From Chitinophagaceae bacterium BSSC1 (GTDB taxonomy: Bacteria > Bacteroidota > Bacteroidia > Chitinophagales > Chitinophagaceae): a stretch of DNA of 64,000 nucleotides. The stretch covers positions 1,488,001-1,552,000 of the forward strand of contig NKJC01000001.1 in assembly GCA_002256435.1 (NCBI GenBank), written 5' to 3'. Below are positions 1 to 64,000 of the stretch, piece by piece. A program made the position numbers and the translations under genes. The notes below the pieces were generated by a model. That model had not been told where the DNA came from, did no database searches, and saw only the letters and a list, made by a program, of their open reading frames with translations. Every line of letters begins with the position of its first letter. The first letter of the stretch is position 1.

Positions 1-810
1 GGTAAGTATAAAGTGATGGGGGAGAATCCAGACAATTTTCCAAAAGAACCCGCTGCTGATGATACTACCGGTTTCAACATGTCTAGTAGCGCTTTGCTAA
101 CTGCCATCAACAAGACTTTGTTTGCTGTGAGCAGTGATGACCTAAGACCCGCTATGACTGGTGTATTTTTTGAATTAACCAAAGACGGGGTTCAGTTTGT
201 TGCTACAGACGCACACCGTTTGGTTCGTTACAAACGCACTGATACCAAGGCTAGCAAAGTAGATAGCTTTATTGTTCCAAAGAAGCCATTGAACTTGTTG
301 AAAAATGCTTTGCCTGATAACGAAGACGAACTTACTGTGAGTTATAATGGCAACCACTTATTTGTGCAGCATGGTTCTACACAAATGATTTGCCGATTAA
401 TTGACGCACGTTTTCCTGATTATAAAGTTGTGATCCCAACTGACAATCCTTATAAATTGATTGTGAGCAAGGCCGATTTTCAAGGAGCCCTGCGCCGTGT
501 AAACGTATTCTCTAACAAGAGCACCAACCAAGTGGCATTGAATATCAGCGGTAGCGAATTGCAATTGGCCGCTCAGGATGTGGACTTTAGTTTTGAAGGT
601 AACGAACGCATGAACTGCCAATACGATGGTGAAGACCTTCAAATTGCATTCAACGCCAAGTTCTTGATTGAAATGCTCAACGCAGCAGACACAGATGACG
701 TGAAGATGGAATTATCTACTCCTACTAAAGCTGGTCTGATCAAGCCCACCGAACAAGCAGAAGGCGAAGACCTACTCATGTTGGTGATGCCATTGATGTT
801 GAATAACTAG
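1..810 (+). CDS. dnaN: DNA polymerase III beta sliding clamp, 3' part
   Basis: This is the ring-shaped processivity factor that tethers DNA polymerase III to DNA. The frame is open from the first base (GKYKVMGENPDNFPK...), so the true start lies outside the window. About 269 residues are present out of a family length near 370, so roughly the first 100 residues are missing. The visible part carries the family pattern: RPAMTGVFFEL, the conserved VATDAHRLVRY stretch, ICRLIDARFPDYKVVIP at the domain II/III junction, and a C-terminal LVMPLMLNN that corresponds to the usual MPMRL-type end beneath the protein-binding cleft. The stop codon TAG is at 808-810 and is followed by a strong terminator, so dnaN ends its transcription unit here. 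Identification is secure. Confidence 0.96.
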   Translation, partial: GKYKVMGENPDNFPKEPAADDTTGFNMSSSALLTAINKTLFAVSSDDLRPAMTGVFFELTKDGVQFVATDAHRLVRYKRTDTKASKVDSFIVPKKPLNLLKNALPDNEDELTVSYNGNHLFVQHGSTQMICRLIDARFPDYKVVIPTDNPYKLIVSKADFQGALRRVNVFSNKSTNQVALNISGSELQLAAQDVDFSFEGNERMNCQYDGEDLQIAFNAKFLIEMLNAADTDDVKMELSTPTKAGLIKPTEQAEGEDLLMLVMPLMLNN

Positions 811-830
811 AATTCCAGATAAAAATAAAA

Positions 831-866
831 AAGCGGCTGTCTCAAAATGAGCAGCCGCTTTTTTAT
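831..866. terminator. Rho-independent terminator between dnaN and the higA-like gene
   Basis: A perfect 9-bp stem, AAGCGGCTG (831-839) with CAGCCGCTT (852-860), has a 12-base loop and is followed by TTTT. On the other strand it is followed by an A/T-rich run, so it can serve both dnaN (plus) and the convergent HTH gene (minus). Confidence 0.85.
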
Positions 867-879
867 GATATTGGTGGTA

Positions 880-1173
880 TTATTTTTTTAAAGCTCTAGC
901 AACAGATAAGTCATGTCTTACTTGTAGGTTCATCCATGTTTCGGCAGAAATATCCAAAAGGTCTTGCAATTTTAAAGCTAGGCTTGCAGATATATGGCGC
1001 TTACCTTTAAATAACTCACTTAAATGACCGGGGAAAATACCCAAGTCATTTGCGAATTGAGATTTAACCAAGTTTCTAGATTCAATTTCATCTTTCAGAA
1101 TCTCACCAGGATGAATGGCAATAGCCGAATAAATGGGTTTGCGTTTAATTGTAGTTTTTAATTCTTTTACCAT
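880..1173 (-). CDS. HigA/VapI-family HTH antitoxin-like regulator (orphan)
   Basis: This 97-residue protein has the layout of the HigA (VapI) antidote family. A short basic N-terminus is followed by the hallmark IHPGEILKDEI, then an XRE-type helix-turn-helix (roughly residues 36-75: SQFANDLGIFPGHLSELFKGKR...ISASLALKLQDLL) and a WMNLQ tail. Members normally bind the promoter of a higBA operon and neutralise a RelE-like RNase encoded immediately upstream. Here the 205 bases upstream hold no open reading frame resembling HigB, and the next gene is on the other strand, so it appears to be an orphan antitoxin or a free regulator. A 21-base palindrome at 1301-1321 is a candidate operator. Family assignment is firm; function without a toxin is inference. 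Confidence 0.85.
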   Translation of the reverse strand: MVKELKTTIKRKPIYSAIAIHPGEILKDEIESRNLVKSQFANDLGIFPGHLSELFKGKRHISASLALKLQDLLDISAETWMNLQVRHDLSVARALKK

Positions 1174-1300
1174 TTTTTTACTTTTAATGATAATCAGTTA
1201 GTTCGTGAATTTAATAAACACTACTTCCATATTATAAAAATATAGCGTGCTTGTTCATCCTTATACTAGAATCATTTTATGAAAGTAAAACAAATTTAGC

Positions 1301-1321
1301 ATTTACCAAATTTTGGTAAAT
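1301..1321. promoter_or_regulatory. Perfect 10-bp inverted repeat, candidate operator
   Basis: ATTTACCAAA (1301-1310) and TTTGGTAAAT (1312-1321) are separated by a single T. The palindrome sits in the divergent region between the HigA-like gene (minus) and the fatty acid hydroxylase gene (plus), which is where an autoregulating HTH protein would bind. Binding is inferred; only the symmetry is seen. Confidence 0.5.
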
Positions 1322-1378
1322 TAATTGAACTGGCTAAAGCCGATTTGTTTGTATATTGAAGCCTAATCGCTTGCAGCC

Positions 1379-2200
1379 ATGGTAGAAAGCATTGTACACT
1401 ATTTTGAGACCATTCCTAGTTTACATAGGGCCTTGATTTTGGCGGGTGGGATCAGTTTTTTCTGGATCATTGAGGGAGCTGTGCCCTTATTTAGGTTTCA
1501 GTATAACAAATGGCGTCATGCTGCGCTCAATATCTTTTTTACCCTCACTACCATTGTCATCAATTTTGCCTTTGCGTTATTGTTGGTCAAAGCCAGTGAT
1601 TGGGTGGTGGGTAAAAGATATGGACTGATGCAGTTGATGGAAATGCCCCTTTGGTTGTTTATGATTCTTGGCCTATTGCTCATGGATTTGATAGGCGCTT
1701 ACCTAATTCATTTTATTGAACACAAAGTAAAATGGATGTGGAAATTCCATATGGTACACCACGCAGATACCCATGTAGATACTACAACTGCCAACAGACA
1801 TCACCCCGGTGAAAGCGTGTTCCGCGCTGTGTTTGCCGTGTTGGCTACCATTATTTGTGGGGCACCTATGTGGTTGGTCATGTTGTACCAAAGTATGAGT
1901 GCTGTTCTCTCTCAGTTTAACCACGCCAATATTCGCTTGCCACAGTGGCTAGATGATGCTGTTAGTTGGGTGATTATCTCTCCCAATATGCACAAAGTGC
2001 ACCACCATTTTGAACGCCCTCAAACCGATAGCAATTATGGTAATATCTTTTCTATCTGGGACAGACTCTTTCAAACCTATGACCATACACCTATTGACCA
2101 AGTAAAATATGGCTTGGATGTATTGGACAATAGTAAGGATGAGAGCCTGGGCTTTCAGTTAAAGATTCCTTTTGATGGAAAAGTGAAAACGGATTATTGA
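1379..2200 (+). CDS. Sterol desaturase / fatty acid hydroxylase family membrane protein
   Basis: This 273-residue integral membrane di-iron enzyme belongs to the fatty acid hydroxylase superfamily, whose members hydroxylate or desaturate lipids using O2. Hydrophobic segments lie near residues 18-38, 48-70, 90-112 and 148-176. The metal-binding histidine clusters are clear: HFIEH (H111, H115), HMVHH (H124, H127, H128), RHHP (H141, H142) and HKVHHH (H205, H208-210). The ATG at 1379 gives a conventional start. It stands 33 bases ahead of kdsB, so co-transcription with the LPS genes is possible. The substrate cannot be told from sequence; related bacterial proteins act on fatty acids, sterols or carotenoids. 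Confidence 0.88.
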   Translation: MVESIVHYFETIPSLHRALILAGGISFFWIIEGAVPLFRFQYNKWRHAALNIFFTLTTIVINFAFALLLVKASDWVVGKRYGLMQLMEMPLWLFMILGLLLMDLIGAYLIHFIEHKVKWMWKFHMVHHADTHVDTTTANRHHPGESVFRAVFAVLATIICGAPMWLVMLYQSMSAVLSQFNHANIRLPQWLDDAVSWVIISPNMHKVHHHFERPQTDSNYGNIFSIWDRLFQTYDHTPIDQVKYGLDVLDNSKDESLGFQLKIPFDGKVKTDY

Positions 2201-2233
2201 GCCGATAGCTGTTTCTTTGCAAAAACTCTGTTC

Positions 2234-2968
2234 ATGAAGATCGCCGCTTTTATTCCCGCCAGATATGCAGCCACGCGTTTTCCAGCCAAACTCATGCAGC
2301 TCCTGGGAGACAAAACCGTGATCCGCCATACCTATGACAATACTTTGTCAACCGGTTTGTTTGATGATGTGTATGTGGTTACAGATAGCGAGATTATTTA
2401 TAGAGAGATCACTGGCAATGGTGGCAAAGCCATCATGAGTCAGCGAGAACACGAGAGCGGAAGCGATAGAATTGCTGAAGCGGCAGCGGGATTAGACATA
2501 GACATTATTGTGAATGTGCAGGGCGATGAACCATTTGTACAACGCCAACCTTTGGAAAAATTATTGCAAGTATTTCAAGGAGTAGAAGGTGAAAAAGTGC
2601 AGGTGGCTTCTTTAATGCAAGTCTTGAAAGACCAGAAAAATATTGAAGACAGCAACTATGTAAAAGTGGCGGTGGACAGAAATATGAATTCCCTGTTTTT
2701 TTCACGCAGTGTAATCCCTTATCCGCGCAATCAGGAACTAGCCATTACTTATTACGAACATATTGGTGTTTATGCTTTTAGAAAAGAAGCACTGATGCAA
2801 TTTACCAATTGGCCCATGACACCACTAGAAGCAGCAGAAAAAATTGAATGTCTGCGCTACTTAGAATATGGCATTCCTTTAAAAATGGTGGTGACGGAAT
2901 ACATGGGTGTTGAGATAGATACACCTGAAGACTTGGTGAAAGCTGCAAGTCTTTTAAATAAATCCTAG
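2234..2968 (+). CDS. kdsB: 3-deoxy-manno-octulosonate cytidylyltransferase (CMP-Kdo synthetase)
   Basis: KdsB activates Kdo with CTP to CMP-Kdo, the donor for the first inner-core sugar(s) on lipid A, in the cytoplasm. The protein has the family length (244 aa) and motifs: N-terminal nucleotide-binding [14 protein letters not shown], then SGSDRIAEA, the metal-binding VNVQGDEPF segment, and a C-terminal [10 protein letters not shown]. Downstream genes on the same strand are a sugar transporter, a GH32 enzyme and kdnB, a Kdo 8-oxidase; in some bacteria kdnA, kdnB and kdsB are neighbours. In this organism KdsB may therefore handle 8-amino-Kdo as well as Kdo, which is an inference from the presence of kdnB. 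Confidence 0.96.
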
Positions 2969-3053
2969 ATTTTCACAGCAATCGTTTGAGGCTGAATGCA
3001 TGAGGCAAATGTCTCAGGCTTTGCTTATCTTACTGTTCCAAGAACGATTGCAT

Positions 3054-4400
3054 ATGAACAACAACAAACTCCTGCGCTGGTCCATAGTGGTAGCGCTTGC
3101 CGGATTTATCTTTGGTTTTGATACCGTGGTTATTTCCGGAGCCAATCAACCCATTAAAGAACTCTGGCATACTAGCCCCTTGTTTCATGGTTTCTTTATC
3201 ATGTCAATGGCTCTTTGGGGAACCGTGGTAGGTGCATTGTTTGGAGGCATACCCACAGAAAAATATGGTAGAAAAAAAGTCTTACTATGGGTGGGCATTT
3301 TCTTTGCAGTATCTGCTTTTGGGTCGGCACTAGCCAATGACCCCTATGTGTTTTCTTTCTTCCGATTTATGGGAGGAGTTGGCATTGGTGTCTCGTCTGT
3401 AGTAGCGCCTATTTATATTTCAGAAATCTCTACACCCAAGACCCGTGGTACACTAGGTGCTTTGTACCAATTCAATATTGTGTTTGGAATTTTGATTGCC
3501 TTTCTATCTAACTATTTTCTACAAGGTGTTGGCGGGGCCGATGACTGGCGTTGGATGTTAGGCGTTCTTGCTGTACCCTCTATCATTTATACTGCGTTGG
3601 TATTTGGGATTTCAGAAAGCCCACGTTGGCTCATCTCTCACAAGAATGACTTGCCTGCTGCAAGAGCCGTGATGCAAGAAATTGGGGTGGAAGATATTGA
3701 AGGAGAAGTAGCTAATATTATGATGGCCAATCAAACCGATGGTGGCATTGGAAAAGCAGCAGACTTCTTTAGTAGTAAACACAAGAAAGTGATTTATCTA
3801 GCATTTATGATTGCTTTTTTTAATCAGGTATCGGGCATCAATTTTATTTTATACTATGCACCAGAGATTTTAGAAAAAGCTGGACTTGCTGCCAAAGAAT
3901 CTTTGTTTAATTCTATTGCCATTGGTGGAACCAATTTGGTTTTCACTTTTGTGGGTCTTTACTTGATTGATAGATTGGGTAGAAAAACCCTCTTACTCAT
4001 TGGATCACTAGGTTATATTTTTAGTTTGAGTATGGTGGCTTATGCATTTTATGCGGGCACGGGTCCTGTGTTTTTGATGAGCTTTTTGTTGCTCTTTATT
4101 GCGGCACATGCGGTAGGACAAGGCGCAGTGATTTGGGTATTTATTTCTGAAATCTTTCCCAATAAAATTCGTAGTGCGGGTCAAAGTTTTGGCGCCAGCG
4201 TACACTGGGTTTTTGCAGCCATTATCACGCTGATTACACCTGTATTCTTGGATAGTGAGAATGGTATTTTCAAAGACAACCCCTGGCCCATCTTTGCATT
4301 TTTTGCAGCCATGATGGTGCTGCAATTAGTTTGGGTCTTGACCAGTATGCCAGAAACCAAGGGTGTGAGTTTAGAAGACCTTGAAAAACAATTACAATGA
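3054..4400 (+). CDS. Sugar porter family MFS transporter
   Basis: This is a 12-helix proton/sugar symporter-type permease of the inner membrane. Sugar porter signatures are present: EKYGRKKVLLWVG in loop 2-3, SESPRWL after helix 6, DRLGRKTLLL in loop 8-9, and PETKG near the C-terminus. I chose the ATG at 3054 (448 aa, MNNNKLLRWSIVV...) over the in-frame ATG at 3000, because the 18 extra residues do not resemble the family. Its stop overlaps the start of the secreted GH32 enzyme by four bases (ATGA), so the two are translationally coupled. The likely cargo is fructose, glucose or sucrose released by that enzyme. Specificity is inferred from this neighbour only. Confidence 0.9.
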   Translation: MNNNKLLRWSIVVALAGFIFGFDTVVISGANQPIKELWHTSPLFHGFFIMSMALWGTVVGALFGGIPTEKYGRKKVLLWVGIFFAVSAFGSALANDPYVFSFFRFMGGVGIGVSSVVAPIYISEISTPKTRGTLGALYQFNIVFGILIAFLSNYFLQGVGGADDWRWMLGVLAVPSIIYTALVFGISESPRWLISHKNDLPAARAVMQEIGVEDIEGEVANIMMANQTDGGIGKAADFFSSKHKKVIYLAFMIAFFNQVSGINFILYYAPEILEKAGLAAKESLFNSIAIGGTNLVFTFVGLYLIDRLGRKTLLLIGSLGYIFSLSMVAYAFYAGTGPVFLMSFLLLFIAAHAVGQGAVIWVFISEIFPNKIRSAGQSFGASVHWVFAAIITLITPVFLDSENGIFKDNPWPIFAFFAAMMVLQLVWVLTSMPETKGVSLEDLEKQLQ

Positions 4401-5869
4401 AAATTGGTGCGAGTATCCTAGCCATGGGCATCGCGCTATGCGCAACAGCTCAGACCAAATTATTTCAAGAACCCTATAGACCGCAGTATCATTTTACCCC
4501 ACCTGTGAATTGGATCAATGACCCCAATGGTTTGGTCTATCACCAGGGAACCTATCATTTGTTTTATCAGTTCAATCCCTTTGGAAATGAGTGGGGGCAT
4601 ATGACTTGGGCGCATGCTACTAGCAAGGATCTCTTGCACTGGAAACAAGCACCCAATGCACTCAAGGAAGAAAATGGGATCATGATGTTTTCTGGTTCTG
4701 CTGTTTGGGACAAAGAAAATAGTAGTGGCTTTGGAAAAAGTGCATCGCCACTAGTGGCCATCTATACCGGTCATACCGATACGCTTCAAACACAGAACCT
4801 GGCTTATAGTATTGATGGTGGAACCAGCTGGAAAAAATACGCGGGCAATCCTGTTTTAGACTTGCACAAAAAAGACTTTCGTGACCCCAATGTGTTTTGG
4901 TATGCGCCAACAAAAAATTGGATCATGGCAGTATCACAACCCAATGAACACCAGATTTCTTTTTATGGATCCAAGAATTTAAAAGACTGGAAACACTTGA
5001 GCAATTTTGGCCCTGCGGGCGATACCAGTGCTGTATGGGAATGCCCAGACTTAATGCCATTACCGGTTTTGGCAAGCAATGGAAAAACCAAGTGGGTACT
5101 CTATACTTCTCAGAATAGTACCATGCAATATTTTGTGGGTGAGTTTGATGGACAACAATTTTTAAGTGACAATCCAGCGGGTCCCACTCTTAAACAGGAT
5201 CATGGTTTGGATTATTATGCAGCAGTGGCTTATCACCAAACGGCTAATAAAGACATCATCAGTATTGGATGGGTGAATAGTTGGAACTATGCCAATGCCA
5301 TTCCCACCAAACCTTGGAAAGGCGCCATGTCTATTCCAAGAAAATTGTCTTTGAAAAAAATGGGCGATGCTTATCAATTGGTACAAACACCCATTGATGC
5401 ACTCAAAACATTGAGACAAGCGCCACAAACTTTGCCCAATAAGTCTTTGCAAAACACAGAAACGCTTGCGCTTAAAGGCAGTAGTTATGAAATGCAATTC
5501 CGTTTAATGCCTGGAGCGCAAACGCAATCTGGGATTAGACTAGCTGTTGGCGCTGGGCGTTATTTGGAATTAGGTTATGATGCATCTAAACAAGTACTCT
5601 ACATAGACCGCTCTAAAACACCTTCAGCATTTAATGCGCGCTACGCACAACTTTCTCGCGCGGAAGCAACACTACCCAATAACGGAAAAATTGACTTACG
5701 CATTTATCTTGACGCAAGCATTCTTGAAGTCTATGCTGCCGATGGTACGGTAGTGATGACCGCACAACTTTTTCCTGAACCGGGAGATACTGGGATCCAA
5801 CTTTTTAGCAATGGCGGAATTAGCCAATTTGAAGGGATCAAATTTTGGAAGATGGGGTCTGTTCACTGA
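4397..5869 (+). CDS. Secreted GH32 fructan/sucrose hydrolase (levanase/inulinase/invertase type)
   Basis: This 490-residue glycoside hydrolase family 32 enzyme hydrolyses beta-fructofuranosidic bonds. An N-terminal signal peptide ends near ATAQT, so it acts in the periplasm or outside. The five-bladed propeller carries the catalytic triad: WINDPNG (nucleophile Asp), FRDPNVFW (RDP, transition-state stabiliser) and WECPDL (Glu acid/base). A C-terminal beta-sandwich follows, with conserved IDRS and LRIYLDASILEVY segments. It overlaps the upstream MFS gene by four bases and forms a compact use-and-import pair. No fructokinase or SusCD pair is visible nearby. Whether sucrose, levan or inulin is preferred cannot be decided from the sequence. 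Confidence 0.93.
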   Translation: MKIGASILAMGIALCATAQTKLFQEPYRPQYHFTPPVNWINDPNGLVYHQGTYHLFYQFNPFGNEWGHMTWAHATSKDLLHWKQAPNALKEENGIMMFSGSAVWDKENSSGFGKSASPLVAIYTGHTDTLQTQNLAYSIDGGTSWKKYAGNPVLDLHKKDFRDPNVFWYAPTKNWIMAVSQPNEHQISFYGSKNLKDWKHLSNFGPAGDTSAVWECPDLMPLPVLASNGKTKWVLYTSQNSTMQYFVGEFDGQQFLSDNPAGPTLKQDHGLDYYAAVAYHQTANKDIISIGWVNSWNYANAIPTKPWKGAMSIPRKLSLKKMGDAYQLVQTPIDALKTLRQAPQTLPNKSLQNTETLALKGSSYEMQFRLMPGAQTQSGIRLAVGAGRYLELGYDASKQVLYIDRSKTPSAFNARYAQLSRAEATLPNNGKIDLRIYLDASILEVYAADGTVVMTAQLFPEPGDTGIQLFSNGGISQFEGIKFWKMGSVH

Positions 5870-5918
5870 GGTTTTGGATTCCGTATCTTTGAACCCTTAT
5901 TTAAGAAAAGCAACAACT

Positions 5919-6995
5919 ATGTCAAGCTTCAGGAATTTAAAATTGGTGAGTTATGTGGTTTATGGCCGTGGTAGCTTTAACCAACTAGATGAGATTTTGG
6001 CGCCCCAAAGAAAGGGAGACGCTCCAATGATTTTTTTGGTAGACCATTTTTTTGAAGGCAAACCACTTGCTAGTAGAATTCCCCTGAGAGGCAAGGACAA
6101 AATCATATTTGTAGACGTTACTTATGAACCCAAGACTACGCAGGTAGACAAATTGGCCCAAGGATTAAGAGAGGAATTTGGCACCATTAGCGGGGTCATT
6201 GGTATTGGAGGTGGTTCAGCCATGGACTTGGCCAAAGCCGTTTCTTTGATGATGACCAATCCAGGTTCTTCTGCTGATTATCAAGGTTGGGACCTGGTCA
6301 AATTACCTGGTGTTTACAAAGCTGGAATACCAACTTTAAGCGGAACAGGTGCTGAAGTTAGCCGAACCACTGTACTAACAGGGCCGATAAGAAAGCTGGG
6401 TATGAACTCAGACTTTACACCTTTTGACCAAATTGTTCTAGACCCAGAATTAACCAAAGACGCACCAGCCAACCAACGTTTTTATACGGGGATGGACTGT
6501 TATATTCACTGCATAGAAAGTTTGGAAGGCACATTCTTAAATGAATTTAGCAAGAACTATGGCGAGAAAGCTTTGCAACTCTGTCAGAAAATCTATGTAG
6601 ATAAGAAACATTGGGATGAGGAATCAGACGAGCAATTGATGATGGCTTCATATGCTGGTGGTATGAGTATTGCCTATTCTCAAGTAGGTGTGGCGCATGC
6701 AGTGAGTTATGGCCTGAGTTATTTATTGGGTACAAAACACGGGGTAGGAAACTGTATTGTGATGAATCACCTGGAAGAATATTATCCTGCTGGAGTAAAG
6801 GAATTCAAACAGATGGTAGACCAACACCAAATTGAAATTCCTCAGGGAATTTGTAAAGGTTTAAGTGAAGAGGATTTTGATAAAATGATCAATGTATCAC
6901 TTGGCATGAAACCACTTTGGGAAAATGCCCTTGGCAAAGACTGGGAAAAAATCATGACCCGCGAAAAACTCCGCGCACTGTACGGTAAACTTTAA
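5919..6995 (+). CDS. kdnB: 3-deoxy-alpha-D-manno-octulosonate 8-oxidase (Fe-dependent alcohol dehydrogenase family)
   Basis: KdnB oxidises the 8-hydroxyl of Kdo; the aminotransferase KdnA then makes 8-amino-Kdo (Kdo8N), which caps Kdo in the LPS of some bacteria such as Shewanella. The 358-residue protein closely follows what I recall of Shewanella KdnB: VYGRGSFNQLDEILAP, VIGIGGGSAMDLAKAV, QGWDLVKLPGVY, GIPTLSGTGAEVSRT, TGMDCYIHCIESLEGTFLNE and HAVSYGLSYLLG.KHGVGN, with the Asp/His metal ligands in place. The ATG at 5919 begins MSSFRNLKLV; an upstream in-frame start at 5811 would overlap the GH32 gene and adds unrelated residues. A TATCTTTG box (5884-5891) lies just upstream, suggesting its own promoter. 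kdnA is not in the window. Confidence 0.88.
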   Translation: MSSFRNLKLVSYVVYGRGSFNQLDEILAPQRKGDAPMIFLVDHFFEGKPLASRIPLRGKDKIIFVDVTYEPKTTQVDKLAQGLREEFGTISGVIGIGGGSAMDLAKAVSLMMTNPGSSADYQGWDLVKLPGVYKAGIPTLSGTGAEVSRTTVLTGPIRKLGMNSDFTPFDQIVLDPELTKDAPANQRFYTGMDCYIHCIESLEGTFLNEFSKNYGEKALQLCQKIYVDKKHWDEESDEQLMMASYAGGMSIAYSQVGVAHAVSYGLSYLLGTKHGVGNCIVMNHLEEYYPAGVKEFKQMVDQHQIEIPQGICKGLSEEDFDKMINVSLGMKPLWENALGKDWEKIMTREKLRALYGKL

Positions 6996-8179
6996 TCAAA
7001 GAGCGCCGATAGAAAATCGGCAAAATGCTCGTTTTGTTGATAGAACTGCAACCCATGTTCCCTTTGTTTATAAGGAGATTTGCGTTGCAGTTTTTTTGTG
7101 GTCAAACTGTCAATCTTCCTGGTCAGGGAAAAATCTACGCCAACGGTTTTGATTTTTGGGTTAATCTCTTTAATAGCCGCCATAGTCTTGGCTACTTCTC
7201 CACGGTCATCGGCACCCAAAGCGGTAGATCCAAAATAACTGGCAAACAAACCACCCTTGGTTACGGCATAATCAAAGTGGTTGTAACCAATGATCACACG
7301 TGTGATGGTAGGAGCCGTATTTTCCGGAATGGTATAATCTATATGGTCAAAGACCTTGATCCCCTGAATGGCTGGGGCCAACATACCAATCCGAATGTCT
7401 TTCTGTTTGGGCGTGGCAATATTCTCAGAATGATATTCCCTTTCTAGCTCTTCTTGAAAACGCTCTGGCCATTTGCCTGGATTGAACAAAGCATGGGTAG
7501 CTACGGATGCACCCAGACTATGGGTTACAATGGTGAGTCGGGTATTGGTATTGAGTTTGTTCAAAATATTGCGTAGCCCCAAACCCACTTTGGCAGAATT
7601 GCTCTGGGCATAGCTCCAGATATTGGTGAAGACGGGATTGTCTCCCAAGGCGGTGAGTCCATCCCAATAAACTTCTACAAACACGGGTTTGGAATGCAGA
7701 TGTGCTTCTATATTCTTGCGCAGGGAATAATAAAAGGCATCGGGTGTGGGGTCATTGAATCCATGTATAAAAAGTACTAGGTCACGGGTGGTGTTTTGGG
7801 TCAGGTTCCGTTCAATATCACCAACAATACTTTTACGCACCACGTCTTGCATCCTCAAAAACAAACGCATGCTGTCTCTGTCCTGTAATTTATATTCTTG
7901 TCTAATGGCCAACACTGACAAAGAATCGTATTTGGTTAAGGCTGTTTCAAGGGTGGCATATTCTGGATTACTGTACTTGGCCAGTTTGCGTTTGTGTAAA
8001 TGCTCCAGGTAAAAATAGTAGGGGTTAATCCGTAAGTCTGGCGGATAAAGAGCGCCTTCCCGGTCAAAATAGAGTTTGATTACTCCCGTCTCGTCCTTTC
8101 TTGGAATCTGTAATACCTGTCTGGTTTTCACAATACAGGAAGACATAAAACAGAAAAACAATAAGACGCCGTAACGCAT
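6992..8179 (-). CDS. Lipoprotein alpha/beta hydrolase
   Basis: This protein of about 395 residues starts MRYGVLLFFCFMSSC, a lipoprotein signal peptide with a lipobox cysteine, so it is probably anchored in a membrane facing the periplasm. I preferred this start (8179) to the ATG at 8251, which would bury the signal sequence behind 24 extra residues. The hydrolase core shows the oxyanion-hole region LVLFIHGFNDP, the nucleophile elbow THSLGAS (GxSxG type) and a late conserved GYNHFDY histidine. It resembles the DUF900-type esterases that lack a strong substrate assignment. Its last bases overlap kdnB's stop on the opposite strand, so the two genes converge without a terminator between them. Substrate unknown. 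Confidence 0.8.
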   Translation of the reverse strand: MRYGVLLFFCFMSSCIVKTRQVLQIPRKDETGVIKLYFDREGALYPPDLRINPYYFYLEHLHKRKLAKYSNPEYATLETALTKYDSLSVLAIRQEYKLQDRDSMRLFLRMQDVVRKSIVGDIERNLTQNTTRDLVLFIHGFNDPTPDAFYYSLRKNIEAHLHSKPVFVEVYWDGLTALGDNPVFTNIWSYAQSNSAKVGLGLRNILNKLNTNTRLTIVTHSLGASVATHALFNPGKWPERFQEELEREYHSENIATPKQKDIRIGMLAPAIQGIKVFDHIDYTIPENTAPTITRVIIGYNHFDYAVTKGGLFASYFGSTALGADDRGEVAKTMAAIKEINPKIKTVGVDFSLTRKIDSLTTKKLQRKSPYKQREHGLQFYQQNEHFADFLSALFD

Positions 8180-8303
8180 GGGCAATTTGGTTTTGGGTGC
8201 TCGAGGTATTTGAACTTTAAATATAATCCAAAATGGATTTCTAATGACCACTGGAGGATGGCGGAAATTTAATTTCTGTACTTTCGTGTCTCAATCCCAT
8301 AAC

Positions 8304-8795
8304 ATGGCCATACGTATTTTTATCACCGGTGGAACCTTTGACAAGGAATACAATGAACTCAATGGGCAGCTCTATTTTAAAGACACCCATATTCAGGAAC
8401 TCTTGAAGCTGGGTAGGTGCCGAGTAGACGTAGACATCCGCACCCTGATGATGATTGATAGTTTGGAAATGACTCAGGATGACCGAGAGCTGATTTCCCG
8501 TCAGTGCCAATCGGCCGATGAATCCATGATTGTGATTACCCATGGCACCGATACCATGGCCGAGACCGCAGCTGTATTGGCCGCTGAAAATAAGGACAAA
8601 ACCATTGTACTCACTGGCGCCATGATCCCTTATAAATTTGGTAGCTCAGACGGACTCTTTAACCTTGGAAGCGCTTTGGCCTTTGTGCAAGCTTTGCCAG
8701 CAGGGGTTTATGTGGCCATGAATGGCCGATATTTTCATTGGAACAATGTGCGCAAAAACAAACAAACCGGTGGGTTTGAAGAGATTAATAAATAA
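8304..8795 (+). CDS. Single-domain asparaginase-like protein
   Basis: This 163-residue protein contains only the N-terminal domain of type I/II L-asparaginases. Both threonine motifs of the active site are present: ITGGTFD near the start (first catalytic Thr) and THGTDTM (Thr-Asp pair), followed by VLTGAMIP and SDG.FNLGSAL. Full asparaginases are about 330 residues with a second small domain that helps bind substrate from the neighbouring subunit; that half is absent, and the frame stops cleanly with no remnant after it. Short stand-alone versions are known in Bacteroidota, so this is probably intact rather than truncated. I chose the ATG at 8304 (MAIRIFITGG); the earlier in-frame ATG at 8244 overlaps a likely promoter (TACTTTCG, 8279-8286). 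Activity is uncertain. Confidence 0.8.
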   Translation: MAIRIFITGGTFDKEYNELNGQLYFKDTHIQELLKLGRCRVDVDIRTLMMIDSLEMTQDDRELISRQCQSADESMIVITHGTDTMAETAAVLAAENKDKTIVLTGAMIPYKFGSSDGLFNLGSALAFVQALPAGVYVAMNGRYFHWNNVRKNKQTGGFEEINK

Positions 8796-8842
8796 TCCTC
8801 TTAAATACCGAGCACAAATAAAGACCATCGGCGCAGCCAAAA

Positions 8843-11242
8843 TTACCTTTCTAAATCCGCGGAGCGATACAGTCCGGTATAGTGAAGCACTTTTTTGAAC
8901 AGTTCTTCTGGCAAAAATGGCTTGACCACAATATCATCCATACCCATGGTTTGAATCCTTTCTTCCACTTCCTTGGGTAAGCTGGCCGTGAGGGCAATAA
9001 TGGGAATCCGAATATTTTTGGACCTCAAAATTCCGGTGGCGGTATAGCCATCCATCACGGGCATGTGCATGTCCATGAGGATCAATTTGTGTTTCTCAAG
9101 GTCTAAGATGTCGAGTGCTTCCTGCCCATTTTTGGCCACATCAATACTGGCACCCCATCTTTCCAAGAAGGTTTGGGCCACCAAAATATTGACTTCATTA
9201 TCTTCTACCAGCAAAATGTTGGTACCCTTAAGCGGTTGGGATTCTTCCGATGGGAGCTGGGTAAATAGCGCTTCATTGGTCTTGGTCGAGATGCACAAGG
9301 GGAATTTTTGAACAAAAAAGAAACTGGATCCCTTGCCCTCTTCGCTTTCTAAATGCAGTTCAGACCCCTGCATTTCTAAGAGCTTTTTTGAGATGGCCAG
9401 CCCCAAACCGGTGCCACCATAACCCCTTGAAGTGGAAGAATCGGCTTGGGTAAATCGTTCAAAAATGAGTCTTTGTTTGTCTTTGGCTATGCCGATGCCC
9501 GTATCCGAGACCTTGATTCTGACAAAAGCAGCTTCTTCTTTTTGATCCACCAGTTTCATGGAAAGGGTAATGGTACCCTTTTTGGTAAACTTGATGGCGT
9601 TGTTCACCAGGTTGCTGATGATCTGGGTGGTCCGGGTGGGATCACCCATCACTTTGAAATTGAGTCTGGGGTCAATATCAAACAAGACCCGGTTTTGCTG
9701 CTCCAAAGTATATTGCTGAAAACTCTGGATAATATTTCTGGCCATATCGGCCAAGTCCATTTCTATCTGTTCAAATGGAATCTTACCTGCTTCAATCTTA
9801 TTATAGTCCAAAATATTGTTCACTATGGAGAGCAGGTTATTGGCGGAGAAGACCATTACTTTTAAATATTCCTCCTGATCCTTGCGGGGGCCATCGCGCA
9901 GCAAGAGATTACTTAGGCCAATGACCGAGTTGAGCGGGGTCCTGATTTCATGGCTCATGGTAGAGAGAAACTCGCTCTTTGCCTGGAGCCCCTGCTCGGC
10001 AGCAACCTTGGCAGTCTTGAGTTGGTTGGCAAAACGGTAGGAGAGAATCAAGGATTGCAAGAAGAAAAAGCTCACATAACCCAGAAAAAGAATTCCCTTT
10101 TGTGGGTCAACCAAACCAAAATATTCCAGGTCAATGAGCACAATCATGACCATACCCACCGCCGTACTACAGAGTGCATAGATGGATCCTGGTAATTTAT
10201 TTCTAGCTGCTCTGAAGTAGACATAATAGAGATAAAATAGAAAAACGAACATGGAAATTAGAAAATAACTAATAAATCGGGTAAAAATCACCGATGGAAG
10301 GGCTAAAGTGGCCAAAGTATACAATCCGCTCCAACCCACGGCCAACCACATAATTTGCTTGTGAAAGTACTTGGGATAGAGACTCCAGGTGTACAATGCA
10401 AAGAAACCCACGGCCAAAAACAGACTGATATATTCCAAATGCAGATTCACCGTCCAGGGCAGATTTGGGAAAATGGTATGCAGTTCATAAAGACCTGTTC
10501 CAATAATGCGATAGCTATAGGAAATGCAGAACAGGGAAAAATAGAGGATCACTTTGTCATGACGGCCAAAGAGGTAGAGCCCAAAGAAAAACAAACCACC
10601 CATAAACAAACAGCCGGTGAGTAGGAGGTCATAAGCAGCTTCCTTTTTGTCTTGGGTAATCAGGGTATCTTGGTTGCCAATCTGAATTTCTTTATAGGGC
10701 CCACCCTTGCTGTGCTGAAAGTTGGCTACCTGTAAAAGCAGGTCCAAACTATCTCCTTTAATGTCTAGCGCCACGGTTCCGGGAATCCATTTGGCCGTGG
10801 TGGTTTCCCTTGAAGTATCTGGGTGTCCGTTATTGGCCAGGGTTTTTCCATTGGCAAATAACTGATATGACGTGTACATGTCCGGGATATTCAGGGCCAA
10901 ATTTTTGGGTCCATGGGGCAATAACACCAAGAGCCTATAACTGGCATAACCTTGGGAGGGAAGGGGTTGGTTGTCTAAATAAGTATTGTTCCAAAGTTTA
11001 GGAAAGTCTACATAAGCGGCAGTTCCGGTTTGACTTTGAGGGGTCAATAATTGCTTCCAATAGAATTCCCATTCTCCATGCAGTTTGATGGTTTGTTGAC
11101 TAAGGTCTACATTTCTTAAGTCAATCACCCCCTGTTTGGCTTGGGGGTCAGCTCCATCATAAGCCAAGCTTTCTCCTGTGCAGCACAAAAAAATGAGCAG
11201 CAACATCACCAACTGCCTATAAAGCTTGAAGAAAAAACGCAT
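8843..11242 (-). CDS. 7TMR-DISM hybrid sensor histidine kinase/response regulator
   Basis: This 799-residue hybrid kinase is anchored in the inner membrane. In order it has a signal/first helix (residues 1-27), a periplasmic 7TMR-DISM extracellular (carbohydrate-binding-like) domain with the [10 protein letters not shown]-like start (about 40-190), a block of seven hydrophobic helices (about 205-410), a HisKA domain with phospho-acceptor H431 in [12 protein letters not shown], a HATPase domain ([26 protein letters not shown]), and a C-terminal receiver domain (about 674-799) whose phospho-acceptor is D724 in LILMDMHMP. No output domain or partner regulator is encoded next to it, so phosphate presumably passes on to an HPt or regulator elsewhere. 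The ligand is unknown. It stands alone, followed by the convergent asparaginase-like gene. Confidence 0.92.
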
Positions 11243-11341
11243 ATGTTCTAATGGATTGACGTGAGGGAAAAATCAATCAGGGGCTCAATAAATTTAGGAA
11301 AGTTTTGCGTAACTCAGTCATTAGCTTTGGGTTAACTACAA

Positions 11342-11368
11342 AAAAAAGCCATCCGTTGGGATGGCTTT
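11342..11368 (-). terminator. Rho-independent terminator of the OmpA-type lipoprotein gene
   Basis: A 10-bp perfect stem, AAAGCCATCC (11345-11354) with GGATGGCTTT (11359-11368), has a four-base loop. Read on the minus strand it is followed by a run of T, immediately after the stop of the gene at 11394. Confidence 0.88.
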
Positions 11369-11393
11369 ATTGGGAAAGGGTTAGTAGTAAATG

Positions 11394-12281
11394 CTATTTT
11401 TTGGTCTCCAACAGTTTGAAGAACTGATCCAACTGAGGTAGAATCACAATCCTAGTTCTGCGGTTTGCAGCCCTACCTTCTACAGTATTGTTATCAGCCA
11501 AAGGCAGGTATTGACCCCTACCAGCAGCAGTCATACGTTTTGGATCAAGACCATAAGTGGTTTGCAAAATGCGAACAACAGTGGTAGCACGTTTTACGCT
11601 TAGGTCCCAGTTGTCAGAGATTCCAGCACTTTTAATAGCTAGAGAATCGGTATGACCTTCTACCATGAATTCAATTTCGGGTTGGGCGTTCAACACTTTG
11701 GCAACTTTACCCAGCACTTCTTTGGCCCTATCGGTTACATCATAAGAACCGCTCTTGAACAAAAGTTTGTCAGAAATGTCTACATAAACCACGCCTTTGT
11801 CTACTTTAATATTGATGTCTTTGTCATCCAAGTTGCCAATGGCGCCTTTCAGGTTCATCACCAAAGCCATATTCAAAGAATCTTTGCGGGCAATAGAACC
11901 TTGTAAGTCCTTAATATAAATATCTTTAGAACCAATGTTTTCCAAAGACTTCTTAATGCTTTCTGCTTGAGAACCAGTTACAACAGAAAGGTCTTTCAAC
12001 TGATTTAAGACCGTATTGTTGTTCTGTTTTAGGTAGTCAATCTGGTTTTTCAGGTCTGAATTAGAAGATTCTAAAGCAGATTTTTGGGTATTCAGTGCAG
12101 CAATCTTGCTCTTATAATCCGTTTGATCATCCTGGCAAGCCTTATATTTTTCCTTCAATTCCGCATAAGCACCATTCAATTCGCCGTATTTAGCCTCGGC
12201 TTGTCTCATTTTTTTCTGGCTCACGCAAGAAAACAGGAATAGCGATGCCACTCCCAATACTAGATAATTTCTCGTTTTCAT
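11394..12281 (-). CDS. OmpA-family peptidoglycan-binding lipoprotein
   Basis: This 295-residue protein has a lipoprotein signal peptide with lipobox LFSC (Cys near residue 19), a coiled-coil stretch (about residues 25-100, rich in K/Q/L/N heptads such as YAELKEKYKACQDDQ) and a C-terminal OmpA domain. The OmpA domain carries LLFKSGSYDVT, VEGHTDS and the AANRRTRI motif, in which Asp and Arg bind diaminopimelate in peptidoglycan. It is likely tethered to the outer membrane and links it to the cell wall. Family members include Pal-like and motility-associated proteins, so the exact role is open. It is monocistronic, with its own terminator just downstream. Confidence 0.9.
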   Translation of the reverse strand: MKTRNYLVLGVASLFLFSCVSQKKMRQAEAKYGELNGAYAELKEKYKACQDDQTDYKSKIAALNTQKSALESSNSDLKNQIDYLKQNNNTVLNQLKDLSVVTGSQAESIKKSLENIGSKDIYIKDLQGSIARKDSLNMALVMNLKGAIGNLDDKDINIKVDKGVVYVDISDKLLFKSGSYDVTDRAKEVLGKVAKVLNAQPEIEFMVEGHTDSLAIKSAGISDNWDLSVKRATTVVRILQTTYGLDPKRMTAAGRGQYLPLADNNTVEGRAANRRTRIVILPQLDQFFKLLETKK

Positions 12282-12370
12282 AACTTGGTTTTTACCGTAA
12301 TTCCCAATGAAAACGAATCCGAAACACTAAAATTGTGTATTCAGTTAGATTTTGCAGTTAATTGACTAAA

Positions 12371-14026
12371 TTATGATAGAATGATTACGGGCTCGGGTAA
12401 GGCCTGCCAATTGGTATAGTTTTCCTGGTACTGTTGGTCAACTGACTTGCGCTTGATTTTGAGCGTAGGGGTCAGGATTCCGTTGTCAATAGTCCACTCC
12501 TCTTTAAGTAGGACCATCTTGCTTAGTTTCTCATGAGGTTCCAGGTGTTCATTCACTTTTTTCAGGTGTTCATTAAGGGCAAGGCTCAGGTTAGAAGCGT
12601 TTTCTTCTCGGCCTTGCGGCGATAAAATACAGATAACCAAGGCACTAGGTAGGGCATGACCCACTACACAAGCCTGGTCTATCAGGGTGTTTTCTAGGAT
12701 TTTGCTTTCAATGGGAGCCGGGCTAACGTATTTTCCCTTGCTGGTTTTGAATTGGTCCTTGGTACGGCCAATGATGGTCAAAAATCCATTGGCGTCAAGT
12801 GCACCCTGGTCTCCGGTGCGCAGGTAACCATCTATAAAACATTCGGCCGTCAATTCTGGCTCCTTATAATAACCCACCATGGAGGCCTTGCTTTTAACCA
12901 GTACTTCCTGATCTTCACCCAGTTTCACTTCTACCCCAGGATAGGAAGTGCCAACGGTTCCAAACTTGGTTTGTCCTTTTTTATTGACGTGAGAGAGGGC
13001 CATATTCTCTGTCATCCCATAGGCTTCCATGATTTCAATATCCAGTTTTTGATACCATTCCAGGAGCAAAGGGTTAATGGGAGAGGCACCCGTATAAATG
13101 AATTTTGCCCTAGAAAACCCCATTTTTTTGCGCAAAATCCGCTTAAAAAGGGTAGAAATGAGCGGAATTCGCAAAATTCGGTCCAATTTGGCTTGGGGCA
13201 TTTTCTTCAAAATTTCTTCCCTCATTTTCTCCCAAATTCTAGGTACCGCCAAAAAAACAGTGGGTCGGGTAAATTGCAGGTTCTTTGAAAAACTGTCCAT
13301 GGATTCCACAAAATACATAGTGCTTCCTGTGAAAATAGTGCCACATTCCACCAGCATCTTCTCTGCCACATGGCAAAGCGGTAGGTAGGAAAAGAAGATT
13401 TCTTTTCTAAGTGTGGGGTTGGATTGTAAAAAAGCATCCACCGCAAAACTCATGGCTTCAAACTTGTGAACCACCCCCTTGGGCATACCGGTAGTTCCAG
13501 AAGTATAGATGATACAAGCCAAATCTTCAGGGCTAATCAAGGGTTTGCCCTGAATGGGCTCCTGTTGGCTGGTCAGCTCTGTCCAAATTTCCGTTCCAGC
13601 AATGGGGTAAAATGGAAAACTGATTTGGGGCATGCCAGCCGGAACTGCCTGTTGTAACAAAGCCGGGTTGTCAAGTTTCCCAATAAAGATCAACTGACTA
13701 TCACTATGGATCAAAATCTGGTTTAAACTCTGAGGGGTAGAGTTGGGATAAAGAGGAACAGGTACACATCCTGCCATTAAAATGGCCAAATCGGCCATTA
13801 CCCAAAAAGCGCAGTTTTTGCTCAAAATGGCCACTTTATCACCCTTTTTCAGCCCTTTTTGCTCCAAAACAGCCGCCATTTTCCTAATTTCTACTCCAGC
13901 ACTCTTCCAGGTAAATTCCTGATAAACCCCATTAACGGGCTCCGAAAGAAAGAGGGAATCTGGTTTTTCAATTTCGTATTTGCAAAAACAATCAATAATA
14001 GATGGGGGGTTGTGGCTGTATTGCAT
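12371..14026 (-). CDS. AMP-forming long-chain acyl-CoA ligase family protein
   Basis: This 551-residue ANL-superfamily enzyme activates a carboxylic acid, probably a long-chain fatty acid, to an acyl-adenylate and then acyl-CoA. Core motifs are the P-loop-like IIYTSGTTGMPKGVVH (A3), YGMTE (A5), YLRTGDQG (A7) and, near the end, LTPTLKIKRKSV containing the catalytic lysine region (A10). The N-terminus PPSIIDCFCKYEIEKPDSLFL is typical for the FadD15/FACL branch. The gene follows the PlsC-like acyltransferase by about two dozen bases on the same strand, so the pair may activate fatty acids and transfer them to glycerolipids. Chain-length preference cannot be read from the sequence. Confidence 0.9.
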   Translation of the reverse strand: MQYSHNPPSIIDCFCKYEIEKPDSLFLSEPVNGVYQEFTWKSAGVEIRKMAAVLEQKGLKKGDKVAILSKNCAFWVMADLAILMAGCVPVPLYPNSTPQSLNQILIHSDSQLIFIGKLDNPALLQQAVPAGMPQISFPFYPIAGTEIWTELTSQQEPIQGKPLISPEDLACIIYTSGTTGMPKGVVHKFEAMSFAVDAFLQSNPTLRKEIFFSYLPLCHVAEKMLVECGTIFTGSTMYFVESMDSFSKNLQFTRPTVFLAVPRIWEKMREEILKKMPQAKLDRILRIPLISTLFKRILRKKMGFSRAKFIYTGASPINPLLLEWYQKLDIEIMEAYGMTENMALSHVNKKGQTKFGTVGTSYPGVEVKLGEDQEVLVKSKASMVGYYKEPELTAECFIDGYLRTGDQGALDANGFLTIIGRTKDQFKTSKGKYVSPAPIESKILENTLIDQACVVGHALPSALVICILSPQGREENASNLSLALNEHLKKVNEHLEPHEKLSKMVLLKEEWTIDNGILTPTLKIKRKSVDQQYQENYTNWQALPEPVIILS

Positions 14027-14050
14027 GAATTTATTTGAGGGGATGAATGA

Positions 14051-14647
14051 CTATATAGCGTTGTTATCTTGGTTAGTTAGTTGGGGATCTTGATTCAAAA
14101 GATGGTCCAATCCCAATTCCGGAATTTTTCCCTTGATTGGACCAAAGAACTGAATGATCTTTTTAAAGTCAGCCGCTTCGTCTTCGACGGCAAAAAAAGC
14201 TGGGGCAATGCTGATTTCTTTTTTGGAGAAATCAAAGCCCACCATCACAATGGGTACACCGGCTTTTTTGGCAATATGGTAAAACCCGGTGCGGAGCCGG
14301 TCTACTTTTTTGCGGGTACCTTCTGGCGATAAAGCTAGGATGAACTGGTCATGGGTTTGAAAAAGGGTGACCACTTGGTCCACCATTTTTTCCTTATTGA
14401 ATCGGTTTACCGGATAGCCGCCCGTGGCACGAAACAGAAATCCAAAGGGTCCTTTAAAGAGTTCTTCCTTGCCCAAATAATGCGTATGTTTTAAATTCAA
14501 GTAAGACCTAGCGGCCAGTCCAAGAGGAAAATCCCAGGCGCTGGTATGAGGGGCTACAATGAGCACAGCTTTATCAATCCCCTTGGGAAAGGCATCGCGC
14601 ACGCGCCAGCCACTCAACCTAAAAGCGGTTTTCCAGAACCATCCCAT
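14051..14647 (-). CDS. PlsC-type acyltransferase (1-acyl-sn-glycerol-3-phosphate acyltransferase family)
   Basis: This membrane-associated acyltransferase of about 198 residues transfers an acyl group to a lyso-lipid or other hydroxyl acceptor. The catalytic HX4D motif appears as HTSAWD, and the acceptor-binding motif as SPEGTR; GYPVNR also fits the family. I favour the ATG at 14647 (MGWFWKTAFRL...) because families of this size start just before the first hydrophobic helix; an ATG at 14674 would add nine residues. It lies upstream of, and probably in one operon with, the acyl-CoA ligase. The short length suggests the variant group sometimes called lysophospholipid or ornithine-lipid acyltransferases, but the acceptor is not determined. 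Confidence 0.87.
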   Translation of the reverse strand: MGWFWKTAFRLSGWRVRDAFPKGIDKAVLIVAPHTSAWDFPLGLAARSYLNLKHTHYLGKEELFKGPFGFLFRATGGYPVNRFNKEKMVDQVVTLFQTHDQFILALSPEGTRKKVDRLRTGFYHIAKKAGVPIVMVGFDFSKKEISIAPAFFAVEDEAADFKKIIQFFGPIKGKIPELGLDHLLNQDPQLTNQDNNAI

Positions 14648-14838
14648 GGAGCAATCGTTTTTTCTAACAAACAAGTTAAGGCAAACAACCTGAAAAATGT
14701 ATAAAAAAGGGCTATTTTATATGATTTTATCTGCTTTTTGCGCTATTTAATCCATTTTTTTGGCAAAACATGGATTTTCAAGACTTCTATTTTCACCCCA
14801 GTTAACAGAAAAATAATCTTTTTAAAATAGCAATTTTC

Positions 14839-14869
14839 TATTTAATAATCCGTTATTTACTATTAAATA
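14839..14869. promoter_or_regulatory. AT-rich inverted repeat upstream of an unknown gene
   Basis: TATTTAATA (14839-14847) and TATTAAATA (14861-14869) form a 9-bp inverted repeat with a 13-base spacer, ending eight bases before the ATG at 14877. In so A+T-rich a stretch this may be chance. The 200 bases between 14675 and 14876 contain no other feature I can support. Confidence 0.25.
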
Positions 14870-14876
14870 ATAGACC

Positions 14877-15353
14877 ATGGCTAATTTCAGAGGCTTTATA
14901 GGATCAGAATTACTAGCTATTAACCAGCACTTGTCTTCCGTGAAAAACATGATTCCTGCCAAGGTGAAACTGAGCAATTTGGAACGCAGAAGCATGTTCA
15001 AACTGCACTTAAAGCGTAAGGATTTTGTAAAAGCAGCCCTGCTTCATATGCGTAAAAGTCCCAGCACGGTTCCCAGTTATCTAGACGTAACTGCCTGCAA
15101 TAACCAGATGCAACTCTTTGAACAATACACGGAATTGTTGGGAGAAGTTGACCTACTCAAGAAGCAATTAGAAGACGCTCGTCTATTGTTAGGCAATGAT
15201 ATTATGAAGCAGACCCGTTCCTATTTTCAACATACCAAGAACGGAGCCGCAGCCGGTCAACCCCAATTTGAGCAGATTTTCCAATCTCTAAAACCTTATT
15301 ATGCGGTGGGTAGGAATAGCAAAATTCAAAGAGCATCGGTTTCCGAATCCTAA
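14877..15353 (+). CDS. Conserved-looking protein of unknown function
   Basis: I do not recognise this 158-residue protein. It has no signal peptide or membrane segment and is basic in the first 70 residues (VKLSNLERRSMFKLHLKRKDFVKAALLHMRK). A leucine-rich predicted coiled coil occupies the middle (MQLFEQYTELLGEVDLLKKQLEDARLL, about residues 79-105), and the C-terminus is low-complexity with AAAGQPQFEQ. Codon use matches its neighbours, the start ATG is clear and an inverted repeat lies just upstream, so it is likely a real gene. It stands alone between a divergent acyltransferase and the LytS-type kinase. It could be an oligomerising cytoplasmic protein; nothing more can be said. Confidence 0.65.
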   Translation: MANFRGFIGSELLAINQHLSSVKNMIPAKVKLSNLERRSMFKLHLKRKDFVKAALLHMRKSPSTVPSYLDVTACNNQMQLFEQYTELLGEVDLLKKQLEDARLLLGNDIMKQTRSYFQHTKNGAAAGQPQFEQIFQSLKPYYAVGRNSKIQRASVSES

Positions 15354-15474
15354 AAACGCCCCCTACCTCCCAATTAATTTTACAATACTCAACCAACAGC
15401 CCTAGCCGCCTTTCATCCCTATTTGGGAATGGGATGAAAATTATCACACATATTTGTTTATCTTAATTGTATCA

Positions 15475-16563
15475 ATGCCCTACGCTTTTAACAAGAAACA
15501 ACCTTTGCGTTTAGACAAAGTGAACCGGAAAACCCTTTATTGGATTTTCCAAGCCTGTGGATGGTTGGCTATGTTGTTCTATGAATTGATCAATTATATA
15601 GGATTGGGATTTTTTACCGTACCCGATTTTCTATCGCTTTCTGGGCTTACGGTCATTGCCATGCTATATACTCATTTATATAGATACATTATTAACCACA
15701 GCAATTTTTTCAAACATACCTACCTCATGCAGTTTTTCTGGATGCTGGTTTCTTGGGTTAGTTTATCCCTGATCATCCCAGTAACGGGTAGCTTTCTGTT
15801 TTACCTGATAGACCATACTTCTAAAATTGCCTTTTGGAACCTGAACTTTTTCATGAACGTGATTAACTGGAGCCGCTATCTGGCGGTTTGGTTATTGATG
15901 TACCATATTTCTAAATTCTTGTACCATAAGGCCAAGGCCGATGTAAAACAGTTGCATACCGCTCTAGAGCTTCAAACCGCCCAACTAGAAATTCTGCGTT
16001 TGCAGCTAAACCCCCATTTCCTATTCAATGCCCTCAATAGCATCCGCTCCCTTATTATCACCGATGGGGAACAGGCCCGAACAGCCACCACCCTACTTTC
16101 TCAATTACTGCGTCATACCTTGAACTATGAAAAGCAACGCTTTATCAGCGTTCAGCAAGAGGCAGATATAGTAAGAGACTATTTGGCCCTTGAGAAAATC
16201 AGGTTTGAAGAGCGATTAGAGTTTAAAGTAGAGGTTGACCCAGAAGCCCTTGAATTAACCGTTCCACCCAGCATCCTGCTAACCTTGGCAGAAAATGCCA
16301 TCAAACACGGGATTAGTAAACTGGTCAAGGGCGGGCATGTTATGGTAGAAGTAAAGAAAATAGGAGAGGAATTGTTTATCACGGTAGTGAATACGGGACA
16401 GATTCAACCCCAGGAAGACAAGGGAAGACAAGGAATTGGCATTGTCAATCTGAACAAACGCTTTAGGTTGTTCTATGCCAATGCGCCAATATTGAGTCTG
16501 ACCAATATCAATGACTACCAAGTGGCAGCCACGGTGCAACTACCCATTTCTGGTCAGCAATAA
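15475..16563 (+). CDS. LytS/YehU-type sensor histidine kinase
   Basis: This 362-residue inner-membrane kinase of the His_kinase (LytS) class has four hydrophobic segments in the first 145 residues, a short coiled-coil linker (HTALELQTAQLEILRLQ), the phospho-acceptor motif LNPHFLFNALNSIRSLI, then a HATPase domain with ENAIKHG and GIGIVNLNKRF. Such kinases normally signal to a LytTR response regulator encoded next door. Here the next gene is gmk, 32 bases downstream, and no LytTR gene is in the window, so the partner must be distant. I used the ATG at 15475 rather than an upstream TTG at 15454. The signal sensed is unknown. Confidence 0.88.
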   Translation: MPYAFNKKQPLRLDKVNRKTLYWIFQACGWLAMLFYELINYIGLGFFTVPDFLSLSGLTVIAMLYTHLYRYIINHSNFFKHTYLMQFFWMLVSWVSLSLIIPVTGSFLFYLIDHTSKIAFWNLNFFMNVINWSRYLAVWLLMYHISKFLYHKAKADVKQLHTALELQTAQLEILRLQLNPHFLFNALNSIRSLIITDGEQARTATTLLSQLLRHTLNYEKQRFISVQQEADIVRDYLALEKIRFEERLEFKVEVDPEALELTVPPSILLTLAENAIKHGISKLVKGGHVMVEVKKIGEELFITVVNTGQIQPQEDKGRQGIGIVNLNKRFRLFYANAPILSLTNINDYQVAATVQLPISGQQ

Positions 16564-16595
16564 GAAAATGTGTTTCTTTGTAGCAAATCCCTCGC

Positions 16596-17171
16596 ATGGC
16601 CAATAGCCAAAACAAACTGATCATCATTACTGCTCCTTCAGGGGCTGGAAAAACTTCCATTACGCGTTATCTTTTGGGTAAGTATCCCAAGCTGTCTTTT
16701 TCCATATCGGCAGCTACCCGCAGTCCTAGGGCTGGCGAACAGGATGGGGTGGATTACCATTTTATTAGCGAAGCAGACTTTAAAGAGAAGATTGCTGAAA
16801 ACGCCTTTATTGAATGGGAAATGGTCTACGAGGGTAAGTACTACGGCACCCTTCACGCTGAGTTGGAGCGCATCTGGTCTTTGGGCAAAACCCCCATGTT
16901 AGATATAGATGTGCAAGGCGCCATTCATGTGCAACAACAGTTCCAGGGTAGTAGTTTATCCATTTTTATTGAACCCCCATCGGTGGAAGAACTTAAACGG
17001 AGGTTGGAGAGCAGGGGTACAGAAACACCTGAAACCTTAGCCACCAGGGTGAACAAAGCAGCTTATGAAATCAGCTTTAATCATATGTTCAACGTCTGTA
17101 TTGTGAACGATGACCTAGACAAAGCCTGCGCTGAAACCGAAACCGTGATCAAAGATTTCTTAGGTTGGTAA
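16596..17171 (+). CDS. gmk: Guanylate kinase
   Basis: Guanylate kinase phosphorylates GMP to GDP with ATP, an essential step of purine nucleotide recycling. The 191-residue protein has the standard length. The P-loop is ITAPSGAGKTS near the N-terminus, the GMP-binding region is SISAATRSPRAGEQDGVDYHF, with EWEMVYEGKYYGT, and the lid and catalytic arginines are in LKRRLESRGTE. It lies 32 bases after the LytS-type kinase and 37 bases before an SDR gene, all on the plus strand. The leader GTTTCTTTG upstream resembles a degenerate Bacteroidota -7 box. Confidence 0.97.
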   Translation: MANSQNKLIIITAPSGAGKTSITRYLLGKYPKLSFSISAATRSPRAGEQDGVDYHFISEADFKEKIAENAFIEWEMVYEGKYYGTLHAELERIWSLGKTPMLDIDVQGAIHVQQQFQGSSLSIFIEPPSVEELKRRLESRGTETPETLATRVNKAAYEISFNHMFNVCIVNDDLDKACAETETVIKDFLGW

Positions 17172-17208
17172 GTTGGATTTGCTAAATTGAGCATCTAACT
17201 ATTACCAT

Positions 17209-18027
17209 ATGCCATTTCAAAACAGAACCATCCTAATTACCGGCGCTAGCAGGGGAATTGGAAAAGCCATGGCCATCCGTCTAGCCAAAGAGGGAGCCAA
17301 TATTATTATAGCTGCCAAATCAGTAGACGAAGACCCTCGCTTGGGCGGCACCATACATTCAGCAGCAGCTGAAGTAGAAGCAGCCGGAGGTAAAGCATTG
17401 GCCGTTCAAGTAGACATTCGCAACGAGGAACAGATTCAACAAATGGTGCAACTAGCCGTAGAGCGTTTTGGTGGCATTGATGTAGTCATCAACAATGCTT
17501 CTGCCATTTCACTTACGCCAACTGAACAAACCGAGTCCAAGCGATTTGACCTGATGCAGAGCATTAATGTTCGCGGCACTTTCTTGGTGGTGAAGCACTG
17601 CTTACCCTATTTGAGAAAAGGAAAAAATCCGCATATCATTACTCTATCACCTCCGATTAACCTAATTCCAAAATGGATGGGTGGGCATATTGCTTATACC
17701 ATTACCAAGTTCAACATGAGTATGTTGGCTTTGGGTTGGGCAGCTGAGTTTAAAGGTGCGGGTATTGCAGCCAATGCACTTTGGCCAAGAACCACTATTG
17801 ATACGGCAGCCGTTCGCAACTTATTGGGAGGAGAAGCCCTTGCCAAAATGAGCCGCACCCCAGACATTATTGCTGACGCCGTGTATTTTATCTTGAAGAA
17901 AAATGCTTCCCAGTGTACGGGCAATACATTTATTGATGAAGAAGTATTGGCCGCCGAAGGCATTACCGATTTGTCTAAATATTCCGTTGTACCTGGTGCA
18001 CAATTGTACCCCGACCTTTTTGTATAA
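17209..18027 (+). CDS. Short-chain dehydrogenase/reductase, HSDL2-like
   Basis: This 272-residue NAD(P)-dependent oxidoreductase of the classical SDR fold has the cofactor motif TGASRGIGKA, the NNAS motif, and the catalytic YTITK (YxxxK) with Ser in ITLSPP. The pattern AKSVDEDPRLGGTI, the SPPINL segment and the late NTFIDEEVLA match the hydroxysteroid dehydrogenase-like protein 2 (HSDL2) branch, which is linked to fatty acid metabolism in eukaryotes but has no fixed substrate in bacteria. It is cytoplasmic, with no signal peptide, and lies 11 bases ahead of a secreted amidohydrolase. The substrate is unknown. Confidence 0.88.
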   Translation: MPFQNRTILITGASRGIGKAMAIRLAKEGANIIIAAKSVDEDPRLGGTIHSAAAEVEAAGGKALAVQVDIRNEEQIQQMVQLAVERFGGIDVVINNASAISLTPTEQTESKRFDLMQSINVRGTFLVVKHCLPYLRKGKNPHIITLSPPINLIPKWMGGHIAYTITKFNMSMLALGWAAEFKGAGIAANALWPRTTIDTAAVRNLLGGEALAKMSRTPDIIADAVYFILKKNASQCTGNTFIDEEVLAAEGITDLSKYSVVPGAQLYPDLFV

Positions 18028-18038
18028 ATAAACTAGCT

Positions 18039-19502
18039 ATGAGAAAATTGATTTGTACCGCATCCTTGAGTTTGATAGTGATGCTGGCGCTGGCGCAGAA
18101 AAAAACAAAGACTGTAGCAGCCAATCCTACTGACCTTTTAAAAACCGCAGCACTGCAAGACCTGCAAGCAGGTTATGAAACAGACAAAGCAACGGCTTTG
18201 CAAATCTGGAAATACGCAGAAGTGGGTTATAAAGAAGTAAAGAGTTCAGCCCTGCACCAACAGCATTTAAAAGAAGCGGGCTTTAGTGTAGAAACAGGAG
18301 TGGCCGGAATACCCACCGCTTTTGTGGCAACTTATGGAAGTGGCAAACCCGTGATTGCTATTCTTGCAGAGTATGATGCTTTGCCCGGGTTGGCCCAACA
18401 AGCCAATCCTGAAAAAACGCCTATTGCGGGTCAGGACGCTGGTCATGGTTGTGGTCACCATTTGTTTGGAACCGCTTCTGTTGCAGCAGGTATAGAAATC
18501 AAAAAATTGATAGAAGCCAAAAAATTAACCGGTACGGTAAAAGTTTTTGGTTGCCCCGCAGAAGAAGGTGGTAGCGGAAAAGTTTATATGGTGCGTGCTG
18601 GTTTGTTTAATGATGTAGACGTGGCGGTTCATTGGCATCCAGGAGACGCCAATAGCATAACCATGACATCGGCGCTAGCCAATACTTCTGCCAAATTTAG
18701 GTTTAGGGGTTTGAGTGCCCACGCATCTATGTCTCCAGAAAGAGGACGTTCTGCACTAGATGGTGTTGAAGCCATGGACAATATGGTGAACATGATGCGC
18801 GAACACGTGCCCCAAGAAACCAGGATTCACTATGTGATTACTGCAGGTGGTAAAGCACCCAATGTGGTCCCAGATTTTTCTGAAGTGTTTTATTATGTGC
18901 GTCACCCCAAACGTGACCAAGTGGTAGCCATTTTTGATCGCTTAGTAAAAACAGCAAAAGGTGCTGCCATGGGAACAGAAACCAATGTTGACTATGAGAT
19001 CATTGGTGGAACACATGACCTATTGATCAACAGAACTTTGGCAGAAAACATGCAACAGAATTTGGAGAAAGTTGGAGGTGTGCAATACAGTGCTGAAGAA
19101 ATTGCTTTTGGAAAAAAACTACAAAGCAGCTTTACTTTTAAAGCCCCAGAAATTGCAAATGCTGCAACCGTAAAACCATTGCAAGCAGTGATTGATGCGG
19201 GTGGTGGTAGTACCGATGTGGGTGATGTAAGTTATGCAGTACCAACCGTTGGAATGGAAGCAGCAACTTGGATTCCTGGTACACCGGCACATAGCTGGCA
19301 GGCTGTTGCTTGTGGTGGAACAGAAATTGGTACCAAGGGAATGATGGTGGCGGCCAAGACCATGACCCTTACTGCAATAGATTTGTTTACACAGCCGGCA
19401 CTCATTGAAAAAGCAAAAGCAGAATTTAAAGAAGCGCGTGGTGACTATCAATACAAAGCACTGTTGGGCGATAGAAAGCCGGCGTTGAACTATAGAGACT
19501 AG
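18039..19502 (+). CDS. Secreted M20-family amidohydrolase (AbgB-like)
   Basis: This 487-residue metallopeptidase/amidohydrolase has an N-terminal signal peptide ending near LALAQ, so it works outside the cytoplasm. M20D features include AEYDALPG, the metal-binding GHGCGHHLFG, PAEEGGSGK, and HASMSPERGRSALD in the dimerisation domain, then GGGSTDVGDVSY and PGTPAHSW near the end. The closest described subfamily is p-aminobenzoyl-glutamate hydrolase subunit B, but exported versions in Bacteroidota are generic amidohydrolases acting on N-acyl amino acids or peptides. It overlaps nothing and is followed immediately by a purine-rich heptamer repeat. The exact substrate is unknown. Confidence 0.88.
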   Translation: MRKLICTASLSLIVMLALAQKKTKTVAANPTDLLKTAALQDLQAGYETDKATALQIWKYAEVGYKEVKSSALHQQHLKEAGFSVETGVAGIPTAFVATYGSGKPVIAILAEYDALPGLAQQANPEKTPIAGQDAGHGCGHHLFGTASVAAGIEIKKLIEAKKLTGTVKVFGCPAEEGGSGKVYMVRAGLFNDVDVAVHWHPGDANSITMTSALANTSAKFRFRGLSAHASMSPERGRSALDGVEAMDNMVNMMREHVPQETRIHYVITAGGKAPNVVPDFSEVFYYVRHPKRDQVVAIFDRLVKTAKGAAMGTETNVDYEIIGGTHDLLINRTLAENMQQNLEKVGGVQYSAEEIAFGKKLQSSFTFKAPEIANAATVKPLQAVIDAGGGSTDVGDVSYAVPTVGMEAATWIPGTPAHSWQAVACGGTEIGTKGMMVAAKTMTLTAIDLFTQPALIEKAKAEFKEARGDYQYKALLGDRKPALNYRD

Positions 19503-19507
19503 AAGAA

Positions 19508-19626
19508 AGTGAAGAGTGAAGAGTGAAGAGTGAAGAGTGAAGAGTGAAGAGTGAAGAGTGAAGAGTGAAGAGTGAAGAGTGAAGAGTGAAGAATGGGAAG
19601 AAGAAGAAAGTGAAGAGTGAAGAGTG
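19508..19626. repeat. Tandem heptanucleotide repeat AGTGAAG (12 perfect copies) with a degenerate tail
   Basis: Twelve exact copies of AGTGAAG run from 19508 to 19591, beginning six bases after the amidohydrolase stop codon. A short purine-rich interruption (GAATGGGAAGAAGAAGAA) follows, then two more copies up to 19626. The same heptamer recurs in the intergenic regions at 26210-26300 and 26616-26700. Reading frames across it (SSLFTLH repeats on the minus strand) are artefacts. Copy number may vary between strains through slippage. Confidence 0.9.
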
Positions 19627-19669
19627 GCCCACCCCGCCCTGCGGGCACCCCTCCCACAAGTGGTAGGGG
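19627..19669. repeat. GC-rich intergenic repeat with hairpin
   Basis: A C-rich stretch following the heptamer repeat contains CCCGCCCTGCGGGC and then a 10-bp hairpin with one mismatch: CCCCTCCCAC (19648-19657), loop AA, GTGGTAGGGG (19660-19669). I have the impression that similar C-rich cassettes occur between genes in many Bacteroidota genomes; that is memory, not a search. No protein is encoded here. Confidence 0.5.
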
Positions 19670-19704
19670 AATTTAGAAGAGTGAAAGAAATATTATTTTA
19701 TAAA

Positions 19705-19738
19705 AAAGGGCTGCAGATTTTCTGCAGCCCTTTTTGTT
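19705..19738. terminator. Strong bidirectional rho-independent terminator
   Basis: A 13-bp perfect stem, AAAGGGCTGCAGA (19705-19717) with TCTGCAGCCCTTT (19721-19733), has a TTT loop and T-runs on both strands. It separates the convergent amidohydrolase (plus) and M16 protease (minus) genes. Confidence 0.93.
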
Positions 19739-19764
19739 TGATTGTTTGTGGTCAGAGGATTAAG

Positions 19765-22503
19765 TTATTTTTTCTTGTCAAAATCTCCACCGTAAACAAG
19801 TACCAATTTTTTAGGATCGATGTATTTTTTCAAAGCCGCATTAACTTGTGGCAATTTCAATGAAGTGACTTGCTTTTCAAAATCGGTGTACCAAGCAAGG
19901 TCACGATTCAGGTACTGATAAGATTCTAATAGGCTGACCAATTGACCATCAACACCCAATCCAATCTTTCTACCCTGCATCCAAGAGTCAGTAGATTTTT
20001 TTAATTCATCTTCTGTGAAACCTTTGTCTAATGCTTTTGTGATTTCTTCTTTTAAAGCAGAATCCAAACGGTTTTTGTAGATAGGATTAAAGATGGCGTA
20101 AACACCCCACTGCGCTACTTTGTCATTAGAGCTAGCGCTGAAGAATGATCCAGCACCATAGCTCATACCTTCTGCTTCACGAAGTCTTTTTGGAATCCTT
20201 GATGAAAGAAAAGCACCACCACCCAATAGTTCATTGGCCATGGTTAAAGCAGCATAATCAGGGTCTACATCATTCATAGGAATATTCATCATACCCAGTG
20301 CCATAGCATTGGCCTTATCAGGTGTTAACACTGTTAGGTCTTCACCCTTCACATCAAAATACTGTTGGGGTATGCGAGCAAAATTGGTTTTGGAATTCCA
20401 ACCATTAAACACTGTGCTGATGGCTTTTTCTGCTTCTGCTGGTTCAAACTCTCCCACCAAAGCACCGGTACCATTATTAGATCCATAATGACTATTGTAG
20501 AAAGCTTCTAGGTCAGATTTTTTTACTGCATTCAAAGCTGCAATAGTTTCGTCTGCGTCTGAAGTATGGTAAATACTAGACTTAGGATAACGCTCAGATT
20601 TTTGAGCAGCCAAAATAGAAGCACGGTATTGTGGATCATTTCTGTTGGCGTCTATGGATGCTTTGTTTTGAGCAATCATTTTGTCTAATTCATTCTGGTC
20701 AAAAGAAGGATTAGACAGGATTTCTTTAAGCAAAGCCATGCAATTAGCAAAATGCGCTTTGTCCGTATTAATATTAATGCTCACCGTGTTGCCACCGCCA
20801 CCAATACTAATTTGAGACTTGATTTTGTCAAGGCTATCGTTCAACTGTTTTTTGTTCAAGTTCTTGGTACCATTACGCAACATAGAAGCGGTGAAACTTG
20901 AAACAGTAGCCAGATTGTCTAGACTTTTTTCATTACCAATACGGAGTTTGAAATTACCAATGATCTTCTCTCCCTTAGCTGGTTTTTTCAGCAAAGCATA
21001 GCGGAATCCATTGGGTAATTTTTTGTACACCGTATTCTTTTTGATATTGGCAATACTGGTTTCAAAAGTCTCGGTTTGCTTTTTCACTTCCTTGCCTTTA
21101 TAGTCTTTTACCAAGGCAGTTACGTCTGCAGTTGGTGCTACTTTAACGCGGTCTGGATTTTTGTCTGGAATAAATAATCCCCAAGTACGGTTAGAAGGTT
21201 TGTAATAATTTTTTGCCACGGCTTGCACATCGGCCAAGGTTAGTTTTTCTAAACGATCTCTGTTTAAGTAGAACAAGCGCCAGTCTCCAGAGCCAATGGC
21301 TTCTGTGAGGGTGATGCTCAAACCAATGGTATTATTGGTAGTGTTTTCAATGCGTTTGATCAAAGCATTTTTGGCGCGATCCAGTTCTTCTTGCGTAATA
21401 GTAGTGCCTCCAATTTGATCTAGGATAGACATGAACACAGTCTTAGCAGAATCAAGACTTTTCTCTTTTGGAACCTCAGCTTGAATATAAGTAAAGCCTG
21501 GGTCTTGTAACCAAAGCATGTCTGAACCAATTCCTGTTGCCAATTTCTTTTCAACTAGGGCTTTGTACAAAATGCCAGAAGGATTATTGGTTAGAATATG
21601 CATCAGGGCTTGGTTGGCTACAAAGTCTTTGTCTGAATAAGCTGGTGTATGATAAAGCATACCCATGTATTGAATATCGCCCACGCGTTTTAATTCTACA
21701 TAACGTTCTCCGTCTTGCACAGGCTCCACAGTATAAGTGGGTTGTAACACACGGCTAGGTTTTGGAATGCCTGCATAGAATTGTTGGATCCACTGCAAGG
21801 CTTTTGCCTCATCAAATTTTCCACCCACCATTAAAATGGCATTGTCTGGTTGGTAGTATTTTTTATAAAAAGCACGGAGGTTATCTACGGGTACTAGTTC
21901 AATATCTTCTTTGCTACCAATGGTAGATTTACCATAGTTATGCCAGAGATAAGCAGTAGACATGATGCGCTCTTGCAATACGCCACCTGGATCATTTTCT
22001 CCAGACTCAAACTCGTTTCTTACAACGCTGAATTCTGTTTTGAGTTCTTCTTTCAAAATCTGGCTATTCACCATTCTATCAGATTCCATGTCAAGCGCCC
22101 ATTTCAGGTTCTCATCATTGGCGGGCATGACTTCATAATAATTGGTACGGTCATACCATGTAGTACCATTGGCTTCTGCGCCTTTGTCTGCAATGGCTTT
22201 CTTAATTTCTTTGTAACGCTTAGAAGTCTTGAATATCATGTGTTCTAGCAAGTGCGCCATACCGCTTTCACCATAACCCTCGTGTCTAGAACCCACCAAA
22301 TAAGTGATGTTCACTACTAAGTTATTTTGAGAATTGTCTGGTACTAATAGCACCCTAAGCCCATTGCTGAGTTTGTATTCTTTAATTCCCTCTACCTGGG
22401 TTACCAGTTGGGGTGCACCGCCTGCGGCGGGCTTGGCATTTTGTGCGTTCAATGCGGTCAGGGACAACAGACCGCAGAACAAGAAGCTGCTGAGTTGTTT
22501 CAT
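19765..22503 (-). CDS. Secreted M16 (pitrilysin/insulinase-family) zinc protease
   Basis: This 912-residue periplasmic protease has two M16 halves in one chain. A signal peptide ends near LNAQN. The first half carries the inverted zinc motif HLLEH (H84, E87, H88), with a downstream glutamate in the FSVVRNEFESGEND segment as third ligand. The second half (from about residue 500) has the fold but no HxxEH, as is normal for the inactive partner domain. Conserved NRxxxxY-like repeats such as NGFRYALLKKP and an LRE.EGMSYGAG stretch fit the family. Such enzymes degrade peptides and signal sequences. It is bracketed by terminators on both sides, so it forms its own transcription unit. Confidence 0.92.
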   Translation of the reverse strand: MKQLSSFLFCGLLSLTALNAQNAKPAAGGAPQLVTQVEGIKEYKLSNGLRVLLVPDNSQNNLVVNITYLVGSRHEGYGESGMAHLLEHMIFKTSKRYKEIKKAIADKGAEANGTTWYDRTNYYEVMPANDENLKWALDMESDRMVNSQILKEELKTEFSVVRNEFESGENDPGGVLQERIMSTAYLWHNYGKSTIGSKEDIELVPVDNLRAFYKKYYQPDNAILMVGGKFDEAKALQWIQQFYAGIPKPSRVLQPTYTVEPVQDGERYVELKRVGDIQYMGMLYHTPAYSDKDFVANQALMHILTNNPSGILYKALVEKKLATGIGSDMLWLQDPGFTYIQAEVPKEKSLDSAKTVFMSILDQIGGTTITQEELDRAKNALIKRIENTTNNTIGLSITLTEAIGSGDWRLFYLNRDRLEKLTLADVQAVAKNYYKPSNRTWGLFIPDKNPDRVKVAPTADVTALVKDYKGKEVKKQTETFETSIANIKKNTVYKKLPNGFRYALLKKPAKGEKIIGNFKLRIGNEKSLDNLATVSSFTASMLRNGTKNLNKKQLNDSLDKIKSQISIGGGGNTVSININTDKAHFANCMALLKEILSNPSFDQNELDKMIAQNKASIDANRNDPQYRASILAAQKSERYPKSSIYHTSDADETIAALNAVKKSDLEAFYNSHYGSNNGTGALVGEFEPAEAEKAISTVFNGWNSKTNFARIPQQYFDVKGEDLTVLTPDKANAMALGMMNIPMNDVDPDYAALTMANELLGGGAFLSSRIPKRLREAEGMSYGAGSFFSASSNDKVAQWGVYAIFNPIYKNRLDSALKEEITKALDKGFTEDELKKSTDSWMQGRKIGLGVDGQLVSLLESYQYLNRDLAWYTDFEKQVTSLKLPQVNAALKKYIDPKKLVLVYGGDFDKKK

Positions 22504-22554
22504 ATAATGGATGGTTGGTCTTACAATTTAATGATGCTTATTGAGGAAACAAAA

Positions 22555-22585
22555 AACCCCCAGTTTAGTTTCATAACTGGGGGTT
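22555..22585 (-). terminator. Rho-independent terminator downstream of lysS
   Basis: An 11-bp stem, AACCCCCAGTT (22555-22565) with AACTGGGGGTT (22575-22585), is followed on the minus strand by TTTTTTG. It lies 65 bases after the lysS stop and before the M16 gene start, insulating the two. Confidence 0.92.
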
Positions 22586-22649
22586 CTCAAATGTAAACAT
22601 TTATTAGAAACGCTAGAATCTCTATACTAAAATTGTTTTAGTAGGGCTT

Positions 22650-24206
22650 TTATGAAGCAGATTCGGCGTCTTTTTCAGTTGTTTCTTCGGTTTTTTCAGG
22701 TCGCATTTGTGGGAATAACAATACGTCTTGAATAGATGCTTGGTTAGTCATCAGCATGCACAAACGGTCAATGCCAATTCCAATCCCTGAAGTTGGTGGC
22801 ATACCATATTCTAGTGCGCGCAAGAAGTCATAATCAATAAACATGGCTTCATCGTCTCCACGTTCCATGAGTTTGGCCTGTTCTTCAAAACGTTCGCGTT
22901 GGTCAATAGGATCATTCAACTCTGAATAAGCATTGGCAATTTCCTTACCATTGACCATGAGTTCAAATCGCTCTACCAGACCGGGTTTGCTGCGGTGTTT
23001 CTTGGTCAGCGGGCTCATCTCAACAGGATAGTCAATGATGAATGTGGGTTGTGTATAGGTATGCTCACTGGTATTGCCAAAGAGCTCGTCTATGAGTTTG
23101 CCCTTACCAATATTGTTTGGAACGGAGATATTTAATTGCTTGCAAACATCGCGCAAGCCAGCTTCATCCTTATCACTCACGTCAATGCCGGTATTCTCTT
23201 TAATGGCATCTAATATGCTGATGCGTTTAAAAGGGGCTTTGAAACTGATGATCTTGTCTCCCACTGGAACGTCTGTAGTGCCGTGCAGGGCGATGGCTAT
23301 TTTTTCAAATAATTGCTCAGTGGTTTCCATCATCCAGAAATAATCCTTGTAGGCGGTATACCATTCTAACACGGTGAATTCTGGATTATGCGTGCGGTCC
23401 ATGCCCTCATTCCTAAAGTTGCGGCTAAACTCATAGACCCAGTCAAATCCGCCCACTATCAATCTTTTCAGATAGAGCTCATTGGCAATCCGCATGTATA
23501 ATGGAATATCCAATGCGTTGTGGTGAGAGATAAAGGGTCTGGCAGCTGCTCCACCGGGAATGCTTTGCAACACAGGTGTATCTACTTCTAGGGCACCCTG
23601 TGCGTTTAAAAACTCACGAATGGTGTTGACCAGTTTGGTTCTTTTGACAAAGGTTTCCCTTACCTGGGGGTTCACAATCAGGTCTGCATAGCGCTGACGG
23701 TAACGGAATTCGGGGTCTGTTACGGCGTCAAAGACATTGCCTTCCTCGTCACGTTTTACCACTGGAAGTGGCTTCAAAGACTTGGTGAGTAGGGTTAATG
23801 TTTGGGTATGAATAGAGGTTTCACCGGTTTTGGTAATAAAAACATATCCGGTAGCGCCAATAATATCGCCTAGGTCCAATCCATTTTTTACCACATTGTC
23901 CCAAAAAGACTTGTCTTCTTCTGGGCAGAGGTCGTCTCTTTTTACATAAAGTTGAATAATGCCCTTGCTATCTTGAATCTTGATAAAGAATACCTTACCC
24001 TTGTCATTGATGCTCATGATTCTTCCGGCCACACATACAGCGGCAAACTGCTCCTTGGTTTCTTCTGTGTATTGATCCTTGATCTCCGTAGAATAGTGGG
24101 ATACGGGATACAATGGTGCGGGATAGGGGTCAATTCCTGCAGCTTGCAATTTTGCTAGCTTTTCCCTGCGGATCAATTCCTGCTCTGACAAATGGTTTGA
24201 ACTCAT
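22650..24206 (-). CDS. lysS: Lysyl-tRNA synthetase, class II
   Basis: LysS charges tRNA-Lys with lysine. The 518-residue protein starts MSSNHLSEQELIRREKL and has an N-terminal OB-fold anticodon-binding domain (VCVAGRIMSINDKGKVFFIKIQD) followed by the class II catalytic domain. Motif 2 is visible in FRNEGMDRTHNPEFTVLEWY and motif 3 in GIGIGIDRLCMLMT. An acidic/Thr-rich tail (EKTEETTEKDAESAS) is species-specific. The start at 24206 sits 36 bases after the rluE-like gene stop, so both may share a transcript. A strong terminator ends the unit. Confidence 0.97.
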   Translation of the reverse strand: MSSNHLSEQELIRREKLAKLQAAGIDPYPAPLYPVSHYSTEIKDQYTEETKEQFAAVCVAGRIMSINDKGKVFFIKIQDSKGIIQLYVKRDDLCPEEDKSFWDNVVKNGLDLGDIIGATGYVFITKTGETSIHTQTLTLLTKSLKPLPVVKRDEEGNVFDAVTDPEFRYRQRYADLIVNPQVRETFVKRTKLVNTIREFLNAQGALEVDTPVLQSIPGGAAARPFISHHNALDIPLYMRIANELYLKRLIVGGFDWVYEFSRNFRNEGMDRTHNPEFTVLEWYTAYKDYFWMMETTEQLFEKIAIALHGTTDVPVGDKIISFKAPFKRISILDAIKENTGIDVSDKDEAGLRDVCKQLNISVPNNIGKGKLIDELFGNTSEHTYTQPTFIIDYPVEMSPLTKKHRSKPGLVERFELMVNGKEIANAYSELNDPIDQRERFEEQAKLMERGDDEAMFIDYDFLRALEYGMPPTSGIGIGIDRLCMLMTNQASIQDVLLFPQMRPEKTEETTEKDAESAS

Positions 24207-24242
24207 AATTTTCTTTTGCTTGGAACCCGCAAAAATAATGCA

Positions 24243-24839
24243 TCAAACCGATTTGCCGCCAAACAGTTTTTCTCTGATTTCTTGCTCCGACAATTGGATC
24301 ATTTCTCCGGGTTGCATCTTGTCTAAGAAAATTCCTTCTATGCTATTGCGTACCAAACGCAAAGTGGGGAATCCAACTTTGGCTGTCATCTTTCTGACCT
24401 GTCTATTTTTTCCTTCTGTTAAAATGAGTTCTATCCAGGGTGCAGGAATTTCTTTTCTAAAACGAATGGGTGGATTTCTAGCTGGAAGTTCTGGATCCTG
24501 TTCTAATATTTTTGCAAGCAAGGGTTTGCATTGATGCAATTTTCCATCCACATTTATTTCAACTCCTTTTTTTAATTGCACAATGGCTTCATCAGTAATG
24601 GCTCCATCTACTTGTACCAAATAAGAACGTTGGTGTTGAAAATTGGGATGCAATAAACGATGGTTGATTTGTTTGTTATTGGTGAGCAACAACAATCCTT
24701 CACTATCAAAATCTAATCTTCCAACAGGATAAACATCTTTGGGAACTTTAAAAAAATCAGACAAAGTTTGCTTGTCTCCCTCTGGTGAAAACTGTGAAAG
24801 TACTTGGAAGGGTTTGTATATTTTAAAGTACTGATGCAT
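24243..24839 (-). CDS. 23S rRNA pseudouridine synthase, RluE/RsuA family
   Basis: This protein of about 198 residues converts a uridine in 23S rRNA to pseudouridine; RluE modifies U2457 in E. coli. It has no N-terminal S4 domain, as in RluE. The catalytic aspartate is in VGRLDFDSEGLLLLT, and EGKNRQVRKM near the C-terminus is the second signature. I chose the ATG at 24839 (MHQYFKIYKPFQVL), which gives the typical family start; an ATG at 24848 is three codons earlier. Immediately upstream is a terminator-like hairpin and a good promoter, so expression may be controlled by early termination. The target nucleotide is inferred from family only. Confidence 0.88.
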   Translation of the reverse strand: MHQYFKIYKPFQVLSQFSPEGDKQTLSDFFKVPKDVYPVGRLDFDSEGLLLLTNNKQINHRLLHPNFQHQRSYLVQVDGAITDEAIVQLKKGVEINVDGKLHQCKPLLAKILEQDPELPARNPPIRFRKEIPAPWIELILTEGKNRQVRKMTAKVGFPTLRLVRNSIEGIFLDKMQPGEMIQLSEQEIREKLFGGKSV

Positions 24840-24840
24840 A

Positions 24841-24912
24841 TAAAACAAAAGTCCCGCAGAAGCGAGACTTTGTATATAGATGGGTTAGTAAGTACCAGGA
24901 AATTAAATTTCC
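24841..24912 (-). ncRNA. Short leader RNA with terminator hairpin just before the pseudouridine synthase gene
   Basis: Read on the minus strand from a predicted start near 24912, a transcript of about 70 bases begins with a perfect small palindrome (GGAAATT A AATTTCC, 24898-24912). It ends in a hairpin GCGAGACTTT/AAAGTCCCGC on plus coordinates (24848-24857 and 24862-24871, one mismatch) followed on the minus strand by TTTTGTTTTA. The T-run runs into the start codon region of the downstream gene, so this could be an attenuator or a small RNA. Confidence 0.45.
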
Positions 24913-24917
24913 TTACA

Positions 24918-24948
24918 CAATATTAAATAACCTTTTTACCAAAGCAAA
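24918..24948 (-). promoter_or_regulatory. Bacteroidota-type promoter for the leader/pseudouridine synthase unit
   Basis: On the minus strand, TTTG (24945-24948) is followed after exactly 19 bases by TAATATTG (24918-24925), one mismatch from TANNTTTG. The spacing is ideal for the Bacteroidota primary sigma factor. Confidence 0.55.
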
Positions 24949-25258
24949 ATTTTTTTTGAACAAGTTTATTAACATTTTTCAAGCGGGTTGTGGATTGCTA
25001 GGCATTCTAGACCGTTTGCAGCATGTAGTTTTCAAGAAATTAGGAAGGTGTTTTGTTTGCATATTCTTTTTGCAATGCCCTGAAATATTGATGAATAAAG
25101 GGTTTCAGCAGATACTCATTTTTTACAATGCTAAAAAAATGGATCAAAAAATCTGTTAGAGAAATGAAAAAAACCTTCTGGTAAAAGGGTTTTTGGAAGG
25201 AAAAAAAATTTCTGCAAAGCGCCAGCCATTACCTTTGAATTGCACAAAAAATAGCATT
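24949..25258. other. Intergenic region with no supported gene
   Basis: This A+T-rich stretch of about 310 bases separates the divergent pseudouridine synthase and lpxD-like genes. A 67-codon open frame at 24956-25159 has no recognisable features and is not supported. The only signal is TACCTTTG (25230-25237), a fair -7 box 21 bases before the lpxD-like start. Confidence 0.5.
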
Positions 25259-26209
25259 ATGCAATTTCCCGCACCTGTTTCTCTTGAATGGATGGCCAAT
25301 TTAATTGGGGCCGAATTGATTGGTAATCCCGCTGCAGTTGTTGCAGGAATTAATGAGATTCACAAAGTTGAACCCGGAGATCTTGTTTTTGTAGACCATC
25401 CCAAATACTATGATACCTGTTTGAATAGTGCGGCTACACATATTATCATCAACACAAAAGACGTTACGGTACCTGAAGGAAAATCATTGTTGGTAGTAGC
25501 AGAACCATTTGAAGCCTACTTAAAAATTGTGCGTCACTTTAAACCATTTTCACCAGCGCATCAATCTATTAGTGATGATCTAATCATTGGAGAAGGTTCT
25601 GTGATTATGCCCAATGTATTTATTGGAAAAAATGTAGTGATTGGAAAAAACAGCGTCATTCATCCCAATGTTTCTTTGTTAGACGGAACCATTATTGGTG
25701 ACCATGTTGTGATACAAGCTGGTGCCGTAATAGGTAGTGATGCGTTTTACTATAACACTAAAAAGAACAGAGAGGTTTGGTACAAACGCATGGAAAGTTG
25801 TGGTAATGTAGTCATTGAAGACTATGTAGAAATTGGTGCAGGTTGTACCATTGATAGAGGCGTTACAGCAGAGACTAGAATTGGTGCAGGTACCAAGATG
25901 GACAATATGGTGCATATTGGGCACGATACCAGTGTAGGTAAAAATTGCTTGTTTGCAGCGCAGGTGGGAATTGCTGGTGGAACCATTATTGAAGAGGGTG
26001 TGGTGCTCTGGGGTCAAGTAGGTGTAAGTAAAACTTTGACCATTGGCGCCAATGCAGTGGTATTGGCTCAAAGTGGGGTTCCTTCTTCACTAGCTGGTGG
26101 TAAGACTTATTTTGGATATCCCGCAGAGGATGCGTCTTTGAAAAGAAGGGAATTGGTTTGGATTAAACGCATTCCCGAGCTTTGGAAGAAAGTGATGGAG
26201 AACAAGTAA
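25259..26209 (+). CDS. LpxD-like UDP-3-O-acylglucosamine N-acyltransferase
   Basis: LpxD adds the second 3-hydroxyacyl chain to UDP-3-O-acyl-glucosamine in lipid A synthesis. The 316-residue protein has an N-terminal uridine-binding-like domain (WMANLIGAELIGNP...), then a left-handed beta-helix of hexapeptide repeats (about residues 105-260: IGEGSVIMPNVFIGKNVVIG). The catalytic His region NMVHIGHD (IAHN in E. coli) and the signature EIGAGCTIDRG are present. The ATG at 25259 follows a TACCTTTG box; the longer frame from 25193 is not supported. It is slightly shorter than E. coli LpxD and is not next to lpxA, lpxB or lpxC, so it may be a second, paralogous copy. It is followed by repeats, not by a gene. 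Confidence 0.85.
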   Translation: MQFPAPVSLEWMANLIGAELIGNPAAVVAGINEIHKVEPGDLVFVDHPKYYDTCLNSAATHIIINTKDVTVPEGKSLLVVAEPFEAYLKIVRHFKPFSPAHQSISDDLIIGEGSVIMPNVFIGKNVVIGKNSVIHPNVSLLDGTIIGDHVVIQAGAVIGSDAFYYNTKKNREVWYKRMESCGNVVIEDYVEIGAGCTIDRGVTAETRIGAGTKMDNMVHIGHDTSVGKNCLFAAQVGIAGGTIIEEGVVLWGQVGVSKTLTIGANAVVLAQSGVPSSLAGGKTYFGYPAEDASLKRRELVWIKRIPELWKKVMENK

Positions 26210-26357
26210 TAAGTGAAGAGAGGATGAAAGTGAAGAGTGAAGAGAGGAGGAAAGTGAAGAGATAAGAGTGAAGAGTGAAGAATGCAGGTAGATTGTAGTA
26301 AAGAGTGGAAGAAGGAGGAAAGTAAGTGTGAGAAATTAAGTGGAACGCAAGATAGGT
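26210..26357. repeat. Purine-rich GTGAAGAG-type intergenic repeat, left direct-repeat copy
   Basis: The region after the lpxD-like stop consists of degenerate GTGAAGAG units. From about 26247 to 26358 it forms the left copy of a direct repeat of 112-119 bases whose right copy lies at 26612-26730. Shared landmarks are GAGGAAAGTGAAGAGATAAG, AGATTGTAGTAAAGAG and the end ACGCAAGATAGGTT. The left copy ends exactly where repeat element A begins. Confidence 0.8.
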
Positions 26358-26589
26358 TACTAGTTTTTTGAATTTTTGAAATACCCCTTTTTTTATACTA
26401 GAACGTGTATAAAAACGGCACTTCTATTTTATACTAGAATGTGTATAAAATAGCACCCTAGATTTATACTAGTACGTGTATAAAACGACCCTTCTAATTT
26501 ATACTAGAACGTGTATAAAATAGATCCCCCCGATTTATACTAGAACAAGTATAAAAAACACCGTTTTTGAAAACCCCGAAAAACAAGTA
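26358..26589. repeat. Repeat element A: five 18-bp hairpin units with imperfect terminal inverted repeats
   Basis: Five copies of TATACTAGAACGTGTATA or close variants start at 26394, 26430, 26465, 26500 and 26536, a spacing of 35-36 bases, all in the same orientation. Each can fold with flanking T and A as TTTTATAC/GTATAAAA. The outer ends are TACTAGTTTTTTG (26358-26370) and, read inward on the minus strand, TACTTGTTTTTCGGGG (26574-26589). No protein is encoded. It is not a CRISPR: the repeats are 18 bases and the spacers are alike. The convergent position between two gene ends would also suit multiple terminators. Confidence 0.85.
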
Positions 26590-26611
26590 TGTCGCGAGTC
26601 GGTTCCAAATT

Positions 26612-26730
26612 GAGGAAAGTGAAGAGATAAGAGTGAAGAATGAAGAGTGTAGGAAGATTGTAGTAAAGAGTAGAATAGGGAGGAAAGTGAAGAGATATGA
26701 GATCTGAGTGAAAGGGACGCAAGATAGGTT
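26612..26730. repeat. Right copy of the 112-119 base direct repeat flanking element A
   Basis: This imperfect copy of 26247-26358 starts GAGGAAAGTGAAGAGATAAG and ends GGGACGCAAGATAGGTT. The pair brackets repeat element A and suggests a duplication or recombination event around it. Confidence 0.8.
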
Positions 26731-26748
26731 CATCTATATATTATTAAA

Positions 26749-26781
26749 GCCCCGCAATGGAATGACTGCGGGGCCTTTTTT
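26749..26781. terminator. Rho-independent terminator at the end of the thioredoxin-like cluster
   Basis: GCCCCGCA (26749-26756) pairs with TGCGGGGC (26767-26774), followed by a T-run (26776-26781) on the plus strand and TTTAATAATA on the minus strand. It lies just after the stop of the minus-strand gene ending at 26786. Confidence 0.85.
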
Positions 26782-26785
26782 GGAA

Positions 26786-27436
26786 TTATTGGACTGTCTT
26801 GCCAAAGTAGTTGGGTTCATAGGGTTCACCTTGGAGAATCTTGAGTAGATCTTTTTCAATGGACTCTTTGGGATACTCAATGAATCGGCCAATTTCGGTT
26901 TTGCCTTTGTACACAATGAGGGTGGGTACCCGAACAATGTTTTTTCCTTGCTCTTCATGGCCAGGACTTTTCTTGTATGCTTCGGGAGTATTGTTTACAA
27001 AGACCAATTGCAATTTGGTACTATCAAAGCCTGCGGCTGCTAAGATCTTCAGCATGCGGGGCACTTCTCTTTTACTATCGCCACACCAAGTGCCTAGAAA
27101 AATTTGCAGGGTTTTGCCCTTTAGTAATTCCTTGATTTTGGGAATGAGCAAACTATCTGGTTGGTAGGCTTGATAATTGGTTAGGAACCAATCAGCAAAG
27201 GGTGCTTGACGCAGATCTGCAATGGGATGAATGCCCAGCATGTGCGTTGTTGCTTGTGGGCTATTAATGGTGTTGCTATTTTCATTGCCGAGGTTATTGC
27301 TGGTAACAAAATTCTTGTTTTTAATTAGTTCATTACCGGTGTTGGATTGAATGGTAGGCGCGTTGGTTTGAACCATACGGGTATGGTTACAGGAGATCAG
27401 CCACATAGTGACGATCACCAGCATGATTGGTTTCAT
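26786..27436 (-). CDS. Thioredoxin-fold lipoprotein with monothiol CGDS site
   Basis: This 216-residue protein starts with a lipoprotein signal peptide (LISC, Cys16), followed by a Ser/Asn/Thr-rich linker to about residue 65 and a thioredoxin-like domain. The active-site position reads TWCGDSKREVP (C118), with Ser in place of the second cysteine, so it cannot form the classical CXXC disulfide. The cis-proline loop is NIVRVPT, preceded by the unusual SPGHEEQGKN. A paralogue with the same features lies about 480 bases upstream (27917-28480), and the two bracket a small cysteine-containing secreted protein. A periplasmic redox, metallochaperone or glutathionylation-type role is possible; none is shown by the sequence. 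Confidence 0.82.
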   Translation of the reverse strand: MKPIMLVIVTMWLISCNHTRMVQTNAPTIQSNTGNELIKNKNFVTSNNLGNENSNTINSPQATTHMLGIHPIADLRQAPFADWFLTNYQAYQPDSLLIPKIKELLKGKTLQIFLGTWCGDSKREVPRMLKILAAAGFDSTKLQLVFVNNTPEAYKKSPGHEEQGKNIVRVPTLIVYKGKTEIGRFIEYPKESIEKDLLKILQGEPYEPNYFGKTVQ

Positions 27437-27482
27437 CTGATGTTAATTAGAATTGATTAATAGGATTAACTGATATGTAATC

Positions 27483-27824
27483 CTATACTTTGGGTGGATG
27501 AAACACAGATCCTTGGTGCTGGATGGGAATGCGGTTGTTCTGCTTGGTTTGAAAATTTGTTGCAGAACTGAGTGGACTTGTTTGAAACTGGTATTTTTCT
27601 TGAGCCAAGTATTTCCAGTCTGTTTTTTGTTCAAGATTTTGTTGCTTTTCTGATTGACCATCGGTACTGGGATAAGCAGCTACGTCTATGATTTTACTAC
27701 AATCACAGAAACGTGGGTCTTCATTCATCATGGCCTTAAAAGAGCAGTCTGCATAGAGCAAGATTTTTGCATAAGGTGGTGCAAAAAGGGCTAGGGATAA
27801 TATGACTGCTAATAGGTTTTTCAA
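27483..27824 (-). CDS. Small secreted protein of unknown function with three clustered cysteines
   Basis: This 113-residue protein begins with a convincing signal peptide (MKNLLAVILSLALFAPPYA). The mature N-terminus carries ADCSFKAMMNEDPRFCDCSK, three cysteines in a C-x12-C-x-C arrangement; the rest is hydrophilic and rich in Gln, Asn and Ser. I do not recognise the family. It is transcribed between two thioredoxin-like paralogues on the same strand, and three clustered cysteines in an exported protein would suit a metal site or a thiol substrate of those neighbours (inference). An overlapping frame at 27443-27661 is a shadow. Confidence 0.6.
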   Translation of the reverse strand: MKNLLAVILSLALFAPPYAKILLYADCSFKAMMNEDPRFCDCSKIIDVAAYPSTDGQSEKQQNLEQKTDWKYLAQEKYQFQTSPLSSATNFQTKQNNRIPIQHQGSVFHPPKV

Positions 27825-27916
27825 ACTTGGCGTTGCTACAAGTTAACCAATTCATTTGATTGTTGTATCAATCCTACAAAAGAGCACATATAAATGAGCT
27901 ATTATAAAATAAGCCC

Positions 27917-28480
27917 TTATAAAATGAGCTCACTAAAATGTGGTGTATAGGGTTTGCCAGTTAAGATTTTCAACAGGTCTTTTTCAAATGATTCTACCGG
28001 TGCATCAATGATGCGGCCAATTTCTTTCTTGCCTTTGTAAAGAATATAGGTAGGCACACGTACAATATTTTTTCCCTGCTCCTCGTGCCCCGGACTTTGG
28101 CGATTCATGGTGCCGCTATTGTTTAAAAAGATCAGTTTGAATTGACTACTATCAACTTCAGCTGCTTGTAAAATTTTCAATACACCTGGCATATCGGCCC
28201 TACTTTCTCCACACCAAGTGCCTACAAAAAATTCTATCCGCTTGCCCTTGAATGCTTTTCTAATAGCAGGGATCAGGGAACTATCTACTTGGTATTTTTC
28301 AAAATTGGGGATGAACCATTTGGCAAAAGGTGCTTGCTCCAACAATTTGGGAGAAGATGGCCCCAGGAGAATGGCAGGTTTTTGTTCTGAGGGCTCTTGC
28401 AGTGTTTGTGCATGCAAGGAAGAAGCATGCCATATAAGGCTTGCAAGAAAAAGAATGGTATAAAAGTTGGATTTTTTCAA
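27917..28480 (-). CDS. Periplasmic thioredoxin-fold protein with monothiol CGES site
   Basis: This 187-residue protein has a signal peptide ending near LHAQT and a thioredoxin-like domain that parallels the gene at 26786-27436. Shared features are FVGTWCGESRADMPGVLKIL (C90, again lacking the second redox Cys), the SPGHEEQGKNIVRVPT block with the cis-proline, and YKGKKEIGRIID. Here the protein is a soluble periplasmic form rather than a lipoprotein. The pair looks like an ancient tandem duplication separated by one small gene. It is followed by 92 bases with no feature before the small protein. The substrate is unknown. Confidence 0.82.
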   Translation of the reverse strand: MKKSNFYTILFLASLIWHASSLHAQTLQEPSEQKPAILLGPSSPKLLEQAPFAKWFIPNFEKYQVDSSLIPAIRKAFKGKRIEFFVGTWCGESRADMPGVLKILQAAEVDSSQFKLIFLNNSGTMNRQSPGHEEQGKNIVRVPTYILYKGKKEIGRIIDAPVESFEKDLLKILTGKPYTPHFSELIL

Positions 28481-28492
28481 AGGATCTGCTTC

Positions 28493-29467
28493 CTACAAGT
28501 TATGTATTTTTTTCAACTCTGCACAGATGCGATTGATGGAATCAACCGGTGAGTGGTATTGAAAACTAGGTAGGGCTTTTAATAATTTACTATTGTCAAA
28601 AACAACTTTAGCCCTTGCTGTGCGCGATGTTTCTTTGGTTAGTAAGGGTTGTTTGCCTGTGAACATAGATTTAATGCCTTCTAATCGCCAAACAATTTCT
28701 GCAAATAGTGGACTCACTTTTAGGTGTGGACGTTTTTTGCCAAATCCGTCTGCAATCATATTGAATACATCGCGATAGCCCAGATTGGCACCACTCAAAA
28801 TAAAACGTTGCGCACTAATCTCAGATGCCATGAGCGCTTGCATAGCCGCTACTACATCTAGCACGTCTACAAAACCACTGCTTCCTTCTGTATACCAAGG
28901 AAACTGATCATAGGCCGATTTAAAAATGGCTGATGAACCCTTGGTCCAATCGCCGGAACCAAGTATGATTACTGGATTCACAATCACCGCATTCAAACCC
29001 TCTCCAATGCCCCTCCAGACCTCCATCTCGGCCAGGTATTTGGTTTTTCCGTACTCACTGTTAGAAGTTTCTTCAGTCCAATCCATGGTTTCATTAATGG
29101 CTTGATCAGTGCGGATTCTTCCAAGTGCTGCAACGGAACTCACGAAAACCATTTTGCGAATCCCTGCTTCTAAGGAAGCGTTTACAATATTGGCCGTGCC
29201 TTCTATATTGGTCAAATGCATGGCTTCTTGCCCCTTAGCACTAAAAGAAACAATAGCTGCGCAGTGATAGACTTCTGTAACCCCTTCCATAGCAGCTTCT
29301 AATGCTACAACGTCTAGGATATCGGCCTGAAACCAGTCTATCTTTTCTGCTCCTGGAAAGCTTGGGATTGAAGTTCTATAGAGGGCCCTAACGGGTTGTC
29401 CTTTTGATACTAACTGGCTTACCAGGTGTGAGCCTACCAATCCTGTTGCGCCGGTTACTAATATCAT
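28493..29467 (-). CDS. NAD(P)-dependent epimerase/dehydratase (extended SDR)
   Basis: This 324-residue extended short-chain dehydrogenase has the Rossmann motif VTGATGLVGSHLV at the N-terminus, the VYHCAAIVSF segment, catalytic Ser in FVSSVAALG and the YGKTK (YxxxK) motif. It resembles the dihydroflavonol 4-reductase / 3-beta-hydroxysteroid dehydrogenase-like branch, which in bacteria acts on various hydroxy or keto groups of nucleotide sugars or lipids. It lies between the redox cluster and the Fur-family gene on the same strand, with 12 bases to the next gene downstream, and may be co-transcribed. The substrate is unknown. Confidence 0.86.
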   Translation of the reverse strand: MILVTGATGLVGSHLVSQLVSKGQPVRALYRTSIPSFPGAEKIDWFQADILDVVALEAAMEGVTEVYHCAAIVSFSAKGQEAMHLTNIEGTANIVNASLEAGIRKMVFVSSVAALGRIRTDQAINETMDWTEETSNSEYGKTKYLAEMEVWRGIGEGLNAVIVNPVIILGSGDWTKGSSAIFKSAYDQFPWYTEGSSGFVDVLDVVAAMQALMASEISAQRFILSGANLGYRDVFNMIADGFGKKRPHLKVSPLFAEIVWRLEGIKSMFTGKQPLLTKETSRTARAKVVFDNSKLLKALPSFQYHSPVDSINRICAELKKIHNL

Positions 29468-29501
29468 CAGGTCTGTTTTAGGGGATTAATGTTGTACTAA
29501 G

Positions 29502-29918
29502 TTATTGGCATTTGATACAGGTACCACTGGCCACCAAATCTAGTTGATGCACTTGGTATCCTGCGGGTAATTGAACAGCAGGAACGGTTACATGGTCTAG
29601 ACAATAAGTAGTACCACAAACATCGCACATAAAGTGTACGTGGTTGTCATGGTGATGTCCTTCTGTGCATGCGTCTTTGCAGAGTGCATAGCGCACAGAA
29701 TTATCAGCAGAGGGTATGGTATGCAGGATGCCTTTTTCAACAAAGGTCTGCAGGGTTCTATAAATAGTTACGCGGTCAAATTCGTCACCGCTATGTTGTT
29801 CAATATCGGCGTGAGCCAAAGCTGCTTTGCGTTGTAAGAACAGCTCAAGAATTTTCTTGCGGCTATCCGTAACACTTAACTGGCTTCTTTTTAGGGTATC
29901 AATAATTCTTGGATGCAT
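29502..29918 (-). CDS. Fur-family metalloregulator
   Basis: This 138-residue DNA-binding repressor has an N-terminal winged helix with the recognition stretch DEFDRVTIYRTLQTFVEKGIL, followed by a dimerisation domain with metal-binding residues: HHHDNHVHFMCDVCGTTYC and a C-terminal CIKC, which together make a structural Cys4 zinc site. Length and motifs fit Fur/Zur/PerR; the His-rich EGHHHDNHVH loop is often seen in Zur-like members, but I cannot fix the metal. It lies three bases after the SCO gene and is probably co-transcribed with it. A palindrome in the neighbouring merC promoter (30655-30669) is a plausible target. Confidence 0.88.
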   Translation of the reverse strand: MHPRIIDTLKRSQLSVTDSRKKILELFLQRKAALAHADIEQHSGDEFDRVTIYRTLQTFVEKGILHTIPSADNSVRYALCKDACTEGHHHDNHVHFMCDVCGTTYCLDHVTVPAVQLPAGYQVHQLDLVASGTCIKCQ

Positions 29919-29921
29919 GAA

Positions 29922-30581
29922 TTACCTAGGGTTGTTATTGAAAATCCCGTTGACAAAATTGCCCGTGCCGGCTTTTTCATCCAACAAGATACGGATGTCT
30001 TTTTTGAGTTGGTCCAATTCGGCGGTTTTCAAACCATCATAAACCTGTCCACGTACTTTGCCGTCTTTGTCAACCAAGGCAAAAAATTGGGTATGGATAA
30101 ATTGGTCTTCAATTTTGTCCAAACTGTTTTTGGGATCATCCAATAAATATGCGCTCCGCGCGATGTTATACAAGCTATCTTTTCTACCAGTGAGGAATTG
30201 CCATTTGCGGGTATCGGCACCCAATGAGTCTGCATACACTTTCATGCGGGCAACCGTGTCTCTCTGTGGGTCACAAGTATGAGAGAGGATCATAAAGTCT
30301 GGTTCGTCTTTAAAAGCCGCATAAATGTCTTTCATATTGGTATTCATCTTGGGGCAGATACTTTTGCAATTGGTAAAGAAATATTCTACCACGGTTACCT
30401 TACCCAACATATCACGGTCAGTAAAAGGAAGTCCATCCTGTGTAGTAAATTGAAAGGGTTTGGTATAACTAATGACCGGCAATTTGGCGCGCCAAAAATC
30501 TGTACCACGGAATAGGAAATAGTAAAATCCCAAAACCAAGACCAGAAAAAACAAGAGATAGGCAACCAGTTTCTTATTCAT
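29922..30581 (-). CDS. SCO1/SenC family protein
   Basis: This 219-residue copper-binding thioredoxin-fold protein is anchored by one N-terminal helix (residues 5-25) and faces the periplasm. The copper site CxxxC is in FTNCKSICPKM; the conserved histidine probably lies in DQFIHTQFFALVD. SCO proteins deliver copper to the CuA centre of cytochrome c oxidase or act as thiol reductases. The gene overlaps nothing upstream. A TACCTTTG box at 30598-30605 on the minus strand, with TTTTTG about 22 bases before it, could be its promoter. It is co-directional with, and three bases from, the Fur-family gene, so copper/zinc control of both is conceivable (inference). Confidence 0.9.
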   Translation of the reverse strand: MNKKLVAYLLFFLVLVLGFYYFLFRGTDFWRAKLPVISYTKPFQFTTQDGLPFTDRDMLGKVTVVEYFFTNCKSICPKMNTNMKDIYAAFKDEPDFMILSHTCDPQRDTVARMKVYADSLGADTRKWQFLTGRKDSLYNIARSAYLLDDPKNSLDKIEDQFIHTQFFALVDKDGKVRGQVYDGLKTAELDQLKKDIRILLDEKAGTGNFVNGIFNNNPR

Positions 30582-30597
30582 ATTTCAAAAGTTGGCA

Positions 30598-30605
30598 CAA
30601 AGGTA
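30598..30605 (-). promoter_or_regulatory. -7 box of the SCO/Fur operon
   Basis: On the minus strand this reads TACCTTTG, a perfect TANNTTTG. A TTTTTG lies 22 bases upstream, slightly longer than the usual 19-21. The SCO start codon is at 30581. Confidence 0.45.
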
Positions 30606-30651
30606 GGGAGGGATGGGCTTACCGCATCAAAAAGGAGGGAATCCTAAAATA

Positions 30652-30683
30652 TTTTGCAACAAAGTTGCATTTGTGTATATTTG
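30652..30683 (+). promoter_or_regulatory. Canonical Bacteroidota promoter of merC
   Basis: TTTTG (30652-30656), 19 bases, then TATATTTG (30676-30683), a perfect TANNTTTG, with the ATG only 10 bases further on. This is the best promoter match seen in the window. Confidence 0.8.
30655..30669. promoter_or_regulatory. Palindrome inside the merC promoter, candidate Fur-family operator
   Basis: TGCAAC (30655-30660), AAA, GTTGCA (30664-30669) is a perfect 6-3-6 palindrome. It overlaps the -33 element and lies ahead of the -7 box, so a bound protein would block RNA polymerase. A Fur-family regulator gene is about 750 bases away on the other strand. The link to it is inferred. Confidence 0.55.
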
Positions 30684-30693
30684 CCCTCTTATC

Positions 30694-31086
30694 ATGTCAA
30701 TTAAGATCAATTGGGACGCATTGGGGATTACCACATCTGTTGCTTGTGCCATTCACTGTGCCATCTTGCCCCTGTTTCTGAGCTCCCTGCCCCTTTTTGG
30801 CGTGAACATTATTGACAACCTCCGATTTGAGTATTTTATGGTGGCCCTTGCTTTTGTAGTGGGAATCTATGCACTCTATCATGGCAGAAAAAAACACCAC
30901 CACCGCTATGAACCCATGGTTCTTTTTACGGTGGGTATTTTACTGCTTCTAGCAAAAGTGATCTGGCACCAATGGCAATTATGGCTGCTTTTTCCAGCAG
31001 TGGCTTTTATTGTGGCTGGTCACTGGCTCAATTTTAGATTTTGCCGGGTTCATAACCACGCACATGCTGAAGACTGCAACCATTAA
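30694..31086 (+). CDS. MerC domain protein
   Basis: This 130-residue protein has four predicted membrane segments. The N-terminal signature CAIHCAILPLF matches the cysteine pair of MerC, which transports mercuric ions in classic mer operons. Chromosomal MerC-domain proteins in Bacteroidota are widespread and not tied to mercury resistance; a role in zinc or other soft-metal transport has been suggested by gene context. The tail RVHNHAHAEDCNH is rich in His and Cys, which fits metal handling. I placed the start at the ATG at 30694, 10 bases after a perfect promoter; the longer frame from 30613 would contain that promoter. Its stop is three bases from the convergent cysS stop. Confidence 0.85.
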   Translation: MSIKINWDALGITTSVACAIHCAILPLFLSSLPLFGVNIIDNLRFEYFMVALAFVVGIYALYHGRKKHHHRYEPMVLFTVGILLLLAKVIWHQWQLWLLFPAVAFIVAGHWLNFRFCRVHNHAHAEDCNH

Positions 31087-31088
31087 TG

Positions 31089-32591
31089 TTATGCCACAGT
31101 ATAACTGGTAGCCCCGTCTTTCTCGTCTTTTAATTGCACGCCTAGGGCAGCCAATTCATTTCTGATTTTATCGCTGGTCATAAAGTCCCGTTTGCTCTTA
31201 GCGTCTTTTCTAATGCTGATCAAGAGTTGCAATACCCCGTCTAATTGGGCACCATCACCTTGGCGTTCGCTTATCAATCCAAATACGTCTTCTATATAGA
31301 CTTTCAATTGGGTCTGCAATAATTTCAAAGTATTACTACTAATGGCCGTTTCTGCAATATGCTTGTCTTTGATAGAATTGATAATAGAAACTAGGTCAAA
31401 CATATTGGCCAACACTTTGGCTGTGCTAAAATCATCATCCATAAAGACGTCAAATTCTTGCACAAGTTGCTGTACTTTTTGATCCAATGCCGCGTCAGTT
31501 CCGGTCTGTTCTGCAATGGTATATTTAGCAAACCAATCATGTGCTTCCCACAATCTTTTGAAAGCTTTTTCAGAAGCTTGTAATGCTTCATTGCTAAAGT
31601 CTAGCGTTCCGCGATAATGACTTTGCAGAATAAAGAATCTCACCGTCATGGGTGAATAAGCCTGGGTTAAAACAGGGCTGCTGCCACTAAATAATTCAGT
31701 GAGCTTGACAACATTGTTATAACTCTTCCCCATTTTTCTGCCCTCAATGGTGATCATATTATTGTGCAACCAATAACGCGCAGGTGTTTTGTGATTGCAA
31801 ACCGTGCTCTGTGCAATCTCACATTCATGGTGCGGAAACTGTAAGTCCATACCACCACCGTGAATGTCAAATTCCTGACCCAAATATTTACTACTCATGG
31901 CCGAGCACTCAATATGCCAACCCGGGAAACCCTCTCCCCATGGGCTTTGCCAGCGCATGATATGTTCTGGCGGGGCCGATTTCCAAAGAGCAAAATCGTT
32001 TCTATTTCTTTTTTCGTCTTGGTTCTCTAGTTCTCTGGTAGTATCTAATTGCTCGTCAATATTTCTACCGCTCAGCATGCCATAAGGCTTACCCTGTTTA
32101 GAAAAATCAGTATTGTATTTTTCAACGTTGAAGTAAACAGAACCATTGGCTTCATATGCATAACCATCTGCGATGATTTTTTTGATCATCTCAATCTGTT
32201 CTACAATATGACCTGTAGCAGTTGGCTCAATACTTGGAGGCAGGTTGTTAAATTGACTCATGGCCCAATGATAGAGATTGGTGTATTTCTGCACCAGCTC
32301 CATGGGTTCTAATTTTTCCAAAATGGCTTTGCTGCTGATCTTGTCTTCAGCGGCTCTTCCTTCTTCCTCAAAATGACCAGCATCAGTGATATTGCGAACA
32401 TAGCGCACTTTATAACCCAAGTGCATCAGGTATCTATAGACAACGTCAAAAGTGATAAAGGGGCGTGCATGACCTAGGTGACTTTCACCACTTACGGTTG
32501 GTCCGCAAACATACATGCCCACATAGGGTGGGTGAATGGGGTTAAAGTCTTCTTTTTGTCTGCTAAGTGAATTATATACTTTGAGTGACAT
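31089..32591 (-). CDS. cysS: Cysteinyl-tRNA synthetase
   Basis: CysS charges tRNA-Cys with cysteine. The 500-residue class I synthetase has the HIGH-type motif in SGESHLGHARPF, zinc ligands in YVCGPTV, GWHIECS and FPHHECEIAQS, and the KMSKS-type motif as KMGKSYNN. The C-terminus holds the anticodon-binding helical domain. It is the last gene of a minus-strand directon that starts with rlmD. Upstream, separated by 60 bases, lies a 14-codon ORF that ends in seven cysteine codons (32652-32696), which strongly suggests regulation by the charging state of the very tRNA this enzyme serves. Confidence 0.96.
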   Translation of the reverse strand: MSLKVYNSLSRQKEDFNPIHPPYVGMYVCGPTVSGESHLGHARPFITFDVVYRYLMHLGYKVRYVRNITDAGHFEEEGRAAEDKISSKAILEKLEPMELVQKYTNLYHWAMSQFNNLPPSIEPTATGHIVEQIEMIKKIIADGYAYEANGSVYFNVEKYNTDFSKQGKPYGMLSGRNIDEQLDTTRELENQDEKRNRNDFALWKSAPPEHIMRWQSPWGEGFPGWHIECSAMSSKYLGQEFDIHGGGMDLQFPHHECEIAQSTVCNHKTPARYWLHNNMITIEGRKMGKSYNNVVKLTELFSGSSPVLTQAYSPMTVRFFILQSHYRGTLDFSNEALQASEKAFKRLWEAHDWFAKYTIAEQTGTDAALDQKVQQLVQEFDVFMDDDFSTAKVLANMFDLVSIINSIKDKHIAETAISSNTLKLLQTQLKVYIEDVFGLISERQGDGAQLDGVLQLLISIRKDAKSKRDFMTSDKIRNELAALGVQLKDEKDGATSYTVA

Positions 32592-32619
32592 GTTTGTTAC
32601 TTGAAAAGATTGGAAAATG

Positions 32620-32671
32620 GTTGGGTTGTCTGCAATAAAATAGGGGCTGAATTAACAGCAGCAACAACAAC
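32620..32671 (-). promoter_or_regulatory. Candidate attenuator hairpin pairing the cysteine codons with a downstream segment
   Basis: On the minus strand the cysteine-codon segment GTTGTTGTTGCTGC (32658-32671) can pair with the later GCAGACAACCCAAC (32620-32633) in three 4-bp blocks (GUUG/CAAC twice, CUGC/GCAG) with small bulges. The loop of 24 bases contains the leader stop codon. The 3' side is followed by CATTTTCC and CTTTTC before the cysS start. A ribosome stalled on the cysteine codons would prevent this pairing. Hand-folded only. Confidence 0.45.
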
Positions 32672-32696
32672 AGCAGGTATGACTCAGAAAAAACAT
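32652..32696 (-). CDS. Cysteine-codon leader peptide upstream of cysS
   Basis: This short minus-strand ORF reads MFFLSHTCCCCCCC and then stops (ATG at 32696-32694, TAA at 32654-32652): 14 codons, the last seven all cysteine, using both TGC and TGT. It lies between the preceding gene's stop at 32717 and the cysS start at 32591. Runs of regulatory codons directly ahead of the gene whose product senses or serves that amino acid are the hallmark of translation-dependent attenuators, as in trp and his leaders, and cysteine-rich leader ORFs are known upstream of sulfur genes in actinobacteria. That it functions this way here is inference, but the placement makes chance unlikely. Confidence 0.75.
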   Translation of the reverse strand: MFFLSHTCCCCCCC

Positions 32697-32716
32697 GGAC
32701 TGCAAGATAAGGTATT

Positions 32717-33829
32717 TTATTTTTTCAGGCGTAGATCTGTCACCAACATCACGTGGTCAGAAAGGTCTTCGTCTACCATATCAAATTGGCGTACAGAGAA
32801 ATGATTGTCTACCAGAATATAGTCAATGCGCAATGTGGGGGCCAGGGAAACAAAGGTTCGGCCAATGCCAAAGTCTTTTTTGAGAAAGGCATCCTGCCAG
32901 TCTCCCTTAATGTTGAAATAGGTATAGGAATTGGGCACGTCATTAAAATCGCCACAGACAATACTAGGAAAGGGACTCTTGTCTCTGGCTTCACGCACCA
33001 GGTCTGACTGAATGCCCCTTCTGGAAAAAGCCAGTTTCATTTTTCTAAAGAGATTCTTTGAGGCACTAACCGTTTCTTCGTCCTGATCTCTGATCTTCTC
33101 AATATCTGCGTAGTCATTTTTCTGAAACTTAAAAGACTGCAAATGGGTGGTATAGACCCTTATAGTGTCATCACCTTTTTTAATATCAGCATGAATCAGG
33201 CTTTCTGCAACAGGATAAGCCACCCTTCCGGTATCAATAATGGGATATTTTGAAAAGATGATACTACCACTCAGGTAATCGCCTTTATTACGCAGATAGT
33301 CTTTTGAAAAATAATGGTAAGGATGTGTTTTGCTAAACAGGGAGATATTGTCTACACTGCTCAAACTGGTATTAAATTCCTGCAGACATATGATATCCGG
33401 TTGGAGTTTTAAGATGCTTTCAGCAACATCAGTTCTAATCAGTCTTCTGGTTTCTTTGTTCTGAGTAAGTCCATTAAAGCTTTGCACATTCCAATCAATC
33501 ACGCGCATGTTGAGCTCGTGTTTTTGCTTAGTGAATCCAGAACCTGCATGCCAGGCAAAGACTACTTCTATTTGTTGCCAACCCAAACAAAGACTTAAAA
33601 AAGGTAACCATGCTAATACCGGTTTTACAATCAACCAGAAAATCATGGCAAAGAATAATAACATTACTAGGTATGGCACTATCAAACCCGTGAAACCATT
33701 CAACCACCAGTTTGCTGGATTTACATAAGGAGATAGGCAAGCTACTAGAAACAAAATGACTAGTAACAAGGTAATAGAAAGACAGAGGGTTTTAAACGCG
33801 CGGCGAAAAACGTTTTTTGCCATGCCCAC
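32717..33829 (-). CDS. Membrane-anchored endonuclease/exonuclease/phosphatase (EEP) family protein
   Basis: This 370-residue protein has three N-terminal hydrophobic helices (about residues 12-35, 45-68 and 70-90) followed by an EEP domain. Catalytic motifs are DWNVQSFNG, DIICLQEF (metal-binding Glu), VCGDFNDVPNSYTY (Asp and Asn), and DEDLSDHVMLVTDL (Asp-His pair). The domain is probably periplasmic or cytoplasmic depending on the number of helices; which substrate (nucleic acid, inositol phosphate, sphingomyelin-like lipid) is used is unknown. It is preceded by a tandem paralogue 13 bases upstream. Its stop is 20 bases before the cysteine leader ORF. Confidence 0.88.
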   Translation of the reverse strand: MGMAKNVFRRAFKTLCLSITLLLVILFLVACLSPYVNPANWWLNGFTGLIVPYLVMLLFFAMIFWLIVKPVLAWLPFLSLCLGWQQIEVVFAWHAGSGFTKQKHELNMRVIDWNVQSFNGLTQNKETRRLIRTDVAESILKLQPDIICLQEFNTSLSSVDNISLFSKTHPYHYFSKDYLRNKGDYLSGSIIFSKYPIIDTGRVAYPVAESLIHADIKKGDDTIRVYTTHLQSFKFQKNDYADIEKIRDQDEETVSASKNLFRKMKLAFSRRGIQSDLVREARDKSPFPSIVCGDFNDVPNSYTYFNIKGDWQDAFLKKDFGIGRTFVSLAPTLRIDYILVDNHFSVRQFDMVDEDLSDHVMLVTDLRLKK

Positions 33830-33842
33830 AAATTACAAAAAA

Positions 33843-34946
33843 TCAGGGTTTCAAATGAATATCTGTGATAATGGGCAAGTGATCACTCTCGTGAATACGT
33901 GGCGTCTTGATCTGTTTGGTAGTAATATCCTTACTGGTCAATAGAACATCTATACGTAAAGTTGGAGAAAGACTGTCATAGGTTCTTCCAAATCCAAAAC
34001 CTTTTTCTAGAAAAGCATCATTCAATCCCTTGCTCAAATGCTGGTAAACAAAACTGGAAGGAACGGAGTTTAGATCAGCAGAAAAGATAAAGGGCAATCT
34101 ACAACTGTCTAAACTGCGTTTCACCAATTGCGCTTGTTGCACGTGTAATCGGTCAAAAAAAGCCATGCGATAGAGCTTGTCTTTTTTCATCAAAATCTCT
34201 TTGTTCCTATCCAAAAACTTGAGTTGGTTCACATTGGTTTCATCCATTACTTCTACGTGAATATTCATAGAAGCCAAGTGGGTATTATACACACGCAATA
34301 CTTTATTGGGTGTTTGAATATCTGCGTACTGTAAGGATTCTGTGAGATTGATATTGCTATAAGGAACCGATTGTCTATTTAAGAAGGGCCAGCGTGAAAA
34401 AATAATCACACCATAATTGGCATCGGCCTCACTAAAAAAATGATAGGGTAAACCTGTGAATGATTTAATAGAATCAATGGTAGGTCCAAATTTACCCCAA
34501 TACAATTGTGAGAAGTCTTGCAGGCAAATAATATCAGGATGTTGACCCTGCATAAACTGAATCATGTCTAAAGCCTTGGGGTCTTTGTCTTTCTCATCGG
34601 TATGAAAATTATTGACGTTCCAAGACAAGACTCTGATCACACCGGAGTCTTTATTGGCTTGAAAATCCTTGCCTGGATGAAAAGCAAAAACGCTGATGAT
34701 GTTTTGATATCCTAGTGCCAAACAAATCACAAATACCGGGCTGTATTTTCTAAACCAAATAATGGCCACAATGGTCCAACCCAACATAGCAACCAAGATG
34801 ATTGGAAAGAAGAGTGCTGCAAAACTTAAGTAATGCCAATCAATGGGACTAATGTAGGGCGTTAGGCAGGAATAGAGATAAACCAATGTACAAGCAATAC
34901 CCCCAAGAAAAACAATGGATTTGAATATGGTGCGGATACTACTCAT
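33843..34946 (-). CDS. Membrane-anchored EEP family protein, paralogue
   Basis: This 367-residue tandem paralogue of the next gene has three N-terminal helices and an EEP domain. Motifs are SWNVNNFHT, DIICLQDF, FSADLNSVPSSFVY and HESDHLPIITDI. Compared with its neighbour, the metal-binding Glu of CLQEF is Asp and GDFN reads ADLN, so activity may be reduced or specificity shifted. Its start overlaps the rhomboid-like gene's stop by four bases, indicating one operon. Such tandem pairs next to rhomboids appear to be a Bacteroidota arrangement, but I know of no experimental function. Confidence 0.87.
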   Translation of the reverse strand: MSSIRTIFKSIVFLGGIACTLVYLYSCLTPYISPIDWHYLSFAALFFPIILVAMLGWTIVAIIWFRKYSPVFVICLALGYQNIISVFAFHPGKDFQANKDSGVIRVLSWNVNNFHTDEKDKDPKALDMIQFMQGQHPDIICLQDFSQLYWGKFGPTIDSIKSFTGLPYHFFSEADANYGVIIFSRWPFLNRQSVPYSNINLTESLQYADIQTPNKVLRVYNTHLASMNIHVEVMDETNVNQLKFLDRNKEILMKKDKLYRMAFFDRLHVQQAQLVKRSLDSCRLPFIFSADLNSVPSSFVYQHLSKGLNDAFLEKGFGFGRTYDSLSPTLRIDVLLTSKDITTKQIKTPRIHESDHLPIITDIHLKP

Positions 34947-35869
34947 AGAAGGTCTTCCTTGCTAGCTCTTTTTAAAAAAGCTTTTTCCTCATCGGTCAAG
35001 AACTGGTATCCCTGTTGGTTAATCTTGTCTAAGATTTCATCCAGTTTTTGTTGGGTAAGGTTAGGCGTTTTTTCAAATGGCTTTTTGCCGGGTTGATAAA
35101 AATGTTTGTCTGCACTCTTGGTATTCTTGTGTTTCTTTTCTGGGCTAAACAAGTCATCTAACCATTCCCATAAACGGGTCATCCAAGCACCCCAATCAGA
35201 ACCTCTGCGCAATTGTCTAATATACAAAAAACCCATCGCGCCGCCGCAAAGATGTGCCGCACCAATGCCCGCACTACTAGAAGCCAAAGTGGCAAAATCA
35301 ATGGCCACAAAGATGACCATCAAAACCCAAAGAGGAATACCACCGTTAATCAATGGGAAGATTCTATAATCCGGCGCCAAGGTAGTAGTAGCAACGGCAA
35401 CGGCCATTACGGCGGCGCCGGCTCCCATCATGGGTTCAATGGTTTGAATATGATTGGCTAATACTGGAAATACATTCACTGTTAAAAAGAAGACCAAGCC
35501 TCCCACAAAACCGCCATAGAGATAAATGGGAATCAGTTTGTTATTACCAGTAAGGTCTTGCAGTATATAACCAAAACACCAAAGCCAGAGCAAGGAACTG
35601 ATCAAACCCCAAATGCTACCATGGGTAAACATATGGGTCAATAGCACCCAAGGTCTGGTGGCTAATTTTTCTCCCATCCCCGGAAGGGTGAACCAATTCT
35701 GTATTTGTGCATAGAAGAATTCAATGGGAATCTCTGAGAGATAGTAGATGATCTTGATAAAAGTGAGTAATACAAAAACCAAGAGGTTAATGGCCACCAA
35801 GTAAACCAGGGCATTGTTGTCCTGTCCTAGGAGAATCCCCCGATTGGTTTTATACGTGTTTTCTGCCAT
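34943..35869 (-). CDS. Rhomboid-fold protein lacking the catalytic serine (rhomboid pseudoprotease)
   Basis: This 308-residue membrane protein has six or so helices with rhomboid landmarks: RPWVLLTHMFTHG in the L1 loop, a transmembrane segment where the active-site GASGA would be, and AAHLCGG with the conserved His (H206). The GxSG motif reads MMGAGAAVM: the catalytic Ser position is Gly151, so proteolysis is not expected. The cytosolic C-terminus (about residues 225-308) is charged and ends with the LDEILDKINQQGYQFLTDEE helix pair seen in Bacteroidota rhomboids (DUF6576-like). An apparently active rhomboid lies directly upstream. It may act as a binding or quality-control partner, as iRhoms and derlins do in eukaryotes (inference). 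Confidence 0.86.
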   Translation of the reverse strand: MAENTYKTNRGILLGQDNNALVYLVAINLLVFVLLTFIKIIYYLSEIPIEFFYAQIQNWFTLPGMGEKLATRPWVLLTHMFTHGSIWGLISSLLWLWCFGYILQDLTGNNKLIPIYLYGGFVGGLVFFLTVNVFPVLANHIQTIEPMMGAGAAVMAVAVATTTLAPDYRIFPLINGGIPLWVLMVIFVAIDFATLASSSAGIGAAHLCGGAMGFLYIRQLRRGSDWGAWMTRLWEWLDDLFSPEKKHKNTKSADKHFYQPGKKPFEKTPNLTQQKLDEILDKINQQGYQFLTDEEKAFLKRASKEDLL

Positions 35870-35896
35870 AATGGAAAATTGTGAACCTTAACGGTA

Positions 35897-36733
35897 TCAA
35901 TAAAACGTTTTTCTGTTCTTTTTGTTCCAAGTCATGACAATGAGTAAACCCACAATGGCTCCACCTACGTGCGCCCATCTTGCAACATTGTCTCCGCCGC
36001 TGTTTTGAACAGCATAGTAAAGTTCATAAGCAAAATACCCAATCCCCAACCATTTGGCCTTAACGGGTACCAAGAAATACAGGTAAACATAAGTGTTGGG
36101 AAATAGGTAAACAAAGGCTGCCAACAATCCAAAAACTGCTCCACTAGCTCCAATGGTAGCTGTGTTCAGATTGGCTTCATAATAAGATTGAATCCAAGTC
36201 ATGAGTTGGCTAGTAGCTTGTACATCGGTAGGATTGGCAATGACTTGGTTGGCTAATTCCAGTTGATTACCCAATACGCCGGGGTTATGATCATTGAATG
36301 CGTGTAAGGCTTTTGCAAAACCAACACCTGATCCTTGGGCTTGCACTAGGGCCGCCCAATCTGCCATAAGTGGAATTACTTCATAGCTTAAAAAAAGCAA
36401 GTGCATCAAGGCCGCACCCAACCCGCAAATAATATAAAACAGCAGAAACCTAGTGGGTCCCCAGAGGTTTTCCAATACTGAACCAAACATCCAAACCGCA
36501 AACATATTTCCGAAAATATGCCAGAAGTCTCCGTGCAGAAACATATGGGTCACCAATTGCCAAGGACGGAACAGACTACTCTGCCAAGCGTGTAGGGCCA
36601 AGATATTGTCTAGGGAAAAGCCTGCGGATGATTTGAAAGTGATTTGCGCCAAAAAGAAAAGACCGTTGATGATCAACAGGTTCTTGACAATGGTGGGCAG
36701 GATTTCAAATCTACTGGGTCTGAATTCGGTCAT
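35897..36733 (-). CDS. Rhomboid family intramembrane serine protease
   Basis: This 278-residue six-helix intramembrane protease has the conserved RPWQLVTHMFLHGDFWHIFGN region (H-rich L1/TM2), the catalytic serine in TIGASGAVFG (S197) and the catalytic histidine in ARWAHVGGA (H255). It cleaves membrane protein substrates within or near their transmembrane segment. An extra loop of about 70 residues between the second and fourth helices (VQAQGSGVGFAKALHAF...) is typical of Bacteroidota versions. It is encoded 10 bases after rlmD and 27 bases before the inactive paralogue. Substrates are unknown. Confidence 0.92.
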   Translation of the reverse strand: MTEFRPSRFEILPTIVKNLLIINGLFFLAQITFKSSAGFSLDNILALHAWQSSLFRPWQLVTHMFLHGDFWHIFGNMFAVWMFGSVLENLWGPTRFLLFYIICGLGAALMHLLFLSYEVIPLMADWAALVQAQGSGVGFAKALHAFNDHNPGVLGNQLELANQVIANPTDVQATSQLMTWIQSYYEANLNTATIGASGAVFGLLAAFVYLFPNTYVYLYFLVPVKAKWLGIGYFAYELYYAVQNSGGDNVARWAHVGGAIVGLLIVMTWNKKNRKTFY

Positions 36734-36743
36734 GGGTTATGGA

Positions 36744-38171
36744 TCAATTGGTACGCAATTTTAGTTGCACCACATTTTCTATATGCAAGGTATGAGGAAA
36801 CATGTCAACAGGTTGTATTTTCTCTACCGTGTATTTCTCGTCTAATAAATTTAAGTCTCTTGCCTGTGTAGCTGGGTTACAACTTACATAAACAATGGTT
36901 GGAGCAGCAATTTCTAAGAGCTTGCGCACCAATTTCTCGTGCATACCTGCTCTTGGTGGGTCAGTGATAATCACATCTGGTTTGCCATGGGTTTCAAAAA
37001 ACGCATCGTCACAGATCTCAATCACGTCGCCCGCAAAAAACGCGGTTTTATCAAGATTGTTTAAAGCAGCATTTTCTTTGGCGTCTTCAATAGCTTCTGC
37101 CACCACTTCTACACCCACCAGTTTTTTTGCCAGCTTGCTCACAAAAATGCCAATGCTTCCTGTACCACAATACAAATCATAAACAGTTTGGCTGCCATTT
37201 AGTTCTGCAAATTCGCGCGTAACCTGATAGAGTCTTTCGGCCTGTTTGGTATTGGTCTGGAAAAAGGACTTGGGGCTGATCTTGAACTGAAAGTCTTCTA
37301 ATTTTTCCAAGATAAATCCTGGTCCAAAATAGGTTTGCGGATAAAGGTCAAAGAGACTATCGTTGTGTTTGGTATTGATGGTATAGAGCAGGGTGGTGAT
37401 TTGGGGAAACTCCTTCAAAACCAAGTCCATCAAGGCTTTCTGGTTGTTTAAGTCTTCGTATCCAAATACAATATTAACCATTAACTCGCCAATAGTACTG
37501 TTGCGGATAAACATATTACGTAGCCAACCCTGGTGCTTGCGCACGTCATAAAAAGGCAGGTTGCGTTCAATGGCATAAGCCGCCACAAATTTGCGAATCA
37601 GGTTGGTGGGTTCTTCTTGTAAATGACAGGTATCAATCTCTACCACTTTGTCAAAAAATCCACGCACGTGAAAACCGGCACCACCCGGAAGGTCATCAAA
37701 AGAAACTCCCTCGGCCTTCATTAATCTAAACTGTGCCGATGGAATATAGGTCTTGGTACCAAAAGTGTATTCTATTTTATTGCGATACTGTTCAGTTTGA
37801 GCCGCACCAATAATGGGCATCATCTCAGGAAGGGTCACTTTACCAATACGGGTTAGGTTATCCGCCACCTGTTTGGTTTTATAGAATAATTGCTTCTCAT
37901 AGGGTAGCATCTGCCACTGGCAACCACCACAAACGCCAAAATGGCTGCAGAAGGGCGTTACCCTGTCTTTGGAATAGCTATGGTACTTTACCACATGCCC
38001 CTCGGCCCAGTCTTTTTTGTTCTTGGATAACTGAACGTCTACCAGGTCTCCGGGTACGGCTCCCTCAATAAAGACTACTTTTCCTTCAAAACGGGCCAAA
38101 GATTTACCCTCGGCGGCGTAGTCTTCCACCAACAATTCTTCCAGTACAATGCTTTTTTTCTGTTTTCTCAC
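36744..38171 (-). CDS. rlmD: 23S rRNA (uracil-5-)-methyltransferase, RlmD/TrmA family
   Basis: This SAM-dependent enzyme forms 5-methyluridine in 23S rRNA (U1939 in E. coli for RlmD). It has an N-terminal TRAM domain, the four-cysteine Fe-S cluster region CSHFGVCGGCQW, SAM motif DLYCGTGSIGIF, DPPRAGMHEKL and the nucleophile in YVSCNPATQARDL. I chose a GTG start at 38171 (475 aa, beginning at VRKQKKS) instead of ATGs further upstream, because a good promoter (TTG, 20 bases, TACATTTG) ends six bases before this GTG, and the upstream extension would run into the divergent thioredoxin gene. RlmD versus RlmC or RumB cannot be settled here; the symbol is the usual one for the family. Confidence 0.88.
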   Translation of the reverse strand: MRKQKKSIVLEELLVEDYAAEGKSLARFEGKVVFIEGAVPGDLVDVQLSKNKKDWAEGHVVKYHSYSKDRVTPFCSHFGVCGGCQWQMLPYEKQLFYKTKQVADNLTRIGKVTLPEMMPIIGAAQTEQYRNKIEYTFGTKTYIPSAQFRLMKAEGVSFDDLPGGAGFHVRGFFDKVVEIDTCHLQEEPTNLIRKFVAAYAIERNLPFYDVRKHQGWLRNMFIRNSTIGELMVNIVFGYEDLNNQKALMDLVLKEFPQITTLLYTINTKHNDSLFDLYPQTYFGPGFILEKLEDFQFKISPKSFFQTNTKQAERLYQVTREFAELNGSQTVYDLYCGTGSIGIFVSKLAKKLVGVEVVAEAIEDAKENAALNNLDKTAFFAGDVIEICDDAFFETHGKPDVIITDPPRAGMHEKLVRKLLEIAAPTIVYVSCNPATQARDLNLLDEKYTVEKIQPVDMFPHTLHIENVVQLKLRTN

Positions 38172-38176
38172 GGGTG

Positions 38177-38207
38177 CAAATGTAATCCAGACTATTTTTA
38201 TACCCAA
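38177..38207 (-). promoter_or_regulatory. Promoter of rlmD close to the start codon
   Basis: On the minus strand, TTG (38205-38207), 20 bases, TACATTTG (38177-38184), perfect for TANNTTTG. The GTG start codon begins six bases after the box, which predicts a transcript with virtually no leader. Confidence 0.55.
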
Positions 38208-38219
38208 TTCCATGTTTTT

Positions 38220-39710
38220 ATGAAAAGAATCTTCCCTATTCTCTTGTTGGTATTGGCGCAAGTAGCGTTGGCGCAGGTAAAGAAACCAGCTGCTTCTAGT
38301 GCAGGCGGATCTTCCAACTTACCGCCCAAACACATCAGTATTACCCTCACGCCACTCAAGAATTGCAAAATCTACTTGGGTAGCAATTATGGTAAGGGAA
38401 GGGCGCTCATGGATTCAGCCATGTTAGATGAGAAGGGCATGGGTGTGTTCAAAGGAAATACCAAACTCACAGGAGGCATCTATTTTGTGGTATCGCCACA
38501 GTACAGCATTTTGTTTGAAGTGCTGATTAGTGACCAACAACATTTTAGCATTGTAGCAGATACCGCCAAGAAAGACGATGTAAAAATTACTGGCTCCGCC
38601 GATAATGATTTATTCCGCACTTATTCCAAAGTGTCTAATGAGAAGGGAAAAAAACTCAATGACCTGGAACAACAATACAAAGCCGCTACTAGCAAGGCAG
38701 ATAGTAGCCGCTTGCGCGATTTAATTATTGCAGCAGACAAAGACTTGCAGGACTATCGCAATAGCATTATAAAAGAACACCCCAAGTCTTTATTGGCCAT
38801 GTTGTTCAATACCATGAAGCGACCAACGGCACCAGAAATTCCCATTGTAAAAGGAGTACCTGATTCTAGTTATCCTTATAGATATGTAAAAGATCATTTC
38901 TGGGACGATGTAAATTTTAACGACGATCGTTTGTTGCGCACGCCATTTTTTGACGGAGCACCATCATCCAAACTAGAAGACTATTTTAAATACTATGTAT
39001 CACCAGATCCGGATAGTATTATTGCAGAAGTAAAATATATCTTGCTCTCTGCCAGAACAGGAAAAGAGATTTTCCCCTATCTCTTAACCAAGTTTACCAA
39101 CAAGTATATTAATCCAGAATTCATGGGTCAGGACAAAGTCTTTTTGTACTTGTTTGAAAATTTTTATGCCAAGGGCGATACGGTTTTACTAAATGCAGCA
39201 TCCAAGAAAACCATTACCGAAAGGGCCTATAGCATGATGGCCAATCAACTTGGCCAACCCGCGCCACTATTGGATTTGACCGATACTACGGGTAAAGCTG
39301 TTTCTCTCTATAATCTAAAATCGCCTTTTACCATTGTAGCATTTTGGGATCCCAATTGTGGTCATTGTAAAGAAGAGATTCCAAGACTAGATTCTTTCTA
39401 CCAAGCCAAGTGGAGAAAGCAAGGAGTAGCTGTGTTCTCAGTAAATATTTATGATAATGAGATTCCTGCTTGGAAGAAATTTTTGAGCGAGAAAAAGATT
39501 AGCCCCTCTTGGACACAGGCTTATCAAACCAAGGCATCGCGCACAGCGGAAGAGAAAGCTGGTAAACCCAATTACAAGCAACTCTATGACGTGTACAAAA
39601 CGCCAACGATTTATCTCTTAGACAAGGACAAAAGAATTATAGCCAAACAATTGAGTTTGGATCAGTTCAATGATTTGATAGATGCTAAGATAAAATCGGG
39701 AACTAAATAG
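38220..39710 (+). CDS. Secreted thioredoxin-domain protein with DUF4369/DUF5106-like N-terminal region
   Basis: This 496-residue periplasmic or surface protein has a signal peptide (MKRIFPILLLVLAQVALAQ), an N-terminal domain of the kind that precedes TlpA-like thioredoxins in Bacteroidota (about residues 40-130: ITLTPLKNCKIYLGSNYGKG...GVFKGNTKLTGGIYFV), a helical middle region (about 135-340) and a C-terminal thioredoxin domain. The redox site is WDPNCGHCKEEIP (CGHC, complete CXXC) and the cis-proline is YKTPTIYL. It is a single gene facing away from rlmD with about 50 bases between the start codons. It probably reduces or isomerises disulfides of exported proteins. Confidence 0.9.
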   Translation: MKRIFPILLLVLAQVALAQVKKPAASSAGGSSNLPPKHISITLTPLKNCKIYLGSNYGKGRALMDSAMLDEKGMGVFKGNTKLTGGIYFVVSPQYSILFEVLISDQQHFSIVADTAKKDDVKITGSADNDLFRTYSKVSNEKGKKLNDLEQQYKAATSKADSSRLRDLIIAADKDLQDYRNSIIKEHPKSLLAMLFNTMKRPTAPEIPIVKGVPDSSYPYRYVKDHFWDDVNFNDDRLLRTPFFDGAPSSKLEDYFKYYVSPDPDSIIAEVKYILLSARTGKEIFPYLLTKFTNKYINPEFMGQDKVFLYLFENFYAKGDTVLLNAASKKTITERAYSMMANQLGQPAPLLDLTDTTGKAVSLYNLKSPFTIVAFWDPNCGHCKEEIPRLDSFYQAKWRKQGVAVFSVNIYDNEIPAWKKFLSEKKISPSWTQAYQTKASRTAEEKAGKPNYKQLYDVYKTPTIYLLDKDKRIIAKQLSLDQFNDLIDAKIKSGTK

Positions 39711-39717
39711 TGTTGAA

Positions 39718-40671
39718 TTAGAACACGTTCTTCACCACATTCCAAATAACTTTTGGTTTGCCCAAAGTATAGTAATGCAATACGGGTGAGCCAAAAGATT
39801 TGAGTTCCTTGCTTTGTTGGATCAACCATTCGGTTCCTACTTGCTCGCATTCCGCGTCTGTTTTGCACTTGTTAATAGCGTTAGACAAATCGGTTGGAAT
39901 GTCTACGTGGAAGATCCTTGGTAACACAGACAATTGCTTCTTGTTGGTAATGGGTTTTAGACCTGGAATAATGGGAACATTGATGCCCATATTCTTACAA
40001 GCAGTTACAAAATCAAAGAATTTTTGGTTGTCAAAGAACATCTGGGTCATGATATAATCGGCGCCAGCGTCTACTTTTTCTTTGAGTTTAAGCAGGTCTA
40101 TTTCTAAGTTGGGTGCTTCAAAATGTTTTTCAGGATAACCAGCAACGCCCATGCAGAACTTGGTTTTTCCACCGCTCTTGATGTCTTCGTCTTGGTAGAT
40201 CCCGCTATTCATATTGCTCACCTGACGCAAAAGGTCAATAGCATAATGGTTACCGTCTTTCTCGGGTTCAAAAGCAGATTCGTTCTTGGCAGCATCGCCT
40301 CGCAGCACCAATACATTATCTATTCCCAAGAAATCAAGGTCAATCAATGCGTCTTCGGTTTCACGCTTGGTAAAACCGCCACAGATAATATGCGGAACAG
40401 CGTCTACTTTGTAGTGGTTCATGATGGCCGCACAAATACCCACGGTTCCGGGACGTTTACGAACTTCTACGCGTTCAAAAGTACCATCGGTCTTCTTTTT
40501 GAACATGGTTTCACTACGGTGATAGGTAACATTGATCCAAGAAGGTTTGAATTCCATCAAGGGGTCCAAATGGTCATAAAGGGTATTAATGGTCTTGCCT
40601 TTCAACGGTGGTAATACCTCAAATGAAACCAGTGTCTCCTTGGCCTGGGCTATATGATCTATCACTTTCAT
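39718..40671 (-). CDS. metF: 5,10-methylenetetrahydrofolate reductase
   Basis: MetF reduces 5,10-methylene-THF to 5-methyl-THF, the methyl donor for methionine synthesis. The 317-residue flavoprotein shows the conserved SFEVLPPLKGKTINTLY, the SWINVTYHR stretch, NVLVLRGD, the GVAGYPEKHFEAPN block, and DYIMTQMFFDNQKFFDFV. It is a single gene with its own promoter (TTTTG, 21 bases, TATTTTTG at 40677-40684) placed only five bases before the ATG. It converges with the thioredoxin gene, seven bases apart. MetH, the next enzyme, is not in the window. Confidence 0.95.
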   Translation of the reverse strand: MKVIDHIAQAKETLVSFEVLPPLKGKTINTLYDHLDPLMEFKPSWINVTYHRSETMFKKKTDGTFERVEVRKRPGTVGICAAIMNHYKVDAVPHIICGGFTKRETEDALIDLDFLGIDNVLVLRGDAAKNESAFEPEKDGNHYAIDLLRQVSNMNSGIYQDEDIKSGGKTKFCMGVAGYPEKHFEAPNLEIDLLKLKEKVDAGADYIMTQMFFDNQKFFDFVTACKNMGINVPIIPGLKPITNKKQLSVLPRIFHVDIPTDLSNAINKCKTDAECEQVGTEWLIQQSKELKSFGSPVLHYYTLGKPKVIWNVVKNVF

Positions 40672-40676
40672 GGCGG

Positions 40677-40710
40677 CAAAAATAGGCAGAAACCCAAAAC
40701 AATAACAAAA
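40677..40710 (-). promoter_or_regulatory. Promoter of metF immediately before the start codon
   Basis: On the minus strand, TTTTG (40706-40710), 21 bases, TATTTTTG (40677-40684), a perfect -7 box. The ATG starts six bases downstream, so the mRNA may be leaderless. The position also lies opposite the divergent lptB leader. Confidence 0.55.
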
Positions 40711-40765
40711 TACTAGGTCTTAATGCCCCATCTTCCTACTAACAATCCTATTTTTACAGCAGTTT

Positions 40766-41587
40766 ATGAACCTGACCATCCATACCAAAGACCTGATCAA
40801 GAGTTACAAGGGAAGAACCGTTGTAAACCATGTAAGCGTGAATGTAGAACAGGGAGAAATTGTGGGTTTACTGGGCCCCAATGGTGCCGGAAAGACCACT
40901 ACTTTCTATATGGTAGTAGGTTTGATTAAGCCTGATGAGGGTAGTGTTTACTTAAATGATCTAGACATTACCAAGCTTCCCATGTACAAAAGGGCCCAAA
41001 TGGGCATTGGTTATCTGCCACAGGAAGCAAGCGTTTTCCGCAAGCTTACCGTGGAAGACAATATTATGGCGGTGTTAGAAATGACCAAGCTCACCAAGGG
41101 AGAACGCCAACATAAATTGGAGTCCCTCTTGGATGAATTTCACCTACACCATGTGCGCAGTAACAATGGAGACAGTTTGAGCGGTGGAGAGAGAAGGAGA
41201 ACTGAGATTGCCCGAGCCTTGGCAGTTGACCCCAAGTTTATCTTATTGGATGAACCCTTTGCCGGTGTGGACCCCATTGCCGTAGAAGACATTCAAAGTG
41301 TGGTGGCAAAACTCAAGTATAAGAATATTGGCATCCTGATCACGGATCATAATGTAAACGAAACCCTCTCTATTTGTGATAGAGCTTATCTGTTGATTGA
41401 AGGAAAGATTTTCCGTCATGGTACCGCAGAAGAACTGGCCGCAGATGAAAAAGTGCGCAGGTTGTACCTAGGAACCAATTTTGAGCTCAAGCGAAAAGAT
41501 TGGATCATAGAAATGGGAAAAGAAAATGCGCCAATGGCAGAGGTTGTATCGGAACAAACTGATACTGAAGCCCATCCATCAGAATAA
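40766..41587 (+). CDS. lptB: LPS export ABC transporter ATP-binding protein
   Basis: LptB powers extraction of LPS from the inner membrane by the LptB2FG complex. The 273-residue ATPase has Walker [10 protein letters not shown], the Q-loop [17 protein letters not shown] which is typical for LptB, signature LSGGERRR, Walker [13 protein letters not shown] and the switch His in ITDHN. A 30-residue Glu/Thr-rich extension follows the usual C-terminus. Metabolic context agrees with the Kdo and lipid A genes elsewhere in this window. It is followed by a GH3-type enzyme gene 48 bases downstream on the same strand. Confidence 0.95.
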
Positions 41588-41635
41588 TCCTTCGGAATTC
41601 TCAACTTCATTGCTTATTTTGCCAATGTAGAAGCA

Positions 41636-43156
41636 ATGAAAATACTCAGCCCAGCCATATCCCGTTTAGCAAGACTCAGACAGGGAAAAATTGACCAATG
41701 GATGAATGAACCCATTGCAGCGCAGCGCGAGGTATTGCAAGACCTGATTACCCACGGGCAATACACGGAATTTGGAAGGCGCTATGGGATGAAAGAGATT
41801 TTCAACATACGCAAATTCAAAGAAGCCATTCCCATTCACGAATACGAAGACCTCAAACCCTATATCAATCGCTTGATGGAAGGAGAGGAACAATTGCTTT
41901 GGAACACACCCGTGAATTGGTTTGCCAAAAGCAGCGGCACCACTAGCGAGAAAAGTAAGTTTATTCCCATTACAGAAGAGAGTTTAGAAGACAACCACTT
42001 TCAGGCTGCCAAAGACGTACTCACGCTGTATTATAATATTAATAATGAGAGCGATTTGCTCACGGGCAAGAGCTTAGTAATTGGAGGAAGTCACCAGATT
42101 AGCAAGGTGAATGAAGAGATTCAATACGGAGACCTCAGTGCTGTCTTGTTGCAGAACACGCCGTTTTGGGGGCAGTGGATTAGGACTCCGGAACTAAGTA
42201 TTGCACTCATGGATGAGTGGGAGGGAAAGATTGAAAGCCTTGCCCAGTCTACCATTGAAGAGAATGTAACTTCTATTGCTGGGGTACCCACCTGGACCCT
42301 GGTATTGGTGAAACGCATTTTAGAAATTACGGGCAAAGCCACTTTAAAAGAGGTATGGCCTAACCTGGAATTGTATGGACACGGAGGCGTTTCCTTCACG
42401 CCATATCGCGAGCAGTTTAAAAAACTCTTGGGTCCCGGCGTAACTTATTTAGAAATGTACAATGCCAGTGAGGGATTTTTTGCGGCGCAGAATGACCCTT
42501 CTGAAGACGGTATGTTATTACTCATGGATCATGGTATTTTTTATGAGTTTATGCCCGTGGAAGAATATGGAAAACCTGATCCTCAAACCATTGGTTTAAA
42601 AGACGTGGTCATAGGAAAAAATTATGCACTGGTTATCAGTACCAATGGTGGCCTATGGCGATACTTGGTGGGAGACACCATTCAGTTTGTGAACTTATCT
42701 CCATTCAAAGTAAAAGTGACCGGACGCTTAAAGCAATATATCAATGCTTTTGGTGAAGAGCTGATTGCCGACAATGCAGACAAAGCCATTGCCATGGCCT
42801 GTGAGAAAACCGGCTTGGTGGTGAATGATTATACCGCGGCTCCCGTTTATATGGGAGATGAATCAAAAGGTGGACACGAGTGGTTAATAGAGTTTGATTC
42901 AACGCCGGTTTCTGTGGATCAATTTGCCTATGAGTTAGACTGCGCACTCAAATTGGTGAACAGTGATTATGAAGCCAAGCGATACAAAGATATTGCCCTA
43001 GTTATGCCGCATGTGCACGCTCTAGACAAAACCGTTTTTCACGAGTGGCTGCGCAGCAAAGGCAAGCTGGGCGGGCAACACAAGATTCCGCGCTTGAGTA
43101 ATGACCGGATCTATGTGGATGAAATTTTGGCGCAAATGCAAGCTTCGAAAATTTAA
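41636..43156 (+). CDS. GH3 auxin-responsive promoter family protein (acyl-adenylate enzyme)
   Basis: This 506-residue protein belongs to the GH3 family of acyl-acid-amido synthetases, distant relatives of ANL adenylating enzymes. Recognisable parts are the N-terminal YTEFGRRYG, the ATP-binding WFAKSSGTTSEKSKFIPIT (S/T-rich P-loop-like), LYGHGGVSFTPY, EMYNASEGFFA and YALVISTNGGLWRYLVGDT, followed by VTGRLKQYINAFGEELI. Plant members conjugate amino acids to jasmonate or auxin; bacterial members, common in Bacteroidota, have no assigned substrate. The gene follows lptB with 48 bases between, so a link to lipid or envelope metabolism is possible but not shown. Confidence 0.9.
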   Translation: MKILSPAISRLARLRQGKIDQWMNEPIAAQREVLQDLITHGQYTEFGRRYGMKEIFNIRKFKEAIPIHEYEDLKPYINRLMEGEEQLLWNTPVNWFAKSSGTTSEKSKFIPITEESLEDNHFQAAKDVLTLYYNINNESDLLTGKSLVIGGSHQISKVNEEIQYGDLSAVLLQNTPFWGQWIRTPELSIALMDEWEGKIESLAQSTIEENVTSIAGVPTWTLVLVKRILEITGKATLKEVWPNLELYGHGGVSFTPYREQFKKLLGPGVTYLEMYNASEGFFAAQNDPSEDGMLLLMDHGIFYEFMPVEEYGKPDPQTIGLKDVVIGKNYALVISTNGGLWRYLVGDTIQFVNLSPFKVKVTGRLKQYINAFGEELIADNADKAIAMACEKTGLVVNDYTAAPVYMGDESKGGHEWLIEFDSTPVSVDQFAYELDCALKLVNSDYEAKRYKDIALVMPHVHALDKTVFHEWLRSKGKLGGQHKIPRLSNDRIYVDEILAQMQASKI

Positions 43157-43249
43157 AATGGAATCAACCCATTTTAAAACCTTTATACTTTAATTACAAC
43201 TTCTTCCATTTACATATTCAAGTAGTAGGTTTAATAAATTCTAAATCCA

Positions 43250-44590
43250 CTAGATTTCTGAATAGGATCCTTTAGTTGGATGCGCTCCAGCCAGAATATG
43301 CGTAACCAAGAACAGGCTCACAAAAGATCCTGTATAGAATAAGTATAGGTATGGTACGTCTACCAAGGTATAAAATACTACTAATGTAAGTTTCAATGCA
43401 GCAAAGGGCAGGTGCTCTTGATTAATTTTGCCACTGCTTTTCCCCTGATTCTCACTCCCAACTCCACTCAAAAATTTACCATCCCCCTTCTCCTGATTCT
43501 TTTTCCCGCCGCCGCTCAAAAACCAAACCCCCACCATAAAAATGCTGGGAACAGATAGCGACAACCCTACCAACAGCGCGTGTTGCGTAGCAATATTTTC
43601 AGGCCCAAAGAATTTGGCCCAACCCAAGCTTTCTCTGAATACTTGCGGCGCATCAGTCCAAACCCTTTTACTAAAGGCAATATATTCTCCAGGAATGGAA
43701 GCCAGTTTTACAAAAGTGGTCCAACCAAAAGGAATCAAGACTAAGAGTAAAAAACAAGCCAGCCCTGTGGCGCAAAATTGCCATAGACTTTTCCAGTCTT
43801 TGTTCAAAGCGTAATAGAGTAACATGGCGGGCAACCAACCCACAATGGCGTAACGGCTCAAGATGCAAAGCGATGTGGCAATACCAATAAACCAAGCATT
43901 TTTTCCAGTTAATGCAATGGCCAATAAACTATAAAATAAAATGACTATGCCTTCTTCCGTATATGGGATAAGCCCAGAATTTTCTGCGCTCAACAACCAC
44001 CAAATCAACACAAATGCAGCAAGCAATAAATAAGGTGCTTTATGGTGTCTAGGGTTGATCTTGAATAAGAACAAAGTGGATACAATAAACAAAGCCAATA
44101 CCGTCATCCAGCGCAAATCCAGTCCCAGTAAGACCGGCAGGCCAAAGGGCAACCACATAGCTGGTAAGTAAATGGGTTGAATGCCGTTCCAGATTTCAGG
44201 AATCAGGTCATACACATGAGACCACTGACCATTCAAGAAACGTTCGTTCATGATCTTGATAATGGGCAACATGTCACCATCGTGATAATCCATAGGAGCG
44301 TCTTGGATCCATTTAAAAGCGGCTCCACCAATGGCCATCAAAGCCATTACTGACAAAACCGCTCTATGCTTTCTCCAAATAGGCGTGATGGCAATCACTT
44401 GGTCCGTGATGGGTTTGGGTAGTTTTAGAAAACAGTAGACAATGATGGCGCCACTTAAGGTGAACAAGACACTGGTGATTGGCGTAGCAGCTTTCCAGTA
44501 CAGGGCATAACTGACACAAAGCGTCTCCAGCAAAAAGCTATAGAGCAGGATCTTCTTAGTAGTCAGGAATTTTTTTGCGCGCTCAATCAT
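43250..44590 (-). CDS. Polytopic membrane protein, GT-C-like (DUF2029-type)
   Basis: This 446-residue membrane protein has about 10-11 hydrophobic segments and an early acidic loop DAPMDYHDGDMLPI, which resembles the first-loop Asp motif of GT-C glycosyltransferases that use polyprenyl-phosphate sugars. No further signature is conclusive, so mannosyl- or arabinosyl-transferase activity is a guess. I used the ATG at 44590 (MIERAKKFL). A hydrophilic 32-residue stretch (FLSGGGKKNQEKGDGK then FLSGVGSENQGKSSGK) is inserted between two membrane helices; it is encoded by a tandem 48-bp duplication at 43427-43522. The gene diverges from an ABC operon around repeat element B. Confidence 0.75.
   Translation of the reverse strand: MIERAKKFLTTKKILLYSFLLETLCVSYALYWKAATPITSVLFTLSGAIIVYCFLKLPKPITDQVIAITPIWRKHRAVLSVMALMAIGGAAFKWIQDAPMDYHDGDMLPIIKIMNERFLNGQWSHVYDLIPEIWNGIQPIYLPAMWLPFGLPVLLGLDLRWMTVLALFIVSTLFLFKINPRHHKAPYLLLAAFVLIWWLLSAENSGLIPYTEEGIVILFYSLLAIALTGKNAWFIGIATSLCILSRYAIVGWLPAMLLYYALNKDWKSLWQFCATGLACFLLLVLIPFGWTTFVKLASIPGEYIAFSKRVWTDAPQVFRESLGWAKFFGPENIATQHALLVGLSLSVPSIFMVGVWFLSGGGKKNQEKGDGKFLSGVGSENQGKSSGKINQEHLPFAALKLTLVVFYTLVDVPYLYLFYTGSFVSLFLVTHILAGAHPTKGSYSEI
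43427..43522 (-). repeat. In-frame tandem duplication of 48 bp inside the membrane protein gene
   Basis: Two adjacent 48-bp units (43475-43522, then 43427-43474 in coding order) encode FLSGGGKKNQEKGDGK and FLSGVGSENQGKSSGK. The coding strand is strongly purine-rich. The unit length is a multiple of three, so the frame is kept. Confidence 0.85.
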
Positions 44591-44711
44591 CACCGCAAAA
44601 GTACAAAGATTCTTCCGCAGCATCCACCGCACTGAACACCGCACTGAAGAATCAAACTCTACGAGGTAGGTGAATTGTCAATCAGAATCTTGGCGGCGGC
44701 GGCGGGGCGGG

Positions 44712-45044
44712 TACTAGTTTTTCGAAAAAAATATTTTAGCTCGTTTTTATACTAGAACAAGTATAAATAAGGCCTCTCTATTTTATACTAGAACGAGTAT
44801 AATTTATTTTTTGATTTTATACTAGAACAAGTATAAAAAGGGCCTCTCTATTTTATACTAGAACGTGTATACTTTATTTTTTGTTTTTATACTAGAACAA
44901 GTATAAATAAGGCCCTTCTATTTTATACTAGAACGTGTATACTTTATTTTTTGTTTTTATACTAGAACGTGTATAAAATAGAACCCCTGTTTTTATACTA
45001 GAACAAGTATAAAAATGAGGCTTTTTTTAAAACCCCGAAAAGTA
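44712..45044. repeat. Repeat element B: eight 18-bp hairpin units with imperfect terminal inverted repeats
   Basis: Eight units of TATACTAGAAC(GT/AA/GA)GTATA begin at 44748, 44784, 44818, 44854, 44888, 44924, 44958 and 44994. Their spacing alternates 36, 34, 36, 34, 36, 34, 36. Two spacer types alternate: a C-containing one like AAATAAGGCCTCTCTATTTT and a T-rich one like CTTTATTTTTTGTTTT. Ends are TACTAGTTTTTCG (44712-44724) and, inward on the minus strand, TACTTTTCGGGG (45033-45044). The element fills the divergent region between the membrane protein and ABC transporter genes; apart from it, 44591-44711 shows only a GGC-rich run (44694-44710), and 45045-45146 shows nothing. Confidence 0.87.
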
Positions 45045-45146
45045 CCTACACACCACCTTCTAGCAAACTGTTAAAAAATCAAAATTCGAAGACCTAAAGC
45101 AAATTTGTTCATCAAAGACTGTAAATTTCAAGTTGAAGGTTTTTTT

Positions 45147-45920
45147 ATGCTGCAATTCAGAAAGGTTGAAAAATATTATGGTGCGCATTTGGCGTTGACG
45201 GTTCCGGATTTGGATCTGCAAAAGGGTATGTACTGGATTCAGGGTGAGAATGGATCTGGGAAGACTACGTTTCTGAAAATGTTGGCGGGGCTGCATCCGT
45301 TCAAGGGTGAAATATTTTTAGGAGAAAAGAGAGAGATGGGTTTGAGTGATAATAGGCTGAGAAGGTCAGGAGTAAAAAGGTCAGAGTTATTGAGTGGATC
45401 AGATTCAAGGTTACAGGATTCAGGGGTGTTGAGGAAACCAGGTTCTGAAGAGAGTGGATCAGAGAAATCATTGAGTATTCTCAAAGACCGCAATGATTTT
45501 TTGAAGAAAGTGAATTATGCAGAAGCGGAACCCTTGTATCCGCCGTTTTTAACTGCCAAGGATTTGGTGGAGCTCTATGGCGCCACAAAGAAAGCCGATA
45601 TTGATGCGGCCAAACAACAATTGGAGGAGCTGCATATCTTAGACGCCTATGAACAAACGGTGGGGACCTACTCCAGCGGTATGGTTAAGAAACTCAGTCT
45701 GGTATTGGCTTTTATGGGAAATCCGGATTGGATTTTATTAGATGAACCGTTGATTACCATTGACGTTGCCGCTGTAGAATTAGTGTGCAAGTGGATCAAT
45801 GATTGGCATGCTAGAAAGGGCATTTCCTTTCTGATTTCATCGCATCAGAGTTTTGCCGATGGGTTAAAGTTCACAGGAAAACTTAGTGTGGTTGAGAAAA
45901 AATTGCAGGTAGCATCATGA
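45147..45920 (+). CDS. ABC transporter ATP-binding protein with purine-rich insertion
   Basis: This 257-residue ATPase has Walker A GENGSGKTT, signature YSSGMVKKLS, Walker B WILLDEPL and the switch His in ISSHQSF. I chose the ATG at 45147 (MLQFRKVEKYYG), in line with the family. Between the first beta sheet (GEIFLGEK) and the Q-loop region (VNYAEAEPLYPPFLTAKDLVEL) there is a serine/arginine-rich insert of about 45 residues (LSDNRLRRSGVKRSELLSGS...) absent from ordinary ABC ATPases. It is encoded by purine-rich DNA containing GAGTGGATCAG twice. The next gene, a membrane protein, overlaps by four bases and should be the permease. Cargo unknown. Confidence 0.87.
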   Translation: MLQFRKVEKYYGAHLALTVPDLDLQKGMYWIQGENGSGKTTFLKMLAGLHPFKGEIFLGEKREMGLSDNRLRRSGVKRSELLSGSDSRLQDSGVLRKPGSEESGSEKSLSILKDRNDFLKKVNYAEAEPLYPPFLTAKDLVELYGATKKADIDAAKQQLEELHILDAYEQTVGTYSSGMVKKLSLVLAFMGNPDWILLDEPLITIDVAAVELVCKWINDWHARKGISFLISSHQSFADGLKFTGKLSVVEKKLQVAS

Positions 45921-47125
45921 GTCAAATACTTCCTAGAAATAAACTTGCAACAACAATTTCAAAAATCAAATTTGGGGGATTGGCCGGCCTGATCTTTAAG
46001 AACAATCCCATTCCCCGAACCCTACAACAGATTTTGGTGAATCATTTTTACCAAATGAACGCGGGCTTTTTTGCCTTTCTATTCTTTGTCTTATTTGGCG
46101 TTGTCAAGGGTGGTCAATTAATTGACTATCACTATTCCTTGATCATTGCTTTTTTGGAAAGTCCCATCATCATGGCGGGGGTAATCTTGGCTTGGGTCCT
46201 TTATACCCTCAAGTGTACCAACTATATTATCAAACGCATTTTGGAACCCAGACAATTGTTCCTGACCTGTTTGAATCACTTGAGCAACAAGCAACTTTTT
46301 GCTTGGATGCTCTTCACGCAAGTACAGGTCTTTGCGCCGGTCTGGGTCTACGCGGCCATCGCCACGGCAGTGGCCATTCATTTAAATCATTGGGCTCAGG
46401 CGGCAACCATGGTCCTGGCCAATTTGGTTTTAATTTTTACTGCTGCGCGATGCTATACGAGCACTATTCGCCATCATGGCACCAACGCTTTCTTGGGTAG
46501 GTGGGGATTTTTTGGTAGATGGGCCGCTTTGACTGAGATCAGTTGGCAAAAAAGGTTTGTGAAACCCGTTTTCAGCTTCGCGATTCTGCACTTATTTAGA
46601 GAGCGCAAACAGATGTTGCTCCTGACCAAGGTCTTCACCCTGCTCTTCTTATACGGCTTTATCCAACTCTATGAACCCTATAAACCAGACCCCAGACCCA
46701 TACTACTTTGTTTTTTACTGATTGTGGGTTCGCATAGTTCTTTGATTCTGCAGATCCGCGCATTTGAACGCGAGTTCCTGCCCTTTTTGCGCAACCTGCC
46801 CATGAAAATCCCCATCAGGTTTTTGCATTTGTTGGTTATGTATACCCTGCTCTTTTTACCCGAGCTGCTCTATGTATGGATGGCTTACCCCCTGCATTTT
46901 ACTATGTTGGAATATCCGCAAATAGTCTTGATGGTTCTAGCTCTGGCAGCTTTTCTGCATAGCATTTTGCTGGTCTATGACATGCCCAGTGAAGACTATC
47001 TGAACTCCGTCTTTGGGATGATGGCCGTACTCTTTTTTGTGCTGCTCTACAACCCGGGTATCCTGTTTTTCTTGTTGGTGCTGCTAATAGCTTATGTGTT
47101 TTTCCATCATCATATTTACGGGTAA
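45917..47125 (+). CDS. ABC transporter permease-like membrane protein
   Basis: This 402-residue integral membrane protein has about eight to ten hydrophobic segments (for example around 48-66, 83-105, 130-165, 245-275, 305-330 and 340-395) and a His-rich C-terminus (FFHHHIYG). I do not recognise a family signature, but the ATGA overlap with the ATP-binding gene and the matching size point to the membrane subunit of that transporter. It ends 35 bases before fabG. Exporter, importer or a signalling role cannot be distinguished. Confidence 0.78.
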   Translation: MSQILPRNKLATTISKIKFGGLAGLIFKNNPIPRTLQQILVNHFYQMNAGFFAFLFFVLFGVVKGGQLIDYHYSLIIAFLESPIIMAGVILAWVLYTLKCTNYIIKRILEPRQLFLTCLNHLSNKQLFAWMLFTQVQVFAPVWVYAAIATAVAIHLNHWAQAATMVLANLVLIFTAARCYTSTIRHHGTNAFLGRWGFFGRWAALTEISWQKRFVKPVFSFAILHLFRERKQMLLLTKVFTLLFLYGFIQLYEPYKPDPRPILLCFLLIVGSHSSLILQIRAFEREFLPFLRNLPMKIPIRFLHLLVMYTLLFLPELLYVWMAYPLHFTMLEYPQIVLMVLALAAFLHSILLVYDMPSEDYLNSVFGMMAVLFFVLLYNPGILFFLLVLLIAYVFFHHHIYG

Positions 47126-47160
47126 ATCTTTTACATTTGCTCCACTTAAAAGACGCATTT

Positions 47161-47916
47161 ATGAAATTGCTGGAGAATAAAGTTGCTATTGTTACTGGTG
47201 CCGCAAGAGGCATCGGCGCAGCCATTGCTTTAAAATTGGCCGAACAAGGAGCCAATATTGCCTTTACTTATGTGAGTGATAGCTCGGCTGAAAAAGCGGC
47301 GGCGCTAGAGGCAGAACTGATTGCCCTTGGTGTAAAAGCAAAAGCATACAAGAGCAATGCGGGCGATTTTGCTCAGTGCGAATCTTTTGTAAATGATGTT
47401 TTAAAAGAGTTTGGTGCCATTGATATTTGTGTCAACAATGCCGGCATTAGCAAGGATAACTTGCTCTTGCGCATGACCGCTGAACAGTGGGACGATGTGA
47501 TGGATATTAACCTGAAGTCTGTGTTCAACATGACCAAACAGGTGATCCGCCCCATGATGAAGGCCAAGAGTGGTACCATTATTAATATGAGTTCTATTAT
47601 TGGCATCCGCGGTAACGCAGGCCAGAGTAGCTATGCCGCATCCAAAGCGGGGATCATTGGCTTTACCAAGTCTGTGGCCCATGAGTTGGGTAGCCGCAAT
47701 ATTCGTTGCAATGCCATTGCCCCAGGTTTTGTGGAAACCGATATGACCCATTACCTGCAAGACGGTGATGGAGCTACTGAGTTCCTGAAAAAAATCCCAT
47801 TGGGCAGGTTTGGTAAGGCAGAAGAGATTGCCAATACCACTTTGTTCTTGGCCAGTGACCTGAGTTCTTATATTACCGGACAGGTGATCAGTGCCTGTGG
47901 CGGATTGAACATTTAA
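47161..47916 (+). CDS. fabG: 3-oxoacyl-ACP reductase
   Basis: FabG reduces 3-oxoacyl-ACP with NADPH in fatty acid elongation. The 251-residue classical SDR has TGAARGIG, the NNAG motif, catalytic Ser in INMSSIIG, YAASK (YxxxK), and IAPGFVETDM. I chose the ATG at 47161 (MKLLENKVAIVTG); a TACATTTG box at 47132-47139 supports a promoter before it, so the frame from 47137 is too long. The gene is monocistronic as far as can be seen. General SDRs are numerous, but the sequence fits FabG well. Confidence 0.9.
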   Translation: MKLLENKVAIVTGAARGIGAAIALKLAEQGANIAFTYVSDSSAEKAAALEAELIALGVKAKAYKSNAGDFAQCESFVNDVLKEFGAIDICVNNAGISKDNLLLRMTAEQWDDVMDINLKSVFNMTKQVIRPMMKAKSGTIINMSSIIGIRGNAGQSSYAASKAGIIGFTKSVAHELGSRNIRCNAIAPGFVETDMTHYLQDGDGATEFLKKIPLGRFGKAEEIANTTLFLASDLSSYITGQVISACGGLNI

Positions 47917-48005
47917 CTTATTTGGGCAATTTTTGTTAGTTTACAGGGCTATCTTGTAAAGATCCTGTTGGCAAGAGCAAAAAAAGCTATCGTTGTAAGT
48001 TAATC

Positions 48006-48299
48006 ATGAAAAAGAACCTTCTAGTTTGTTTCCTGTTCATGGCGTTCTGTTTGCAGAACCTGCCCTTGCAACTGCTTAAGCAAAATAGCAGCTTGCAGCA
48101 GTATGCCAATCAGGTACCCTTGGATGAAGACGAGGAAGAAGGCATCAAGATAAAAGACACCCTGAAGTATTGTATTGTTGGTTCTATGTTTGAATTAACC
48201 CACTCCGGCTTGGATGAACTCACCAGTTCTATGGTGGTTTCTCATGCCATTCCCCTGAATCATTCTGTTGAAATTCATGTACCTCCACCAAATTGCTAG
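48006..48299 (+). CDS. Small protein with N-terminal hydrophobic segment, unknown
   Basis: This 97-residue protein starts MKKNLLVCFLFMAFCLQNLPLQLLK, a signal peptide or anchor, followed by an acidic run LDEDEEEG and a C-terminal half with scattered hydrophobic residues (SMVVSHAIPLNHSVEIHVPPPNC). I do not recognise it. It lies 50 bases before the SulP transporter on the same strand, and could be an accessory subunit of that bicarbonate module (inference from position). The ATG, length and codon use are consistent with a real gene. Confidence 0.55.
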   Translation: MKKNLLVCFLFMAFCLQNLPLQLLKQNSSLQQYANQVPLDEDEEEGIKIKDTLKYCIVGSMFELTHSGLDELTSSMVVSHAIPLNHSVEIHVPPPNC

Positions 48300-48349
48300 T
48301 TTATTTTTTTAGCAATTGACTTCTTCTTATTTAATTTTTTAAGCGCAAC

Positions 48350-49915
48350 ATGAAAAAATATTTTCAAAGTGTGGGCAGTGATTTGCCTGCTTCCATAGTA
48401 GTATTATTGGTGGCCCTTCCCCTATGTTTGGGAATTGCCCTTGGTTCTGGAGCCCCATTGTTTTCTGGTATTATTGCAGGAATTGTAGGCGGGATTGTGA
48501 TTGGTGTATTGAGCGGATCTAACTTGAGTGTGAGTGGTCCTGCTGCAGGTTTAACCGTAATTGTGGCTGCAGGTATATTAAAGCTCCAAGTTTTTGAAGC
48601 TTTTTTATTGGCCGTGGTCATTGCCGGTGCATTACAAGTGGCATTGGGTTTTGCCAAAGCCGGGGTAATTGGAGACTATATTCCAAACTCCGTGATCAAG
48701 GGAATGCTTGCCGCCATTGGTTTGATCCTGATTCTAAAACAGTTTCCGCACTTGGTGGGCTATGACGCTGATTTTGAGGGAGACGAAACCTTCTTGCAAT
48801 CTGATAGCAACAACACATTTTCAGAAATCTTTCAAGTGACCAATTACCTTACTATGGCTGCCACAGTCATTGGCTTAGTGTCATTACTCATTTTAATAGC
48901 CTGGGAACGCCCCATGATCAAGAACAACAAGATCCTGAAATTGATTCCTGGTCCCTTGGTGGTGGTGTTGGCTGGGGTCTTAATCAATGGCTATTTTCTA
49001 AGCAGTCAACCAGACCTGGCATTGGAAACCAAGCACTTGGTATCATTACCTGTTGCCAAAGACGCTAGCAGCTTCTTTTCCTTTTTTACCCTACCCAATT
49101 TTAGTTTTATTGGTAACAAAGACGTTTGGATTACGGCCTTTACCCTGGCTATTGTGGCAAGTTTAGAAACCCTATTGGGGATTGAAGCCGTTGACAAACT
49201 GGATCCATTTAAAAGGGTTACACCTACCAATAGAGAATTAAAAGCCCAAGGAATTGGGAACATTATTTCTGGTCTGTTGGGTGGTTTACCACTTACTTCT
49301 GTAGTGGTGAGGTCCTCAGCCAACGTATCGGCGGGTGCCAAAACAAAAGTTTCAGCCATTTTGCACGGGGTGTTTTTGTTGTTGTTTGTGGTGTTGATTC
49401 CAACTATCTTGAACAAGATTCCTTTGAGTGCACTAGCTGCGGTCTTGATTTTTACAGGATATAAATTGGCAAAAGTTTCCCTTTTTAAGGAATTTTACCA
49501 AAAGGGATGGGACCAGTTTGTACCATTTTTAATTACTATTCTAGCCATTCTATTTACAGATTTGCTCATAGGAATTGTTACAGGAATCTTGGTGGGACTA
49601 TTTTTCAGCGTGAGAAGCAATTTTAGATCGGCCGTGATGGTGGTGCATGATCAGAACAATTACTTGATTAGACTCAGAAAAGACGTTTCCTTTTTAAACA
49701 AGCCCATTATCAAGGCTAAATTGGAAAGCGTTCCAGAAAATGCCTTTGTATTAATTGACACTACCAGGGCAGACTTTATAGACAAGGATGTAATTGAGGA
49801 AATAAACAACTTTCTTTGCCATGCACACCTGAAAAACATACAGGTGGAATTGAAGAAGAGCCAGAACAAACCCATGCACAACCTAATTGATGAACCTAAA
49901 ACGCTTTTAGCATGA
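48350..49915 (+). CDS. SulP family anion transporter (bicarbonate type)
   Basis: This 521-residue inner-membrane transporter has 10-12 hydrophobic segments and SulP features: [27 protein letters not shown] in the first helices, [39 protein letters not shown], and a short C-terminal STAS-like domain (about residues 440-521: [22 protein letters not shown]). SulP proteins carry sulfate, bicarbonate or dicarboxylates. The next gene, overlapping by four bases, is a beta-carbonic anhydrase, so bicarbonate uptake as in BicA-type systems is the best guess. Regulation by CO2 level is plausible but not visible. Confidence 0.9.
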
Positions 49916-50544
49916 ACTCATACGAAAAATTATTATTAGAAAATAAGGCCTGGGCCAGTGAAAAAATGGAGGAGGATCCTCAGTATTTTGAACGCCTAGC
50001 CCATTTGCAAACCCCAGAATTTTTGTGGATTGGCTGTAGCGATAGTAGGGTTCCTGCCAATGAAATTACCGGTACCAAACCCGGTGAAATCTTTGTACAC
50101 CGCAACGTAGCCAATATGGTGGTGAATACAGATTTGAATTTGTTGAGTGTATTGCAATACGCGGTAGAAGTGTTGAAAGTGAAGCATATTATAGTGTGTG
50201 GCCACTATGGCTGTGGTGGGGTTAAAGCCGCTATGAACAACCATAACTATGGCATCATTAATAAATGGTTGCGCAATATTAAAGACGTATACCGTTTTCA
50301 TAGAGCAGAAGTAGACAGCATTAAAGATGAGGATGTTCGCACCAACCGTATGGTAGAATTGAATGTGCAGGAGCAAGTAATGAACCTAGCCAAGACCAGC
50401 ATTATTCAAAAATCCTGGAAAAACGAGCAGTTACCGCATATTCACGGATGGGTCTATGACCTGCACGATGGGATTATCAAACCCATCTTTGAAATGAAGG
50501 CTGGAACGCATATTGATCCTATTTACGAGTTTGATGATCTCTAG
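49912..50544 (+). CDS. Beta-class carbonic anhydrase
   Basis: Carbonic anhydrase interconverts CO2 and bicarbonate. The 210-residue enzyme has the beta-class zinc ligands: C42 with D44-x-R46 in [13 protein letters not shown], and H98 and C101 in [22 protein letters not shown] is also typical. The start overlaps the SulP stop by four bases (ATGA), so both proteins are made from one transcript and probably work together to supply bicarbonate for carboxylases. It is cytoplasmic, with no signal peptide. It is followed by two hairpins and the exporter operon. Confidence 0.94.
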
Positions 50545-50577
50545 TGAACAACTAGGTTCATGCTGTGTTTTAACATT

Positions 50578-50626
50578 TTAATGAATTATTTTTGGAAATT
50601 CATTAACTCGGGTAATTCAGCCCGAG
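50578..50626. promoter_or_regulatory. Two adjacent inverted repeats between carbonic anhydrase and the exporter operon
   Basis: TTAATGAATT (50578-50587) pairs with AATTCATTAA (50597-50606), perfect over 10 bp. Directly after it CTCGGG (50607-50612) pairs with CCCGAG (50621-50626), loop TAATTCAG. Neither is followed by a T-run. A TAATCTTG box (50631-50638), near TANNTTTG, follows. They may be operators or part of an RNA structure ahead of the next operon. Confidence 0.5.
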
Positions 50627-50665
50627 GCTGTAATCTTGCACACAAATTGCAGGGAAACAAAGCTT

Positions 50666-52369
50666 ATGGCAACACATCAGGAACAATCACCGGCATCTGC
50701 CGCAAAGAAACTGTTCACCCTTTTGAGGCTGGAGAAAAAAGACATCAGCACTATTTACCTATATGCAATTCTAGCAGGATTGGTGGGTTTTGCAACGCCT
50801 TTGGGTATTCAGACCATCATTAGTTTTGTATTAGCGGGACAAATTTCTACTTCCATCATTGTATTGATTGTACTGGTGGTGGTAGCGGTTTTTATAGGGG
50901 GATTGTTGCAAGTGCGGCAGATGCAAGTGATTGAGAAAATTCAGCAGAAGATTTTTGTGCGCTATTCATTGGAATTTGCCAATGTGCTGCCGCGATTGAA
51001 TATAGAGAAGATGAGCAGCTATTACCTGCCAGAATTGGTGAACCGATTCTTTGACGCGGGCAACTTGCAAAAGGGAATAGAAAAACTCTTATTAGATATT
51101 CCTGCCGCAGTGATTCAGATTTTGTTGGGTGTAATCTTGCTCAGTTTATATCACCCCGTGTTTATTGGCTTTGGCGCCATCTTGATTTTGCTGTTGTATA
51201 TTATTCTGCGCAATACCCTACCCACCGGATTTGCCGCCAACGTAGAGTCTAGCGATTACAAATACAAGACCGCGGCTTGGTTAGAAGAAATGGCTAGAGT
51301 GGTAAAGACATTTAAATACAGCAAGGGCACCCAATTAAATATTCAAAAGACGGACGAATATGTAAACAGTTATCTGGATGCACATACCCGTTATTTTAAA
51401 ATTCTGGTAACCCAGTTCTGGAGTCTAGTAGGGTTTAAAGTAATTATTACTGCTAGCATGTTGATAGTGGGTTCACTACTATTGGTTGACCAACAGATTA
51501 ATATAGGTCAGTTTATTGCTGCAGACATTGTGATCATCATGGTGATTGCATCGGTTGAAAAACTGATTGCTAGTTTGGACAAAATTTATGATGTTCTTAC
51601 TTCTGTAGAGAAACTAGCAAAAATTACAGAATGTGAAACAGAGACAGAAGGTAGCCATATAGTATCTACTTCAGACAAGGGCTTGTCTATTCAATTTAAA
51701 AATGTGGAATACTGTTATGACAAGGGTAATCCTGTTTTACAAAAATTGAATTTTAATATTCCATCGGGACAAACGGTTTGTATTTATGGCAAGTCTGGAT
51801 CAGGCAAAACCACAGTCTTGCGTTTGCTCACTGGGGCCTACAAAAGTTTTGATGGGGCATTGTTGTTAGACGATATGCCTATTGCCAACTACAACCTAGA
51901 ATCATTACGCTCGGTAACGGGAATCTTGTTGAATACTCAGGATATTTTTCAGGGATCGCTCATGGAAAACTTGACCATGGGTAATCAAGACATAGACAAA
52001 GAAGAGCTAACAGAATTGGTGAAAATGTGCGGACTCACAGAGTTTATTCAATCATTACCCAATGGATATGATACCGTGTTACTAACTGCGGGAACCAGGT
52101 TACCAGCAAGGATCAAGCAAACTATCTTGCTCATTCGTGCTTTGTTGGGCAAACGCAGATTGCTCTTGTTAGAAGAACCCTTTAACAATTTAGAAGTTCG
52201 TGACAGGGCAAAGATTTTGGAGCTCATACAAAAAGAGACAACATCTACAGTCATCATAGCCAGCACAGACAAAGAATTGGCCAAGACCTGTAACTACATT
52301 ATTCATTTGGAGAACGGTGTGATTCTAGAACAAGGACCCTCTTCAGAAATAGGACCAAGATTAAGCTAA
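50666..52369 (+). CDS. Type I secretion-like ABC exporter (transmembrane plus degenerate ATPase domain)
   Basis: This 567-residue protein has an ABC exporter membrane domain (about residues 25-300, six helices) without the N-terminal C39 peptidase or C39-like domain of HlyB-type proteins, then an ATPase domain. Walker A is YGKSGSGKTT. The usual LSGGQ signature is replaced by GTRLPARIKQ and the Walker B Asp-Glu pair reads LLLLEEPF, so the ATPase site is atypical. The next two genes encode HlyD- and TolC-type proteins (four bases apart, then four bases overlap), making a complete three-part exporter. I used the ATG at 50666. The cargo is unknown; no small substrate gene is seen upstream. Confidence 0.85.
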   Translation: MATHQEQSPASAAKKLFTLLRLEKKDISTIYLYAILAGLVGFATPLGIQTIISFVLAGQISTSIIVLIVLVVVAVFIGGLLQVRQMQVIEKIQQKIFVRYSLEFANVLPRLNIEKMSSYYLPELVNRFFDAGNLQKGIEKLLLDIPAAVIQILLGVILLSLYHPVFIGFGAILILLLYIILRNTLPTGFAANVESSDYKYKTAAWLEEMARVVKTFKYSKGTQLNIQKTDEYVNSYLDAHTRYFKILVTQFWSLVGFKVIITASMLIVGSLLLVDQQINIGQFIAADIVIIMVIASVEKLIASLDKIYDVLTSVEKLAKITECETETEGSHIVSTSDKGLSIQFKNVEYCYDKGNPVLQKLNFNIPSGQTVCIYGKSGSGKTTVLRLLTGAYKSFDGALLLDDMPIANYNLESLRSVTGILLNTQDIFQGSLMENLTMGNQDIDKEELTELVKMCGLTEFIQSLPNGYDTVLLTAGTRLPARIKQTILLIRALLGKRRLLLLEEPFNNLEVRDRAKILELIQKETTSTVIIASTDKELAKTCNYIIHLENGVILEQGPSSEIGPRLS

Positions 52370-52373
52370 ACAC

Positions 52374-53726
52374 ATGGAAAACTATTTGTTAGACGATATT
52401 GAAAGCAAGGCAGGCCAAAGCAATCTGCTGTCCTATAAAAACCTGTACTTGGTAAATAAACGTTCGGCCATTAAAAAATGGCTCTACGGTATTTTAATTG
52501 GCCTAGTGGTGGTGGCATTTTTACCCTGGACACAGAATATCCGTGCCAAGGGAGCTGTAACTACTTTGCGTCAAGAACAAAGACCACAGGAACTCAATAC
52601 CATTATTGCGGGTAAGGTGGTGAAGTGGCACGTAAAAGAAGGTGATTTTGTAAAAGCAGGAGACACCATCTTACAATTGGGAGAAGTAAAAGTGGAGTAT
52701 TTTGATCCACAATTATTAGAGCGTACCAAGCAACAGATTACCGCCAAACAAATGGCCAATCAGGGATATGCTAGTAAGGCACAAACTGCCGCTGTACAAA
52801 TTGATGCATTGATAGAAGGCAGAAAATTAAAACTCTCCCAACTAGACAATAAGATCAAACAGCAGTACCTGAAACTGCAGAGCGATAGTATGGATCTTGC
52901 TGCTGTGAACAATGAATACAGTGTGAGCAAGCGCCAAATTGATGCTGCAAAATTGATGCTAGACTCTGGCGTAATTTCTCTTACAGATTATGAGCGCCGC
53001 AAAGTTAGTTTTCAAAATAGTCAGGCAAAGCGCATAGGATCAGAGAGCAAGTTCTTGCAGAGCAAACAGGAATTGAACAATTTATTTATTGAAAAGAATA
53101 GCACGGTTCAGGAATACACAGACAAGATTTCAAAAGCAGAGGGAGAAAGATTTTCATCGCTCAGCAATATTGCTAGCGGGGAGGCCGATGTATCAAAACT
53201 AGAAAACAGTTATAGCAATTACGATATCCGTAACCAGCTCTATTATATTCGCGCCCCACAAAGTGGACAGATTACCAAGGCCAAGAAAGCGGGTCTGGGA
53301 GAAATGCTCAAAGAGGGAGAGATGATTGTAGAAATTGTACCAACCAATGTACAACACGCTATTGAACTCTTTATATCGCCCATGGACTTACCCTTGATTT
53401 CAAAGGGACAAAAAGTGCGTTTTATTTTTGATGGATTCCCCGCCATTGTCTTTAGTGGTTGGCCCAATTCTAGCTATGGCACATTTGGTGGAGTAGTATC
53501 GGCCATTGAAACATCGGTGAGTACCAATGGTAAATTCAGGATCCTTGTTACAGAAGATTCAAATGAAAAACCCTGGCCAAAACAACTAAGTATTGGGGGC
53601 GGAGCCAATGGCATTGCACTCTTAAAAGACGTGAGCATCTGGTATGAACTCTGGAGAAATATTAATGGATTCCCGCCGGAATATTATCAATCTGAATACG
53701 CCAAGGAAAACAAAGACAAGAAATGA
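52374..53726 (+). CDS. HlyD-family periplasmic adaptor (membrane fusion protein)
   Basis: This 450-residue adaptor has one N-terminal transmembrane helix (about residues 34-55: IKKWLYGILIGLVVVAFLP), a lipoyl-like motif split around a coiled-coil hairpin (IAGKVVKWHVKEGDFVKAGDTIL early, and IRAPQSGQITKAK later), a long helical hairpin (about residues 115-290, rich in K/Q/E/S) and a C-terminal beta-barrel domain. It bridges the inner-membrane exporter and the TolC-type protein. It is separated by only four bases from the ABC gene and overlaps the TolC gene by four. Confidence 0.92.
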   Translation: MENYLLDDIESKAGQSNLLSYKNLYLVNKRSAIKKWLYGILIGLVVVAFLPWTQNIRAKGAVTTLRQEQRPQELNTIIAGKVVKWHVKEGDFVKAGDTILQLGEVKVEYFDPQLLERTKQQITAKQMANQGYASKAQTAAVQIDALIEGRKLKLSQLDNKIKQQYLKLQSDSMDLAAVNNEYSVSKRQIDAAKLMLDSGVISLTDYERRKVSFQNSQAKRIGSESKFLQSKQELNNLFIEKNSTVQEYTDKISKAEGERFSSLSNIASGEADVSKLENSYSNYDIRNQLYYIRAPQSGQITKAKKAGLGEMLKEGEMIVEIVPTNVQHAIELFISPMDLPLISKGQKVRFIFDGFPAIVFSGWPNSSYGTFGGVVSAIETSVSTNGKFRILVTEDSNEKPWPKQLSIGGGANGIALLKDVSIWYELWRNINGFPPEYYQSEYAKENKDKK

Positions 53727-55120
53727 GGATAGTGCCAAGACATATATTTTCAGTAATGGGCTTGCTCCTTTTGGGAGGTTCTTTGCGTGCGCAGGTATTT
53801 ACACCAGAAGCATTTATTCAACAAGTAAAGCAATTCCACCCTGTTGCTAAGCAAGCAGGTATACAAGTACTCAAGGCTAACGCCGATGTTCAAAGTGCAA
53901 GAGGAGGCTTTGATCCAGCATTTACTTATGAAGGATCAAATAAAACCTTTGACGGAAAAAATTATTATTTCTACAATAACCCAGAACTAAAGATTCCTAC
54001 TGCTTTAGGCGGGTTAGATATTAAAACGGGTTTGGAAAGTAACGGAGGTACTTATCTAAATTCTGAAGCATCGGGTGGAAAAACATCTTATCTGGGTGTT
54101 GAAATGCCCTTGGGTAAGGGACTGATTATTGATAAGCGCAGGGCCACTTTACAACAAGCCAAGATTTTTCAAAGTCAGAGCCAACAAGAGCAATTAAAGA
54201 TGGTCAATGACCTGCTCTTCACGGCCTACAATGCTTACTGGCAATGGGCTGGAGCTTATCAGTTGTATACCATTTATGACCGCTATTATAACATTTCTTC
54301 TGAGCGTTTGCGTTTAGTCAAACTGGCTTATCAAGCAGGAGATAGATCCGCCATAGATACTGTGGAAGCACTAACACAGGTAGAGAGTTTTGCGGCCATG
54401 CGTTCAGATGCCTCACAGAGAATCAACAATGCAGGACTTGAGTTAAGCAATTATCTCTGGCAAGAAAATGACTCGGCTTATTTGTTGCCCAAGAATTATA
54501 TGCCAGACACTTTGCAATTTGTGCGCAGTTTTCAGGAACAGGGTTTGAATGATTTGTTGGGCAGATCAGTGAATGAAAACCCAGGACTAAAAAGCTATGA
54601 GTTCAAATTGAATAGTTTGGAAGTGGAGAAGAAACTCAAGTTTCAATCCATCTTGCCCACCGTGAATCTAAAAGCCAATTTGTTGAACAAGGGCTACAAT
54701 GTAATCAAGGGAGTTGATGGTGCTTTCTTTGAAAACAATTACAAATGGGGTCTGGATGTAAAAGTTCCGCTCTTCTTACGTGAAGGCCGTGGTGACTATA
54801 ACAAAGCCAAACTAAAGATTCAGGAAACCAATCTGGAATTCAACGCCAAGAAATGGGAAACCGAAAATAAGATTCGCAATTATTATAATGAAGCCAATCT
54901 CTTGCAGCAACAGATCAGCAATGTGCAAGCAGCTTATAATGGATACAATGCCCTTTTCCGCGCCGAGAACCTCAAGTTCCAAAATGGAGAGAGCACCCTA
55001 TTCTTAGTGAACGCCCGCGAAAACAAATTGATTGAAACCGCCGAAAAGCTGGTGAACCTCCGCATCAAATACTTCAAAGCCAAGTATGCTACAGAGTGGG
55101 CGGCAGGGTTGTTGCGATAG
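53723..55120 (+). CDS. TolC-family outer membrane efflux protein
   Basis: This 465-residue outer-membrane channel starts with a signal peptide (MRIVPRHIFSVMGLLLLGGSLRAQ). The outer-membrane factor pattern is visible as two repeated halves with long helices (for example LQQAKIFQSQSQQEQLKMVNDL and NKIRNYYNEANLLQQQISNVQAAYNG) and beta segments. It overlaps the HlyD-type gene by four bases, so the three exporter parts are coupled. The product completes a path from cytoplasm to outside the cell. Confidence 0.92.
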   Translation: MRIVPRHIFSVMGLLLLGGSLRAQVFTPEAFIQQVKQFHPVAKQAGIQVLKANADVQSARGGFDPAFTYEGSNKTFDGKNYYFYNNPELKIPTALGGLDIKTGLESNGGTYLNSEASGGKTSYLGVEMPLGKGLIIDKRRATLQQAKIFQSQSQQEQLKMVNDLLFTAYNAYWQWAGAYQLYTIYDRYYNISSERLRLVKLAYQAGDRSAIDTVEALTQVESFAAMRSDASQRINNAGLELSNYLWQENDSAYLLPKNYMPDTLQFVRSFQEQGLNDLLGRSVNENPGLKSYEFKLNSLEVEKKLKFQSILPTVNLKANLLNKGYNVIKGVDGAFFENNYKWGLDVKVPLFLREGRGDYNKAKLKIQETNLEFNAKKWETENKIRNYYNEANLLQQQISNVQAAYNGYNALFRAENLKFQNGESTLFLVNARENKLIETAEKLVNLRIKYFKAKYATEWAAGLLR

Positions 55121-55185
55121 TGTGGTAAAATAAGGCCAAGTCCTTATCTTTATTGACCCCCTGCAAATCCCTATAATTGAACTGC

Positions 55186-57438
55186 ATGCCCAGAAGATTA
55201 TTGCTGGTATTATTCAGTTGTGCTATGCTGAGTGCAAAGGCACAGACTTATTATTTTCCCAAGACCCTTTATGCCGATAGCGTTGTGCTGCAACAACAAT
55301 TGCCCGCACTGGCAGCTAAAGTAGCGGCTAGCATGGAAGCCAAGGGCAATGTGGGAAATCTGCGTAATCTGGCCAGATTGCATTTGTTAGCGGGTAATGA
55401 CGCCAAATTTAAATTCTGGTTAGACAGTTTTGTGGTGGTGAATGTGGGTCCAGTAAAAGAGAATCCAGACATAAATATGGAGTCCAGACTTTTTGCTACG
55501 GTAAGAAAAACGGCTAAACCAGGCAGCAAGGTCTTTCAAGAAGAATATCGCGCAAAGCTAAAAAGCTATTTCCCAACCATGCCCATGTATTCCCAACAGA
55601 ATGCGCAGTTTTTGGGCGAGCGAAACGTAAAAGACTTTGCAGACAAGTACCAAGACCAACTGGTAAAATCTAGGGGATCTGATAGTCTTAGTCAAGAACA
55701 AGCAACTGCTTTTTGTCTGGCCTACATTAACTATCAGGTGTATGGAATTGCCATACCCATTTTTAAACAGTATGTAGACCAACTTACTGCGGCAAAATAT
55801 TTAGTCAACGATAGCATTTTAATCACAACACCAGACGGCGGAAAAATCTCATTGACCGTGGTGCGCAACAAACAGGTCAAGGGTCCCTTACCTGTGATTT
55901 TGAAAAACACCATTTATGCTGGTGACAATATTATTCTAGCTAAGATTGCCGTAGACTATGGTTATGTAGGAGTCATTGCCAATACCCGAGGCAAAGGTCT
56001 GAGCCCAGATAGTTTGGATCCCTATGAGTTTGACGCTAAAGATGGTTATGCCGTTATTGACTGGATTAGCAAACAACCCTGGTGTAATGGAAAAGTGGGC
56101 ATGTATGGAGGGTCTTATTTGGGTTTTACACAATGGGCGGCGGTAAAAAAAATGCATCCAGCACTCAAGACCATTGTACCTGCAGTGGCTGTTGGTGCGG
56201 GCATAGACTTTCCATTGGCCAATGGCGTCTTCATGAGTTATATGCTGCCTTGGATTCATTATGTGAACAATAACAAGTACACAGATGGTGCTGCCTTTGG
56301 CGATGCTAAAAAATGGGCCAATCTTCAAGACAAATGGTATCAATTAGGTCTGCCCTTTAATAGGTTAGATAGCTTAGAAGGAAAAACACAGCCACTCTTT
56401 CAGCGATGGTTGCAACACCCAGATTATGATGATTATTGGAAGTCAATGACGCCGCAGGGAGAAGAGTTTGGAAAGATTAAGATCCCTGTTTTTAGTATCA
56501 CCGGCTATTTTGATGACGATCAATTAGGAGCCCTATATTATTGGAAACAATTGCAGGCCTGGAACAAAAACCACAAAAGCTATTTGTTAATAGGCCCTTG
56601 GGATCACGCGGGCGCGCAAGGTTTTCCGCAGAGCGAATTGTCTGGTTATAAAACCGATCCCGTATCCAATCTTAAAATAGAACCCATCATCTTTGAATGG
56701 TTTAATCATACGCTCAAAGGTGCCGCCCTACCCAAGATCCTCAAAGGCAAAATCAACTATCAGGTCATGGGAGCCAATGAGTGGAGAACTGCCGCATCGT
56801 TAGAAAGCATGTACAGTGATAGTCTGGTCTTTTATCCGGGAGCTGCAATTTCAAAAGGATCCTATGCATTAACTAACAAGCCATTGGCCAATAGCAGCAT
56901 ACACCAAAGCGTTGACTTTGCCTATAGAGGAGATAAGCTACACGAAAATGAGGAAGGCTTGAATGCAATCATTGACACAGTCTTGCGCCCAGACCCCAAC
57001 AAGCTGGTCTTGATTAGTGAACCCATTGCCAAAGTAGTTACCATTAGTGGCCCTATCCGGGCCGATGTACTAGCACGAATCAATAAAAAAGACATGGACT
57101 TGGTGCTAGAACTATATGAACAATTTGCCGATGGCCGTGTGATGTTTTTGGGCAAAAATATTCATCGCGCATCCTATGCCCATGGCCCTTCTAAACGCGT
57201 AATGCTGACGCCCGGCAATTGGGAGAAGATTTCACTGACAGAAAATTTTCAGGCCACCAAACGCCTCTCACCCGGCAGCCGCATCATCATCCGACTAGGC
57301 ATTAACAAAACCCCCGACTGGCAGATCAACTACGGCACCGGCCGCGATGTTAGCACCGAATCTATTCTTGACGCCCGCGAGCCGCTAGAGATTGATTGGT
57401 CTGGGGAGACGAGGTTTGTGGTGAGGGTTTTGAGGTAG
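55186..57438 (+). CDS. Secreted CocE/NonD-family hydrolase (S15-like)
   Basis: This hydrolase of about 750 residues has a signal peptide ending near SAKAQ. The alpha/beta hydrolase core of the CocE/X-Pro dipeptidyl-peptidase S15 clan carries the nucleophile motif GMYGGSYLGF, the Asp region FSITGYFDDDQ and the His in IGPWDHAGAQGF; a C-terminal jelly-roll (SGPIRADVLARINKKDMDLVLELYEQFADG) follows. An N-terminal region of about 170 residues precedes the catalytic core and is longer than usual. Substrates in this family include acyl esters and peptides, so it is best called a hydrolase or acylase. The ATG at 55186 is chosen over a TTG at 55177. Confidence 0.9.
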   Translation: MPRRLLLVLFSCAMLSAKAQTYYFPKTLYADSVVLQQQLPALAAKVAASMEAKGNVGNLRNLARLHLLAGNDAKFKFWLDSFVVVNVGPVKENPDINMESRLFATVRKTAKPGSKVFQEEYRAKLKSYFPTMPMYSQQNAQFLGERNVKDFADKYQDQLVKSRGSDSLSQEQATAFCLAYINYQVYGIAIPIFKQYVDQLTAAKYLVNDSILITTPDGGKISLTVVRNKQVKGPLPVILKNTIYAGDNIILAKIAVDYGYVGVIANTRGKGLSPDSLDPYEFDAKDGYAVIDWISKQPWCNGKVGMYGGSYLGFTQWAAVKKMHPALKTIVPAVAVGAGIDFPLANGVFMSYMLPWIHYVNNNKYTDGAAFGDAKKWANLQDKWYQLGLPFNRLDSLEGKTQPLFQRWLQHPDYDDYWKSMTPQGEEFGKIKIPVFSITGYFDDDQLGALYYWKQLQAWNKNHKSYLLIGPWDHAGAQGFPQSELSGYKTDPVSNLKIEPIIFEWFNHTLKGAALPKILKGKINYQVMGANEWRTAASLESMYSDSLVFYPGAAISKGSYALTNKPLANSSIHQSVDFAYRGDKLHENEEGLNAIIDTVLRPDPNKLVLISEPIAKVVTISGPIRADVLARINKKDMDLVLELYEQFADGRVMFLGKNIHRASYAHGPSKRVMLTPGNWEKISLTENFQATKRLSPGSRIIIRLGINKTPDWQINYGTGRDVSTESILDAREPLEIDWSGETRFVVRVLR

Positions 57439-57492
57439 TTTTTGGAAAAGGATCAATAAAGATTTTGAGGTATCTTGCTAAAAAGGATTTTA

Positions 57493-57885
57493 ATGAAGCA
57501 TGTTGAAGTAGTTGCCTCAATTATAGAGCATCAAGGAAAGACACTTTGCGTACAAAGAAATACTAGTAAATACGATTATATCTCATTAAAATATGAATTT
57601 CCCGGAGGGAAGGTTGAAGAAGGAGAAACCAATGAAGCTGCATTGGTTAGAGAGATTAGAGAAGAGCTTAGCATGGAGATTCATGATTTAAAACATTTTC
57701 TAACTGTTGAACATAGCTATCCTGATTTTAAAATCACCATGCATAGTTATAAATGCAAAGTTGACAACCCAGAACTTAAGCTATCTGAACATGTTGATTT
57801 TAAATGGCGAACACCAAATGAAATGGATGATTTAGATTGGGCAGCAGCTGATATTCCAATTGTAGAAAAACTAAAGAAAGAATAG
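57493..57885 (+). CDS. Nudix hydrolase (MutT-like)
   Basis: This 130-residue Nudix protein has the box GGKVEEGE...REIREEL, which binds the metal and cleaves nucleoside diphosphate-X bonds; the layout (VASIIEHQGKTLCVQRN, LKYEFPGG) matches MutT/8-oxo-dGTP pyrophosphohydrolases. I used the ATG at 57493, in place of a TTG at 57475. The gene is A+T-rich compared with its left neighbours and its stop is separated by a single base from a PLD-helicase gene, so the two are translationally coupled. Beyond sanitising nucleotides, a role in a defence or repair module with that helicase is possible (inference). Confidence 0.88.
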   Translation: MKHVEVVASIIEHQGKTLCVQRNTSKYDYISLKYEFPGGKVEEGETNEAALVREIREELSMEIHDLKHFLTVEHSYPDFKITMHSYKCKVDNPELKLSEHVDFKWRTPNEMDDLDWAAADIPIVEKLKKE

Positions 57886-57886
57886 A

Positions 57887-60802
57887 ATGAGTGATTTTTT
57901 AAAACAGCTTTCTGATAGTTTATATACTGGGTTTATTGATATAAATAGTCCTTCAAAACCCAATCTAGTTCCTCAAATATTAGTCAATAATAAAGAGGAA
58001 GGTAAAAAGGTGTTGACTACCATTGAAAATGAATTATTGGTCTGTGATAATTTTTGGTTTTCTGTTGCCTTTGTTACTACTAGCGGTGTAGCATCTTTGA
58101 TAAACACACTTAAGTTAATTGAGGAACAAGGAAAATTTGGAAAGATTCTGGTTTCCAAGTATTTAAATTTCACACAACCAGAAGCGCTAGCAAGATTAAT
58201 TCAGATCAGAAATATAGAAGTTAAAATTGCAGTTGAGGGCGATTTTCACTCAAAAGGATACTTGTTTAGGAAAGGACTTCATTATAACCTGATAGTTGGT
58301 AGTAGTAATTTAACAGCTAATGCTTTAAGTGTAAACAAGGAGCTTAATTTAAAAATATCAGCTACACCGGATAGTTCTATTATTAATAGTGCTTTAAAAG
58401 AATTTTCAGACGAATTTCAAAAAGCAGTTCCTGTAGATCTTGATTTCATTGAGAATTACAGAAAGGAATACAATCATCAAATTTTTGTCAATAAACAATA
58501 CAAAGCCTTATTAAAGGAGCATATGCCTGCAAAGGTTCAACCAAATAAAATGCAGGTTGATGCTTTGAGAAATATAGATGCTCTTAGAAAAGAAGGGAAA
58601 GATAAAGCCTTATTAATTTCAGCCACGGGTACAGGTAAAACCTATTTATCTGCGTTTGATGTAAAGGCGTATCAGCCAAAAAAATTCCTTTTTATAGTAC
58701 ATAGATCCAATATTGTAAAAGCAGCCATTAGAACTTACAAGGAAGTTTTTGGTACTTCTAAAACCTATGGAACTTATTCGGGTGATAGTAAAGAATTGGA
58801 CAATGATTTTATTTTTTCAACCATCCAAACGCTTTCAATTCAAAATAATTTAGAGCAATTCAGTCCTGATCAATTTGATTATATAGTAATAGACGAAACA
58901 CATAGGGCGGGAGCAGAATCATACCAACGAGTTATTAAATATTTTAAACCCAAGTTTCTTTTGGGAATGACGGCTACACCTGAAAGAACCGATGGCCTTG
59001 ATGTTTTTAAACTCTTTAATTATAATATAGCTTACGAAATTAGACTCCATAAAGCATTAGAAATGCAAATGGTATCTCCATTTCATTATTATGGCATACA
59101 AGATATATTGTTAGATGGAGATGTGACAATTGAAGCAAAGGACTTTAATAAACTAGCTTCTAAAGAAAGGGTTAATCATATTATTGAAAAAGCTAGATTT
59201 TTTGGAACAGACAATGGCATTCTTAGGGGATTAATTTTTTGTTCAAGTGTTCCTGAATGTAAAATTCTTTCTGATGAATTTAATAAGTTGAATTATAAAA
59301 CGGTTGCTCTTTCGGGTGATGATAATGTTGATGAAAGATCAGAAGCAATAAGAAGATTGGAATCAGATTCTTCAGAAGAAAAGCTTGATTATATTTTTAC
59401 CTTCGATATTTTTAATGAGGGTATAGATATTCCCAAAGTGAATCAGGTTATATTATTAAGGCCTACTCAATCTGCAATAGTTTTTGTGCAACAGCTTGGT
59501 AGAGGTCTGCGTAAAATTGATTCAAAAGAATACTTAACGGTCATTGATTTTATTGGTAACTACAAAAACAATTATCTAGTTCCAATTGCCTTGTATGGAG
59601 ACAATTCCTACAATAAAGACACTCTAAGAAAATTGATTTCTGGGAAAAGTTCATTTATTCCTGGATCTTCCACCATCAACTTTGATGAAATTACAAAGTC
59701 TAAAATATTTGAGTCTATCAATACTGCAAATATGCAGCAAAAGAAAGACTTGATTAAAGACTACCGATTGCTCAAATATGAGTTAGGAAGAATCCCCATG
59801 ATGGTGGATTTTGAAAAACATGGTTCCAGAGATCCTCAGTTATATGTCAATTCTGCAAAGTCCTATTTTAATTTTGTGGCTGAGCAAGAACCAACATATC
59901 AAAACTCAATTAGTCAAACTGAAAAGAAATTACTAGAACTCTTTTCTAATGAAATTAATAATGCAAAGCGAGTAGAAGAAAGTCTAATTCTTGCAAAACT
60001 GATATTTGAAGGTCCTGCTACCCCAAATGATATTCTAGAAACAATATTTCAAGAATATGGAATTCAATCAAATATTGCCACAATAGACTCCGCGATTAAT
60101 CATTTAAATTTTGGTTTTGTAACTGAAAACAAAAACAACAAACTAGTTCCTGTTAAAGATATTTATGGCTTTGAATTAGTGGCTTTATCTAATGAACAAA
60201 TTAGTCTGACAAAACAATTTCAGAAATTCCTTGAGAATAAAACATTCCATAAATTTTTAGTGGATACTATTGAATATGCACTTTTTAAATTTAATAAAGT
60301 CAATTCCTCATTCAAATTCAATGATGGTTTTCATTTGTACCAAAAATATTCTAGGAAAGATGTTTTTAGAAATATGAATTGGCCTACCAATCCGGTTGCC
60401 CAAAATGTTGGTGGCTATATGATTAGTGCCGATAAAACCAATTGCCCCATTTTTGTTACCTATCATAAAGCCGACGATATTTCAGATACAACAAAATATG
60501 ACGACGGTTTTGAAAGTAATTCAGAATTCAAATGGATGTCTAAATCAAATAGAACTTTAAATAGTCCTGATGTAAAAGCAATTGTAAACACTCAGGATCC
60601 ATTAAGACTTCCACTCTTTGTTAAAAAAGATGATGGAGAAGGAACAGATTTTTATTATATGGGTGAATTGAAATTAATAAATGGAAAATTTCAAGAAACA
60701 AGAATGGCTGGAGGAAACCATGCTTCAGTTGTGAAAATCAATTTTTCTATTTCACCATCCGTTGATGATAATATGTATCGTTATTTGACTGAGAAGATTT
60801 AA
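57887..60802 (+). CDS. PLD nuclease-SF2 helicase fusion with DUF3427-type C-terminus
   Basis: This 971-residue multidomain protein has an N-terminal phospholipase D-like nuclease domain (H121-x-K123 followed by GSSN at 138-141, without the usual Asp after HxK, as in BfiI-like types), a superfamily 2 helicase core (Walker A ATGTGKT 246-252, DETH 336-339, TAT 362-364, motif VI QLGRGLRK) and a long C-terminal region matching the DUF3427 class. The arrangement resembles restriction-like or repair helicases. It is coupled to the Nudix gene (one base apart) and followed 10 bases later by a small zinc-ribbon gene. Its DNA is clearly A+T-richer than the flanking core genes, suggesting acquisition. 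Confidence 0.88.
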   Translation: MSDFLKQLSDSLYTGFIDINSPSKPNLVPQILVNNKEEGKKVLTTIENELLVCDNFWFSVAFVTTSGVASLINTLKLIEEQGKFGKILVSKYLNFTQPEALARLIQIRNIEVKIAVEGDFHSKGYLFRKGLHYNLIVGSSNLTANALSVNKELNLKISATPDSSIINSALKEFSDEFQKAVPVDLDFIENYRKEYNHQIFVNKQYKALLKEHMPAKVQPNKMQVDALRNIDALRKEGKDKALLISATGTGKTYLSAFDVKAYQPKKFLFIVHRSNIVKAAIRTYKEVFGTSKTYGTYSGDSKELDNDFIFSTIQTLSIQNNLEQFSPDQFDYIVIDETHRAGAESYQRVIKYFKPKFLLGMTATPERTDGLDVFKLFNYNIAYEIRLHKALEMQMVSPFHYYGIQDILLDGDVTIEAKDFNKLASKERVNHIIEKARFFGTDNGILRGLIFCSSVPECKILSDEFNKLNYKTVALSGDDNVDERSEAIRRLESDSSEEKLDYIFTFDIFNEGIDIPKVNQVILLRPTQSAIVFVQQLGRGLRKIDSKEYLTVIDFIGNYKNNYLVPIALYGDNSYNKDTLRKLISGKSSFIPGSSTINFDEITKSKIFESINTANMQQKKDLIKDYRLLKYELGRIPMMVDFEKHGSRDPQLYVNSAKSYFNFVAEQEPTYQNSISQTEKKLLELFSNEINNAKRVEESLILAKLIFEGPATPNDILETIFQEYGIQSNIATIDSAINHLNFGFVTENKNNKLVPVKDIYGFELVALSNEQISLTKQFQKFLENKTFHKFLVDTIEYALFKFNKVNSSFKFNDGFHLYQKYSRKDVFRNMNWPTNPVAQNVGGYMISADKTNCPIFVTYHKADDISDTTKYDDGFESNSEFKWMSKSNRTLNSPDVKAIVNTQDPLRLPLFVKKDDGEGTDFYYMGELKLINGKFQETRMAGGNHASVVKINFSISPSVDDNMYRYLTEKI

Positions 60803-60811
60803 TTCTAACCA

Positions 60812-60997
60812 ATGATAGAAGTCTATACCTTTTCCGATCAACCAACCACCTGTCCTCAATGTGGATTAAGAACTGAAATAGTTGCAGATCATGTTGATTC
60901 TCCCGCAAAGACGCAAGAGCATCGTTGCCCATCGGCAGATTGTGGTTTTGAATTTATAGTAGAAGAATATTTCCCGCGCAACCGTTTGCACCCATGA
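60812..60997 (+). CDS. Small zinc-ribbon-like protein
   Basis: This 61-residue protein has two cysteine pairs, CPQCG (residues 14-17) and CPSADC (39-44), spaced like a C4 zinc ribbon, with a short acidic and aromatic tail (EFIVEEYFPRN). I do not recognise the family. It starts 10 bases after the helicase stop, so it may be the third gene of the Nudix-helicase module, but it could equally belong to the region after it. A minus-strand frame overlapping it is a shadow. Confidence 0.6.
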   Translation: MIEVYTFSDQPTTCPQCGLRTEIVADHVDSPAKTQEHRCPSADCGFEFIVEEYFPRNRLHP

Positions 60998-61047
60998 CGC
61001 AAAGCCCGGCGCCATTCAGTATATTTGAAACAGTCTAAATACAACCC

Positions 61048-62457
61048 ATGAATCGTAGATCTGTTTCTCTTCTTGTGATGGCCATGTTGTCTTTGTGTAG
61101 CATCGCCGAAGGCCAAAAAAATAATAAGCCCAATGTGATTTTTATTTTGGCGGACGATCTGGGTTATGGCGATTTGGGTTGTTATGGTCAACAAAAAATT
61201 CGCACGCCGCATATTGACCAATTGGCGGCGGAGGGTATGAAATTTACGCAGTTCTATTCGGGTACATCGGTTTGTGCGCCATCGCGCGCGTCTTTGATGA
61301 CGGGGCTGCACACGGGTCACACGCCGGTGAGGGGCAATGTGGGTATGGAGCCCGAGGGGCAGTTTCCCATTCCGGATAACGCGTTCACCATTGCTGAATT
61401 ATTCAAGCAAGCGGGTTATACCACAGGCGATTTTGGTAAATGGGGTCTGGGTCCGGTGGGTTCAACTGGTGATCCCATTAAGCAGGGCTTTGACCGTTTC
61501 TATGGTTACAATTGTCAGTCTTTGGCGCACGATTATTTTCCCGATCATTTGTGGAACAACCAGCTGCGCGTTGACCTGCCCAACACCTACAACAATCAAA
61601 CGCAGTATGCCGGTGATCTGATTCAACGTCAGGCCCTGGACTTTATGGCGCAGAACAAAAACAAACCCTTCTTTCTCTATTTGTCTTATACCCTGCCTCA
61701 CGCGGCATTGCAATTGCCTAACGGCGATGCTCATTTAGAGTACTATAAAAAACAATTTAATGAACAGCCCATTGCCCTGAAACCCTGGGATGGCAAGGGT
61801 TACCAGCCACACCCTTATCCTAAAGCGGCTTATGCGGCCATGGTGCAGAAGATGGATGACTATGTTGGTCAAGTGATGCAACAGTTGGTTGCATTAGGTT
61901 TGGATAAAAACACCTTGGTCATTTTTACCAGTGACAATGGGCCTCACCGCGAAGGCGGGAACAATCCCGAATTTTTTAACAGTGGTGGTGGCCTTCGCGG
62001 CATCAAACGTGACCTCTATGAAGGTGGTATGCGCGAACCGATGATTGCACGCTGGCCCGCCATGATCAAGCCCGCACAAGTGTCAACACAAACCGGCGCC
62101 TTCTGGGATTTTCTACCCACGTTTGCCAGTCTTACCAAGCAAGCCATTCCCGCAGGGATTGATGGGCTCTCTATCTTGCCAACACTCACTGCCAAGGGCA
62201 AGCAAGAACAACACGAATATTATTACTGGGAGTTTCACGAGAATGGCGGCAGACAAGCCGTTCGCATGGGCGATTGGAAGGGTGTTAGATACAACGCTTC
62301 TACCAATCCAAATGGACCCATTGAACTCTATAACCTCAGCACCGATCTTGCCGAGAAAAACAATCTTGCCTCCACCCGCCCCGATCTTGTTGCACGCATG
62401 GCCGAGATTATGAAAACTGCGCATGTTGAGAATCAGGATTTTCCGTTTTTTAAATAG
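61048..62457 (+). CDS. Secreted arylsulfatase family protein
   Basis: This 469-residue sulfatase removes sulfate esters. A signal peptide ends near AEGQK. Motifs are ILADDLGYGDLGCYG (Asp pair for calcium), the modification site SVCAPSRASLMTG (Cys becomes formylglycine), GKWGLG, and FTSDNGPHREGG (Asp-Asn). A maturase (FGE or anSME) must be present elsewhere because none is visible here. No sulfated-polysaccharide utilisation genes such as susCD or glycoside hydrolases are near, so the substrate is unknown. A perfect palindrome lies eight bases after the stop. Confidence 0.94.
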   Translation: MNRRSVSLLVMAMLSLCSIAEGQKNNKPNVIFILADDLGYGDLGCYGQQKIRTPHIDQLAAEGMKFTQFYSGTSVCAPSRASLMTGLHTGHTPVRGNVGMEPEGQFPIPDNAFTIAELFKQAGYTTGDFGKWGLGPVGSTGDPIKQGFDRFYGYNCQSLAHDYFPDHLWNNQLRVDLPNTYNNQTQYAGDLIQRQALDFMAQNKNKPFFLYLSYTLPHAALQLPNGDAHLEYYKKQFNEQPIALKPWDGKGYQPHPYPKAAYAAMVQKMDDYVGQVMQQLVALGLDKNTLVIFTSDNGPHREGGNNPEFFNSGGGLRGIKRDLYEGGMREPMIARWPAMIKPAQVSTQTGAFWDFLPTFASLTKQAIPAGIDGLSILPTLTAKGKQEQHEYYYWEFHENGGRQAVRMGDWKGVRYNASTNPNGPIELYNLSTDLAEKNNLASTRPDLVARMAEIMKTAHVENQDFPFFK

Positions 62458-62465
62458 CGATCTGG

Positions 62466-62481
62466 ATCATTTGCAAATGAT
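62466..62481. repeat. Perfect 16-bp palindrome after the sulfatase gene
   Basis: ATCATTTGCAAATGAT is identical on both strands and has no loop. No T-run follows. Its role is not known; an operator or a chance match are both possible. The rest of 62458-62862 holds terminator, repeat element C and A+T-rich sequence with no gene. Confidence 0.5.
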
Positions 62482-62566
62482 GGATTAAGACTTGAGATTT
62501 GGAAGAGCTTCAGAAATTTCTTCTGGTCAGATCAACCTCAACTTCATGTCTAAAGGTTGCGACTGA

Positions 62567-62659
62567 TACTTGTTTTTCGGCCGTTTAAAAAAGGCCGTTT
62601 TTTATACACGTTCTAGTATAAAAATGGACTTTAATTTATTTTCTCAAAAACTAAGTGTA
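62567..62659. repeat. Repeat element C: single inverted hairpin unit with terminal inverted repeats
   Basis: One unit, TATACACGTTCTAGTATA (62603-62620), is the exact reverse complement of the consensus unit of elements A and B. It is framed by TACTTGTTTTTCGG (62567-62580) and, inward on the minus strand, TACACTTAGTTTTTGAG (62643-62659), which resemble the ends of A and B. It is the minimal form of the element, in reverse orientation. Confidence 0.75.
62578..62603 (+). terminator. Weak rho-independent terminator inside element C
   Basis: CGGCC (62578-62582) pairs with GGCCG (62593-62597), extendable by TTT/AAA, and is followed by a T-run. It could end sulfatase transcription. The stem is short. 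Confidence 0.45.
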
Positions 62660-62849
62660 CTCCGCCAAAATCGTCTCCTACAATCAGGTGTTTTACGCAA
62701 TCAAATTGGGTGTTTTAGCCCTTGACAGCACTTTTTATGAAATGTACTTTTACTGGTATGATTTATTGACTAACTACATTGATTTATAATAAGTTGTTCA
62801 TCAAAATTGACTACTAGTATGTTGGAATTCAAAAAATATATCAAAAATA

Positions 62850-62871
62850 AAGTTTCCTTATAATGAAACTT
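62850..62871. promoter_or_regulatory. Inverted repeat over the toxin start codon, candidate TA operator
   Basis: AAGTTTC (62850-62856) and GAAACTT (62865-62871) form a perfect 7-bp inverted repeat with an 8-base spacer. It overlaps the ATG of the toxin gene, where the toxin-antitoxin complex typically represses its own promoter. Confidence 0.4.
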
Positions 62872-63246
62872 ATATTTAATTTTAACTCAGAGGATGCTGA
62901 TTTTGAAAATTCAAAATTCAAGGTTGTTTTTTTGGAAGACGCTTTTGTTTTTTTGAAAGGACTTCCAGTTAAGCATGCACAAAAAATTCTTCAAGGGATT
63001 AGGAAGTCACAGCTTGGTAATGATTCAGTATTCTTTAAAAAAATTGATTCAGATATTTGGGAATTTAGAACCCTTTATCAAGGCTTACAATACAGACTAT
63101 TAGCTTTTTGGGATAAAAGAGATAAGAATAATACATTAGTTATAGTAACTCATGGCTTTATAAAGAAACAAAGTAAAGTGCCTGATTTACAAATTAAACG
63201 TGCAATTACTATTAGGCTTCTTTATTTTAAAAATTTGACGCAATGA
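62863..63246 (+). CDS. RelE/HigB-like toxin of a type II TA pair
   Basis: This 127-residue protein resembles the phage-derived Gp49-like/HigB family of RelE-type mRNA interferases: KVVFLEDAFVFLKGLPVKHAQKILQ, FKKIDSDIWEFRTLYQGLQYRLLAFWDK and IVTHGFIKKQSKVP are diagnostic. Catalytic basic residues (R and K around EFR and HGFIKK) are present. An N-terminal extension of about 18 residues (MKLIFNFNSEDADFENSK) precedes the domain. The following gene overlaps by four bases and encodes an XRE protein, giving a toxin-first TA operon. The DNA is A+T-rich. Confidence 0.87.
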   Translation: MKLIFNFNSEDADFENSKFKVVFLEDAFVFLKGLPVKHAQKILQGIRKSQLGNDSVFFKKIDSDIWEFRTLYQGLQYRLLAFWDKRDKNNTLVIVTHGFIKKQSKVPDLQIKRAITIRLLYFKNLTQ

Positions 63247-63593
63247 AAAAGTATTCACTAGAAGAAGTGCAAGATTCCATAGTTGGTAAAAAGGGGAGTA
63301 GAAGTCGTAACGATTTTGAACTTGAATTATCTTTGGACCAAATTGGTTTTAAAATCAAACAAGTGAGAATTGAAAAAAACTTGACTCAAGAAGCACTTGG
63401 AAAATTGGTTGGGGTTCAAAAGGCCCAAATTTCTAAATTGGAATCTAATTCAAGTAATGCATCTATTTCTACCATTGTTCGAGTATTTAAAGCAATGAAT
63501 GCCACTGTGCATTTTAAAGTAGAAATGAATACTAATAAAAGTAACAATCAATTAAGGAAAAGATTTTCTGCAATTCAGCACTTAGAAGCTTAA
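63243..63593 (+). CDS. XRE-family HTH antitoxin
   Basis: This 116-residue protein has a central helix-turn-helix (about residues 42-90: IKQVRIEKNLTQEALGKLVG with VQKAQISKLESN) and flexible charged ends. As the downstream partner of a RelE/HigB-like toxin, overlapping by four bases, it should neutralise the toxin and repress the operon by binding the promoter palindrome. The HTH is more similar to regular XRE proteins than to the HigA/VapI-type protein at 880-1173, so the two are not a duplicated pair. Confidence 0.9.
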   Translation: MKKYSLEEVQDSIVGKKGSRSRNDFELELSLDQIGFKIKQVRIEKNLTQEALGKLVGVQKAQISKLESNSSNASISTIVRVFKAMNATVHFKVEMNTNKSNNQLRKRFSAIQHLEA

Positions 63594-63599
63594 ATAATT

Positions 63600-64000
63600 C
63601 TAAAACTTAATCTTCCGTTTGCAGATATATCCCCACCAAAGAATATATGCCGCAATGGTTCGGTAGGGTTCCCAGGCTTGGGCAATGGTAAGGGCTTCTT
63701 CTTTACTTAAATGAGTTAGACCCTTGATTTCTTTGAGGCGGTTCATGAGTGCAATATCGCCCGTGGGGAAGTGATTGGGGCGGTGTAGGGCCATCATCAA
63801 ATACACGTCTACGGTCCAGTCTCCAATGCCTTTGATTTTTTTGAGTTCTATTCTAATGGTTGCGTCATCCAGTTGATTCAACTTTTTCAAATTGAGGGTT
63901 TTGTCTGTAATGGCCTGCGCCAATGCACGGGCATAGACCATTTTCTGTCTACTAAAATAACAGGCGCGCATTTCTTCATCAGAAAGCGATAATAAAATGG
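63600..64000 (-). CDS. DNA-3-methyladenine glycosylase II (AlkA-like), C-terminal part
   Basis: This gene runs off the right edge, so only the 3' portion is present (about 133 residues of roughly 200-280). The helix-hairpin-helix is LKKIKGIGDWTVDVYLM and the catalytic aspartate follows in FPTGDIALMNRLKEI, both HhH-GPD glycosylase landmarks. The visible start of the reading frame continues upstream (ILLSLSDEEMRACYFSRQK), so the ATG at 63971 is internal. It removes alkylated purines in base excision repair and is cytoplasmic. It converges with the antitoxin gene, six bases apart. Confidence 0.88.
   Translation of the reverse strand, partial: ILLSLSDEEMRACYFSRQKMVYARALAQAITDKTLNLKKLNQLDDATIRIELKKIKGIGDWTVDVYLMMALHRPNHFPTGDIALMNRLKEIKGLTHLSKEEALTIAQAWEPYRTIAAYILWWGYICKRKIKF

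Follow-up and report, generated by a model that had tools for sequence, protein, structure and literature searches.

Attenuators of the trp and his type carry, in a leader, codons for the amino acid with which the downstream genes are concerned. For the polycysteine leaders of mycobacteria, a mechanism in which the start of the downstream gene is hidden was reportedly described by Canestrari et al. in 2020 (Mol Microbiol 114:93-108), who are said to have used the word "ribulon". Leaderless cysteine-rich leaders have been proposed in mycobacteria (Shell et al. 2015, PMC4633059), and papers that cite the 2020 study call ORFs of this type, in which Cys codons are contiguous, attenuators that depend on cysteine (PMC9031893; also PMC13236596 and PMC9094748). 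In Actinobacteria, Cys leader peptides precede the cys operons and cbs, and dependence on Rho has been suggested for them (BMC Microbiol 2005, PMC1262725). In Rhodobacterales, the uORFC-8-2 motif lies upstream of cysS and was proposed to be a Cys-tRNA sensor with a terminator (PMC8632094). For Flavobacterium psychrophilum, structured leaders before synthetase genes and signs of leader peptides before amino acid operons have been reported, and cysS does not appear in the parts of that paper's main text cited here (PMC9723704). An earlier note on the DNA studied here had held that a cysteine leader on a tRNA synthetase gene was unreported in Bacteroidota. Among the matches listed in our search of the open-access literature, which covered main texts and a minority of the subscription papers, there was no report of a Cys leader in this phylum that would contradict it. 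However, a Cys leader on cysS is not new to bacteria, since one has already been published for Rhodobacterales (PMC8632094).

The locus that we analyzed lies in a stretch of 64,000 nucleotides from Chitinophagaceae bacterium BSSC1, which is called the window throughout. Its features are as follows.

31089-32591, minus strand: cysS, cysteinyl-tRNA synthetase, 500 amino acids (TIGR00435 score, 445 bits; cut-off, 340)
32592-32651, minus strand: spacer of 60 nt from the leader stop to cysS, without a U-tract (sequence)
32620-32633, minus strand: GCAGACAACCCAAC, the pairing segment of the earlier note (sequence and the window's minimum-energy fold; distal pairing at chance level in relatives)
32646-32659, minus strand: H1, a hairpin over the stop codon in the predicted fold, with GCUG (32659-32656), loop UUAAUU and CAGC (32649-32646)
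32652-32696, minus strand: leader ORF MFFLSHTCCCCCCC followed by a stop (read from the sequence; Cys-run leaders also precede cysS in relatives)
32655-32675, minus strand: seven tandem Cys codons, TGC TGT TGT TGT TGC TGC TGT, the proposed sensor (from the sequence)
32702-32709, minus strand: predicted -7 promoter box TATCTTGC, ending 5 nt before the leader ATG (sequence)
32717-33829, minus strand: upstream neighbor, an endonuclease/exonuclease/phosphatase family protein, with its stop 7 nt before the promoter box

The leader reads ATG (32696) TTT TTT CTG AGT CAT ACC, encoding MFFLSHT, and then seven TGY codons and TAA (32654-32652). Thus, the coordinates and reading frame of this seven-Cys ORF, 60 nt 5' of cysS, are as the earlier note had described them, and so is the position of GCAGACAACCCAAC (32633-32620). 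The stretch that follows GCAGACAACCCAAC, which that note called T-rich, is loosely so, but it holds no U-tract. The codons of the leader match the amino acid of the gene downstream, Cys codons on cysS, which is the feature shared with the trp and his attenuators. The coding sequence of cysS also holds a small terminator-like hairpin, about 60 nt from its start (window 32532-32518, minus strand).

We searched the 4.34-Mb genome for five TGY codons with TAA or TGA directly after them and found two sites, while the backward control pattern gave none. Both sites are leader ORFs; one is the cysS leader, and the other precedes the genes for a TonB-dependent receptor and for a CysG-TauE fusion. Within the window, a search over 14 residue types (C, H, W, F, Y, M, N, D, R, I, V, K, T, and Q, with A, E, G, L, P, and S left out) showed the Cys leader to be the sole ATG ORF of 7 to 40 codons that ends in at least four identical residues. 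The Cys-run ORF before cysS is not due to chance. None of the 4227 Rfam families searched had a match at gathering score in the window, and no leader of the run type was found before hisS, pheS, or trpS of the source genome.

A lack of the Cys run upstream of cysS in close relatives would speak against such a leader, as the earlier note itself had pointed out. We found that close relatives do carry the run, and all four loci whose CysS is 95 to 96% identical have a Cys leader. We scored as a leader any ATG ORF of 5 to 45 codons within 250 nt of cysS with at least three Cys among its last eight codons, and loci ending in only two Cys, such as L099 (MKYDIFYYCCS), were scored as leader negative. 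Same-genus loci had a Cys leader in 9 of 30 cases (the 30 best loci from 59 same-genus genomes with a match; 0 on the reverse complement), named Chitinophagaceae loci in 38 of 80 (the best 80 of 559 loci; reverse complement, 0), and a Chitinophagaceae survey of about one locus per genus in 21 of 86 (reverse complement, 1). There is overlap among these sets, and the same-genus and named sets consist of the best-scoring loci. In other families of the same order, none of 38 cysS loci had a Cys leader (reverse complement, 0), and across the wider class and phylum there was a leader at 1 of 26 (reverse complement, 0). The 26 are the loci outside the family in a phylum survey in which 30 of 60 genomes had loci; one of them belongs to the same order and is also counted among the 38, and several cysS starts in this survey are not ATG, which makes positions there approximate. 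A genome pattern gave matches in 198 genomes, and of these we read 30 loci. Four of the 30 carry either a longer ORF or a short ATG leader that the run closes and that precedes cysS, cysH, or the start of some other gene nearby; those on cysteine genes are L195 and L197 before cysS and L198 before cysH, and the remainder of the 30 are not leaders.

A cut at 80% identity reduced 69 leaders to 45, one of which is from another family. The longest Cys run in the 45 has 2 to 7 codons (median, 4) and closes the ORF, and in 39 of them the stop codon directly follows the last Cys codon. The peptides are otherwise divergent and are alike mainly at their ends (MKQKYLSCCCCCC, MSYTPIYSCCCCCC, MKRFLQYCCCCC, MKHLHLYCCYCCC, and MRFYHLYCCCC). 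Spacers to cysS range from 51 to 114 nt, with a median of 70. Under the same leader criterion, Leu-rich tails occurred at 10, 20, and 9 loci of the same-genus, named, and survey sets, compared with 9, 38, and 21 for Cys, and we take these Leu-rich ORFs for other frames of CTG/TTG repeats. No other residue formed such tails at more than four loci in these sets. The recurrence of the run upstream of cysS in relatives supports a Cys leader peptide on this gene.

The distribution of the leader is patchy. On an unrooted CysS tree of 115 rows with many weak branches, leader presence requires 14 changes, compared with 37 in shuffles, and many of the 14 are plausibly losses. The CysS proteins of L005, where the leader is absent, and L043, where it is present, are almost identical. 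Because the leader is missing from 65 of the 86 family-survey loci and from all 38 loci of the other families, it is dispensable. In a second family of this class, a different and strongly conserved leader, M[IT][KR]FKK...TIICC, precedes cysS in 12 of 30 loci (L312, L386-L388, L397-L401, L404, L407, and L410), with 0 of 30 in the control; this set holds the 30 best of 60 genomes, with loci most like the family's first example. Thus, it seems that several lines of the class have either gained cysS Cys leaders or kept them.

In the transcript map of F. psychrophilum, boxes of the forms TAnnTTTG and TAnnTTGY occupy -12 to -5 (PMC9723704). With this flavobacterial spacing, TATCTTGC would place the start of transcription at about 32697, the base just ahead of the leader ATG. 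Among the 45 leaders, a box lies 4 to 7 nt before the in-frame ATG in 37 and within 16 nt in 40, and 5 have no box; letter-shuffled upstream stretches had a box in 1.3 of 45 on average. Since a Bacteroidota -7 box stands 4 to 7 nt upstream of the ATG in so many of them, we predict a leaderless or almost leaderless ORF, whose start codon would coincide with the 5' end of the RNA or lie close to it. At leader-negative loci, the cysS ATG itself is 5 to 7 nt behind the box in 30 of 79 and at 14 nt in 19 of 79. Thus, many of the relatives have leader and spacer placed between one promoter and cysS. In the source genome, the ATG of pheS and that of trpS (L417 and L418) also lie 4 nt behind a TATCTTCG box, and synthetase mRNAs of the leaderless kind may therefore be no rarity there.

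According to one proposal, translation is raised by short leader genes close to start codons, for which Bacteroidetes show a peak (PMC4833913), and leader translation might likewise do nothing but feed ribosomes to cysS by re-initiation, with the Cys codons incidental and no sensing. However, the published peak is at 11 to 14 bp (PMC4833913), compared with spacers of 51 to 114 nt here, and re-initiation leaves the terminal Cys cluster on the cysS and cysH leaders unexplained. We give this explanation very little weight. The TTG/CTG repeats could instead be a DNA signal or promoter that can be read as Cys codons by accident. A second TAnnTTTG box does occur in the leader-cysS spacer of 11 of the 45 (L274, L277, L279, L286, L290, L337, L356, L381, L072, L352, and L357), compared with 1.6 in letter shuffles, and eight of these boxes are 9 to 13 nt behind the leader stop. 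Such a box may mark a second promoter that bypasses the leader, and in some lineages the upstream part of this promoter may overlap the Cys run. However, the second box is missing from 34 of the 45, the window included. Moreover, the run is in frame with the ATG in all 45, although in-frame ORFs were what we selected for, and it is directly followed by the stop in the 39 leaders mentioned above. An accidental reading of a DNA signal is thus highly improbable. In our judgment, the ORF most likely encodes a leader peptide that senses cysteine and thereby determines how much cysteinyl-tRNA synthetase is made.

The earlier note had the Cys run pairing with GCAGACAACCCAAC. This pairing is present in the minimum-energy fold of the window, but it does not hold up in relatives. 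Duplex energies between the Cys run and the spacer gave Stouffer values of -1.97, -1.35, -1.05, -0.41, and 0.03 for the 45 cysS leaders at offsets of 0, 8, 12, 18, and 25, with the spacer beyond +18 no better than shuffles, and values of -2.45, -1.31, -1.18, and -0.91 for the cysH leaders at offsets of 0, 8, 12, and 18. Thus, with growing offset the energies fall to chance in both groups, which leaves no distal pairing partner for the Cys run. As a whole, the 138-nt leader RNA of the window is no stabler than its shuffles (z, 0.11).

The H1 region, which runs from the last Cys codons through the stop to nucleotide 12 of the spacer, is stabler than its counterparts with shuffled spacer sequence (Stouffer, -7.8; n = 45). 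Taken one by one, 8 of the 45 leaders reach P < 0.05, and the P value of the window's own is 0.16. For the 14 spacers below 60% identity, with L312 left out, 0 of 400 shuffled sets were as low, and the same was true of the H1 equivalent in 21 cysH leaders; at the far end of the spacer, used as a control, 259 of 400 were as low. The commonest registers pair -8 to -4 with +2 to +6 or lie one base further out, and 42% and 44% of leaders form at least four of the five pairs in them, compared with a median over registers of 9%; registers shifted by three reach 38 to 40% because the Cys run is periodic. Examples of the stem are GUUGC-UAAU-GCAAC (L097), GUUGC-UAAG-GCAAC (L290), and GCUGU-UAAU-ACAGC (L076). 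When native leader and spacer pairs were compared with swapped ones over five downstream lengths, P values were 0.08, 0.07, 0.17, 0.34, and 0.13. Since P was 0.07 at best, covariation in H1 is only suggestive, and we claim its stability alone.

We then considered how the leader might act on cysS. Classical attenuation, in which a stalled ribosome lets an antiterminator block an intrinsic terminator before cysS, is the layout proposed for Rhodobacterales cysS (PMC8632094), and the spacer from +7 to +50 is stabler than letter shuffles (Stouffer, -3.8). Loose terminator-like matches were found in 14 of the 45 leaders, a figure that comes without a null. However, they start at many scattered places, with stems of 5 to 7 pairs and broken T stretches, and the distal pairing proposed in the earlier note is at chance level. 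A terminator scan of 32500 to 32900 found no site between the window's leader and cysS, and its two matches are inside cysS and inside the upstream gene. We therefore rejected a conserved intrinsic terminator, and classical attenuation of this kind is unlikely. In translational attenuation, by comparison, the start of cysS would be buried in the fold of the free leader RNA and become accessible once a ribosome stalls. This is in keeping with the predicted layout, which is as in the mycobacterial polycysteine ORFs, and RNA structure is described as tuning translation initiation in F. johnsoniae (PMC6847099). However, the predicted unpaired probability from -25 to +15 of cysS was 0.595 for free RNA; a ribosome placed on the first Cys codon gave 0.610, and one placed on the stop gave 0.617. 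Comparing stalling with stopping, openness rose by more than 0.1 in 0 of the 45 leaders and fell by more than 0.1 in 1. Moreover, the start region of cysS has less structure than its letter-shuffled versions (Stouffer, +5.3). With predicted openness nearly equal in the free, stalled, and stopped states, a start-hiding switch was rejected, and translational attenuation is equally doubtful.

The earlier note had inferred that stalling at the Cys codons prevents a hairpin and thereby acts as a switch; this part of it gained no support, as we found neither a terminator nor a start-hiding fold for stalling to undo. That neither was found leaves control of transcription or of RNA survival without an intrinsic terminator, in line with the suggestion made for the actinobacterial cys leaders (PMC1262725). 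The spacers of the 45 leaders contain 12.8% G and 23.5% C, a composition that is at most compatible with Rho-dependent termination. A readout that needs no terminator, through termination of the Rho type or through RNA survival, is our tentative suggestion for the output step.

A cysteine-sensing leader peptide at this locus could work in the following way. From the geometry of the promoter, transcription would start 0 to 3 nt before the leader AUG, and a ribosome would load once the RNA emerges. With ample Cys-tRNA, this ribosome would pass the terminal Cys codons, reach the stop, and depart; with scarce Cys-tRNA, it would wait at the head of the Cys run. The identity of the target gene and the mycobacterial experiments of others suggest that a waiting ribosome would lead to more cysS output, which would restore Cys-tRNA. 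The parked ribosome may shield the young transcript from termination of the Rho type or from decay in the spacer of 50 to 80 nt. H1 would be melted by a ribosome at the stop and, if the run is long, could stay intact with a ribosome held upstream, so that it may mark the state of the leader.

The other Cys leaders of the genome point in the same direction. The cysH-cysD-cysN genes of the source genome, which were confirmed by family models, are preceded by the Cys leader MKRIFTFIPMPFCCKCSCCS and its stop. Among cysH loci of the family, 21 of 30 have a leader with at least three Cys in the last nine codons and within 300 nt, and the reverse complement has 1 of 30; this set holds the 30 best of 52 cysH genomes among 78. 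The second leader with seven Cys, MKPNFLPKTFCINSHCSLHCCCCCCC and its stop, stands in the source genome before a TonB-dependent receptor, behind which a CysG N-terminal (siroheme-synthase) domain is fused to a TauE/SafE permease (L171:12467-14014, minus strand). Because leaders precede both cysH-cysD-cysN and the TonB-receptor/CysG-TauE pair as well, a small ribosome-directed cysteine regulon is probable. The sequence GTAGACT or its complement AGTCTAC was also observed near the cysH Cys leaders, at 13 of the 21 loci. Upstream of the source genome's own cysH (L384, C3:246500-252500, minus strand), it is present in both orientations, and GTAGACT also occurs before the leader of the TonB receptor (L152). 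This motif is a candidate operator of a sulfur regulator.

With the mycobacterial polycysteine ORFs, these leaders share a terminal Cys cluster, cysteine and sulfur targets, and their presence several times per genome, and they are predicted to resemble them also in having the start codon at the 5' end of the RNA or close to it. They differ in belonging to another phylum, one that is described as being without Shine-Dalgarno sequences, in having cysS among their targets, and in having a hairpin over the stop codon and no predicted hiding of the start by the spacer. Like uORFC-8-2, they place Cys codons in a short ORF before cysS. The uORFC-8-2 motif is described as having two tandem Cys codons, usually at positions 14 and 15, two stems, and a 3' U-run, whereas here the run has 2 to 7 codons at the end of a near-leaderless ORF and a conserved terminator is absent. 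With the actinobacterial cys and cbs leaders, they have in common Cys runs near the stop and the lack of a conserved terminator hairpin, as far as the cited account describes them; those leaders are in another phylum and precede biosynthesis operons, not cysS. Unlike the trp and his attenuators, these leaders gave no terminator/antiterminator pair in our analysis. The full picture, in which Chitinophagaceae have evolved, independently of actinobacteria, a leaderless or short-leader polycysteine regulon (cysS, cysH-cysD-cysN, and the TonB-receptor/CysG-TauE pair) that is read out by a stop-codon hairpin without a terminator or start hiding, in a phylum without Shine-Dalgarno sequences, falls a little short of an even chance in our judgment.

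Strains with and without the leader would be natural pairs for a direct test. If our reading is true, leaderless polycysteine leaders may have arisen more than once. It would also mean that in this phylum, where we found little on regulation by leader peptides, an essential tRNA synthetase is under a cysteine control that is sensed by the ribosome.
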